Origin: a virus
Virus record (IMG/VR): IMGVR_UViG_3300024336_000019
Span: 1-40,217 of that record
Direction: 5' to 3' (one strand)
Length of the DNA stretch: 40,217 bases
The position numbers and the translations under genes were made by a program. The notes beneath the pieces were generated by a model, which did not search any database, had not been told where the DNA came from, and saw nothing but the letters and a program-made list of their open reading frames with translations. Numbering within the stretch: position 1 is the stretch's first letter; every line of letters begins with the position of its first letter. Of this stretch, positions 1 through 40,217 are shown in pieces.

Positions 1-912
1 GGTGATTACTATGATCATCGTAAGAATATTAACTTTAAAGCACTTAATCATAATAGAAAAGTATTCCTTGAACCTTTAAAGGATAATGGTATTCATATGG
101 ATATCATTCCAGGTAATCATGATGTCTTCCATAAGAATACAAACGATCTCACCTCTTTAAAAGAGTTGTTAGGTTACTATACTGCTAATGTAAGTATTAT
201 ACAAAATCCCACTGAATTACATGGCGTACATCTTATACCGTGGATCAACCAAGAGAACTACGTTGAGTTTGTTGATTATATTAAAAAGAATAGTGGTATA
301 CTCATGGGTCATCTAGAACTTAAAGGATTCGATGTTCTTAAAGGATTTGCTGCACCACATGGCATGGATGGGACATTATTTAAACATTACGACAGTGTCT
401 ATTCAGGTCATTATCATACACAATCTGAACACGGTAATATTAAATACCTTGGTGCTCAAATGGAGTTTACTTGGAATGATGCACATGATCCTAAATACTT
501 TCATGTATATGATACTGAAACACATGAGATGACAGCAGTTCTTAACCCTATCACAATGTTTGAGAAGGTTTATTATGATGATACAGATATGTTCTATACC
601 AACGGTGGATATGATGTATCATCGTTAAAGGACAAGTTTGTTAAAGTTATTGTTGAGAACAAGTGTAACCCGTATGAGTTTGACAAATTCATTGATGAGC
701 TAGCTACAATTAATACTCATGAGTTAAAGATCATTGAAAATTTTAAAGAGTTCCTTGGTGATAACGTTGAAACATCTCTTGAAGATGTAGAGAACACACA
801 AGAATTAATGGAAGACTATATCCAATCAGTTAATACAGATTTAGATAAAGGTAAACTAAAATCACTCATGAATAGCCTATATTCCGAAGCTGTAGATATG
901 GAGATCCAATGA
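1..912 (+). CDS. 47: Recombination endonuclease subunit gp47 (SbcD/Mre11-like), 5' end missing
   Basis: The frame is open from base 1, so the N-terminus lies outside the window. It is the metallophosphoesterase partner of gp46. The two form the phage Mre11-Rad50-type nuclease that resects DNA ends for recombination-dependent replication and helps degrade host DNA. Visible metal-binding motifs are GDYYDHR at the left edge, GNHD around base 112, GHLEL around 307 and GHYHTQ around 406; these are the blocks expected of a calcineurin-like nuclease. The stop overlaps the gp46 start by 4 bases (ATGA), as for subunits made in equal amounts. The family assignment is secure; only the missing N-terminal part cannot be judged. 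Confidence 0.93.
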   Translation, partial: GDYYDHRKNINFKALNHNRKVFLEPLKDNGIHMDIIPGNHDVFHKNTNDLTSLKELLGYYTANVSIIQNPTELHGVHLIPWINQENYVEFVDYIKKNSGILMGHLELKGFDVLKGFAAPHGMDGTLFKHYDSVYSGHYHTQSEHGNIKYLGAQMEFTWNDAHDPKYFHVYDTETHEMTAVLNPITMFEKVYYDDTDMFYTNGGYDVSSLKDKFVKVIVENKCNPYEFDKFIDELATINTHELKIIENFKEFLGDNVETSLEDVENTQELMEDYIQSVNTDLDKGKLKSLMNSLYSEAVDMEIQ

Positions 913-2618
913 TAGCATTTAAGAATATTACATGGAAGAATTTTTTATCAACAGGTGCTAATGAGATATCAATTGATTTGAATAGACATAAATCTACGTT
1001 AATCGTAGGACATAACGGTGCTGGTAAATCTACTATGTTAGATGCATTATCATTTGCTTTGTTTGGTAAACCCCATAGGAATGTTAAGAAGAACCAATTG
1101 ATTAACTCGGTTAACGGTAAAGGTGCTTTGGTTGAGGTAGAGTTTGAAACATCTGGTCACAAGTTTAAAATCGCAAGAGGTATTAAACCAAACATCTTTG
1201 AGATATATCAAAACGATAAGATCATAGACCAGAGTGCTAACACTAGAGATTATCAGAAGTTCTTAGAACAAAATATCTTAAAGCTTAATCATAAGTCATT
1301 CCATCAGATTGTTGTTCTTGGGTCAAGTTCATTTGTGCCATTCATGCAATTACCACAACACCATAGGCGTGAAGTCATCGAGGACTTACTTGACGTTAAT
1401 ATTTTTTCTAAGATGAAGAGCATCTTAAAGGATCGTGCAACAGATACGAAAAGTCATTTTAAAGACACTAAGCTGCTATTAGATGCTGAAAAGAGTAAGA
1501 TAATATATCAGCAGAATCATGTTAATAAATTAGATAGTTTGAATAAAGCAGCTATGGCATCTAAGGCTGATGATCTATTAGATCTTGAGAAAGACTTAAA
1601 GGATTGTGCGAATGACTTGCAGGCGAAGACAGAAGAGATGTTAGCCTTTGGTGATCTAGCAAAGATACAAAGTGACTTAAATACAAGCAATTCTGAAAAG
1701 ACTAGTTTAACCCTGAACATGGGCGAGATCAAAAGTGGCATAAAGGCCTTAGTTACGAAGAGCAGGTTCTTTGAGGCAAATAATGAGTGTCCAACGTGCA
1801 AACAAAAGATCACAAAAGATCTTAAAATGCAACAAATGGAAGGCGTAAAGGATGCTGCAAAGGCTCTAGAAGACAGTCGTGTCCTGTGTTCACATAATAT
1901 TGGCGATGTGGATAGTAACATTAGTGAGTTACACAGGTGCATCCAGGAGATCACTAGTGTAGGGTCAGAGATCAAGACTATCCAGATTAATATGCAAATG
2001 ATTAATAACATGATAACAGAACATAACAATAAGAGTTATGAGATCACTGATGTTGCTGATGATCTTGCTGAGTTAAATAGATTAAAGAAGAGTGCTGATG
2101 AGTTACGAGATACCTTCGATGAGTTATCAGATAAGATGTTATATAATGATATAGCCAGTGAGATGCTTAAAGATACTGGTATTCGTACTAAGGTTATTAA
2201 AGAGTACTTACCTGCAATGAATATGTTAATCAATCAATATTTGCAAACACTAGACTTCTTTGTATCATTTAACTTAGATGAGAATTTCTCTGAAACTATT
2301 AAGAGTCGTCATCGAGATTCATTTGTATATGCTAACTTCTCTGAAGGTGAGAAGCAGCGTATAGATTTAGCATTATTATTTGCATGGCGTAAGATAGCTC
2401 AAATGAAGAATTCAACTAACACCAATTTATTAATACTTGATGAAACATTTGACTCAAGCCTAGATACAGATGGTGTCGACAATCTCATGAAAATTCTATA
2501 TTCTTTAGATGAGAATACTAATACGTTTGTTATATCTCACAAGCCAGACTTATTAGAGTCTAAGCTTAAGTCAAAGATTGAGTTTAAAAAGCTTAATAAC
2601 TTCTCTGCACTAGTGTAA
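909..2618 (+). CDS. 46: Recombination endonuclease subunit gp46 (SbcC/Rad50-like ATPase)
   Basis: This 569-residue SMC/Rad50-type ATPase should drive the gp47 nuclease. Walker A GHNGAGKST is at residues 34-42. A long region rich in charged residues fits a coiled coil, interrupted by a zinc-hook CPTC at residues 294-297. Near the C-terminus are the signature FSEGEKQR, Walker B LLILDETFD and a late SHK switch. Length is close to T4 gp46 (560 residues). It starts inside the gp47 stop, so translation is probably coupled. The hook cysteines are intact, suggesting normal zinc-mediated dimerisation. The assignment is essentially certain. Confidence 0.95.
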   Translation: MIAFKNITWKNFLSTGANEISIDLNRHKSTLIVGHNGAGKSTMLDALSFALFGKPHRNVKKNQLINSVNGKGALVEVEFETSGHKFKIARGIKPNIFEIYQNDKIIDQSANTRDYQKFLEQNILKLNHKSFHQIVVLGSSSFVPFMQLPQHHRREVIEDLLDVNIFSKMKSILKDRATDTKSHFKDTKLLLDAEKSKIIYQQNHVNKLDSLNKAAMASKADDLLDLEKDLKDCANDLQAKTEEMLAFGDLAKIQSDLNTSNSEKTSLTLNMGEIKSGIKALVTKSRFFEANNECPTCKQKITKDLKMQQMEGVKDAAKALEDSRVLCSHNIGDVDSNISELHRCIQEITSVGSEIKTIQINMQMINNMITEHNNKSYEITDVADDLAELNRLKKSADELRDTFDELSDKMLYNDIASEMLKDTGIRTKVIKEYLPAMNMLINQYLQTLDFFVSFNLDENFSETIKSRHRDSFVYANFSEGEKQRIDLALLFAWRKIAQMKNSTNTNLLILDETFDSSLDTDGVDNLMKILYSLDENTNTFVISHKPDLLESKLKSKIEFKKLNNFSALV

Positions 2619-2620
2619 TT

Positions 2621-2690
2621 CCATATCTCTTTGGAGATATAGATGTATATCTCTTTGGAGATATAAAACCATATCCCTTTTTATTTCGCA
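2621..2690 (+). terminator. Tandem hairpins and terminator after gp46
   Basis: Two copies of a perfect 18-base inverted repeat (ATATCTC, TTTG, GAGATAT) lie at 2623-2640 and 2647-2664. The second half of copy two can re-pair with ATATCCC at 2671-2677 across an AAAACC loop, with one A-C mismatch, and is followed at once by a T-run. That reads as an intrinsic terminator. The same AAAACC-loop hairpin recurs upstream of two other genes in the window, at 4953 and 38793. Confidence 0.65.
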
Positions 2691-2695
2691 TTTAG

Positions 2696-2725
2696 TCAAC
2701 ATATTTTCTCCAGCTATGGTATAAT
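2696..2725 (+). promoter_or_regulatory. Early-type promoter with extended -10, upstream of the CobT-like gene
   Basis: The -10 TATAAT is at 2720-2725 and is preceded by TG-G, giving an extended -10. The -35 (TCAACA at 2696-2701, 18-bp spacer) is weak. The 5' leader from the -10 to the AAAGGAAG ribosome-binding site is identical to those of the promoters at 5015 and 38866. Confidence 0.75.
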
Positions 2726-2756
2726 AGAACTATAAACAATAAAAAAGGAAGTAGTT

Positions 2757-4895
2757 ATGAATTTACAATCACAGGATTATTTAGCTAAGTTACTCGCTAA
2801 AGAAAATCTCACAGTTCAACATGGTAACTATCAGACAGCATCGTTCGATGTAATTAATCGTGTATTAAATCTTCCACTTTGGGCAGACAAAGGTAAAGCA
2901 GTTCATGACTTACTTGTAGGACATGAAGTAGGACACGCCTTATATACACCTGCAGACGGGTGGCATGACTCTGAAAAAGAGATTCCGGGTGTACCAAGAG
3001 ATATGATTAATATCATTGAAGATATTAGAATTGAAAAGAAAATACAAGAGACTTATCCTGGTATCACTAGAGCATTCAGGCAAGGTTATAAAGTTTTGTT
3101 TGATGATAACTTATTTGGCACTGTTGGTAAAGATCTTACATCATATAACTTTATGGATAAATTAAATATTCATTCAAAGGGTAGAGGATATCACACAGTT
3201 AAATTTAATGAAACTGAACAGATGTTTGTTGATTTAGCTATGTCAGTTGATACTTGGGAAGACGTTTTAAATGCTTGTCAAGAGATTAATGATTGGTTAG
3301 CTAATAGAGAAGATTATGCTGAAGATGAAGAACAACCAACTACAGTAGTTGCACAAGATACAAATGAACAAAGTAACTCTACTGCGGGTAGTGATAGCGA
3401 AGATCAAACTGAAGAAGACGATGAGGACAGCACAAGTCAAAGTGGCAACAAGGAAAAAAGTGTAACAGATCAAACTGAAGAAGACGATGAGGACAGCACA
3501 AGTCAAAGTGGCAACAAGGAAAAAAGTGGCAACAAAGAAAAAAGTGTAACAGATCAAGCCCAAAGAGACAATGAAAGCGAATTGCTTGATACGAACGAAG
3601 ATGGTAAACAACCTTTATATTCTTCTGGCATCTCTTATGACAATATTAAAAGATTAGTTGTTTCTTACCCACAGTTAAGAAAAGCCCGTAATGAATATGC
3701 TCCTAATTATGGTGTTTCATCATATACATGTAATGAGCTTGAACCAGAATTTGAAAAATTTCTAAAGGGTGGAATTAACAAGACTGTTAATTTGATGGCT
3801 AAAGAGTTTGAACGCAAGAAGGCTGCTTGGGAATACTCAAGAAGTACTGAAGCTAAGAAAGGTTCATTGAATATGAATAAGCTTCACCAATATCAATACT
3901 CAGAAGATATCTTTCTTACTGTTGATAGATTAGCACAAGCTAAATCACATGGCATTTTTATGTTACTTGATTTTTCAGGTTCTATGAATGGCATTTTAAG
4001 TGATGTTATTTCACAGACAATTACTATTGCTTTGTTTTGTAAAAAGGTTAATATTCCCTTTGAAGCTTATTCATTCACAACAGGTTATAATGATAGCATT
4101 ACTGATGACCATATAGGTGATAATGATATTGAAAATATTCAAGGATTGAAGTTAGTTCAAATACTTTCATCATCATTAAATAGAGTTCAATTCAAAGAGA
4201 GTATTAAACATCTCTTTGCGGTTAAATTGGCGAGATCACATGGATACTCCACCCAATCATCAACATGTCCATTAGATAGCATGGGTGGTACTCCTCTTAT
4301 TCAAAGTCTTATTGCATGTGAACCATTAATCAACGAGCTAAAAGCTAAGACTGGAATTCAGAACATGAATGTAATGATCTTAACTGACGGCATTGCAGAT
4401 AGACTTAGAGTAGCTAATCAATATCATATTGATTCTAATGATATTGATATTGATGATGTAAGAATTAAATTTGGATCTAAAATTATTTCTGGCAAGTCTC
4501 GTGCAGAGCTTACTGCAAGCACTATTAAGATTCTTGGTGAGCTCACTAAATCAACTATGATTGGATTCTTCTTAGCCACAAATAGACACGATTTTTATTA
4601 TGGTTATAATACTCTTAGTGATGATCCTAGAGCTTTCCATCCTGATGGATTTAATGGACTAGTTAAAGAATTTAATAGTGTTGGTGTTATGAACTTTAAA
4701 AAGTGTGGTGGTTATGATGATTATTTCATTGTTAAAGTTGGTAAAAAGGCTGATGATGAATTTGAAGTTAAACCTAATAAAAATGGTAATGATATTAAGA
4801 TTAACGATGTTAAACGACAGTTCAGAAGTTTTTCAAAGTCTAACAAACAATCTAAGCAATTAGTTAATAAAATCACTGATGCTGTGGCTGCATAG
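2757..4895 (+). CDS. CobT-like VWA protein with HEXXH metallopeptidase-like motif
   Basis: This 712-residue protein is of the type labelled CobT-like or peptidase in marine T4-like phages. The N-terminal region carries HEVGH at residues 56-60, a zinc-protease-type HEXXH, with possible third ligands E88 or E93. The middle (about 216-265) is a very acidic, low-complexity linker containing an internal tandem repeat. The C-terminal half is a von Willebrand A domain with MIDAS motif DFSGSM at residues 405-410. The next gene encodes a MoxR/CobS-type AAA+ ATPase, the usual partner of such VWA proteins. Cobalt chelation for B12 is unlikely because no other cobalamin gene is present; a remodelling or proteolytic role is inferred. 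AAAAAAGGAAG precedes the start. Confidence 0.8.
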   Translation: MNLQSQDYLAKLLAKENLTVQHGNYQTASFDVINRVLNLPLWADKGKAVHDLLVGHEVGHALYTPADGWHDSEKEIPGVPRDMINIIEDIRIEKKIQETYPGITRAFRQGYKVLFDDNLFGTVGKDLTSYNFMDKLNIHSKGRGYHTVKFNETEQMFVDLAMSVDTWEDVLNACQEINDWLANREDYAEDEEQPTTVVAQDTNEQSNSTAGSDSEDQTEEDDEDSTSQSGNKEKSVTDQTEEDDEDSTSQSGNKEKSGNKEKSVTDQAQRDNESELLDTNEDGKQPLYSSGISYDNIKRLVVSYPQLRKARNEYAPNYGVSSYTCNELEPEFEKFLKGGINKTVNLMAKEFERKKAAWEYSRSTEAKKGSLNMNKLHQYQYSEDIFLTVDRLAQAKSHGIFMLLDFSGSMNGILSDVISQTITIALFCKKVNIPFEAYSFTTGYNDSITDDHIGDNDIENIQGLKLVQILSSSLNRVQFKESIKHLFAVKLARSHGYSTQSSTCPLDSMGGTPLIQSLIACEPLINELKAKTGIQNMNVMILTDGIADRLRVANQYHIDSNDIDIDDVRIKFGSKIISGKSRAELTASTIKILGELTKSTMIGFFLATNRHDFYYGYNTLSDDPRAFHPDGFNGLVKEFNSVGVMNFKKCGGYDDYFIVKVGKKADDEFEVKPNKNGNDIKINDVKRQFRSFSKSNKQSKQLVNKITDAVAA
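3402..3558 (+). repeat. Tandem repeat inside the CobT-like gene
   Basis: A 66-base unit at 3402-3467, encoding 22 residues rich in D, E, S and K and starting DQTEEDDEDS, is repeated immediately from 3468. The second copy carries an extra in-frame 21-base partial duplication (SGNKEKS), and it is interrupted before its final codons. The reading frame is kept. It lies in the acidic linker, where length variation is likely tolerated; the near-identical DNA suggests recent expansion. Confidence 0.9.
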
Positions 4896-4942
4896 TGTGT
4901 ATAACCACCAACATCAATATATTATGTGTACACAGGACACGC

Positions 4943-4981
4943 TATCTCCAAAGGGATATAAAACCATATCTCTTTTTATTT
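4943..4981 (+). terminator. Terminator between the CobT-like and CobS-like genes
   Basis: GGGATAT (4953-4959) pairs with ATATCTC (4966-4972) across the loop AAAACC, with one G-U pair, followed by TTTTTATTT. An alternative upstream stem (TATCTCC, 4943-4949) can pair with the same GGGATA. The block is homologous to the hairpins after gp46 and after the small gene at 38682. Confidence 0.7.
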
Positions 4982-4991
4982 CGCATTTAGT

Positions 4992-5020
4992 CTGACATCA
5001 CTGTGAAACTATGGTATAAT
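4992..5020 (+). promoter_or_regulatory. Promoter upstream of the CobS-like gene
   Basis: CTGACA (4992-4997), one base from the sigma70 consensus, lies 17 bp from TATAAT (5015-5020) with an extended TGG. The downstream leader is shared with the promoters at 2720 and 38866. Confidence 0.8.
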
Positions 5021-5052
5021 AGAACTATAAACAATAAAAAAGGAAGCAAAAA

Positions 5053-6195
5053 ATGAATAAAAAATTAATAGAAAAACTACAAGAGAACTTCGCTGATCAG
5101 ACTGAATTATCTCCTAAGCAAGTGATTGCTGCTGGTGCTGATGTTGGTATGACTCCAGGTGAAGTGTATAAAGAACTTAACGAATTTCCAAAGATTAGAC
5201 GTGGTATATACGACATGGCTGGTGTAATGGTACCTTTCAAGACATCACAAAAGACTGCACCGGTTAAGAACATTGGTGTTTCATCAGTAAGCAACAATGA
5301 AGTATTTGTTCCAGAACGAGATAAAACCTTCGTTCAATGGGGTAACTTTTCAGATGTATTTAAAATTATTAAATCACAAATGTTCTATCCAACATTCATT
5401 ACTGGTTTGTCTGGTAATGGTAAAACCTTCATGGTTGAACAAGCATGTGCTAAAGCTAACAGAGAATATGTAAGGGTTCAGATATCACCTGAGACTGATG
5501 AAGACGATTTGATTGGTGGCTTCAGATTGCTTAACGGTGAGACGGTGTTCCAAAAAGGTCCAGTGTTAAAAGCTATGGAAGCAGGTGCAATCCTTCTTAT
5601 AGACGAGATTGATCGAGGTACTAACAAGATCATGTGCTTACAAGGTGTGTTAGAAGGCAAACCAATTCTTGTTAAAAAGACCGGTGAGGTTGTAACACCT
5701 AAAGAAGGATTCAATGTATTAGCTACGGCAAACACTAAAGGTAAAGGTTCTGATGATGGAAGATTCACAGCAGCTACAATTCTGGATGAAGCATTCTTAG
5801 AACGATTCACTATCACTGTTGAACAGAGTTACCCAGCTCCTGCAGTTGAAAAGAAAATCATTGCAAAACACATGGAAAAATTCGAAAAGATTGATAATGA
5901 ATTCAATGATTTACTTGTAGGTTGGGCAGACACGATCAGAAAGACTTTCGAAGATGGCGGTGTTGATGAGATTATCTCTACTCGCAGACTATGTCACATT
6001 GTTCAGACATTTTCAATCTTCGGAAAAAGAGACAAGGCAATTGCTTTATGTGTTAATCGATTTGATAATGATACTAAAGAAGCTTTCCTTGATCTTTACA
6101 CAAAGGTTGATGCTACTGTGTCTGGTGTTGGTGAATATCCAAATGATACTTCAACCAGTGAGTTTGATGTTCCTTATGCTGAGTACAAAATTTAA
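5053..6195 (+). CDS. cobS: CobS/MoxR-type AAA+ ATPase
   Basis: A 380-residue AAA+ ATPase of the MoxR/CobS branch. Walker A GLSGNGKTF lies around residues 117-125, Walker B ILLIDEIDRG around 180, and a conserved FTATILDEAFLERF-like segment near 240-255 resembles the sensor/arginine-finger region. In cyanophages the homologue is called cobS. MoxR-type ATPases usually act with VWA-domain proteins to remodel or activate a target, and the gene just upstream encodes exactly such a protein. Transcription has its own promoter but the leader matches the upstream gene's, so the pair is probably co-expressed. The ATPase class is certain; the target is unknown. Confidence 0.85.
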   Translation: MNKKLIEKLQENFADQTELSPKQVIAAGADVGMTPGEVYKELNEFPKIRRGIYDMAGVMVPFKTSQKTAPVKNIGVSSVSNNEVFVPERDKTFVQWGNFSDVFKIIKSQMFYPTFITGLSGNGKTFMVEQACAKANREYVRVQISPETDEDDLIGGFRLLNGETVFQKGPVLKAMEAGAILLIDEIDRGTNKIMCLQGVLEGKPILVKKTGEVVTPKEGFNVLATANTKGKGSDDGRFTAATILDEAFLERFTITVEQSYPAPAVEKKIIAKHMEKFEKIDNEFNDLLVGWADTIRKTFEDGGVDEIISTRRLCHIVQTFSIFGKRDKAIALCVNRFDNDTKEAFLDLYTKVDATVSGVGEYPNDTSTSEFDVPYAEYKI

Positions 6196-6217
6196 TTAAA
6201 AATAAACAGCAAAACGG

Positions 6218-6246
6218 TGTACTTTTGCAGCGTTTTGTGTTATAAT
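6218..6246 (+). promoter_or_regulatory. T4-early-like promoter, leaderless for the DUF3310 gene
   Basis: TGTACT (6218-6223), 17-bp spacer, TATAAT (6241-6246). The ATG of the next gene begins 7 bases after the -10, so the predicted +1 falls on or beside the start codon. Confidence 0.85.
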
Positions 6247-6253
6247 AGAATCT

Positions 6254-6541
6254 ATGGAAAATAAAATAAACTACAAATATCATGAAGATAAACTTTTAAA
6301 CGAGTTTATTCTTTATATAAATAAAACGTATGATCAACACTATTCTAGTGACGATGGTACACAGTCAATGGATCTTATATCTGCGACTGGAAAAGGCCTA
6401 GACTTTTGTTTAGGTAACGTTATTAAATATGCTGCAAGGTATGGTAAAAAGGCTGGAGCTAATCGAGCTGACCTTATCAAGATCATGCATTATAGTTTAT
6501 TAGCATTGAATGAGCACGATTTAAATAATGAAAAGGAGTAA
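6254..6541 (+). CDS. DUF3310-type protein (SaV-like)
   Basis: A 95-residue protein whose second half (roughly residues 44-87) has the FCLGNVIKYAARYGKK...LIKIMHYSLLAL pattern typical of the short phage DUF3310 family, sometimes labelled nucleotide kinase without firm evidence. The start is forced by the promoter: TATAAT ends at 6246 and the ATG is at 6254, so the transcript should have no leader and no Shine-Dalgarno. The next in-frame Met is residue 39, which would cut off part of the domain. It is the first gene of the clamp operon. Biochemical role is unknown. Confidence 0.75.
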   Translation: MENKINYKYHEDKLLNEFILYINKTYDQHYSSDDGTQSMDLISATGKGLDFCLGNVIKYAARYGKKAGANRADLIKIMHYSLLALNEHDLNNEKE

Positions 6542-6544
6542 GAA

Positions 6545-6721
6545 ATGAAAAAAGAAACATATACAACAACAACCGGCCTCACTGGGGTTTTAATTAGAAA
6601 TAGAGATGCATTCGTTAATGGTTATGCCGTAAAGAGATTTGGTGAAAACTGGAAAAATGCTATCTTAAATTCAGCTAGCGATATTAAAACATATACAACA
6701 GAACAGTTGGAGACACTATGA
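6545..6721 (+). CDS. Small hypothetical protein (58 aa)
   Basis: This 58-residue frame begins MKKETYTTTT and ends TTEQLETL. An AAAAGGAG ribosome-binding site overlaps the end of the DUF3310 gene. The TGA stop overlaps the ATG of the sliding clamp gene, which suggests that clamp translation is coupled to it. It is moderately basic, with no membrane segment or recognisable motif. The exact junctions on both sides support a real gene. Function unknown. Confidence 0.65.
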   Translation: MKKETYTTTTGLTGVLIRNRDAFVNGYAVKRFGENWKNAILNSASDIKTYTTEQLETL

Positions 6722-7404
6722 AATTAAATAATAGCACGGTCGAAGTCTTAAAGAACTTCGCCGCAATCAATAGCAATATTGTTATTGGCACAGAAGGATT
6801 TGTTAGAAGTGTTGCGATCGCTAAGAACGTAATGGCTAAAGCAAATATCACAGATGCATTCCCGTATAAGTTTGGTGTATATGATTTGCCAGAATTTTTA
6901 AGCTGTTATAGCTTATTCGATGATGCTGAATTGACATTCTCTGATACTCAGAAGTTTGTGACATTCTCAGATGGTATTCAATCAATTAAATACTTCTTCT
7001 CTGATGTAGAGAATTTAGTTACATCAGACAAAGATATTACTATGCCTGAGAGTGCACTCACTTTCACCATTACAGATAGCCAACTTGCTTCTATACGTAA
7101 AGCATCTGGTGCACTGAAAGCTAATGACATGGTAATCACCAAGAATACTGAAGGTGGTTTATGGACAAAGTTAACTGTAACTGATCGTGATAATCCAACT
7201 TCAAACGAATTTAGTATCAATATTGCCAATTGCTCTATTGATACTGAAGAGAACTTTGAGTTTGTTTTTAATATAAACAACTTTAAGTTTAATCAAGCCG
7301 ATGAATATAAATTCGAAGTAGCTTCGAAAATGATATCAAAGGTAACTACAGACAATGTTGACTATTGGTTAGCATTAGAAAAATCATCTAAAATCGGAGT
7401 ATAA
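6718..7404 (+). CDS. 45: Sliding clamp gp45
   Basis: At 228 residues it has exactly the length of T4 gp45. The protein is acidic with the alternating strand pattern of a PCNA-fold clamp, and position between small genes and the clamp loader (45-44-62-regA-43) matches the T4 gene order. It forms a trimeric ring that tethers gp43 and, in T4, also activates late transcription by moving along DNA. The start overlaps the preceding stop (ATGA). No sequence motif is diagnostic on its own, so the assignment rests on length, composition and synteny, which together are strong. Confidence 0.9.
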   Translation: MKLNNSTVEVLKNFAAINSNIVIGTEGFVRSVAIAKNVMAKANITDAFPYKFGVYDLPEFLSCYSLFDDAELTFSDTQKFVTFSDGIQSIKYFFSDVENLVTSDKDITMPESALTFTITDSQLASIRKASGALKANDMVITKNTEGGLWTKLTVTDRDNPTSNEFSINIANCSIDTEENFEFVFNINNFKFNQADEYKFEVASKMISKVTTDNVDYWLALEKSSKIGV

Positions 7405-7405
7405 T

Positions 7406-7636
7406 ATGACAGATAAAGTAGAAGAAGCACAAGTAGAGGCAGAAGCACCAGGTATTGGTTTACAAGATATCGCGGCATGCGTACAAATCATTGATATTGT
7501 GACTAAACGAGGTGCCTTTGAAGGTGCTGAATTAGCCGATGTTGGTACTGTACGTAATCGTTTAACAGCATTCCTTGATGCTAATAAGCCAGCAGAACCA
7601 GATGCTGATGAAGATGCTGATAAAGAAGGCATGTAG
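7406..7636 (+). CDS. Small acidic conserved phage protein (76 aa)
   Basis: A 76-residue acidic protein with a central LQDIAACVQIIDIVTKRGAF region that I associate with a small protein conserved next to the clamp genes in marine T4-like phages, followed by an Asp/Glu/Ala-rich tail. It begins one base after the gp45 stop, with TCGGAG as ribosome-binding site inside the gp45 end. No catalytic motif is visible. Function unknown; conservation next to the clamp suggests a replication or late-transcription accessory, which is only inference. Confidence 0.65.
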   Translation: MTDKVEEAQVEAEAPGIGLQDIAACVQIIDIVTKRGAFEGAELADVGTVRNRLTAFLDANKPAEPDADEDADKEGM

Positions 7637-7645
7637 TAAGACCCG

Positions 7646-7722
7646 CCCCCTTTAGCTTAGTTGGTTAGAGCGTCCGACTCATAATCGGCAGGTCCACTGT
7701 TCAAGTCAGTGAAGGGGCACCA
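7646..7722 (+). tRNA. tRNA with CAU anticodon, probably tRNA-Ile2 (or elongator Met)
   Basis: A full cloverleaf can be folded: acceptor 7646-7652 with 7712-7718, D-arm GCTT...GAGC, anticodon loop CTCATAA, 5-bp T-stem CACTG/CAGTG with loop TTCAAGT, then A and an encoded CCA. Position 1-72 is C opposite C, unpaired; a G at 7645 could pair with C72 only if an extra base bulges. The anticodon stem has a mismatched outer pair. The body (GACTCATAATCG, GGTC, TTCAAGTC) resembles E. coli ileX, so a lysidine-modified Ile-AUA reader is favoured, useful in an AT-rich genome. Confidence 0.88.
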
Positions 7723-7745
7723 AATTATATTATAGGAATTATATT

Positions 7746-7985
7746 ATGTTAGAGAGTGATAAGCAAGACGTGAAGAAAGTGATGGGTGATGTTATTGACT
7801 CAATGATTCGTATTGATAGTGAACGTGAATTCATTAAAGAGACAGTGAACGTACTATCTGAGAAACATGACATCAATAAAGCAGTACTTAAAAAAGTTGC
7901 TAATATTATGCATAAAGCCAATATGGCAGAAGTGCAAGCAACTAACAATGACATTGAAGATTTGTTCGAAGATTTGTCCAAATAA
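7746..7985 (+). CDS. DsbA-like small DNA-binding / late transcription accessory protein (tentative)
   Basis: A 79-residue, charged, apparently all-helical protein. The INKAVLKKVANIMHK segment followed by an acidic EDLFEDLSK end recalls the pattern of T4 DsbA (89 residues), a double-strand DNA-binding protein that stimulates late transcription. Similarity is weak and I cannot align it with confidence; other small helical phage proteins share this look. TAGGAA lies 10 bases before the ATG. It sits between the tRNA and the promoter of the gp44 operon. Confidence 0.5.
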   Translation: MLESDKQDVKKVMGDVIDSMIRIDSEREFIKETVNVLSEKHDINKAVLKKVANIMHKANMAEVQATNNDIEDLFEDLSK

Positions 7986-7988
7986 CGG

Positions 7989-8017
7989 TGTACTTTTAGT
8001 ACGCATTATGTTATAAT
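7989..8017 (+). promoter_or_regulatory. T4-early-like promoter for gp44-gp62-regA
   Basis: TGTACT (7989-7994), 17-bp spacer, TATAAT (8012-8017). Transcription would begin near 8024, about 100 bases before gp44. Confidence 0.85.
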
Positions 8018-8029
8018 AGATATAAGTTA

Positions 8030-8106
8030 ACGCAAAGGTTTAAAGCTTAATAGCTCCTTTCCTTGTTTCCATTTTGGTTGTAATGGGCGTGAAACAACCA
8101 CCTAAT
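8030..8106 (+). promoter_or_regulatory. Structured 5' leader of gp44
   Basis: The roughly 100-base leader can fold. GGTTGT pairs with ACAACC across a 12-base loop (about 8077-8100), and upstream AAAGG can pair with CCTTT. Most other leaders here are short, so this one may carry a translational operator, for example for RegA, whose gene is in the same operon. No direct evidence for that. Confidence 0.35.
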
Positions 8107-8124
8107 TATACTATGGAGATGTGA

Positions 8125-9057
8125 ATGAGAAATGATTTTTTATGGGTTGAGAAATATCGCCCAGCCACTGTTGATGAATGTATTTTAGATAAGTCTTTAA
8201 AGACTACATTTAAACAAATAATCAAGAGTGGTGAGCTTCCAAACATGATGTTTACTGGTTCAGCTGGTATTGGTAAGACCACTGTAGCCAGAGCGCTTTG
8301 TAATGAAATGGGGCTTGATCATATAATCATTAACGGTTCGGAAGATGGAAACATCGATACTCTTCGTGGTAAAATCAAACAGTTCGCTTCAACTGTTTCA
8401 TTACAGGGAGGATATAAAGTAGTCATTTTAGATGAGGCTGATTACCTAAACCCCCAATCTACTCAACCGGCTCTTCGTGGATTCATTGAAGAGTTCTCTA
8501 ACAACTGTCGATTCATTCTAACTTGTAACTTCAAGAATAGAATTATTGAACCATTGCACTCACGGTGTTCTGTGTATGAATTCAATACTGGTTCAAAGGC
8601 TATCATGGCCGGTCAATTCATGGAACGTCTTAAGACTATCTTAACAACTGAACATATCAAGTTTGAAGATAGAGTTGTTGCTGAACTAATCATGAAACAT
8701 ATGCCTGACTGGAGGCGTGTCCTGAATGAATGTCAACGGTACAGTGTTGGTGGTACTATTGATGCAGGCATTCTAGTGACATTATCAGAAACGTCTATTA
8801 AAGAACTTATGGTTGACCTTAAGAAAAAGAACTTTAAAGGTATGCGTAAATGGGTTGTGGATAACATTGATATGGAGAGTGCTAAGTTATTCAGAATGAT
8901 ATATGATAACATGCTAGAGTATGTTGATCCTTCTTATATACCTCAATTGGTTATGACACTTGCCGACTACTCATATAAAGATGCATTCGTTGCAGATCAT
9001 GAATTGAATACTGTTGCTTGTCTCACCGAGATCATGTCACAAGGTCAATTTAAATGA
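8125..9057 (+). CDS. 44: Clamp loader large subunit gp44 (AAA+ ATPase)
   Basis: A 310-residue RFC-like AAA+ ATPase (T4 gp44 has 319). It opens FLWVEKYRPATVDECIL, the classical clamp-loader N-terminus. Walker A GSAGIGKTT, Walker B VVILDEAD and the LHSRC arginine-finger motif are all present. Four copies with one gp62 load gp45 at primer ends. The ATG has GGAGATGTGA upstream. The stop overlaps the gp62 start by 4 bases, as in T4, where the two subunits are translationally coupled. Assignment certain. Confidence 0.95.
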   Translation: MRNDFLWVEKYRPATVDECILDKSLKTTFKQIIKSGELPNMMFTGSAGIGKTTVARALCNEMGLDHIIINGSEDGNIDTLRGKIKQFASTVSLQGGYKVVILDEADYLNPQSTQPALRGFIEEFSNNCRFILTCNFKNRIIEPLHSRCSVYEFNTGSKAIMAGQFMERLKTILTTEHIKFEDRVVAELIMKHMPDWRRVLNECQRYSVGGTIDAGILVTLSETSIKELMVDLKKKNFKGMRKWVVDNIDMESAKLFRMIYDNMLEYVDPSYIPQLVMTLADYSYKDAFVADHELNTVACLTEIMSQGQFK

Positions 9058-9467
9058 CACTAAATCATAACACCAATGCCTTAGATAAGAATCCGTTCTC
9101 TTATTTAAATGCTATTAATAAAAATGTATGGTATCATTTTAAAGATACTGTAATAGATAACAAAGACTATCCGGCCTTTATGGTTAACCGCGGTCTTTCT
9201 TATTTTCCTGACACTGTGTTATACGCTAATGAGATGAATATGAAAGCACATGTCGATGGACAATTACAATTCGCGTTTTATATAAATATTATCAGGAAAC
9301 GTAAACGTTTCTCGAAGTGGAATAAAGCTTCTGAGTCTGATGATATAAAATCTATTAAAGAATACTACGGGTATTCGAATGAAAAGGCCAGAGACGTTCT
9401 TCCGCTTTTAACTAATAATCAGTTGAAAATTATAAAGGAACGTATAGATCATGGTGGAACTAAATGA
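9054..9467 (+). CDS. 62: Clamp loader small subunit gp62
   Basis: A 137-residue protein containing the NPFSYLNAINKN segment close to the N-terminus that marks gp62 in T4-like phages. It is shorter than T4 gp62 (187 residues), in line with marine relatives. It lacks ATPase motifs; its role is to bridge the gp44 subunits in the loader. Position between gp44 and regA with overlaps on both sides reproduces the T4 operon. A TATAAATA box at 9281 lies inside the gene and is probably a chance coding match. Confidence 0.88.
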   Translation: MTLNHNTNALDKNPFSYLNAINKNVWYHFKDTVIDNKDYPAFMVNRGLSYFPDTVLYANEMNMKAHVDGQLQFAFYINIIRKRKRFSKWNKASESDDIKSIKEYYGYSNEKARDVLPLLTNNQLKIIKERIDHGGTK

Positions 9468-9861
9468 TGAGATAGCAAATTGGAATCCCGATATGATGTT
9501 GGAAGTGACACTAGCACAACCAGATGACTTCTTAAAAATAAGAGAGACCCTAACTAGAATGGGAGTTGCTTCAAAGAAGGACTCAAAATTATATCAGTCA
9601 TGTCACATCCTTCATAAGCAAGGACGATATTTCATTACCCACTTTAAAGAGTTATTCTTACTAGATGGTAAGCCATCTAACCTAACAGAAAATGACATTG
9701 GTCGACGTAATACCATTGTTACCTTAATGTCTGATTGGGGTTTATTAGAAACAGTAGAGGTTATTGGTGCCACCGCCCCTCTTAACCAAATTAAAATTAT
9801 TTCCCATAAGGATAAGTCCGAATGGGAATTATGCCCTAAGTACAACATAGGCATAAAATAG
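9451..9861 (+). CDS. regA: RegA translational repressor
   Basis: RegA binds start regions of phage early mRNAs and represses their translation, including clamp loader and replication genes. The body aligns clearly with T4 RegA: DFLKIRETLTRMG, LYQSCHILHKQGRYFITHFKE, RRNTIV, DWGLLE and a C-terminal EWELCPKYNIG. As listed, the frame begins inside gp62 with a 15-residue extension. T4 RegA begins exactly where MLEVTL lies here (Met16, base 9496), so the true start may be 9493 or 9496, with GGAA just upstream. The identity of the gene is not in doubt. Confidence 0.93.
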   Translation: MVELNDEIANWNPDMMLEVTLAQPDDFLKIRETLTRMGVASKKDSKLYQSCHILHKQGRYFITHFKELFLLDGKPSNLTENDIGRRNTIVTLMSDWGLLETVEVIGATAPLNQIKIISHKDKSEWELCPKYNIGIK

Positions 9862-9864
9862 AAT

Positions 9865-9915
9865 TTAAGGCATGCTTCGGGTGCCTTAATGTAGCAGTGA
9901 TCCAAGAGGGTCACT
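9865..9915 (+). terminator. Two tandem hairpins after regA
   Basis: TTAAGGCA (9865-9872) pairs with TGCCTTAA (9882-9889), with an inner C-TTCG-G tetraloop like those of T4 terminators. A second 8-bp hairpin follows: AGTGATCC (9896-9903) and GGGTCACT (9908-9915) around AAGA. Neither has a strong T-run. Termination or mRNA stabilisation is plausible. Confidence 0.5.
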
Positions 9916-9946
9916 ATAATTAAAACTCGCTTAACAGGAGAAATGT

Positions 9947-10378
9947 ATGACAAACTATCAAAGAGATCTATTCTTTGGATTCGACGACTTATTCAATTCG
10001 TTGAACAACCCTAAACAACAACAATCGTACCCGCCATATAATGTGGTAAAGAAAGATGATAATCATTACTTGATTGAAATCGCAGTGGCTGGATTCAAAT
10101 TAAATGAAATCGATGTGGTCTTAAAGAAGGGAATCTTAACCGTTACAGGTACTAAAGATAAATTCGCAAATGGCGATGAATATATCCATAAGGGTATTTC
10201 AACGAGAGACTTTACAAGATCATTTACTTTAGCTGAGACTATTAAAGTGGTTGGTGCTGATATTGTTGATGGGGTGTTACTAATTGGATTAGAGAACACA
10301 ACCCCAGAGGAAGACAAACCCCAAACTATTAAGTTAGGTGAATTCACCGCTAAAGCTAAAGAATTGCTTTTAGGCTAA
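9947..10378 (+). CDS. hsp20: Hsp20-family small heat shock protein
   Basis: A 143-residue alpha-crystallin-domain chaperone. Recognisable are DLFFGFDDLFNSLN at the N-terminus, YPPYNVVKKDDNHYLIEIAVAGF (read in two parts across residues 29-50), LTVTGTK, and GISTRDFTRSF. Small Hsp20 proteins are frequent in marine T4-like phages and sit in the replication region; they probably keep host or phage proteins soluble during infection. ACAGGAG lies 8 bases before the ATG; a nearer upstream ATG at 9943 is in another frame. Flanked by hairpins on both sides, it may be a separately controlled unit. Confidence 0.92.
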   Translation: MTNYQRDLFFGFDDLFNSLNNPKQQQSYPPYNVVKKDDNHYLIEIAVAGFKLNEIDVVLKKGILTVTGTKDKFANGDEYIHKGISTRDFTRSFTLAETIKVVGADIVDGVLLIGLENTTPEEDKPQTIKLGEFTAKAKELLLG

Positions 10379-10386
10379 TAGTACAT

Positions 10387-10414
10387 TACAGTATACATTA
10401 AGCTGTATACTGTA
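10387..10414 (+). promoter_or_regulatory. 10-bp perfect hairpin after hsp20
   Basis: TACAGTATAC (10387-10396) and GTATACTGTA (10405-10414) are perfect complements around ATTAAGCT. No T-run follows, so it is either a weak terminator, an mRNA stability element or an operator-like palindrome. Confidence 0.45.
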
Positions 10415-10444
10415 TACTATATTATACATAATGGAGAAACACTA

Positions 10445-10729
10445 ATGAGTGACCCAAAAATCGTAAGACTAGTAACAGGCGAAGAGCTTTTATGCAAGAT
10501 AACAGACTCTAACGAAAACCATGTAACTATCGAAAACCCTCTAATTATTATCCCTACAGCCGATGCCAAGATTCAGTTCTTGCCTTATATGGCCTATGCG
10601 GATTTTAAAACTCTGCCACTGAGAACACAGGATATCATGTTTGTGGTTAATCCTTCATCTCGAATGGCTGATAAATTCTTAGAAGCTACTTCAGGTATTA
10701 TAACAAATGATACAAAAATAGTTACATAA
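10445..10729 (+). CDS. Sm-like small conserved phage protein (94 aa)
   Basis: A 94-residue protein starting DPKIVRLVTGEELLCKI and continuing with VTIENPLIII and PYMAYAD. This strand pattern resembles the Sm/Lsm-like small proteins found next to gp43 in marine T4-like phages. RNA-binding Sm proteins such as Hfq form rings; whether this one does is not known. ATGGAGAAACACTA precedes the ATG. It ends just before the gp43 promoter. Family assignment rests on remembered synteny and strand pattern only. Confidence 0.6.
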   Translation: MSDPKIVRLVTGEELLCKITDSNENHVTIENPLIIIPTADAKIQFLPYMAYADFKTLPLRTQDIMFVVNPSSRMADKFLEATSGIITNDTKIVT

Positions 10730-10733
10730 AAGG

Positions 10734-10762
10734 TGTACATTTGCTGTTAATTGTGTTATAAT
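10734..10762 (+). promoter_or_regulatory. T4-early-like promoter for DNA polymerase, leaderless
   Basis: TGTACA (10734-10739), 17-bp spacer, TATAAT (10757-10762). The gp43 ATG is at 10769, six bases after the -10, so the transcript should begin at or next to the start codon. Confidence 0.85.
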
Positions 10763-10768
10763 AGATAC

Positions 10769-13276
10769 ATGATTAACAAAAAACTATATACTAACGCATA
10801 TCGATATGGCAGTAAAATTCGCTATATCGGCTATGAAGACGGAAAGCGTGTCCAACGCGCTGTCCCTTTCAAACCTACTCTTTACGTAACATCACAAGAT
10901 ACTTCTTCTAAATGGAAATCTCTTGACGGGAGTAACATTGAACCTATCAACTTTAGTTCAATGAGAGAAGCTTCAGACTTTGTCAAGCAATATTCTGGAG
11001 TCGACAAGTTTAACATATATGGTAATACCAATTATGCTATTCAATATCTGAATCAAGAATTCCCTGGCCAGATCGAATGGGATCCTAAACATATCAACAT
11101 AACCTCTATCGATATTGAAACAAAATTCGAAGACGGTTTCCCTCACCCTGATATAGCAGATCAAGAAGTGACTGCAATCACATGCAAGAATAACATTGAT
11201 GATATCTATTATGTCTTTGGTTGTGGTGAATATGATGTTGAGAAGTCATATATGCAAACCAACCAAGTGATATACACTAAATGTAATGATGAGAAAGAAT
11301 TGCTTATGCGATATGTTATTCATATGCAAGATGTAGATATCATCACCGGTTGGAATGTACGTTTCTTTGATATACCATATCTTGTAAATAGAATTGCATC
11401 GGTATGTGGTGAAACTATAATGAAGAAGTTATCGCCTTGGGGTGATATTGCAGAACGAAAGATTGAAACCTTTGGTCATGCACGACAAACCTTTGAGTTA
11501 AAGGGTGTAACTATTCTTGACTATCTTGAAATATATAAGAAGTTTACGCATGTACCAAGAGAATCGTATAAACTAGATCATATTGCTCATGTTGAATTAG
11601 GTGAGAAGAAGTTATCCTATGAAGAGTTCGGTGATCTTAACATACTATATGCAAAGAACTATCAAAAGTTTATTGACTATAATATTAAAGACGTTGAGTT
11701 GATCGATCGCCTTGAGGATAAGCTAGGTCTTATTACGCTTGCAATGACAATGGCATACAAAGGTGGTGTTAACTATAACGATGTTATGGGTACTGTTGCT
11801 ATTTGGGATTCAATTATTTATCGTGATCTAGACATGATCGGTATAGCTATTCCTCAACCAAAATCTCATAAGAAAGAATCTTATCCGGGTGGATATGTTA
11901 AAGATCCTATAGTTGGCAAGCATGACTGGGTTGTATCGTTTGACTTGAACTCACTTTATCCTTCGATCATTATGCAGTATAACATGAGTCCTGAAACTAT
12001 CATTGTGGGTAAAGACTTGCAAGTGACAGTGGATAGTATATTAGATAATAAAGTTAAGAACTCAAGGCCTGATACGGCACTAGCCGCTAATGGTGTACGA
12101 TTCGATACTTCTAAGCAAGGTGTACTCCCTCGTATTATTGAAGAGATGTACGAAGAGCGTGTATTAATTAAACAAAAAATGTTAAAAGCACAACAGGATT
12201 TAGAGAATTGTGATAAGTCAAATAAGACTGCAATTTATGAAGCTGAGAAAAGAATTGCTATTGCTAAGAATAATCAGTTAGCGATCAAGCTTCTTTTAAA
12301 CTCGTTGTATGGTGCTATGGGTAATATATGGTTCAGATACTTTGATATACGTATTGCTACTGCCGTAACATTATCTGGACAAGCCACGATCAAATGGGCA
12401 GAGAAACATCTTAATGAATATTTAAACAAACTAATGGAGACAAATGGAAACACTGATTATGTTATTGCTATTGACACTGATAGTGTTTACGTCAACCTGG
12501 GTCCTCTTGTACATAAGCTTAACCCTCCTAACCCTGTTGACTTCCTTGATCAAGTTTGTGGCGGTAAATTGGAGAATGTCCTTGTTAACGCTTATAATGA
12601 TTTATACTCTAGGTTGGGTGGTATCACTAATAAAATGGTCATGGGTCGAGAAGTTATTGCTGATCGAGGTATTTGGACAGCTAAGAAACGTTACATCTTA
12701 AATGTACATGATAACGAAGGTGTTCGATATACTAAGCCCAAGTTAAAGATTATGGGTATTGAAGCTATTAAGAGTTCTACCCCTGAGATATGTCGTGATG
12801 AATTAAAGAGTTTATTCACGACGATTATGACTAAGGACGAAGAAAGTGTTCAAAAACAAATTGCAGACTTTAAACAAGTATTCGTGTCAGCATCACCAGA
12901 GCAAGTAGCATTCCCTCGTGGTGTTAACGAGCTTGATAAATGGAAGGATAGCGAAACTGTATATTCGAAAGGTACACCTATTCATGTTCGTGGTGCACTC
13001 CTTCATAACAATTTTATTACAGAGAATAGACTTAAACGTCGTGTGAATCTAATTACACCAGGCGACAAGATTAAATTCACATATCTTAAGAAGCCTAATC
13101 CAATAAAGGAGAATGTAATCTCTTTCATTGATTATCTACCAAAGCAACTTAAGTTAGAATCATATATAGATTATGATATGCAATTTGATAAGACATATAT
13201 GAGTGTGATAACACCGATTTTAGATTCGATCGGATGGAAAGCAGAACCAGAATTCACTTTAGAAAACTTTTTTTAA
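10769..13276 (+). CDS. 43: DNA polymerase gp43 (family B)
   Basis: A 835-residue replicative polymerase with 3'-5' exonuclease. Exonuclease motifs are SIDIETKFED (about residue 113), TGWNVRFFDIPYL and YNIKDVELIDRL. Polymerase motifs are DLNSLYPSIIMQYN (A, about 391), KLLLNSLYGAMGN (B) and IDTDSVYV (C, about 569). The C-terminal FTLENFF resembles the clamp-binding tail of T4 gp43. The start at 10769 is set by the promoter: the frame extends to a TTG at 10751, but that lies inside the -10 region. No intein or intron interrupts it. It is slightly shorter than T4 gp43 (898). Confidence 0.96.
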   Translation: MINKKLYTNAYRYGSKIRYIGYEDGKRVQRAVPFKPTLYVTSQDTSSKWKSLDGSNIEPINFSSMREASDFVKQYSGVDKFNIYGNTNYAIQYLNQEFPGQIEWDPKHINITSIDIETKFEDGFPHPDIADQEVTAITCKNNIDDIYYVFGCGEYDVEKSYMQTNQVIYTKCNDEKELLMRYVIHMQDVDIITGWNVRFFDIPYLVNRIASVCGETIMKKLSPWGDIAERKIETFGHARQTFELKGVTILDYLEIYKKFTHVPRESYKLDHIAHVELGEKKLSYEEFGDLNILYAKNYQKFIDYNIKDVELIDRLEDKLGLITLAMTMAYKGGVNYNDVMGTVAIWDSIIYRDLDMIGIAIPQPKSHKKESYPGGYVKDPIVGKHDWVVSFDLNSLYPSIIMQYNMSPETIIVGKDLQVTVDSILDNKVKNSRPDTALAANGVRFDTSKQGVLPRIIEEMYEERVLIKQKMLKAQQDLENCDKSNKTAIYEAEKRIAIAKNNQLAIKLLLNSLYGAMGNIWFRYFDIRIATAVTLSGQATIKWAEKHLNEYLNKLMETNGNTDYVIAIDTDSVYVNLGPLVHKLNPPNPVDFLDQVCGGKLENVLVNAYNDLYSRLGGITNKMVMGREVIADRGIWTAKKRYILNVHDNEGVRYTKPKLKIMGIEAIKSSTPEICRDELKSLFTTIMTKDEESVQKQIADFKQVFVSASPEQVAFPRGVNELDKWKDSETVYSKGTPIHVRGALLHNNFITENRLKRRVNLITPGDKIKFTYLKKPNPIKENVISFIDYLPKQLKLESYIDYDMQFDKTYMSVITPILDSIGWKAEPEFTLENFF

Positions 13277-13279
13277 GGG

Positions 13280-13308
13280 TGTACTTTTACTGAGAACTAT
13301 GGTATAAT
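13280..13308 (+). promoter_or_regulatory. T4-early-like promoter for the MazG-like/primase genes
   Basis: TGTACT (13280-13285), 17-bp spacer, TATAAT (13303-13308) with extended TGG. It starts just 3 bases after the gp43 stop. Confidence 0.85.
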
Positions 13309-13331
13309 AGATATATAACGGAGAAAATATA

Positions 13332-13739
13332 ATGAGTATAAATTGGCCACTAGACATGCACAAGATGCATGACAAATATGGAATTAACACACTAGTAAAG
13401 GGGATGGATGTAAGTACACTATCATCGTTTATTAGATTTAGAGCTGAATGCGTCCAAGAAGAAGTGGATGAGTTTAAAGATGCTATTAAAGCAAATGATG
13501 CTGAGGAGATGGTAGATGCACTAATCGATATGTGTGTATTTGCTATTGGAACATTAGACTTAATGGAAGTTGATGCTAACGAAGCATGGAATAAAGTTCT
13601 TAAAGCTAACATGGATAAGAGCGTTGGTATTAAAGAAGGAAGACCCAATCCTTTAGGACTACCAGATCTTATTAAACCTGAAGACTGGACAGCGCCGGAT
13701 CATTTAGGCAATCATGGTGGATTCATTTACGTAGTATAA
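13332..13739 (+). CDS. MazG-like nucleotide pyrophosphohydrolase
   Basis: A 135-residue all-alpha NTP pyrophosphohydrolase-type protein. The metal-binding pattern ECVQEEVDEF followed by EEMVDALIDM matches the ExxEE...ExxxD signature of the MazG superfamily. Such enzymes remove pyrophosphate from NTPs or dNTPs. In a phage that makes hydroxymethyl-dCMP, a dCTP-degrading activity equivalent to T4 gp56 would be needed, and this is one candidate, by inference only. GGAG lies 9 bases upstream of the ATG. The stop overlaps the next start (TAATG). Confidence 0.75.
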   Translation: MSINWPLDMHKMHDKYGINTLVKGMDVSTLSSFIRFRAECVQEEVDEFKDAIKANDAEEMVDALIDMCVFAIGTLDLMEVDANEAWNKVLKANMDKSVGIKEGRPNPLGLPDLIKPEDWTAPDHLGNHGGFIYVV

Positions 13740-14668
13740 TGACCGAGTTAACTCTTTACAAATCGATATACGATAATAAAACCCATAAGCGAATGAGCTT
13801 CGATTCATTTGCAAAGTTTGAAGACATGTTATATACACTGTCTAAGAAACCATTGCCCGACAAGCAATCAGCAATGTTAATGACACCTGCTATCTATTTA
13901 CCTGACACGACCAGAGCAAATGATAACGTTGTATCGTGGGCTGGTTGGGCCGCGGTAGATGTTGATGTTGATGCTGAACAGATTTTAAAGGAGTTAACTA
14001 AAGAGTATTATTATGTATGTTATTCGACGGCATCGTCTACTAAAGAGAAACCTAAGTTTAGATTGGTATTCCCCTTAAGTAATGATGTTCCAGCTGATAA
14101 GATCAAACACTTTTGGTATGCTCTCAATAAAGAATTAAATGATATTGGTGATCCCCAAACAAAGGATCTATCGCGCATGTACTACATACCCGCTACGTAC
14201 GCAGGCGCAGACAACTTCATCTTTACAAATAAAGGTGATGTAATGAACCCTAATGCTATTATGCTAAAGCACGATTATGTAGAGAAGACCGGTGGCAGCT
14301 TCATAGATAAGTTACCACCTGCGATCAGGGAACAAATGTTAGCACATCGTAGGAGCGTACTAACAAACACAAACATACACTGGACAAGTTATCATGATTG
14401 CCCATTTGTAAATAAAAAACTGGTAAATGAATATAGACTTATCAGTGAAACTGGATGGTATTCTAAGATGTATGGCATTATGCTAAACATTGCCGGGAAT
14501 GCACTTCGCAAAAAATATCCAATAACGGCGTTGGAGATAACAACACTATGTAAGGAGATCGACAATGAGACAGGACAATGGTACAAAAATCGAGCATTTG
14601 TCAAAGAAGCTGAACGGGCTATTGAGTATGCCACAGCAGACAGTCCCGCTAGCGTTTATTCATTTTAG
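13739..14668 (+). CDS. AEP-like primase/polymerase domain protein (tentative)
   Basis: A 309-residue protein. Residues 70-112 carry GWAAVDVDVD, then YSTASSTKEKPKFRLVFPLS, and later DLSRMYYIPATY. This order of acidic strand, serine/threonine-rich turn and Arg-containing strand resembles the archaeo-eukaryotic primase-like domains found in phage and plasmid replication proteins. T4 uses a TOPRIM primase (gp61), and no gp61-like gene is seen in this window. A role as primase is inferred, not shown; the catalytic His expected in canonical AEP proteins is not obvious. It overlaps the MazG-like stop by one base. Confidence 0.5.
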   Translation: MTELTLYKSIYDNKTHKRMSFDSFAKFEDMLYTLSKKPLPDKQSAMLMTPAIYLPDTTRANDNVVSWAGWAAVDVDVDAEQILKELTKEYYYVCYSTASSTKEKPKFRLVFPLSNDVPADKIKHFWYALNKELNDIGDPQTKDLSRMYYIPATYAGADNFIFTNKGDVMNPNAIMLKHDYVEKTGGSFIDKLPPAIREQMLAHRRSVLTNTNIHWTSYHDCPFVNKKLVNEYRLISETGWYSKMYGIMLNIAGNALRKKYPITALEITTLCKEIDNETGQWYKNRAFVKEAERAIEYATADSPASVYSF

Positions 14669-15107
14669 AAATAGAGAATGGGCAAAGGGAACATATAAGA
14701 ATGAACTGGGAATGGATTCACTATTCCTTGAATGGTTATTACTTAAGCATGACCAGATTGAAGATGCTACAAGCTTAGGTCAAGGCTGGGAAAGTGATGG
14801 GATATTAGATGGATTTAAATTAGATTTTAAAGAAATTCAAAATCAGCATAGAACCTTTGGCATTCATACAAAAGAGAAATTTGATCAATACAAAAACAAT
14901 TATGATAATGAATTGCTAGACCTCGTAGTGTTTTACTCAACACGCCGTAATTATAAAAATCCTAGATTATTAAAGGCTGGTGATAACGTTAAATTTTATT
15001 ACCGAGGTCTTATTGATGTACAGGATATGCTTAATGAATCTAAGCCTAGTCAATACCCTAGGGGTTATAAATTCATTTCTTTAAACAATCAATTAATCAC
15101 TAAATAG
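14565..15107 (+). CDS. Hypothetical protein overlapping the primase-like gene
   Basis: A 180-residue protein of unknown family. The start at 14565 has AAGGAG seven bases upstream, the best ribosome-binding site available, but makes the frame overlap the preceding gene by 104 bases. A later start at 14628 would reduce the overlap but lacks such a site. The segment GWESDGILDGFKLDFKEI has acidic residues followed by FKEI, faintly reminiscent of PD-(D/E)XK nucleases, but not enough to call. The C-terminal half is basic and aromatic. It closes the operon before the promoter at 15111. Confidence 0.6.
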   Translation: MRQDNGTKIEHLSKKLNGLLSMPQQTVPLAFIHFRNREWAKGTYKNELGMDSLFLEWLLLKHDQIEDATSLGQGWESDGILDGFKLDFKEIQNQHRTFGIHTKEKFDQYKNNYDNELLDLVVFYSTRRNYKNPRLLKAGDNVKFYYRGLIDVQDMLNESKPSQYPRGYKFISLNNQLITK

Positions 15108-15110
15108 CTA

Positions 15111-15139
15111 TGTACTTTTACCGAGAACTATGGTATAAT
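15111..15139 (+). promoter_or_regulatory. T4-early-like promoter for the DNA-modification operon
   Basis: TGTACT (15111-15116), 17-bp spacer, TATAAT (15134-15139) with extended TGG. It should drive the DUF5664-like gene, gp42, agt and the methyltransferase, which follow with overlaps only. Confidence 0.85.
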
Positions 15140-15161
15140 AGATCTATAGACAGGAGTAAAA

Positions 15162-15470
15162 ATGAAATTAGATAATGGTAAACCAAACATAGCACTTATC
15201 CCGCCAGAAGTGTTATTACAAATGGCTGAAGTCTTTGGCTTTGGTGCAGAGAAATATGGTATGAACGATTGGCGGAAAGATTATAGTGAATGGTCAAGAA
15301 CATATTCATCTATTCAACGACACCTCAATGCATTTTGGATGGGAGAAGATCTTGATCCTGAATCAGGCAAACCCCACTTAACACATGCATTAACACAAAT
15401 GGCAATACTATTAATGTATTACCATGAACATAAAGATATGGATGACAGATATAAAGGAGAAGAAAAATAA
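15162..15470 (+). CDS. DUF5664-type dATP/dGTP diphosphohydrolase-like protein
   Basis: A 102-residue protein starting KLDNGKPNIALIPPEVL and continuing with AEVFGFGAEKYGMNDWR, SIQRHLNAFWMGE and HLTHALTQMAILLMYYHE. This is the pattern of the small DUF5664 family, described as the N-terminal dATP/dGTP diphosphohydrolase domain in phages. It probably shapes the dNTP pool together with the two MazG-like proteins. ACAGGAG precedes the ATG. The stop overlaps the next start. Substrate cannot be inferred from sequence alone. Confidence 0.75.
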   Translation: MKLDNGKPNIALIPPEVLLQMAEVFGFGAEKYGMNDWRKDYSEWSRTYSSIQRHLNAFWMGEDLDPESGKPHLTHALTQMAILLMYYHEHKDMDDRYKGEEK

Positions 15471-15754
15471 TGTTTGTAGTACAAAATATAAAGTTTCCAA
15501 CAGTCTATACACATGTAGACAGCACACAAAAGATTGCTATTTATCATAATAATAAAGATGGCAAATACACCACCCGGTTTTATGTTGACAATTATCAACC
15601 TAAAGATAAGCGATATCCACAACGAAGCTTCGGCAAGTCTTTCAAAACAATGGGTGAATCTTTAGATTTTGGTGAAAAGATATGTAGTCACTTATCTAAA
15701 TTTGACGCGAATGATGAACGTGCACTTAAACGAATTTATGAGGAAACAAAATGA
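15470..15754 (+). CDS. Hypothetical protein (94 aa)
   Basis: A 94-residue basic protein with several aromatic residues in the first half (VYTHVDSTQKIAIYHNN, TRFYVDNYQP) and a charged helical second half. I do not recognise the family. It overlaps the stop of the preceding gene by one base and the start of gp42 by 4 bases. AAAGGAG lies upstream within the preceding gene. The tight packing supports translation. It is expressed with the hydroxymethylation genes and may serve the same pathway, which is only inference. Confidence 0.6.
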   Translation: MFVVQNIKFPTVYTHVDSTQKIAIYHNNKDGKYTTRFYVDNYQPKDKRYPQRSFGKSFKTMGESLDFGEKICSHLSKFDANDERALKRIYEETK

Positions 15755-16437
15755 AGAAAATGAACGTAAGTGATATAAGAGAACATTTCAAACAGGCCTT
15801 AGCTAAAGAGGAATTCACCATTGATAAGACTGGAGCTAAGACTATTGAATTAATCGGAGCTTCTTTTATTGCTGATGAGAATGCTATCTTCGGCAAACCA
15901 GTTGATGGTTATATTGCTAAAGAGATTGAATGGTATGAGAGTATGTCAACTAATATCAATGACATTTATGGTGACGAACGTGATGCTCCTGCAGCTTGGA
16001 AATATGCTGCGGATAAGCATGGCAATATCAATTCAAACTATGGTAAGTTAATATTCTCTAAAGAATATCATAACCAATATTTTAATGTTAGAAATGAATT
16101 AGTTAACAACCCTGATGGACGAAGAGCTGAAATGGTTTACAATCGCCCATCGGTTTGGACCGAATTTGATAAAGGTGGTATGTCAGACTTCATCTGTACT
16201 AATGCAGTTACATATTATATCAGAAACAAGCAAATCCACTGTGTTGTTCAAATGAGATCTAATGATGTAGTCTTTGGATATAAGAATGATTACGCTTGGC
16301 AAAAGTATGTATTAGACTCTTTAGTTAAATACATTAACTTACATGAAGATCATCCAGATGAACTATCAACTGGTGATATCCATTGGCAAGTACAGAATCT
16401 CCACGTATATGAAAAACATTTTGATTTGGTGGTATAA
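15751..16437 (+). CDS. 42: dCMP hydroxymethylase gp42
   Basis: It converts dCMP to 5-hydroxymethyl-dCMP with methylene-tetrahydrofolate, so that the phage DNA contains hydroxymethylcytosine. The 228 residues align along most of T4 gp42 (246): DKTGAKTIELIGASFIADE, INSNYGKLIFS, the catalytic Cys149 in SDFICTNAV (T4 Cys148), and QMRSNDVVFGYKNDYAWQKY. The key Asp180 in YKND corresponds to T4 Asp179, which selects dCMP where thymidylate synthase has Asn. LHVYEKHF closes the family pattern. The C-terminal tail is shorter than in T4. Directly followed by the glucosyltransferase gene. Confidence 0.95.
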   Translation: MKKMNVSDIREHFKQALAKEEFTIDKTGAKTIELIGASFIADENAIFGKPVDGYIAKEIEWYESMSTNINDIYGDERDAPAAWKYAADKHGNINSNYGKLIFSKEYHNQYFNVRNELVNNPDGRRAEMVYNRPSVWTEFDKGGMSDFICTNAVTYYIRNKQIHCVVQMRSNDVVFGYKNDYAWQKYVLDSLVKYINLHEDHPDELSTGDIHWQVQNLHVYEKHFDLVV

Positions 16438-17609
16438 TGAAAAAGATAATACATTTAATGGGAAGAGGTATTGAAGGATGTGGTGTAACAAAGTTCACGA
16501 TTGAATTTGATAATTGGTTAAACAATAATGGGTATGATTCACAGATCATAGCACTCACCGACAAAAAGTGGAGTCGCAACAAGTCACATGTATTCAATGT
16601 TTCTGAAGTTAAATTCAAAAAGGATGATGAAGCTGCAGTAGTACTGAATCGTTGCAATGATGCCGATCTTGTTATTATTGAATCACTTCCATCTATAGCA
16701 CATGATGAAAATGCAATCCTGAACTTTAAACGAGTTATTAATAGTACTACCACTGATATTATGTTAATACAACATGATCATTCAGCATTGTCTATTAGAC
16801 GTAACGCTTGTCAGGAAGATGCTATCGACGCTTCTAAATATATTTACGCTCATGCATTAAGCAATGACTTTGCTAAGATCGTAGATGAATATACTAATAC
16901 GTTGTGGAGTGACTCTAAAGAAGTAAGAACATTCCAACCTGCGATGGACTTTGATTTGGTGCGTGCTAAGTATTGGAAAGATATTGAAGAACAAGATCCA
17001 CTTCACCATAAATGGATTGGTAGAACTACATCTTGGAAAGGATACAAAGAGATGTTTAAGTTTACAGAGTTACTTAAGAAAGAAGGTCATTTAGTTACTA
17101 TGGAAGGCATTGAAAGATCACCTGCATTTATTGACTTTAAGAATTTAGGTGAGTTTCATTCACATGTAGCAGAAAATATTGAAGACATTGATTTAAAATA
17201 TGGCTCAGATGCTTATGTATTTGGTCCTTATATCAATGATGACTTGTTACATCGTATGTCAAGAGTAGGTTTTGGTTATCAATTGTCTAGAATGAAAGAG
17301 AAATATATCTATCGTTCTATTGAATATACACATTGTGAGGTTGTATGTACCGGAACTATTCCAGTGTTTAACGCTGAGTACGGTAGATTAGTCACCCATA
17401 GATCTACTGATAACCGCATGATTAATGACAAGAACACCGGAACAATCTGGTTTGATCAACATAATATGGATGAATCACTAGCGTTAATAAATAAACTAGC
17501 CAGTGATAATGTAATGAGAAATGAGTGGAGAGAAATGGCCTTTGAATATTACAAAGATCACCAAGACTCAAATAATGTATTTAAGGAGATTATGAATGAA
17601 GTATGCTAG
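16437..17609 (+). CDS. agt: DNA alpha-glucosyltransferase (T4 Agt-like)
   Basis: This 390-residue GT-B enzyme matches T4 alpha-glucosyltransferase (400 residues) throughout. It has MGRGIEGCGVTKFTIE at the N-terminus, IQHDHSALSIRRNA, WIGRTTSWKGYKEMF, TMEGIERSPAFI, SRVGFGYQLSRMKEKYIYRS, CGTIPVF-like VCTGTIPVFNAEYG, GTIWFD and HQDSNNVFKE. Agt transfers glucose from UDP-glucose to hydroxymethylcytosine in duplex DNA in alpha linkage, protecting it from restriction nucleases. It starts on the last base of the gp42 stop. With gp42 it makes a complete hydroxymethylation-glucosylation pair. Confidence 0.95.
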   Translation: MKKIIHLMGRGIEGCGVTKFTIEFDNWLNNNGYDSQIIALTDKKWSRNKSHVFNVSEVKFKKDDEAAVVLNRCNDADLVIIESLPSIAHDENAILNFKRVINSTTTDIMLIQHDHSALSIRRNACQEDAIDASKYIYAHALSNDFAKIVDEYTNTLWSDSKEVRTFQPAMDFDLVRAKYWKDIEEQDPLHHKWIGRTTSWKGYKEMFKFTELLKKEGHLVTMEGIERSPAFIDFKNLGEFHSHVAENIEDIDLKYGSDAYVFGPYINDDLLHRMSRVGFGYQLSRMKEKYIYRSIEYTHCEVVCTGTIPVFNAEYGRLVTHRSTDNRMINDKNTGTIWFDQHNMDESLALINKLASDNVMRNEWREMAFEYYKDHQDSNNVFKEIMNEVC

Positions 17610-18798
17610 TATTGTCCCATTGATCGGCGGTGAAACTCTCGGAATGGAAAGCGCTTTTGGTAAACGACCAGAGTATATTTTATCTTATGATGTGTTTGCT
17701 AGTAACGATAAACACTTATTAGAATATTATAATTATGAAGTACCGTATCATGTTTTAGATAAAGATGATATGTCAAAGGTTAACCTTGAACAGGTGGACG
17801 TAGTTAATACTGTATGTCCTTGTGCTGGGTTAAGTTCGTTGAGTGTTTCTGCTAGTGCTGACTCATCTGTTAATGATTGGATGATTAATACTACTAAACA
17901 TGTATTAGAGAATATGCAACCAAAGGTTTTTTGGGGTGAGAATGCGCCACGTCTTGCAACTAAATTGGGTTCACCGGTTGTCGAGAAGATACGTAAGATT
18001 GGAAAGGAGTATGGTTATACCTTTTCGATATACAAAACAAAGAGTCTATTGCATGGCTTAAGTCAGGTAAGAGATAGAACTTTCTACTTCTTTTGGAAAG
18101 GTGATGAAATCCCATTGTTTGAATATTATAATAGACCTAATCAAAACATGTGTGAAATGATTAGGTCAGTGCCGAGTGATCCAGCTGATCCAATGAATGT
18201 TCTTACATCTAATAAAGTTCCTTCACAAGATGATCATTACTATAAATTTATTCTTGAAGAGATTTGTGGTGGTATTACCCATAAAGAATTTGTGGCCAGT
18301 CTTGAGCCAGGTCGAAGTGTTAATGCCCAATGGTATATAGAGAAACACAGTGATTATACTAAAGTTGCTGATTGGTTAAGGAAGAATGGTAATCCAAAGG
18401 CTGCAGATAAAGCATTGAGAAATGCAGAGAAAATTGCTGGTGGTGGTAACCTTATGAGACGTACTAGTGAAATCCCATCTGATTATACAGGTGCCTTTGT
18501 TGGACATCTTCCTATGAACGTAACACACCCTGATGAAGATCGATACTTAACATATCGTGAAGCTATGGAGTTTATGAAGTTGCCTAGAGACTTTAATATT
18601 ATTAGCCCTAAAAAGAACCTTAATCATATCTGTCAGAATGTACCTCTCACGACAGCAGCTGATATGGCAACTAATATTAAACGGTATTTAGAAGGGACAT
18701 GTGAAATGATTAGAGATGATTATCTTATTCAAGACAATAAATCTAAGAAGCTAGTTATGACAAATAGGTCAAGTTCTTTAGAAGAATTTTTAAAATAA
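17596..18798 (+). CDS. C5-cytosine DNA methyltransferase-like protein
   Basis: This 400-residue protein has the ordered motifs of C5 methyltransferases. A SAM-site-like PLIGGETLGMESAFG is at the N-terminus. Motif IV is CPCAG at 74-78, with the expected catalytic Cys76. ENAP (motif VI) is at 115-118 and QVRDR (motif VIII) at 157-161. A late RYLTYREAMEFMKLP and QNVPLTTAADMA serve as motifs IX and X. The catalytic residues look intact. It overlaps the agt stop by 14 bases and has an AAGGAG site. A methyltransferase acting on C5 seems redundant when cytosine is already replaced by a 5-substituted base, so its substrate or timing is open. Confidence 0.85.
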   Translation: MKYASIVPLIGGETLGMESAFGKRPEYILSYDVFASNDKHLLEYYNYEVPYHVLDKDDMSKVNLEQVDVVNTVCPCAGLSSLSVSASADSSVNDWMINTTKHVLENMQPKVFWGENAPRLATKLGSPVVEKIRKIGKEYGYTFSIYKTKSLLHGLSQVRDRTFYFFWKGDEIPLFEYYNRPNQNMCEMIRSVPSDPADPMNVLTSNKVPSQDDHYYKFILEEICGGITHKEFVASLEPGRSVNAQWYIEKHSDYTKVADWLRKNGNPKAADKALRNAEKIAGGGNLMRRTSEIPSDYTGAFVGHLPMNVTHPDEDRYLTYREAMEFMKLPRDFNIISPKKNLNHICQNVPLTTAADMATNIKRYLEGTCEMIRDDYLIQDNKSKKLVMTNRSSSLEEFLK

Positions 18799-18801
18799 CG
18801 G

Positions 18802-18830
18802 TGTACATTTACCGCGTTTTGTGTTATAAT
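18802..18830 (+). promoter_or_regulatory. T4-early-like promoter for uvsX-41-thyX-cd
   Basis: TGTACA (18802-18807), 17-bp spacer, TATAAT (18825-18830). Confidence 0.85.
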
Positions 18831-18861
18831 AGATCTATCAAGTAGAAAAAAGGAGAAATAT

Positions 18862-19899
18862 ATGAGTATAATGGATAAACTCAAGAAGAATAGTAGAATT
18901 AAGGAATCGGCAATCCTTAACAAATCTAAGCTATTCACTAATCAGGATATGGTACCTACATCAGTTCCGATGATTAACGTAGCATTGTCTGGTGATCCCG
19001 ATGGTGGATTAACATCAGGCCTAACTGTACTTGCCGGACCATCGAAGCACTTCAAAACTTCGTTTGGTTTGTTAATGGCTGCAGCTTATCTTAAGAAACA
19101 TGATGATGCTATTATGTTATTCTATGATTCAGAGTTCGGCTCACCACAATCATACTTTGAAAGTTTCGGTATTGACACTAGTAGAGTATTACATACACCA
19201 ATCACTGACGTTGAAGAGCTAAAGTTTGATGTGGTAAATCAGTTAGAAGCTATCGAGAAAGAAGATAAAGTTATTATTGTTATTGACTCTATTGGTAACC
19301 TTGCATCTAAGAAAGAAATGGAAGATGCTAAGAATGAGAAGAGTGTTGCTGACATGTCACGTGCTAAAGCCTTGAAAGGTTTGTTTAGAATGTGTACACC
19401 ATATCTTTCAATGAGAGATATTCCAATGCTTGCAATCAATCATACCTACCAAACAATGGAGATGTTCTCTAAAGCTGTTGTGTCTGGTGGAACTGGAATT
19501 TACTATAGTGCTGATAACATTTGGATCATTGGTAGACAACAAGAGAAAGAAGGTAAGGACATTAAAGGTTATAACTTTATTGTTAATATTGAAAAGTCTC
19601 GTTTCGTTAAAGAGAAGAGCAAGATTCCTATTGGTGTAACTTGGGAAGGTGGTATTGATCGATACACTGGTTTATTAGATGCTGCTATTGAAGGTGGATT
19701 TGTTGTTAAGCCTACGATGGGTTGGTATTCAAAAGTGAACACCGCAACCGGTGAAGTCTCCGAAGATAAGTTAAGAGCTAAAGCATTAGATGGCGAGTTC
19801 TGGGAACCTATCCTTAAAGATCAAGCCTTCAAAGACTTCTTAAAGAATAAGTATGAAATCGGTCATGCCACTATGATTAAAGGTGATATCTCTGAATGA
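18862..19899 (+). CDS. uvsX: UvsX recombinase (RecA-like)
   Basis: A 345-residue RecA/UvsX-type strand-exchange ATPase (T4 UvsX 391). Walker A is GPSKHFKTS, the UvsX variant of the P-loop; the second ATP motif is VIIVIDSIGNLASKKE, followed by MLAINHTYQT and VVSGGTGIYYSADNIWII, typical of the DNA-binding core. UvsX drives recombination-dependent replication and repair together with gp46/47. AAGGAG lies 7 bases before the start. Its stop overlaps the gp41 start by 4 bases. Confidence 0.94.
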   Translation: MSIMDKLKKNSRIKESAILNKSKLFTNQDMVPTSVPMINVALSGDPDGGLTSGLTVLAGPSKHFKTSFGLLMAAAYLKKHDDAIMLFYDSEFGSPQSYFESFGIDTSRVLHTPITDVEELKFDVVNQLEAIEKEDKVIIVIDSIGNLASKKEMEDAKNEKSVADMSRAKALKGLFRMCTPYLSMRDIPMLAINHTYQTMEMFSKAVVSGGTGIYYSADNIWIIGRQQEKEGKDIKGYNFIVNIEKSRFVKEKSKIPIGVTWEGGIDRYTGLLDAAIEGGFVVKPTMGWYSKVNTATGEVSEDKLRAKALDGEFWEPILKDQAFKDFLKNKYEIGHATMIKGDISE

Positions 19900-21251
19900 A
19901 TTTAGAAACATTAATATTACGTAACTTAATTCAAGATGAAAATTATACTAGAACAGTAATACCTCATATCAAGCCAAAATACTTTAATGGTCCTCATAAG
20001 ATTTTATTCAATGAGATTGTTAAGTTTGTTACTGAATATGGTAAAATGCCTAACGTTGAAGCACTTAATGTTGAGCTTCAGAAGAATGGTAATATCCATC
20101 AAGATGAAATCGGTGAAGTGTTTGCTATCGCTAATGATTTGGATAAAGTGATTGAAGATACTAATGCAGAATGGTTAACGAAACAAACTGAGAAGTGGTG
20201 TCAAGATAGATCTATTTACCTTGCCATTATGGAATCTATTGATATTATTGATGGTAAGCATGACACACTTCAAAACAATGCATTGCCTGAATTATTAAGT
20301 GATGCATTAGGTGTTTCATTTGATACTAACATTGGCCATGACTATATTGATAACTCCGATGATCGCTATGAGTTTTATCATAGAGAGGAAGAACATTTAC
20401 CGTTTGACTTAGAGATGTTTAACAAGATCACTAAAGGTGGACTTGTTAACAAGAGTTTGAATATTGCCCTTGCAGGCACAGGTGTAGGTAAGTCTTTGTT
20501 TATGTGTCATGTAGCTGCAGGTGCTTTAACACAGATGAAAAATGTGTTATACATATCTATGGAAATGTCCGAAGAAAGAGTTGCTGAACGTATTGATGCT
20601 AATCTGATGAATGTACCTATTGACCAGTTAGAGAACTTAAGTAAAGATATGTTCGATAAGAAGTTACATAAGATTGCTAACGGTGGTATTGGTAAGTTGA
20701 TTGTTAAAGAATATCCTACAGGTGCTGCTAATGCTTCTCACTTCAGAGCCTTACTTAATGAGTTGAAGTTAAAGAAGGACTTCATACCAGATTTGATTTG
20801 TGTTGATTATCTAAACATTTGTTCTAGTAGTAGAATGAAAGCTGACGGTGCTGGTGGGTCATATCAATATGTTAAAGCCATTGCTGAAGAGCTACGTGGC
20901 TTGGCTATTGAGAATAACCTACCTATACTATCCGCGACTCAAACAACACGCGGTGGTTATGGTAATTCAGATGTAGGACTTGAAGATACTTCGGAATCAT
21001 TTGGTCTACCAGCAACGGCAGATCTAATGTTTGCTTTAATCTCTACTGAAGAGTTGGAGAATCTAAATCAAATAATGGTGAAGCAATTAAAGAATAGATA
21101 TAACGATCCAACAGGAGCTACAAAGAAATTTGTCGTTGGAATTGATCGAGCTAAGATGAGATTGTATGATGTCGAAGACTCTGCACAATCGTTAAATTTG
21201 GGTACTGTTCAAGCAAGTACCACTAACAACTTTGAAGGATTTACAGTATAA
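19896..21251 (+). CDS. 41: Replicative DNA helicase gp41 (DnaB-like)
   Basis: A 451-residue RecA-fold hexameric helicase (T4 gp41 475). Walker A is GTGVGKSLFM, Walker B region LICVDYLNICSSS, followed by the SATQTTRGGYGNSD segment that carries the Q/arginine residues sensing nucleotide. The N-terminal 150 residues are the helical collar domain. It unwinds the fork 5' to 3' and works with a primase to form the primosome; here a gp61-type primase is not in the neighbourhood. Overlaps uvsX and thyX at both ends. Confidence 0.94.
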   Translation: MNLETLILRNLIQDENYTRTVIPHIKPKYFNGPHKILFNEIVKFVTEYGKMPNVEALNVELQKNGNIHQDEIGEVFAIANDLDKVIEDTNAEWLTKQTEKWCQDRSIYLAIMESIDIIDGKHDTLQNNALPELLSDALGVSFDTNIGHDYIDNSDDRYEFYHREEEHLPFDLEMFNKITKGGLVNKSLNIALAGTGVGKSLFMCHVAAGALTQMKNVLYISMEMSEERVAERIDANLMNVPIDQLENLSKDMFDKKLHKIANGGIGKLIVKEYPTGAANASHFRALLNELKLKKDFIPDLICVDYLNICSSSRMKADGAGGSYQYVKAIAEELRGLAIENNLPILSATQTTRGGYGNSDVGLEDTSESFGLPATADLMFALISTEELENLNQIMVKQLKNRYNDPTGATKKFVVGIDRAKMRLYDVEDSAQSLNLGTVQASTTNNFEGFTV

Positions 21252-21964
21252 TGAAAAGAACAAATAATATAAAAACAGTAGATAAGGTAGCAACACCAGT
21301 AACACACACCACAAGAACAAAAGCAACGTTAGTGAGTTATTCAACACCGTCAGAAGAGTTTAAAGAAGAAGGTTTGGATGATGTAAAAGACTTAGTTGCA
21401 TACTGTGCTAGAGTAAGTAATCCATCCAACCAGCTTAATAAAGAGACCGCTGATAAGTTAATTGGGTACTTGATTAAACACCAACATTGGTCTCCATTAG
21501 AGATGGTAAGTGCTTGTATTGAAATTGAAACTACAAGAGATATTGCACGTCAAATCCTAAGACATAGATCATTTTCTTTCCAAGAGTTCTCTCAACGATA
21601 TGCCGATCCTACTAAAGACCTATCATTTATGTTAAGAGAAGCTAGGTTACAAGATACTAAGAATAGACAGAACTCTATTGAAAATAACAATGAAGTATTA
21701 AGTGCTATGTGGAGAATCAAACAAGAGAACGTTATTAAAAATGCACTTAGCGCTTATAATTGGGCTATTGAGAATGGTATTGCTAAAGAACAAGCCAGAG
21801 CAGTATTGCCTGAAGGTAACACTATGAGTAGGATGTATATGAATGGAACTATTAGAAGTTGGATTCATTACATCGACCTACGATCTAAGAATGGAACTCA
21901 AAAAGAACATATTGAAGTTGCATTAGCGTGTGCTCAAGCTATTGATAAAATCTTTAAATTATGA
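21251..21964 (+). CDS. thyX: Flavin-dependent thymidylate synthase ThyX
   Basis: A 237-residue ThyX with the signature RHRSFSFQEFSQRYAD (RHRxxSxxxxSxR). It makes dTMP from dUMP with methylene-tetrahydrofolate, FAD and NADPH. T4 carries the unrelated ThyA-type Td enzyme, whereas marine T4-like phages usually have ThyX. The ThyA fold is represented here only by gp42. Residues 1-35 (TKAT, SYSTPSEEF) form the usual N-terminal strand. The start overlaps the gp41 stop by one base. Its product pathway continues from the dCMP deaminase just downstream. Confidence 0.94.
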   Translation: MKRTNNIKTVDKVATPVTHTTRTKATLVSYSTPSEEFKEEGLDDVKDLVAYCARVSNPSNQLNKETADKLIGYLIKHQHWSPLEMVSACIEIETTRDIARQILRHRSFSFQEFSQRYADPTKDLSFMLREARLQDTKNRQNSIENNNEVLSAMWRIKQENVIKNALSAYNWAIENGIAKEQARAVLPEGNTMSRMYMNGTIRSWIHYIDLRSKNGTQKEHIEVALACAQAIDKIFKL

Positions 21965-22413
21965 TACATACTAAGAAATGGGCTGATCGATACTTAAGCA
22001 TTTGTAATGAAGTTGCTAGTTGGAGTAGAGACCCATCAACTCAGGTCGGTGCGGTAGTTGTAGGTGATAAAGGACAAATATTATCACAAGGTTATAACGG
22101 CTTTCCGCGAAACATCAGAGATAACGCTAATAGATATAATGATAAAAAGCGTAAGTATGAGTTAATAGTTCATGCTGAAATGAATGCTATTTACAATGCT
22201 ACATTAAATGGCCAATCATTGCAAGGATCTACAATGTATATATCTGGTTTAGGTGTATGTCATGAATGTGCTAAAGCAATTATTCAAGTTGGTATTACAC
22301 AAGTGGTTGCCCAATGTAAAGAGATAAAACCAGGTTGGGAAGATAGTTGTAATTTAACTAAAAAATTATTTGAAGAAGCTGGTATTGATTATTTATTAGA
22401 GGAGAAAAAATGA
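21961..22413 (+). CDS. cd: dCMP deaminase
   Basis: A 150-residue zinc enzyme converting dCMP to dUMP, feeding ThyX. Motifs are SRDPSTQVGAVVV, GYNGFPR, the catalytic HAEMNAI, and GVCHECAKAIIQVG. The usual PCxxC is here VCHEC, with Val instead of Pro but both zinc cysteines kept. Together with gp42 it competes for dCMP: one branch gives thymidylate, the other hydroxymethylcytosine. It overlaps thyX by 4 bases, and its own stop contains the next start. Confidence 0.94.
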   Translation: MIHTKKWADRYLSICNEVASWSRDPSTQVGAVVVGDKGQILSQGYNGFPRNIRDNANRYNDKKRKYELIVHAEMNAIYNATLNGQSLQGSTMYISGLGVCHECAKAIIQVGITQVVAQCKEIKPGWEDSCNLTKKLFEEAGIDYLLEEKK

Positions 22414-22571
22414 TAGCAAATTATAAAGAAAGGGTAAAGAACTTATTTACTAAAAAGCCTAACTACAAAGAGCTGTATGAAGAAGAAAGAAAAACGGCAG
22501 AAGTCTTTGAATTTAAATACAATAAGTTAAGAAGACAGTTAAAGTCTATTATAAAAGAGTGTGATCAATAA
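22410..22571 (+). CDS. Microprotein, 53 aa, charged
   Basis: The 53-residue frame starts MIANYKERVKNLF and ends KECDQ. It begins in the dCMP deaminase stop (ATGA) with GAGGAG upstream, and its stop overlaps the next start. It is strongly basic and acidic by turns and probably a single long helix. No known motif. Confidence 0.6.
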   Translation: MIANYKERVKNLFTKKPNYKELYEEERKTAEVFEFKYNKLRRQLKSIIKECDQ

Positions 22572-22723
22572 TGCCTGTAATGACAAAATGGGCGGTGATA
22601 TTCCATAATGGTGTTCATAAATCATTATTGGGATTTGACAAAGCCCATATTAGACAAAAATACCCTAATGTAAAATCAGTATTTAAAATGGGAATTAAAC
22701 ACAACACAGGAGAAATAAAATGA
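22571..22723 (+). CDS. Microprotein, 50 aa
   Basis: A 50-residue frame, MPVMTKWAVIFHNG at the N-terminus, basic, ending GEIK. Its ATG shares the last base of the preceding stop and its stop overlaps the following ATG. No clear Shine-Dalgarno; translational coupling is likely. Function unknown. Confidence 0.5.
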   Translation: MPVMTKWAVIFHNGVHKSLLGFDKAHIRQKYPNVKSVFKMGIKHNTGEIK

Positions 22724-22851
22724 GTAAGACAGCAATTGATGGCGTAAAGATACGCAAAGATAACAACGGCAATAGACTAAGTAAGAAGACTTATAGCCAC
22801 GGCAGCTATAGATGCAAACGTAAGCCACAGTCAAAGAGATGCAAGAAGTAG
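22720..22851 (+). CDS. Microprotein, 43 aa, very basic
   Basis: A 43-residue frame, over one third Lys and Arg, with two cysteines (SYRCKRK and KRCKK). ACAGGAG precedes the ATG by 7 bases. The composition suggests nucleic-acid binding, but nothing more specific can be said. Confidence 0.55.
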   Translation: MSKTAIDGVKIRKDNNGNRLSKKTYSHGSYRCKRKPQSKRCKK

Positions 22852-22994
22852 TTGATTGGTTGAACATAGCGATAATCCTAATATTAGCTGGTATAGTAAT
22901 GGGGATTGCGTTAATATCAGCATTGATATGGACACCGTTTTTATTATTAGGGATAGCATTAGATTATTATGAAAGCAGAAAAAGATTACGATAA
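22839..22994 (+). CDS. Small membrane protein, 51 aa
   Basis: A 51-residue frame whose residues 8-41 are almost wholly hydrophobic (IAIILILAGIVMGIALIS, then WTPFLLLGIAL), followed by a basic C-terminus ESRKRLR. This suggests one long or two short membrane spans with the C-terminus in the cytoplasm. It overlaps the preceding frame by 13 bases and the next by 26. AAAGAG is upstream. Function unknown. Confidence 0.5.
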   Translation: MQEVVDWLNIAIILILAGIVMGIALISALIWTPFLLLGIALDYYESRKRLR

Positions 22995-23286
22995 GTGGTC
23001 CTTCGTTGAGAAGGATTTAGATCAAGAGCAATGGTTTATTAAGTTAGAAGGTGGGTTATATCATGGTGTTGTATATAGTTACGATGCTATTAAGTTGAAT
23101 GAAGATGATGAATCCATTTCATTTGATTATGAGGTGGTTGATTATTTAGATGAAGATCCTCATGGCACTCCAAGATTCAACGAATGTGTTGGTGAAATTC
23201 TAAAGCTTGTGTTAGATGATGCTATGAAAGCAGGTGATTATGTTATAGGTAAGAAAGATGAACGAAGCCCTAATAATCCTAGCTGA
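22969..23286 (+). CDS. Conserved hypothetical protein (105 aa), acidic
   Basis: A 105-residue acidic protein; the segment WFIKLEGGLYHGVVYSYDAI followed by ISFDYEVVDY and FNECVGEIL looks like a small beta-rich domain I associate with conserved T4-like phage proteins of unknown function. It overlaps the small membrane gene by 26 bases and the MazG-like gene by 29 bases in other frames. No catalytic motif is visible. Confidence 0.6.
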   Translation: MKAEKDYDKWSFVEKDLDQEQWFIKLEGGLYHGVVYSYDAIKLNEDDESISFDYEVVDYLDEDPHGTPRFNECVGEILKLVLDDAMKAGDYVIGKKDERSPNNPS

Positions 23287-23521
23287 AGAATGTGCCGAGG
23301 TCCAAGTTGAGGTGTCCAAGATACTTCGTTTTGGTGCTGAAGAAGGTAATTTAAAGAACCTTGAAAAAGAGATAGGTGATGTTATTGCAATGATGGCTAT
23401 CTTAGCACATCAAGGTATTATTAATGAAGACGTGATAATGCGTAGAGTCCCATCTAAACTACGAAAGTTAAAGAAGTATAGCGATATTAAAGATTTAGAT
23501 ATTATTATTAAAAGTTTATAA
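23258..23521 (+). CDS. MazG-like nucleotide pyrophosphohydrolase (second copy type)
   Basis: An 87-residue helical protein with EECAEVQVEVSKILRFG followed by KEIGDVIAMM, the ExxxE...ExxD metal pattern of MazG-type enzymes. It is shorter than the protein at 13332 and not closely similar to it, so it likely has another substrate. The start lies within the preceding gene. Its last codons run into the TATAAATA box preceding the RimK-like gene. Confidence 0.75.
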   Translation: MNEALIILAEECAEVQVEVSKILRFGAEEGNLKNLEKEIGDVIAMMAILAHQGIINEDVIMRRVPSKLRKLKKYSDIKDLDIIIKSL

Positions 23522-23524
23522 ATA
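23517..23524 (+). promoter_or_regulatory. T4-late-type promoter box upstream of the RimK-like gene
   Basis: TATAAATA, the T4 late consensus, lies 5 bases before the ATG. Counted as in T4, the +1 would be the A of the ATG. The sequence from TTATAAATA through ACTTATG is repeated with one change before the gene at 24840. No Shine-Dalgarno is present. Confidence 0.5.
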
Positions 23525-23529
23525 GACTT

Positions 23530-24831
23530 ATGAAACTAGTAATACTAACCAAAGACGTTAAGTCTGAAACTGTTGAGCGTCTATCCGCTGAAATGACTAA
23601 AACCGGTGGTGAAGTTTATGCGGTAAACCTTGAAGGTGCCTACCTTAAAGACAATAAGATATTCAACATCGATGATAAGAAGGGATTTGAAATATCCCCT
23701 CAAGATACAGTCGTTGCTGTTCGCGGGTCAATCACCCTTAAAGACTCTTATTTAGACCTACTATCTCAAATAGAAAAACGAAAAATCATGACGGTCAACA
23801 ACCGCTTGTGTAATGAGATATGTGCTGATAAATTCAGAACTTCAATTATCCTCGATGAGGCTGGTATAGCTCAACCTAAGACCGCCTTAATTGCTATTGG
23901 TGATAATATCAAAACCAATTACCCTGAGCAAGCATTTAACAAACTAGATACTAAATTCCCAGTTATTCTTAAAACCCTACGTGGTGCTAAAGGTGTCGGT
24001 GTATTGCTTATTGAGAGTATGCAAGCTTTAGAATCTATTACCCAATTATTATATAAGCTTGATGAAAGCTCTGATTTGTTATTACAAGAATATATTAAAT
24101 CAGACTTTGATATTAGAGTGCATGTATTAAATGGTGAAATCATTGGGGTTATGCAACGCAACGTGCCAGATGATGATTTTAGATCAAATTACGCGCAAGG
24201 TGCAACCACTGAAAAATATAAGCTATCTAAGAAAGAAGAGGAAGTTGCACTAGCAGCTGCTAACGCCGTTAGTGGTTATTGGGTTGGGGTAGATTTTATT
24301 CCTAATAAGGGTAATCCATTAGTACTTGAAGTGAATTCATCAGCAGGCACTGAGGGCATCGAGCAGACTATTGGATCATCTATTAATAGAAAAGTAATTA
24401 AAACCATAACTAACTCAGATAATTGGATTAAAGCTAAAACTGCGATTGGTGTTAGAGAAATATTTGAATTTGATTTGTTTGGTAAGATGAAGGCCAAATT
24501 AGATACTGGCAATTCTGTTAAGACTCTTGTTATGCATGCCGACGATCTTGTAGTTAAAAATGATAAAGTAACCTTTACATCCCACGGCCGTGAATATACA
24601 ATGAAGCTGTATGGTATTAAAAAGATTAGATTAAATGGCGACAATGGATTAGAAGAGAGGCCTATGGTTATGTTAGACTTTACCTTTAATGGTGTTATTC
24701 ATAAGAATGTAACCTTTACTTTAGATGATAGATCGACAAAAACAACTGAGGTATTAGTGAATAAAGATTGGATGATTGATAACTCATTCATCATCGATCC
24801 TAGTCTGATGTACACTTTAGGAGAATTATAA
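23530..24831 (+). CDS. RimK-like ATP-grasp ligase fused to RimB-like retropepsin domain
   Basis: A 433-residue two-domain protein. Residues about 1-290 are an ATP-grasp of the RimK type: NRLCNEICADKFRTSIIL, KTLRGAKGVGV, LLQEYI, DIRVHVL, GVDFI and LEVNSSAG. Residues about 305-433 match the RimB/ATP-dependent zinc protease-type domain, including the retropepsin-like DTG at 325-327 and later ERPMVMLDF and FTLDDRS. Bacterial RimK adds glutamates to ribosomal protein S6 and RimB trims or releases them, so the fusion could write and edit a peptide tail on a host or virion protein. Target unknown. It lies between early and late-looking genes behind a late-type box. Confidence 0.85.
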   Translation: MKLVILTKDVKSETVERLSAEMTKTGGEVYAVNLEGAYLKDNKIFNIDDKKGFEISPQDTVVAVRGSITLKDSYLDLLSQIEKRKIMTVNNRLCNEICADKFRTSIILDEAGIAQPKTALIAIGDNIKTNYPEQAFNKLDTKFPVILKTLRGAKGVGVLLIESMQALESITQLLYKLDESSDLLLQEYIKSDFDIRVHVLNGEIIGVMQRNVPDDDFRSNYAQGATTEKYKLSKKEEEVALAAANAVSGYWVGVDFIPNKGNPLVLEVNSSAGTEGIEQTIGSSINRKVIKTITNSDNWIKAKTAIGVREIFEFDLFGKMKAKLDTGNSVKTLVMHADDLVVKNDKVTFTSHGREYTMKLYGIKKIRLNGDNGLEERPMVMLDFTFNGVIHKNVTFTLDDRSTKTTEVLVNKDWMIDNSFIIDPSLMYTLGEL

Positions 24832-24834
24832 ATA
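24827..24834 (+). promoter_or_regulatory. T4-late-type promoter box upstream of the packaged-kinase gene
   Basis: TATAAATA spans the stop of the preceding gene and lies 5 bases before the next ATG, the same geometry as at 23517. Confidence 0.5.
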
Positions 24835-24839
24835 TACTT

Positions 24840-25712
24840 ATGCATAATTTTAAAAGCTTTTTAGGCGAAGGTAAATCTGAGATGTTATCAGAGAAACTTA
24901 TCATGTTGAATAATGGTCGTAAAGACGGCCAAATCGTATTCCTCGCGGGTGGTGCTGGTTCTGGTAAGGGATTTGCTGCTACAAACTTCATGGAGAAGGA
25001 AAAGTTTAAGGTAAGAGATGTTGATGAGTGGAAGAAAGTGTTTCAAAAGATTGCTGATACTCAAGCAAAGTATCCAGAAATAAAAGGATTACACTTGAAG
25101 AAACCTGCTGATGTTGCTAAGCTTCATATGTTCATTAAGAAACTTGGTCTTAAAGATAAGACACTTGACTTAATGTTAGGGCAACTTAAAGATAGAAAGA
25201 AGTTACCTAATATCATGTTTGATATTACGGCTAAAGACACTAAAGATGTATCTCAATTCCTTCCAAGATTATTAGCAGCTGGTTATAACCCTGCCAACAT
25301 TCATTTAGTATGGGTGTTAACCGATTATAAAATTGCGATTAAGCAGAATGCAGATAGAGATAGAGTTGTGCCTTCTGACATTATGTTGCAAACACATAAA
25401 GGCGCATCTGAAACTGTGTACTCATATGTCACAGGAGAAGGTAAGAAGATGCAAATTAATGGTGAGATACATGTAATTTTAAATAACAAAGAAAACACCG
25501 TTATGTTTACTCCTTCAGGCAATGATAGAACTTCTAAGATAAGTGGTAAGAAGAATGGCGTAGTTGTTAAAGACTTTACATACTTAACATTAAAGAAACG
25601 CGGCAAAGCACTGATCAAAATAGATAAGGTAATGAAACAACTATACCATTGGGTAATGGATAATATACCAAAGTCTGATTTTCAAAAAGCATTAACGGAT
25701 ACAATTAAGTAA
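24840..25712 (+). CDS. P-loop kinase-like protein with capsid-targeting-type leader
   Basis: A 290-residue protein. Residues 34-44 (FLAGGAGSGKG) form a P-loop like that of zeta-toxin or other small kinases, although the residue after Lys43 is Gly where Ser or Thr is usual. The segments RDVDEWK and NIMFDITAKD are compatible with a kinase core. The N-terminus MHNFKSFLGE ends in LxE, the recognition pattern of the T4 prohead protease, and resembles the leader of T4 internal proteins (MKTYQEFIAE). I infer that it is packaged in the head and clipped after Glu10. Substrate unknown. Confidence 0.65.
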   Translation: MHNFKSFLGEGKSEMLSEKLIMLNNGRKDGQIVFLAGGAGSGKGFAATNFMEKEKFKVRDVDEWKKVFQKIADTQAKYPEIKGLHLKKPADVAKLHMFIKKLGLKDKTLDLMLGQLKDRKKLPNIMFDITAKDTKDVSQFLPRLLAAGYNPANIHLVWVLTDYKIAIKQNADRDRVVPSDIMLQTHKGASETVYSYVTGEGKKMQINGEIHVILNNKENTVMFTPSGNDRTSKISGKKNGVVVKDFTYLTLKKRGKALIKIDKVMKQLYHWVMDNIPKSDFQKALTDTIK

Positions 25713-25752
25713 TGCTAAAATTTAATAATAACAGCAGGAAAAATTAAATAAG

Positions 25753-27123
25753 ATGAAGTCATTTAAGTCTTTTGATCTGGTTGAAGCTACAAACTTAACA
25801 GCTTCTGAATTAGAAAAACCCAATTCAATTACAAAGAAATCAAGAGTAGGTATATTAATTAGCCTTATTAAAGCGGGTACACCTCTTGAAATGGTTAAAG
25901 GTAAACCGTTCGTGGTTACCGATAAAGAATTAGCCTTAGCTGGCATAGAACAATTTAAGAAAGATGGTAAGAACTTCGCTTTAGGTGTTGACGCGGCTGG
26001 TAAACCTATAATGAATAACCACCTTAAGAAATCAAAAGCTTTTGGCGGTGATGTAGCAGGTGCTGGTGGTGGTGCCGCAGCTACGGCAATCACAGAGTCT
26101 GCTCAATGTTTATGGTGTGCGGCCCTATTAGGTGAAGGACATACTAATCCTATTGAACATTTCACTGATGATGTCCTTAAAAAATATAAGTCATCTATTG
26201 ATGTTGGCGGCACAAAGATGGTTGATATGCTAGGTATTGATGATGGTTGGAAAGAGTCTTCATACTTATCAGCACAATACTTAATTGCAAAGGGTTATAT
26301 TAATAAGAATCAAGTGTTCCATAGAGATTCAAAGAAGATGAACACCATATACGCGGCTAAGTCATTAGCGTTTACTAATAATAATCTTGGTAAGTTTAAT
26401 AATGATAAGTGGAACCCGGGAGATATCTGGGCTATCGATAAATCATTTGATATGAAATCATTAGACACTACTACCGTAAGACAATTGAATACCTCTATAT
26501 TAGTAGCATTTAATAATAGAAGTTGTGTTGGTATTTCCCTTAAGAAAGTTGTTAAGAAAGCACAGAGTAATGAATATAACATTAAATTACCACCTGATGT
26601 TGCTGACTTTAAAATGGTTAAATGCGAATTGTCCTCAAATAAAGGAACATTTTGGTCAGCCAAATCTGGTAAAGTAACATATGATGGTGGTGAAATGAGT
26701 ATAGCACCTAATTCATCAATGGGTACTAATAAAATGGAACTAAGAAATAAAAATGCTAAAGGCGGCGGTATTGGTTGGGGTGTTATTATTGATTCTGCTA
26801 AAATGGTATTTGGTCGTAAGATGAGAACCCATAAACAAATTCGAAAATTAGCAATTGCAATTGCTAAGAAAAAAGATAAGAGAGCTATTAGCGTATTCTA
26901 TAAAGCCATTAATGACACCTCAACTAAAATGTCAAGGGCGGAGTTTGAAGAGAATATAAGTAAAAAGGATGCTCCTTGGCTTTCTGGTAAATTGGGTGCA
27001 GTATTTGTTTGTAGAATACTGGAATTGAATAAAGGACCTAAGGCTGATAGATTCATCACTAAAATTGTTAACTATGCTGGTTCTAAATCAGAAGATGCAT
27101 CAGCATATGTTAAGATACATTAA
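25753..27123 (+). CDS. Putative virion-packaged nuclease-like protein
   Basis: A 456-residue protein with leader MKSFKSFDLVE, again ending in LxE, so likely cleaved by the prohead protease. After a glycine- and alanine-rich stretch near residues 99-112 come ITESAQCLWCAALL, GDIWAIDKS (223-231) and GISLKK (260-265). The order of Glu, Asp and SxK is that expected of a PD-(D/E)XK restriction-type nuclease, but I cannot confirm the fold. CAGGAAAAA is the ribosome-binding site. The leader DNA (AATAATAACAGCAGGAAAA) is repeated before the next gene. Confidence 0.55.
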   Translation: MKSFKSFDLVEATNLTASELEKPNSITKKSRVGILISLIKAGTPLEMVKGKPFVVTDKELALAGIEQFKKDGKNFALGVDAAGKPIMNNHLKKSKAFGGDVAGAGGGAAATAITESAQCLWCAALLGEGHTNPIEHFTDDVLKKYKSSIDVGGTKMVDMLGIDDGWKESSYLSAQYLIAKGYINKNQVFHRDSKKMNTIYAAKSLAFTNNNLGKFNNDKWNPGDIWAIDKSFDMKSLDTTTVRQLNTSILVAFNNRSCVGISLKKVVKKAQSNEYNIKLPPDVADFKMVKCELSSNKGTFWSAKSGKVTYDGGEMSIAPNSSMGTNKMELRNKNAKGGGIGWGVIIDSAKMVFGRKMRTHKQIRKLAIAIAKKKDKRAISVFYKAINDTSTKMSRAEFEENISKKDAPWLSGKLGAVFVCRILELNKGPKADRFITKIVNYAGSKSEDASAYVKIH

Positions 27124-27144
27124 TAATAACAACAGGAAAATAAA

Positions 27145-27414
27145 ATGAAAAATTTAAACGAAGCTGCACAGAGTGTGCTTAACGAAAGAGTTACTGAACG
27201 TGACGGCGCGTCAATTAATAAGATGTTTGAACTATACATGAAAACTATTGGTAGTGATAAATTCCAAAGTGCTGTATTAAAGCAATATAAAGATAATGAT
27301 GAAATTGGTGCAGTTAAAGATGTATTCAAAAAATTCGACAGCAAGGTTACTAAAGTGATGAGAGATGATGCTGAGTGGTTAGGTTACTTCCTTGAAAACG
27401 ACGGTGACGTATAA
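27145..27414 (+). CDS. Small packaged-type protein (89 aa)
   Basis: An 89-residue charged, helical protein. Its N-terminus MKNLNEAAQSVLNERV holds two LNE sites, compatible with prohead protease cleavage. Its size fits a T4 internal protein such as IPI. ACAGGAAAATAAA precedes the start, closely matching the leader of the gene before it. There is no enzymatic motif. Packaging is inferred from the leader and the neighbours. Confidence 0.6.
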   Translation: MKNLNEAAQSVLNERVTERDGASINKMFELYMKTIGSDKFQSAVLKQYKDNDEIGAVKDVFKKFDSKVTKVMRDDAEWLGYFLENDGDV

Positions 27415-27462
27415 TGAATGATTTAATAGAATCAGATTAAGCTTTAACGAATAGGAAACCCA

Positions 27463-28692
27463 ATGATTAAGTTTAAGTCACATCTAACAGAAGCTAAGAA
27501 CACACATATGATCCATATCGAGGATATGGTTATTGATGGTGGAGTTGATGGTACACGTGCAGCAATCAATGCTCTCCGTGATTTAAGGAATATGTTAGTG
27601 GGTCATACCAATGATACTAAAGCTGTTACGGTTAAATGGGATGGAGCACCTGCAGTATTTGCTGGCATTGATCCTACTGACGGAGAGTTCTTCGTTGCTA
27701 AAAAGGGTATCTTTAATAAAAACCCAAAGGTATATAAAAGTCATGATGACATTAACGCTGATACTTCAGGTGATCTGGCTGCTAAGCTTCGTATAGCATA
27801 TACTGAATTAAAGAAAGTAGTTACTAAAGGTGTATTTCAAGGTGATATCATGTTCACTAAAGATGACCTTAAAGGTGAGACTATTGATGGACAAAGGTAT
27901 ATAACCTTCCACCCCAACACTATTGTTTATGCTATCCCAGTACAAAATGCTAAAGAAGTATTAGCCGCTAAGATAGGTGTTGTGTGGCATACTAAATATA
28001 CAGGCTCTTCATTTGCCGGTATGAGTGCTTCATTCAATGTTAAAGATAGTGACTTTATTAAAACATCTAAGGTGTGGCAGAAGACTGCGGATTTGCCTGA
28101 AGATCATAGTGCAACGTTAAGTGAAAAGGATTCAAATACAATCTATCAACATTTATCTATTGCTGGTAAATTGTTTAATAAGATTAAATCGTCTACGCTT
28201 AAAGAGGTTTCAACAAATAAAGAGATTAATTTATATATTAATACTTTTAGAAACACTAAGGTTAGAGCTCAATCTGATATCACTAACACTAAGAAGCATG
28301 CAGAAGAATTAGTACAGTGGATCCATAACCGCTTTGACAAAGAGATTGATAAGCTTAAATCTGATAAGGGTAAGGCTAAGAAGAATGCTAAGAAGATTGA
28401 AGCATTGGCTTGGTTTAATAAAGATAATACTAAGAACCTTATATTAATGTTTGACATGCAAAATCATTTAGTCATCGTTAAGAGAATGTTACTCACCCAT
28501 TTAGATTCTATAAAAAGTATAAATACCTTTGTAAAGACTAAAAACGGTTTTAAAGTGACAGGCTCAGAAGGTTATGTTGCTATAGACCATTTAACAAATG
28601 GTGCGTATAAGATCGTTAACCGTATGGAATTTAGTTATAACAATTTTAGTAAAGACATAATCAAAGGATGGGAATCTGATGGAAGAGGTTGA
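27463..28692 (+). CDS. Nucleotidyltransferase/ligase-like protein (DUF6267-like) with packaging leader
   Basis: A 409-residue protein. KWDG at 58-61 has the KxDG form of ligase motif I, where the lysine takes AMP. FVAKKGIF and GVFQGDIMF follow at motif III-like positions; EGYV at 369-372 and YKIVNR at 382-387 fit motifs IV and V. This suggests a polynucleotide ligase or related nucleotidyltransferase. A DUF6267 family is known in T4-like cyanophages and appears to be the same kind. The leader MIKFKSHLTE ends in LxE, so delivery inside the head is inferred. Residues 260-320 are a lysine-rich helical insert. Confidence 0.65.
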   Translation: MIKFKSHLTEAKNTHMIHIEDMVIDGGVDGTRAAINALRDLRNMLVGHTNDTKAVTVKWDGAPAVFAGIDPTDGEFFVAKKGIFNKNPKVYKSHDDINADTSGDLAAKLRIAYTELKKVVTKGVFQGDIMFTKDDLKGETIDGQRYITFHPNTIVYAIPVQNAKEVLAAKIGVVWHTKYTGSSFAGMSASFNVKDSDFIKTSKVWQKTADLPEDHSATLSEKDSNTIYQHLSIAGKLFNKIKSSTLKEVSTNKEINLYINTFRNTKVRAQSDITNTKKHAEELVQWIHNRFDKEIDKLKSDKGKAKKNAKKIEALAWFNKDNTKNLILMFDMQNHLVIVKRMLLTHLDSIKSINTFVKTKNGFKVTGSEGYVAIDHLTNGAYKIVNRMEFSYNNFSKDIIKGWESDGRG

Positions 28693-29023
28693 CGAAAAAG
28701 TAAGTGCTCAAACCCGTATGAAGATGAAGCAGGCTTTTAAGAAGTCTGCATCTAAGCGTAAGATAGGTATGAAGAAAGCTTTGAATAAGCCGGCTTCTCC
28801 AGAGAAACTTAAGGGTATGGCAATGAAAAAGGCTAGAGATATGATTGCTGCTAAGATTCTTAAAAACAAAGATAAAAGTGACTTAGGTTTCGCTGCTAAA
28901 GATAAATTGGAAAAGCAACTTAATAAGAAGAAAGCAGTTATTGCTAAATTGGCTAAGAAGATCTTACCCAAAGTTAAAAGTGATAATAAAGAGAAAGTTG
29001 CTAAACACAAGGCCAGCAAATGA
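28679..29023 (+). CDS. Lysine-rich basic protein conserved in T4-like phages
   Basis: A 114-residue protein with about one third Lys, plus many Ala and Met, and no acidic domain. The pattern KKALNKPASPEKLKGMAMKKARDMIAAKIL followed by LEKQLNKKKAVIAKLAKKILPKV (given in parts) recalls Arg/Lys-rich proteins conserved in marine T4-like phages next to head genes. It overlaps the preceding gene by 14 bases and the next by 4. Binding to packaged DNA is an inference. It has no LxE leader. Confidence 0.65.
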   Translation: MEEVDEKVSAQTRMKMKQAFKKSASKRKIGMKKALNKPASPEKLKGMAMKKARDMIAAKILKNKDKSDLGFAAKDKLEKQLNKKKAVIAKLAKKILPKVKSDNKEKVAKHKASK

Positions 29024-29841
29024 TACATGGTTTTAAGGAACACTACTTAACAGAGAAAGCCTCTGAAGAGATTGTTATCTCTTTTGGTAGATTTAATCCA
29101 CCAACAAATGGCCACGGTAAACTATTAACAGCAATTGCAAAGGCTGCTGGTAAGTCTACATATAAGGTATATCCATCACAAAGCGTTGATGCTAAAAAGA
29201 ATCCATTGACCTTCACTGATAAAGTAAAGTTCATGCGTAAGATGTTCCCTAAGCACGCTCGATCTATTATTATGGATAAGAGTGTTAGAAACTTCTTTGA
29301 TGCATTATCAGTAGCTTATGCTGATGGTTTTAAGAAATGTACTATCGTTGTTGGTTCGGACCGAGTTAAAGAATTTGATACGGTTTTAAATAAGTATAAT
29401 GGTACTAAAGGTAAGCATGGTTTTTATGACTTTACTGATGGTGTTAAAGTAGTATCGGCTGGTGAAAGAGATCCAGACTCTGACGATGTATCAGGTATGT
29501 CAGCTTCTAAACTTAGAGCAGCTGCTGAAGATAACGATCTTATTACCTTCACTAAGGGTATGCCAAAAGGATTTAAAGGTGCAGAAGCCCTGATGAATGC
29601 TGTTCGATCTGGTATGGGTCTTAAGGAATCAAGATTATTTAAACAAGACACAAAGCTCAAGCGCTTGTCGATGTTAAGAGAGAAGTATGTAAAAGGTAAC
29701 CTATTCGAAGTTGGTGATGAAGTATACATTGTTGAATCCCGCGAGAAGGTCACTATAAATAAACTATGTAGCAATTACGTAGAAGTTAATTTAAATGGAG
29801 AATCCAAGAACGTTTGGATCTCTGATATATGCAAGGAATAA
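29020..29841 (+). CDS. NMNAT/cytidylyltransferase-like enzyme with packaging leader
   Basis: A 273-residue protein of the nucleotidylyltransferase superfamily. FGRFNPPTNGHGKLL at 22-36 contains the HxGH-type site (here TNGH) and SGMSASKLRAA near 156 is the SxTxxR-type motif. This resembles NMN adenylyltransferases such as the one in phage KVP40, although the first His is replaced by Thr. The leader MIHGFKEHYLTE ends in LxE. The C-terminal 70 residues are an extra basic domain. Together with neighbouring enzymes it may be injected to act on host NAD or other cofactors, which is inference. Confidence 0.7.
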   Translation: MIHGFKEHYLTEKASEEIVISFGRFNPPTNGHGKLLTAIAKAAGKSTYKVYPSQSVDAKKNPLTFTDKVKFMRKMFPKHARSIIMDKSVRNFFDALSVAYADGFKKCTIVVGSDRVKEFDTVLNKYNGTKGKHGFYDFTDGVKVVSAGERDPDSDDVSGMSASKLRAAAEDNDLITFTKGMPKGFKGAEALMNAVRSGMGLKESRLFKQDTKLKRLSMLREKYVKGNLFEVGDEVYIVESREKVTINKLCSNYVEVNLNGESKNVWISDICKE

Positions 29842-29845
29842 GAAT

Positions 29846-30067
29846 ATGAGTTATAAAAAAGAAGGCGTTTTAGCCAACAGCACAATGACAGTAGAGCAAG
29901 GTATTGTTGACAATGGCACGGGACATGTATGGATTGGTGCTAAGGGCACATTTAGTAAAGCTGATTGCGAGGCTTTTAATGGCAAGAAGAAAGTTGAAGC
30001 TGTCAAACCTACTAAAAAGAAAGCAGATGGCCTTATGAATAAAATGAAAAAGAAATTGAAGAAATAA
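29846..30067 (+). CDS. Small lysine-rich hypothetical protein (73 aa)
   Basis: A 73-residue protein. The first half (MTVEQGIVDNGTGHVWIGAKGTFSKADCEAF, read in parts) looks like a small beta fold; the last 25 residues are mostly lysine. The frame is open further upstream to 29795, but ATG 29846 lies just past the preceding stop and has AAGGAA at the right distance. Unknown function. Confidence 0.6.
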   Translation: MSYKKEGVLANSTMTVEQGIVDNGTGHVWIGAKGTFSKADCEAFNGKKKVEAVKPTKKKADGLMNKMKKKLKK

Positions 30068-30085
30068 ACCCCTCTTCATTATATT

Positions 30086-30445
30086 ATGCTAAAATTGACT
30101 AAAGATAACTTCGAACTATATGCGTCGAAACATTACCAGACTAAAAAATGGGCAACCACTGAAGAGTTTAAGAACGATTTAGCGCGGTTCAAATACATCA
30201 ATAGACTAGTCAATCGTTATTATCGCGATGATGATTTGAAAGAGCGTTTAATACTCAACCATATTATTACATTAGGCAATGTCTTCGGACCTAAAGTCAC
30301 TAGTGAATTACTCATGGTGAAAACCGAGTGTCCATTGAAGAGTGTGATTAAAACCTTTCTGGTGTATTTGAACTATATGCCTGAAGAAGACTATGTTGAT
30401 ATCGTATTAGATTCAACTATAATAAACGCATTAAGAGAATTATAA
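30086..30445 (+). CDS. Conserved T4-like hypothetical protein (119 aa)
   Basis: A 119-residue helical protein beginning LKLTKDNFELYASKHYQ, with FKYINRLVNRYY, RLILNHIITLGNVFG and IKTFLVYLNYMPEEDY. This order of segments is one I recall as conserved in marine T4-like phages next to head and neck genes; no function is known. The ATG is preceded by few purines, so its start is supported mainly by the conserved N-terminus. The stop immediately precedes the next ATG. Confidence 0.65.
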   Translation: MLKLTKDNFELYASKHYQTKKWATTEEFKNDLARFKYINRLVNRYYRDDDLKERLILNHIITLGNVFGPKVTSELLMVKTECPLKSVIKTFLVYLNYMPEEDYVDIVLDSTIINALREL

Positions 30446-30973
30446 ATGGGAATATCAAGAGCAGCAGATTTATACTATACATACCGGTTTCTAAAAACAT
30501 TAGTTACTGAGTGGAAAGATATGGATGCCTATAAAGAAGGTATCATTGATGGTGAGGGTAAGAATCTTATTAAGGCCCGTAAGCTACTAACCACTGACCA
30601 GAAGGATGCTTATACCACCTTCCATCGTTTAGTGTTTAACATCAAACGTATCTTAGAAAAGATCCCCTTTGGTAAATCAAGAATCGCTTCGTATGCAGCA
30701 GCACTTTATCTATTAAGAGAAGAGACTGGCATGAGTGAAGAACAACTAAACAGCGCTTTAGATGAGTTGGGTGTTGATATAACACCTGATTTAAATGAAG
30801 ACAATCACAATCTCCTTCCTGGAGATTATATCTTAAATGAAACTTTAACCGATCGCATGGTTAAAGGCTCAGTGATATCATTAAGTAACACTATCCCAGC
30901 GGGTTCTTTTTCTGGAATTGATATATATAAGTCTACCACCGGTATTTTATTTACTGCATATAATGTAAAATAG
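30446..30973 (+). CDS. Conserved T4-like hypothetical protein, possibly structural (175 aa)
   Basis: A 175-residue protein starting GISRAADLYYTYRFLKTLVT, with FHRLVFNIKRILEKIPFG and SRIASYAAALYLLREE as its most characteristic parts. I recognise this as a protein conserved across marine T4-like phages, always paired with the 119-residue protein upstream. Possible virion component; no direct evidence. The C-terminal 50 residues are strand-rich. It ends 3 bases before the nrdA promoter. Confidence 0.65.
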   Translation: MGISRAADLYYTYRFLKTLVTEWKDMDAYKEGIIDGEGKNLIKARKLLTTDQKDAYTTFHRLVFNIKRILEKIPFGKSRIASYAAALYLLREETGMSEEQLNSALDELGVDITPDLNEDNHNLLPGDYILNETLTDRMVKGSVISLSNTIPAGSFSGIDIYKSTTGILFTAYNVK

Positions 30974-30975
30974 GG

Positions 30976-31004
30976 TTTACTTTTGCGGTAAACTATGTTA
31001 TAAT
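30976..31004 (+). promoter_or_regulatory. T4-early-like promoter for nrdA-nrdB-tusE
   Basis: TTTACT (30976-30981), 17-bp spacer, TATAAT (30999-31004). The -35 is identical to that of T4 early promoters; others in the window have TGTAC(T/A). Confidence 0.85.
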
Positions 31005-31045
31005 ATAACTATATTAAGTTATTTTTGAATTGAATTGGAGAAAGA

Positions 31046-33331
31046 ATGTCAGACATACATGTCAAGAAGAGAGATGGTTCTCTAGAACCTTTAGACTATG
31101 ATAAAATCCACGAAGTACTAGAAGTATGTGCTGATGGATTAAATGTATCGGTATCAGATACTGCGTTAAATGCACATATCAAATTAGTTAACAAAATATC
31201 AACAGTTAACATCCATCAAACATTAGTTAAATCAGCCGCAGAAAAAATCAGTCCACAAGAACCTGACTACGACGTGTATGCGGGCAGACTTCTTATTACA
31301 CATATGAGAAAAGAAGTATATGGATCAAATGATCCTATTGACTTTTTATCGTATATTGAAAATAATGTAAAGAACAAATTATACTCGCCTGAGATTTTAG
31401 ACTTCTATTCAGACGAGGTGATCGAAGAACTTGGGTCATTCCTTGATAGAGAGAACGACTTCAATAGAGGTTATGCTTCGATTGTTCAGATGGAAAGCAA
31501 GTACCTTATTAAAGATGTTAAGAGTGGCAAATCATTAGAGATGCCACAAGAAACATTCATGATTATTCCAATGGTTATCTTTGCTCATGAGAAGAATAGA
31601 AAGAAACTTATTATAGATTTTTATACAGCATTGAAAGACGATGAGATCTCATTACCTACACCGATTATATCAGGCGTAAGAACTCAGCTTAAGATGTTTA
31701 GTAGTTGTTGTAAGATTAAGATGGGTGATTCATCAGAGTCTATCTTATCTTCTGAGTATGCATTATCGCTTATGACATCTAAGAGAGCCGGTATTGGTAT
31801 TGACATGGGACCGGTTAGAGGTATTATGGCTCCGGTCAAGAACAACACCGTTAAGCATACAGGAGCACTTCCTTTATTAAAAACTGTTGAGGCTGCTTCA
31901 AAACAATTCACTCAAAATTCATTACGTACTGGCGCTACAGTAGTAAACTATCCAATCTTCAATTGGGAGATAATGGATATTCTAGAATATAAAAACAATC
32001 AAGGTTCTAATACTACTAGGGCTAGGTTCATTGATTATACAATCGGCATTCCATCAATTTTTATTGAGAGGTTAATGAAGAAGCAAGACTTTACATTGTT
32101 CTCATCAGAAGAAGTACCTGAGTTATTTGAGCATTATGGCGATACTGAAAAGTTCAATGAAGCATACGAGATGTATGAGAATAAGCGTGGTATTAGAAAG
32201 AACAAAATCCCGGCATCTGAAATCTTTAATAAGTTAATTAAAGAACGTGTTGGTACTGGTAGAATCTATTTACATTTCTTAGATAACATTAATAAGCAAG
32301 GCTTGTTCTCAGAGCCAGTAACACAAACAAACTTGTGCTCAGAAATCTTCTTGCCAACTAAAGCAGTTAAGTTCGATGGGTTGAAACACACTAAATTTGA
32401 TAATATCAGAGACTATGATTTAGATGATGGTATGATCTCATTATGTATTCTCGGCTGTGTTAACTTTGGCAAGCTATCTTCTATTACACGTATAGATAAC
32501 TTAACTAAACTGATGGTTAGATTCTTAGATAACCTTATTGATATTCAAGAGTATCCGTTAGATGCTGCTGAGTGGCCAACGAAAGGATACAGATTCTTAG
32601 GTATTGGTATATCAGACTTTGCTCATTTCTTAGCTAAGTCAGAGGCAAGATTAGGAACAGTTAAAGCGAAAGAGTTAACACATAAGTGGGCTGAACGTTT
32701 CCAATACGGATTAATTAAAGCCTCTATGGAATTAGCTAAAGAACGTGGAGCATGTGAATACTTTGATAGATCAGAGTATTCTAAAGGTAAGTTGCCTATT
32801 GATACCTATAATAAGAATGTAGATCAAATTGTTGATAATAAGTTATTATGCGATTGGGAAAGTTTAAGAGAAGATATTGCTAAACATGGTATGCGCAATA
32901 TGTCTCTTTCTGCTATTCCTCCAACGGCGAGTTCATCATTGGTTAGTAATAGTACACAAGGTATTGATCCTATTCAAAGTGTGACAGATACATTTGAATC
33001 TGCAGCTTATACCGTTAAGAGTTTAGTTCCAGATCATGACAAAGAAAAGTACTATATGAAAGCTTGGGATATGCCAAACAATGATAGTTCTGAATACATT
33101 AAGCTTATGGCTATCCTCCAGAAGTTTATTGACCAAGGTATGAGTGTTAATCAATGGTATGACCTAACCAAAATCGAAGGAAAGATTCTAGATTCAAATA
33201 GAGTTAAAAGAGATATTATTACTGCATACAAATATGGGCTGAAGAGTTTATATTATATCAGAAGTAAAGATAAAGAAAATACTAGTGAAGTGATCCTTGA
33301 GGGTTGTGAATCTGGTGCATGTTCAATTTAA
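31046..33331 (+). CDS. nrdA: Ribonucleotide reductase class Ia large subunit NrdA
   Basis: A 761-residue catalytic subunit (T4 NrdA 754). It starts with an ATP-cone-like segment (VKKRDGSLEPLDYDKIHEVL), has the core cysteine regions (FSSCCKI, NLCSEIFLPT, LCILGCVNFGK), SAIPPTASSS and the C-terminal redox pair in GCESGACSI. It reduces ribonucleotides to deoxyribonucleotides for phage replication. TTGGAGAAAGA precedes the ATG. No intron or intein. It is followed by nrdB after 16 bases. Confidence 0.96.
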   Translation: MSDIHVKKRDGSLEPLDYDKIHEVLEVCADGLNVSVSDTALNAHIKLVNKISTVNIHQTLVKSAAEKISPQEPDYDVYAGRLLITHMRKEVYGSNDPIDFLSYIENNVKNKLYSPEILDFYSDEVIEELGSFLDRENDFNRGYASIVQMESKYLIKDVKSGKSLEMPQETFMIIPMVIFAHEKNRKKLIIDFYTALKDDEISLPTPIISGVRTQLKMFSSCCKIKMGDSSESILSSEYALSLMTSKRAGIGIDMGPVRGIMAPVKNNTVKHTGALPLLKTVEAASKQFTQNSLRTGATVVNYPIFNWEIMDILEYKNNQGSNTTRARFIDYTIGIPSIFIERLMKKQDFTLFSSEEVPELFEHYGDTEKFNEAYEMYENKRGIRKNKIPASEIFNKLIKERVGTGRIYLHFLDNINKQGLFSEPVTQTNLCSEIFLPTKAVKFDGLKHTKFDNIRDYDLDDGMISLCILGCVNFGKLSSITRIDNLTKLMVRFLDNLIDIQEYPLDAAEWPTKGYRFLGIGISDFAHFLAKSEARLGTVKAKELTHKWAERFQYGLIKASMELAKERGACEYFDRSEYSKGKLPIDTYNKNVDQIVDNKLLCDWESLREDIAKHGMRNMSLSAIPPTASSSLVSNSTQGIDPIQSVTDTFESAAYTVKSLVPDHDKEKYYMKAWDMPNNDSSEYIKLMAILQKFIDQGMSVNQWYDLTKIEGKILDSNRVKRDIITAYKYGLKSLYYIRSKDKENTSEVILEGCESGACSI

Positions 33332-33347
33332 AGAAGGAGTATATATC

Positions 33348-34511
33348 ATGAGTTGTAAAATATTTTCACTAGGTGAGACAGTACATAGTAAAGGCACAAG
33401 GTTATTTTTAGGTGAGAATTCATGTCATAGAAACATTCAGACATATCATGATCCGAAGTATCCTTGGATTCTGGACTTTGCAGAAGAGATGAGAAGTATT
33501 GGTAATTGGAGTAAGAATGAGATTGACTTATCAAAGGAGAAGAAAGACTTTGAATCACTAGATGAAGCCGGTAAGCATATCTATGAAGCAGGTTTAAAGT
33601 TTGCTATTACATTAGATAGTTGTGCTGGTCGTGCCCCTCTTCAGTTGTTTAATAATGGTGGTATATCTAATAACCCTGAATGGGAATTATATATTACAAA
33701 TCACCAGAACAATGAGTTACTGCATTCAGAGTCTTATACGGAAATGGTTCGTGCAATCTATAATGATGTAGACCTATTCGTTGATTCTATCACATCGGAT
33801 CCAGAAGTACAGAAAAGAGCTACTTCTATTTTAGGCGCATTCGATTGGGCAACAGGTGTATTTGATAGAATGGATGCTAACTCAACCGCTGTTAATCATG
33901 GTATGGCAAAACCTTTCCCTGAAGTTGATGAAAAGATGATTAAGACTGCAATTTACAAAGCTGCACTTGTTCTTAATATGTTTGAAGGTATTAGATTCTT
34001 CTGTACATTCGTTACTAACTGGAGTTTCTCTGAGCAACCAACTAAACTTATGGCTGGCTCAAGTAATATCTTTAAGCTAATTGCAAGAGATGAGATGATC
34101 CATTTAGATATTGTTCAACGTGTACTTAAAATGCTACGAACAGATGAGAGTGAAGGATTCGTTGAGATTGCACAAGAGCTTGAAGATGAAACATATGAAA
34201 TGTTTGAAGTAGCATATAAAGAAGAGATGGATTGGGTTGAATATCTATTCTCTAAAGGCACTCCCCTGATTGGTATGAATGAACATATCTTGAAAGAGTA
34301 CATGGATTATATCTTTGTGGTACGGATGACCAACATTGGTTTAAATCCATCTAAGCTAGGTCTTGCTATTGGACATAATCCATTACCGTGGGTAGATAAT
34401 TACCTTGATTCAACTAATGTTAAGAGTGCACCGCAAGAGATTGAGAGTGTTAACTACATCGCTGCTATTGATTCAAGTAAAGATGAAGACTTTGATATGG
34501 AGGATTTATAA
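33348..34511 (+). CDS. nrdB: Ribonucleotide reductase class Ia small subunit NrdB
   Basis: A 387-residue ferritin-like radical subunit. Iron ligands are visible in TLDSCAGR (Asp), ELLHSESY (Glu, His and the radical Tyr at the E. coli spacing of four after His) and RDEMIH. The tyrosyl radical residue is present, so this is class Ia rather than a Tyr-less subtype. The frame is open to an ATG-like start at 33297, but ATG 33348 has AAGGAG at the right distance and gives the normal N-terminus. The stop is followed after one base by the TusE-like start. Confidence 0.95.
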   Translation: MSCKIFSLGETVHSKGTRLFLGENSCHRNIQTYHDPKYPWILDFAEEMRSIGNWSKNEIDLSKEKKDFESLDEAGKHIYEAGLKFAITLDSCAGRAPLQLFNNGGISNNPEWELYITNHQNNELLHSESYTEMVRAIYNDVDLFVDSITSDPEVQKRATSILGAFDWATGVFDRMDANSTAVNHGMAKPFPEVDEKMIKTAIYKAALVLNMFEGIRFFCTFVTNWSFSEQPTKLMAGSSNIFKLIARDEMIHLDIVQRVLKMLRTDESEGFVEIAQELEDETYEMFEVAYKEEMDWVEYLFSKGTPLIGMNEHILKEYMDYIFVVRMTNIGLNPSKLGLAIGHNPLPWVDNYLDSTNVKSAPQEIESVNYIAAIDSSKDEDFDMEDL

Positions 34512-34512
34512 T

Positions 34513-34800
34513 ATGTTAGATAGAACAGGAAATGGATACCTTGAGGATCCAACAATTTGGTCGGAAGAAATAATGTTTGAAATGGCCAAGGAAGATGACA
34601 TTGTATTAACAGAGTCTATGGTAAAGCAAATTATGCAAGCAAGAGAATACTTTGAAGAGAATCAAGCCGTGCCACCAATTAGAACATTCTCTAAGTATGT
34701 TGGTATTGATAAGAAGGTGCTATTCAAAGAATGGTTGACAGGTCCAATGAAACCTATTAGTAAGTATGGCGGAATGCCACAACCACGAGGTTGCGTGTAA
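34513..34800 (+). CDS. TusE/DsrC-like sulfur-carrier protein
   Basis: A 95-residue protein. LTESMVKQIMQAREYFEEN, PPIRTFSKYVG and the C-terminal GPMKPISKYGGMPQPRGCV match the DsrC/TusE fold signature (GPxxxxxxxxGLPxPxGCV). The penultimate Cys is kept. The second DsrC cysteine, 11 residues earlier, is Ser here, which points to TusE (tRNA 2-thiouridine pathway) or a regulatory relative rather than sulfite-reducing DsrC. The start is fixed by the nrdB stop just before it; a longer open frame upstream overlaps nrdB and is not used. It ends 7 bases before the next -35. Confidence 0.82.
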   Translation: MLDRTGNGYLEDPTIWSEEIMFEMAKEDDIVLTESMVKQIMQAREYFEENQAVPPIRTFSKYVGIDKKVLFKEWLTGPMKPISKYGGMPQPRGCV

Positions 34801-34807
34801 ATAACGG

Positions 34808-34836
34808 TGTACATTTGCTGAGAAATATGTTATAAT
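34808..34836 (+). promoter_or_regulatory. T4-early-like promoter for the small membrane gene and tmRNA
   Basis: TGTACA (34808-34813), 17-bp spacer, TATAAT (34831-34836). A late-type TATAAATA box follows at 34852. Confidence 0.85.
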
Positions 34837-34851
34837 AGATATATTAAAATG

Positions 34852-34859
34852 TATAAATA
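34852..34859 (+). promoter_or_regulatory. Possible T4-late-type promoter box
   Basis: TATAAATA in a noncoding leader, about 20 bases after the early -10. If used, transcription would start near 34865. The leader downstream also holds CTATTC/GAATAG (6 bp) and ACAAC/GTTGT hairpins. Confidence 0.45.
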
Positions 34860-34940
34860 AATTTGCTATTCGTCTGAATAGTTAATGTAAGACAACCGGG
34901 ACGTTGTGAAACTATTTTAAAACAACAAGAGGTAAGAAAT

Positions 34941-35159
34941 ATGTTAGATAAAATCAATGCTTGGATCAAAGCAGGTACAGAAACTGGTGTAGCACTAATT
35001 GCATTTGCAATCGTATTACAGGTTATTTTCGGTGGAACGGTTCCATTTGTAGGTGGTGACATCATCGCTACAATTACTGGTATCGTATCACAACTTGGTG
35101 CTCAAGGCCTAGTAGGTCTAGTAGCAGCGGCAGTACTATATAAGTTATTTAATAAGTAA
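34941..35159 (+). CDS. Small membrane protein, two hydrophobic segments (72 aa)
   Basis: A 72-residue protein with two hydrophobic, glycine-rich stretches, about residues 15-37 (TGVALIAFAIVLQVIFGG) and 50-68 (SQLGAQGLVGLVAAAVLY), separated by FVGGDIIATITG. No signal peptide; ends LFNK. I associate similar small proteins with marine T4-like phages but not with a proven function; a holin-like or membrane-adaptation role is possible. AGAGGTAAGAAAT precedes the start. The split tmRNA follows directly. Confidence 0.65.
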   Translation: MLDKINAWIKAGTETGVALIAFAIVLQVIFGGTVPFVGGDIIATITGIVSQLGAQGLVGLVAAAVLYKLFNK

Positions 35160-35205
35160 TAGCTCAAAGTTTAGTAGAACTTAAAACTGCGAACCACTTC
35201 ATAAT

Positions 35206-35510
35206 GGGAGATAAGGTTAGGCTAAAGTCTATCGAGTGCTTCCACCAAATTTGGTAATTTATTACCATTTACTATTGATTGGAGTTATGATACACGGTGG
35301 TTCGAACCCACCCATCTCCACCAAAAGTGTATTATTAACAGTATGCTTTTGATGGGGATGACTTGGAATCGACATCGTAACAGAAGGTTAATAGTTGTAA
35401 GACCCAAAGTAAACGCTAACGCAAATACTTACGCAATCGCAGCCTGATAGGCATAGTGTGATTTGAGGATTTAGGCAGGATGAACCTTATAACCAAATCA
35501 TCCTCCACCA
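35206..35510 (+). ncRNA. ssrA: Circularly permuted (two-piece) tmRNA
   Basis: The acceptor piece comes first: T-arm GGTGG-TTCGAAC-CCACC (35296-35312), acceptor strand CATCTCC, A, CCA (35313-35323). A 30-base spacer with AAAAG/CTTTT ends follows, then the coding piece starting GGGGATG at 35354. GGGGATG pairs with CATCTCC over 7 bp with one G-U. A long P2-type helix also joins the pieces: 35373-35381 with 35284-35292, and 35388-35395 with 35271-35278. A further perfect 8-bp pairing links ATAAGGTT (35211-35218) with AACCTTAT (35483-35490). The outer ends are approximate. It rescues stalled ribosomes and tags the product for proteolysis. Confidence 0.88.
35415..35450 (+). other. tmRNA tag reading frame ANANTYAIAA with two stops
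   Basis: Ten codons GCT to GCC read ANANTYAIAA, followed by TGA and TAG in frame. It has the same length and ending as the E. coli tag ANDENYALAA; A1, N2, Y6, A7, A9 and A10 are shared. The Ala-Ala end is the ClpXP recognition signal in the E. coli tag. Confidence 0.9.
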
Positions 35511-35557
35511 AATTATAGTATATATAGATTGATTGATTAATTTACAGGAATGATTAA

Positions 35558-35812
35558 ATGAACCACAATATTATATGGACAACTAACTACTGTCCATTTT
35601 GTGACAAAGCAAAGAGGCTTTTAGACAAAGCTAACATTGAATATGAAACACGGCTAGTTGATGAAGTGCAATGGACTAAAGCTGACTTACTAACATTAGC
35701 GCCTAACGCTACAACATACCCGCAAATCTTTTTAAACGATAACCATATTGGTGGTTCTGACGAATTAGAAGCATATCTATTTTTAGAGGAGACTTCTTTC
35801 GATGATCTGTAG
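35558..35812 (+). CDS. nrdC: Glutaredoxin
   Basis: An 84-residue glutaredoxin-fold protein with active site CPFC near the N-terminus, TYPQIF as the cis-proline strand and HIGGSDELEAYL as the glutathione-site segment. It should reduce the phage NrdA/NrdB reductase, the role of T4 NrdC. TTACAGGAATGATTA lies upstream. It overlaps the next frame by 11 bases. The class is certain; reductase pairing is inferred from the family and the nearby nrd genes. Confidence 0.9.
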   Translation: MNHNIIWTTNYCPFCDKAKRLLDKANIEYETRLVDEVQWTKADLLTLAPNATTYPQIFLNDNHIGGSDELEAYLFLEETSFDDL

Positions 35813-35960
35813 AGAGTGTAATACAGAATATGAAGTTCTAGTTGATGTTGATGTTAAAGAAATGGTATCAACTGCTGAAATGGACATGGACACACCCTAC
35901 TGCCCTTTCTGTGGTGAAGAGCAGGAGTGGCGAGATGGATTCGACGAAGTGGACGTATAA
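35802..35960 (+). CDS. Small zinc-ribbon protein (52 aa)
   Basis: A 52-residue acidic protein with two CxxC pairs: ICREC at the N-terminus and YCPFCGEE at 33-40. This is a minimal zinc ribbon. It overlaps the glutaredoxin stop and the GIY-YIG start, each in a different frame. AGAGGAG is upstream. Such small ribbons in phages can bind RNA polymerase or nucleic acid, but nothing here decides its role. Confidence 0.7.
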   Translation: MICRECNTEYEVLVDVDVKEMVSTAEMDMDTPYCPFCGEEQEWRDGFDEVDV

Positions 35961-36381
35961 AGGAGAAGAGTTTACTTCAGAAGATGTTGGTGAGTACTAT
36001 GGGTTTATCTACCGCATCACTAATCTTAGTAATGGACACGACTATCTTGGGAGAAAATATTTTAAAAGTAAGAGAAAACTTAAGCCTCTCAAAGGTAAAA
36101 AGAATAAAAGACACCGGATAGTTGAAACTGACTGGAAAGACTACTATGGTTCATCAAAAAGATTGTTAGAAGACATTGAAGAGTTAGGAAAGGAAAACTT
36201 TACAAGAGAAATCATAGAGCTATGTACTACAAGAGGTAATACAAACTATGCGGAATTGGTATGGCAAGTAAATGAAGAAGTGTTATTGAGAGAAGATTCT
36301 TATAATGGTATTATTGCTATTAAGATAGGGGTTGGATCAGTTAAAAATTATATAATGGAGAAAGAAGATGGTAATAGTTGA
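35935..36381 (+). CDS. GIY-YIG nuclease
   Basis: A 148-residue single-domain protein. GFIYRI and HDYLGRKYF replace GIY and YIG. Then come a lysine-rich segment, DYYGSS and a late acidic helix with NYAELVWQ, where the Glu may bind metal. Free-standing GIY-YIG proteins in T4-like phages include homing endonucleases (Seg) and endonuclease II. Nothing in the sequence shows which, and no target insertion can be seen. CAGGAG lies 8 bases before the ATG. It overlaps the rnh start by 14 bases, so it is well integrated in the operon. Confidence 0.8.
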   Translation: MDSTKWTYKGEEFTSEDVGEYYGFIYRITNLSNGHDYLGRKYFKSKRKLKPLKGKKNKRHRIVETDWKDYYGSSKRLLEDIEELGKENFTREIIELCTTRGNTNYAELVWQVNEEVLLREDSYNGIIAIKIGVGSVKNYIMEKEDGNS

Positions 36382-37228
36382 TTATAATGGTATAGGCATT
36401 GGTTCTATAATGGGCCAATTGGGTAGAGGAGAAGAGTTAAGTGAAGAGCTTATTCGTCACGTAATTTTAAATAACTTACGCTCATACCGAGTTAAGTATC
36501 CTGAACATACCTACGGTCGGATGGTTATTGCATGTGATTCACGATCGTGGCGTAGAGATGTATTCCCTGAATATAAAGCTGCACGTACTACAAGTAAAAT
36601 TGATGATGGTAAAGACTGGACGGAGATTTTTAGAATCTTAGATGTAGTTACTAATGATATCCGTGAGAACTTCCCGTATGCGGTGATTCGAGTAGAGAGT
36701 GCTGAAGCTGATGATATCATTGGTGCCTTGGTAGTCCACAAATCTGAGCCTCTTACAGGTGAGAAGATTGTTATTATTTCTGCTGATAAAGACTTTATTC
36801 AATTGCATCACCAAGGTCAAGTAATTCAATATAGTCCTATGCAACAAAAGATGGTTAAACCTGAATCTACGTCTCAACGATATGCATTTGAACATCTTAT
36901 GAAAGGTGATTCGGGTGATGGTGTTCCAAATGTGTTAAGCCCTGATAACTCTTTCACTGATAAGATTAGACAAACCCCAATGAGAAAGAAACTACTAGAC
37001 GAATGGTGGAATCATAAAGATGATCTTAAAGCTATTATGCCTGAAGAAGCATTTAGAAATTATATGAGAAATAGAGAAGTGATTGATCTAGATAGAACAC
37101 CACAAAAGATTAAAGATGAATCGATTAAACAATACGAAACGTATAAATACCCTAAAGCAGGAAGTGTTTTAAACTTCTTGATTGAAAAACGAATGAATTT
37201 ATTAATTGAATGTGCCGGAGAGTTTTAG
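36368..37228 (+). CDS. rnh: RNase H / 5'-3' exonuclease (T4 Rnh-like, FEN-1 family)
   Basis: A 286-residue flap nuclease family member (T4 Rnh 305) that removes RNA primers from lagging-strand fragments. Catalytic acidic motifs are VDYNGIG, CDSRSWRRDVFPEYKAAR, ESAEADDIIGAL, SADKDF and GDSGDGVPNV (helix-3-turn-helix). The start, ATGGTAATAG, lies within the preceding gene with GGAGAAAG upstream. A TATAAATA at 37142 inside the gene could in principle be a late promoter for the next gene but may be chance. Confidence 0.93.
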   Translation: MVIVDYNGIGIGSIMGQLGRGEELSEELIRHVILNNLRSYRVKYPEHTYGRMVIACDSRSWRRDVFPEYKAARTTSKIDDGKDWTEIFRILDVVTNDIRENFPYAVIRVESAEADDIIGALVVHKSEPLTGEKIVIISADKDFIQLHHQGQVIQYSPMQQKMVKPESTSQRYAFEHLMKGDSGDGVPNVLSPDNSFTDKIRQTPMRKKLLDEWWNHKDDLKAIMPEEAFRNYMRNREVIDLDRTPQKIKDESIKQYETYKYPKAGSVLNFLIEKRMNLLIECAGEF

Positions 37229-37229
37229 G

Positions 37230-37625
37230 ATGGAAATATACGAAGTATTAGAAGCAGTAGAAGCAGCTTTAACAAGAGAAGATAAAATGAAAGTGATTGC
37301 TAATAACGATAGTCTTGGTTTGCGCGATATATTAAAAGTTAACTTTAATAAAAAAATTAAGTTAAACATTGATAAAGGTGTTAATTGGACTCCATCAGAA
37401 ACACATACTCAATCGTTAAAGGATATTACAAAACATTTACCAGCGTTAACCAACACTGAACTTGATAAAGCTAGAGCAACTAAATCATTTAAAGCTATGC
37501 TTGAACAAATCCACCCAATGGACGCTCAAGTATTACAAAATGCTGCTAAAGGTAAATTAAAATATAAAGGATTAACATCAGCATTAGTTGAAGAAGTATA
37601 TGGAAATAAATTTATCTCTAAATGA
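37230..37625 (+). CDS. Conserved phage protein downstream of rnh (DUF6433-like)
   Basis: A 131-residue, mostly helical, basic protein. The LRDILKVNFNKKIKLNIDKG segment near residue 34 resembles the family annotated as DUF6433, usually placed after rnh in T4-like marine phages. Function unknown. The frame is open from a TTG at 37206, but ATG 37230, just beyond the rnh stop and with GGAGAG upstream, is preferred. A strong hairpin follows its stop. Confidence 0.65.
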   Translation: MEIYEVLEAVEAALTREDKMKVIANNDSLGLRDILKVNFNKKIKLNIDKGVNWTPSETHTQSLKDITKHLPALTNTELDKARATKSFKAMLEQIHPMDAQVLQNAAKGKLKYKGLTSALVEEVYGNKFISK

Positions 37626-37627
37626 TT

Positions 37628-37668
37628 TTGCTATAATCACAGTATTTCTTATAGCAATTTGCTGTTTT
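37628..37668 (+). terminator. Intrinsic terminator
   Basis: TTGCTATAA (37628-37636) and TTATAGCAA (37649-37657) are perfect 9-bp complements around a 12-base loop, followed by TTTGCTGTTTTTATT. The 5' arm contains TGCTATAAT, which could also act as a -10 for the next gene. Confidence 0.65.
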
Positions 37669-37697
37669 TATTATTGTGCCACACATCTAAATGAATA

Positions 37698-37949
37698 ATG
37701 CCAGTATATAACTTCGAACATAATAAAACTAAAGAAATTTGGGAAGACACTATGCCTTACGCAGATAAAGCTGCTTATATGGAAGAACATAATTGTCGTA
37801 CAATATTCTTAACAACCCCTACGTTCGCTCGATCTTCGGGTGATCTCTATTCAAACACCAATGATGACTTCAAGGCTAAAATGAAAGGCCTTAAGAAACA
37901 CTATCCAACTAAAGGTCCTAATAGAGCTTCAGGCTTAGATAATTGGTAA
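37698..37949 (+). CDS. FmdB-like small protein lacking zinc cysteines
   Basis: An 83-residue protein starting MPVYNFEHNKTKEIWEDTM, the pattern of FmdB-type zinc-ribbon proteins (MPxYxFxC), but the cysteines of the ribbon are absent; the only Cys is at position 33. Similar Cys-less versions are common in T4-like phages. The ribosome-binding site is poor. It lies between a terminator and the next promoter. Function unknown. Confidence 0.65.
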   Translation: MPVYNFEHNKTKEIWEDTMPYADKAAYMEEHNCRTIFLTTPTFARSSGDLYSNTNDDFKAKMKGLKKHYPTKGPNRASGLDNW

Positions 37950-37966
37950 AATAGTTTAAATAACGG

Positions 37967-37995
37967 TGTACATTTACCGTGTTTTGTGTTATAAT
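37967..37995 (+). promoter_or_regulatory. T4-early-like promoter for the PD-(D/E)XK nuclease
   Basis: TGTACA (37967-37972), 17-bp spacer, TATAAT (37990-37995). The leader of about 20 bases is CA-rich without a Shine-Dalgarno. Confidence 0.85.
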
Positions 37996-38023
37996 AGATA
38001 TATTACAACAACAATAATACACT

Positions 38024-38692
38024 ATGTTTAAACATGAACCGATTGATTTAGGCTATGCTGATCTAGTATCATGCACAAAGGATACTGGTAGAACCTATAC
38101 AACCCCACCAAACGAACACGGTAGAAATACATATCCATCCATCACTACTATTTTAGGCGTGCAATCTAAAGAAGCAATCACTGCTTGGAAGAAGCGAGTC
38201 GGTGAAGATGTTGCTCGCCAAATAGGTTATCGTGCCAGTACCCGCGGGACAGCCGTTCATGAAATGGCAGAGAAATATGTTAACAACGATCCTATGTGGG
38301 GTGTAGCAATGCCTAATATTCTTGCAGACTTCATGCCTATTAAACCTATCCTTGACGAGAGACTATCACTTGTATATGGACAAGAGCTTGCATTATATTC
38401 TGACCATTTAAAACTTGCTGGACGAGTAGATTGTGTTGGAGTATTTGATGGTAAGATTTCTATTATTGATTATAAGACTAGTAAGAAGACCAAGAAGTTT
38501 GAGTGGGTTAAAAATTACTTCATCCAAGAAACATTTTATGCTATTGCTTGGGAAGAGAGAACAGGTATACCTATTAAACAATTAGTTACTATTATCGCGG
38601 TGGATGATGCTGAACCTCAAGTGTTTATTGAAGATCGTGATAATTGGGATAAGGAATTAGAGAGATGCATTAAGGAGTTTCATGAACAATAA
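38024..38692 (+). CDS. PD-(D/E)XK exonuclease (Cas4/RecB/MGME1-like)
   Basis: A 222-residue nuclease. Motifs in order: YPSITTILG, RGTAVHEMAEKY (motif with His), AGRVDCVGVFDG (Asp) and IIDYKTSKK (DxK), then QETFYAIAWEE (QxxxY). This is the RecB-family nuclease pattern with all catalytic residues, known in cyanophages as a putative exonuclease. It may process DNA ends in recombination or degrade host DNA. The leader lacks an evident ribosome-binding site (ACAATAATACACT). Overlaps the next small gene by 11 bases. Confidence 0.85.
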   Translation: MFKHEPIDLGYADLVSCTKDTGRTYTTPPNEHGRNTYPSITTILGVQSKEAITAWKKRVGEDVARQIGYRASTRGTAVHEMAEKYVNNDPMWGVAMPNILADFMPIKPILDERLSLVYGQELALYSDHLKLAGRVDCVGVFDGKISIIDYKTSKKTKKFEWVKNYFIQETFYAIAWEERTGIPIKQLVTIIAVDDAEPQVFIEDRDNWDKELERCIKEFHEQ

Positions 38693-38801
38693 AATAGACT
38701 TATGCGCTACGTGCACTAGAGCTCATAAAGACGGTTGTCCTATATGGCCAACTCTTAGAATCACACAGGAGTGCGTTGAATATATCCCTTTGGAGATATA
38801 A
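38682..38801 (+). CDS. Cys-rich microprotein (39 aa)
   Basis: A 39-residue frame with LCATCTRAHKDGCPIW and a fourth Cys in TQECVEY, so four cysteines that could hold one metal. AAGGAG lies 6 bases before the ATG, and the frame overlaps the nuclease stop. Its 3' end runs into the conserved hairpin, so the repeat supplies its last codons (EYIPLEI). Confidence 0.6.
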   Translation: MNNKIDLCATCTRAHKDGCPIWPTLRITQECVEYIPLEI

Positions 38802-38816
38802 AACCATATCTCTAAA
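38782..38816 (+). terminator. Third copy of the AAAACC-loop hairpin
   Basis: GAGATAT (38793-38799) and ATATCTC (38806-38812) pair perfectly around AAAACC. A first stem ATATCCC/GAGATAT lies upstream at 38782-38799. The T-run is replaced by TAAATAAT, so termination may be weaker than at the other two copies. Confidence 0.55.
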
Positions 38817-38842
38817 TAATCTGAAATTAGGCAGCTTTTACC

Positions 38843-38871
38843 TGTACTTTTACTCCAACTTATGGTATAAT
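38843..38871 (+). promoter_or_regulatory. Early-type promoter with conserved leader
   Basis: TGTACT (38843-38848), 17-bp spacer, TATAAT (38866-38871), extended TGG. The 5' leader is the same as those of the CobT-like and CobS-like genes. Confidence 0.85.
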
Positions 38872-38903
38872 AGAACTATAAACAATAAAAAAGGAAGTAA
38901 AAA

Positions 38904-39275
38904 ATGAAAAAGATAAAAGAGTTTAATAAAGCAACATTAGTAGAATTTCGTAACGAATTGAATGATCTATTAGCAAAATATGAAAAGAAGTCTGGTGTTG
39001 AATTGCAATCTAAAGGTATTAGGTATACATCAAATACTATTACAGTATCTGTTGAAGGTAAACTTACCGGTACACAATCTAAAGACGTTAAAGCTTTAGA
39101 ATTATTTACTAAGTTTAAAGAGAATGATATCATTGATATTAATCAACTAGGTAAAGTTAAGGTTGTTGGATATAACGTTAAAGCTAAAAAATATCCATAT
39201 ATTGTTGAAGCAACGAATGGTAAACAATACAAATTATCACATAATCAAGTTGAAGCTAGAAGAGGTATTGCATAA
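38904..39275 (+). CDS. Hypothetical protein (123 aa), co-regulated with CobT/CobS-like genes
   Basis: A 123-residue basic protein. The N-terminal 30 residues are a helix (FNKATLVEFRNELNDLLAKY). The C-terminal 45 residues, with IDINQLGKVKVVGYNVKAKKYP and YIVEATNGKQYKLS, look like a small beta-barrel of a type common in phage hypothetical proteins. Function unknown. The strong AAAAAAGGAAG site and the shared leader suggest high and coordinated early expression with the AAA+/VWA pair. The stop overlaps the next start. Confidence 0.7.
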   Translation: MKKIKEFNKATLVEFRNELNDLLAKYEKKSGVELQSKGIRYTSNTITVSVEGKLTGTQSKDVKALELFTKFKENDIIDINQLGKVKVVGYNVKAKKYPYIVEATNGKQYKLSHNQVEARRGIA

Positions 39276-39559
39276 TGAAAAGATATTCAAATAGTTTTGT
39301 AGGTACTTTTGATCCTACTGATGAAAAGATTGCAGAGATTAGAAAGACAATATCTGTAGCCAATAAGAAAACTGGTTCTAAATTGTATGTTAAATTAGCT
39401 GGTCGTGGAATCGATCGAATCGCTAAGATGACAAAATATTACATGCAGAAAGATAATGTAGACGAAAAAAGAGCGAGTTACTTCGCAAGATACAACGCTC
39501 AATCATATATTCCAATCTCTCTTGCAACAACAGTGGACGTATACATTTATGAAAGATAA
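39275..39559 (+). CDS. Hypothetical protein (94 aa)
   Basis: A 94-residue basic protein with KTGSKLYVKLAGRG and RIAKMTKYYM segments and a hydrophobic C-terminal strand (SLATTVDVYIYER). No family recognised. It begins on the last base of the preceding stop and overlaps the next gene by 11 bases, so it belongs to the same transcription unit. Confidence 0.6.
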   Translation: MKRYSNSFVGTFDPTDEKIAEIRKTISVANKKTGSKLYVKLAGRGIDRIAKMTKYYMQKDNVDEKRASYFARYNAQSYIPISLATTVDVYIYER

Positions 39560-40130
39560 TATAATTTTAGTTGACTGTGATGGAGTCCTATTAGATTGGG
39601 AACCATACTTCTTCAACTACGTTAAAGATAGACATGATTTAGAGGTGAAACACCCTAATGAATATAATGTCGGTAAAGCCTTAGATATTCTCCCCGCTGA
39701 AGGTCACCGCTTAGTTGGTCAATTCAATTCTTCTGCTCACATGGCTAACTTAGGTCCATTACGTGACGCTGTTAAATATGTACGCAAGTTATATACTGAT
39801 CATGGTTATAGGTTTCATGTAATCACTAGTCAAACATCGGATGATGCTGCTAAGGAATTTCGTAAGTATAACTTAGAAACATTGTTCGGTAAGGAAGTCT
39901 TTGAAGGTATTACTATATTAGGTCAAGGCGATGATAAAGATAAAGAATTAGCTAAGTGGAAAGACTCTGGTTGTTATTGGGTGGAAGATAAGCCTACCAA
40001 TATCAAACATGGTTTTGAAGCTGGATTAAATCCTATCTTAGTAGCCCATGAACATAATATTAATGATTATGGTGATATCAGAGTTCAAGGTTGGAAAGAA
40101 ATTTATAATAAAATAACAGGAGAAGTATAA
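39549..40130 (+). CDS. HAD-like phosphatase, nucleotidase type
   Basis: A 193-residue HAD-superfamily protein. Motif I DCDGVLLDW (DxDG) is at residues 9-17, HVITSQT holds the motif II threonine or serine, and WVEDKPTNIKHG is motif III/IV. It resembles 5'(3')-deoxyribonucleotidases found in marine T4-like phages. The frame extends upstream to 39522, but ATG 39549 directly precedes the conserved start. It could degrade unwanted nucleotides, in line with the many nucleotide genes here. Substrate unproven. Confidence 0.8.
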   Translation: MKDNIILVDCDGVLLDWEPYFFNYVKDRHDLEVKHPNEYNVGKALDILPAEGHRLVGQFNSSAHMANLGPLRDAVKYVRKLYTDHGYRFHVITSQTSDDAAKEFRKYNLETLFGKEVFEGITILGQGDDKDKELAKWKDSGCYWVEDKPTNIKHGFEAGLNPILVAHEHNINDYGDIRVQGWKEIYNKITGEV

Positions 40131-40217
40131 TGGTAGTATTATGTGTAATAATTTTAACTATTGTGGCATTTGGTTTGGGCTATGTAGTTGCAAGTGCAAG
40201 TATAAATTGGGAAACTA
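40130..40217 (+). CDS. Small membrane protein, 3' end outside the window
   Basis: Starts on the last base of the preceding stop, with ACAGGAG 8 bases upstream. The 29 residues visible begin MVVLCVIILTIVAFGLGYVV, a membrane span or uncleaved signal. The end is cut by the window. Nothing can be said of its function. Confidence 0.6.
   Translation, partial: MVVLCVIILTIVAFGLGYVVASASINWET

Follow-up and report, generated by a model that had tools for sequence, protein, structure and literature searches.

The window, i.e. the whole 40,217-base IMG/VR contig analysed here (IMGVR_UViG_3300024336_000019), carries a circularly permuted tmRNA gene on its plus strand at 35268-35510, located between nrdA/nrdB and a glutaredoxin gene that follows the tmRNA. 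The contig is a fragment of a T4-like myovirus and the phage is aquatic, with T4-like genes for an SbcCD-like nuclease (gp46/47), clamp (gp45), clamp loader (gp44/62), RegA and DNA polymerase (gp43), as well as genes for Hsp20, a UvsX-like recombinase, replicative helicase (gp41), thymidylate synthase and NrdA/NrdB. No close DNA relative of the contig was found among named phages, and the nearest DNA polymerase, 50% identical, is that of Phage C48C1 (Kyanoviridae). The NrdB protein (33297-34511) shares no more than about 35% identity with any named-phage NrdB listed, and 70 viral contigs carry close relatives of it. The window also harbors a single phage tRNA-Met(CAT) gene (7645-7722), whose anticodon could read isoleucine too if modified, and a possible host-takeover gene (23530-24831), whose protein resembles a PHROG annotated as ribosomal protein S6 glutaminyl transferase.

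ARAGORN called a permuted tmRNA at 35230-35538 with the tag ANANTYAIAA followed by two stops, and the Rfam model tmRNA_permuted (RF04321) matches 35270-35447 with 75.5 bits (E 7.2e-13), well over its cut-off of 47. The beta_tmRNA model (RF01850) spans 35218-35510 at 71.4 bits (E 3.4e-21), a score obtained at a lax threshold and lying under its own cut-off of 84. Read 5' to 3', the acceptor half comes first, with its CCA at 35321-35323, followed by a 30-nt intervening hairpin, the 5' acceptor strand from 35354 and the tag from 35415, so that the T arm and CCA stand upstream of both the 5' acceptor strand and the tag (Table 1). The acceptor and P2 pairings across the two pieces are kept through compensation, the alanine identity elements G3·U70 and A73 (A35320) are present, and the tag frame closes on a hydrophobic Ala-Ala end before its stop. 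The minimum-energy fold of the precursor (-88.4 kcal/mol, z -3.3) includes the acceptor stem, T arm, both P2 segments and the intervening hairpin. An earlier sequence-only reading had proposed a phage-encoded, permuted tmRNA in two pieces, with a 10-codon tag and two stops, a T arm and CCA upstream of the tag and a 7-bp acceptor stem; ARAGORN, RF04321 and the T4-like genes on the contig bear this out, two pieces being meant by architecture.

Table 1. Parts of the permuted tmRNA gene, in positions of the window
Feature	Position	Strand	Evidence or conservation
Conserved leader upstream of acceptor piece	35193..35267	+	kept in family; DNA farther upstream diverges in L015/L033
Acceptor piece (tmRNA 3' half: P2 strands, T arm, acceptor 3' strand, ACCA)	35268..35323	+	ARAGORN, RF04321, RF01850, alignment
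P2 outer strand, partner 35386-35395	35271..35280	+	several pairs with compensatory changes; weaker in most distant sequences
P2 inner strand, partner 35374-35381	35284..35291	+	A-T/T-A/C-G at 35290/35375; A-T/T-A at 35291/35374
T arm GGTGG-TTCGAAC-CCACC	35296..35312	+	paired in 12/12, up to four pair types
Acceptor 3' strand CATCTCC, discriminator A, CCA	35313..35323	+	partner of 35313-35319 is 35354-35360, 12/12
Intervening segment, predicted removed from precursor; hairpin 35322-35333/35340-35351	35324..35353	+	fold
Coding (tag) piece: 5' acceptor strand, D-loop, P2, tag frame, 3' hairpin	35354..35510	+	ARAGORN, RF04321, RF01850, alignment
Acceptor 5' strand GGGGATG with G3·U70 (35356·35317), alanine identity pair	35354..35360	+	G·U in 12/12 relatives
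Tag reading frame ANANTYAIAA, then TGA TAG	35415..35450	+	ARAGORN
3' hairpin of coding piece, conserved loop CCTTATNACCAAA	35477..35504	+	other permuted phage tmRNAs; aligns with beta model 3' hairpin

Several details of that earlier reading were refined. Of the two 8-bp P2 segments it described, the inner one stands at 8 bp and the second reaches up to 10 bp, and its start at 35206 is unsupported as a piece boundary: conservation begins at about 35193, and the portion common to other permuted tmRNAs at about 35268. The leader contains the hairpins UGGGAG/CUUCCA (35204-35243) and GGTAAT/ATTACC, with a G-U to A-U change in L015 that keeps pairing. A further 8-bp helix (35211-35218/35483-35490) is present in the sequence as claimed, but was rejected as a general feature of cross-piece pairing since it is not kept in diverged relatives, in which inspection by eye shows the loop side retained and the partner ATAAGG confined to the window family, L091 and L098. 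A second acceptor stem per half, as a fossil of tandem duplication, was also considered and rejected: pairing of GGAGAT (35207-35212) with ATCTCC (35314-35319) is broken without compensation in L015, which fits a local hairpin instead, and the pairing of GGGGATGA with TCATCCTC before the 3' CACCA is accounted for by the conserved 3' hairpin. A promoter scan gave nothing above shuffled expectation.

Scanning IMG/VR with a short-segment permuted tmRNA pattern returned 68 stretches, and the close family comprises 17 sequences including the window, with the tags ANANTYAIAA or ANADTYAIAA. A search anchored on nrdB found 70 relatives, with the tmRNA at the locus in only 19 of them (many loci are truncated), and the gene is therefore dispensable for the group. 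The order nrdB, tmRNA, glutaredoxin is common to sister phages, and diverged copies occupy the nrdB locus in L091 (ANANTYSLAA), L093 (ANANTYALAA), L098, L111, L117, L119 and L120, the tag protein sequence being kept (as ANADTYAIAA, ANANTYSLAA or ANANTYALAA) despite synonymous changes. In a 12-sequence alignment, made with MAFFT for each piece separately and with pairs defined from the window, the T stem and acceptor stem are paired in all 12, and a single position can show as many as four pair types; the T stem, for instance, is swapped to GTGGG/CCCAC in L015, L033 and L082. The third acceptor pair, the alanine signal, is G·U throughout. Both P2 helices show double (compensatory) changes over the same 12 sequences, with pairing that fades in the most distant ones (L020, L061). 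The intervening segment of the window (30 nt) is replaced wholesale in sister phages by a different one of 38 nt, with its hairpin closure kept. As a separate observation, when L093, L111, L117, L119, L120, L098 and L183 are compared with the window, the D-loop TGG accompanies the T-loop TTCGA, and the D-loop TAG accompanies TGCGA or GGCAGTA; these co-changes, seen in the Rfam alpha consensus too, are an apparent covariation of the tRNA elbow contact.

The gene is read from its sequence as beta-like. Of the three clade-specific models, the beta model scores best both in the window and in most of the diverged relatives, ahead of alpha_tmRNA (RF01849), which wins for the phage Melnitz. Sister phages L093 (93.7) and L098 (93.2) pass the RF01850 cut-off; the window scores 71.4 against 84, and is for this reason filed as a permuted, beta-like tmRNA and not under RF01850. 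In a tree from a short alignment the family groups with beta-type sequences, apart from Melnitz, at a weak support of 73 and with some stray placements. The sequence-only reading had seen a puzzle of origin in a gammaproteobacterial tag joined to a gene order foreign to that class, which dissolves because betaproteobacteria combine both: a 10-residue AND-x-x-YA-x-AA tag with permuted order is the betaproteobacterial type (e.g. ANDENYAIAA in Gallionellaceae), and nine genes from Gallionellaceae/Nitrosomonadales metagenome-assembled genomes (MAGs) are permuted, with the tags ANDENYAIAA, ANDENYALAA or ANDENFAMAA. A genome scan for a host, with a permuted-gene and xTYA-type tag pattern, found nothing; a looser scan gave only Gallionellaceae/Nitrosomonadales MAGs, which is not host evidence because the pattern fixed the acceptor stem, and a BLAST search with the gene across 274 genomes from the class of these MAGs gave mainly T-arm matches.

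Taken together, the locus very probably encodes a functional phage-borne circularly permuted tmRNA of betaproteobacterial type, engaged in ordinary trans-translation. Its best-supported role would be to free ribosomes stalled on broken mRNA, with SmpB and alanyl-tRNA synthetase supplied by the host. An acceptor half, the 30-nt intervening hairpin and a tag half lie at one locus, along with every pairing required to keep two pieces joined. The sequence itself shows the architecture, pairing, identity pair, tag and conservation; processing, charging, tagging and benefit are what we infer. As in known permuted tmRNAs, host RNase P would cut the precursor at 35353/35354 and host 3' processing at the CCA, leaving two RNAs joined by the acceptor stem and P2. 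Host alanyl-tRNA synthetase would then charge the tmRNA, which host SmpB and EF-Tu would carry to stalled ribosomes, where it would add ANANTYAIAA with release at TGA TAG. The likely gain would be that ribosomes are recycled and broken proteins cleared while lytic infection is destroying the nucleic acid of the host.

Other functions were weighed against this one. The phage tag could serve to direct chosen host proteins to proteolysis or to shield others, with ribosome release being secondary, and ANANTYAIAA does differ from the bacterial tags retrieved (ANDENYAIAA, ANDENFAMAA); its AIAA, however, is the same hydrophobic-Ala-Ala end as in bacterial tags and the choice of targets is without evidence, which makes retargeting improbable. 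We consider it highly unlikely that the RNA acts as a decoy, binding SmpB or the rescue machinery so as to block trans-translation in the host, as with the short form in mycobacteriophage DS6A (PMC4131195, PMC11915505), since a decoy would need neither the whole tag frame with two stops nor both pieces, all of which are conserved. In favour of a decoy, a tRNA-like domain alone is able to inhibit tmRNA (PMC4131195). A search that recovered smpB from 10 of 14 control genomes found none in 16 phage records (the window and 15 related or tmRNA-bearing viral records, many of them fragments), in line with the use of host SmpB as well as with a decoy.

The gene could also be a captured copy of host ssrA, decaying and non-functional, such as a former prophage might leave on excising imprecisely; phages are documented to pick up ssrA pieces (PMC9004378), and occurrence among the relatives is patchy. 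Against this, all functional parts are intact in diverged relatives, with compensatory changes, tag variation is mainly synonymous, and no integrase was found among the proteins searched of a phage with a T4-like core, and we give decay very little credence. That a bacterial contig was misread as viral, IMG/VR records being predictions, has a negligible chance given that gp46/47, gp45, gp44/62, RegA, gp43, UvsX, gp41 and ribonucleotide reductase genes share the contig, and that the same gene lies on at least 15 other contigs.

The intervening segment, 30 nt in the window, measures 140-266 nt in certain relatives and often encodes a small protein. In related phages it is probably a cargo site, in which a frame fills the hairpin loop and its stop abuts the RNase P site, so that one transcript would serve as tmRNA precursor and mRNA alike; the window would then represent the empty state. 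At least three unrelated small families occur in the segments (MKKKRVGKRGR..CTLC.., M.EIVWHILLTVCL.. and MKNPLV..WSICAD..), the first two also as stand-alone genes, and nested frames occur in tmRNA genes of both alpha and beta type. In L117 and L119 the segment, at 173-176 nt, codes for a basic CxxC protein of 53 residues (MKKKRVGKRGRPGWRKRSPRCTLCTPIRWMGN...VESY), with its stop codon lying one base before the mature 5' end. This CxxC family is found on 25 viral contigs: in nine (L148-L153, L157-L159) its frame lies between CCACCA and the 5' acceptor strand, with a permuted tmRNA called by ARAGORN in 6 of the 9, and in the remaining contigs it is a stand-alone gene with differing C-termini. Within the family, pairwise dN falls well below dS, indicating purifying selection, and the terminal stem of the segment, whose 3' strand encodes the last residues, is kept with compensation (AAGATTTTAT/GTAGAATCTT, AAGATTCTAT/GTAGAGTCTT, AAGACTTTAT/GTAGAGTCTT). 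A CxxC-family relative is also seen in an alpha-like tmRNA (L248).

The second family (M.EIVWHILLTVCL...) is present in the segments of one beta-like gene (L184) and of alpha-like genes (L186-L189, L240, L296), alone in L190-L192, between two tRNA genes in L185, and as the gene just upstream of ssrA in Melnitz (gene 85, MZ577097 45780-45980). The third (MKNPLV...WSICAD...) occurs in L215, L241, L245 and L300, with similar frames in L277 and L305. Among the matches listed there are 50 distinct segments of 100 nt or more, and 20 of them contain a closed frame that exceeds shuffle expectation in length (p<=0.01), most of these 20 segments being at least 150 nt; such frequencies are biased, because the second scan pattern included TGATGGG and covers only the matches listed. 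Further small frames, several membrane-like, fill long segments in L215, L241, L245, L300, L277, L305, L248, L236, L307, L243 and L297. In the Melnitz ssrA, the segment (L183 16079-16220) has an unannotated frame MFKWLSKTRLVVITRDYFRERNRKADAKIPKYLSG.. after GGAG that reads on into the mature tag piece, and a related frame occurs in L253. The small families had no match above cut-off in Pfam or PHROG, and no published description of protein genes inside tmRNA intervening segments was found in the open-licence papers searched. The apparent novelty lies with the relatives and not the window: protein genes in the gap between tmRNA halves, which appear to be unreported. They raise the question of whether the excised segment or the uncut precursor is translated, and whether translation competes with tmRNA maturation.

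Permuted phage tmRNAs are already known, and the window adds a further member, a well-supported beta-type case that removes the supposed tag puzzle; its diverged phage copies, with real covariation, give a basis for asking why phages in aquatic settings have ribosome rescue of their own. The earlier view that the known phage tmRNAs are one-piece is not supported, since two-piece cases have been published in Melnitz and in a survey reporting 53 two-piece phage calls, of which marine or aquatic phages account for 50 (PMC9004378), and a 2025 tmRNA database, which built RF04321, lists 79 unique bacteriophage sequences (PMC11915505). The one-piece tmRNAs of mycobacteriophages (e.g. Bxz1) and Bacillus phage G (PMC4131195) are likewise phage-encoded ssrA, from which the window differs in being permuted and two-piece. 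The two-piece tmRNA of Methylophilales phage Melnitz (MZ577097; PMC9004378), re-checked here at 113 bits with RF04321, is alike in being permuted and borne by an aquatic T4-like phage, but is of alpha type (RF01849), with a 14-residue tag (ANDNYVPVDYALAA), a 142-nt intervening segment and a glutamine riboswitch directly downstream, whereas the window gene is beta-like with a 30-nt segment, and no such riboswitch was found beside it in the window. With betaproteobacterial permuted tmRNAs (RF01850; Gallionellaceae MAGs L070-L078) it shares the permuted order, a short intervening hairpin, a 10-residue tag and a matching 3' hairpin, and it differs from them in a shorter spacer between P2 and tag (41 nt, from TCGAC to the tag) and in its score below the RF01850 cut-off.
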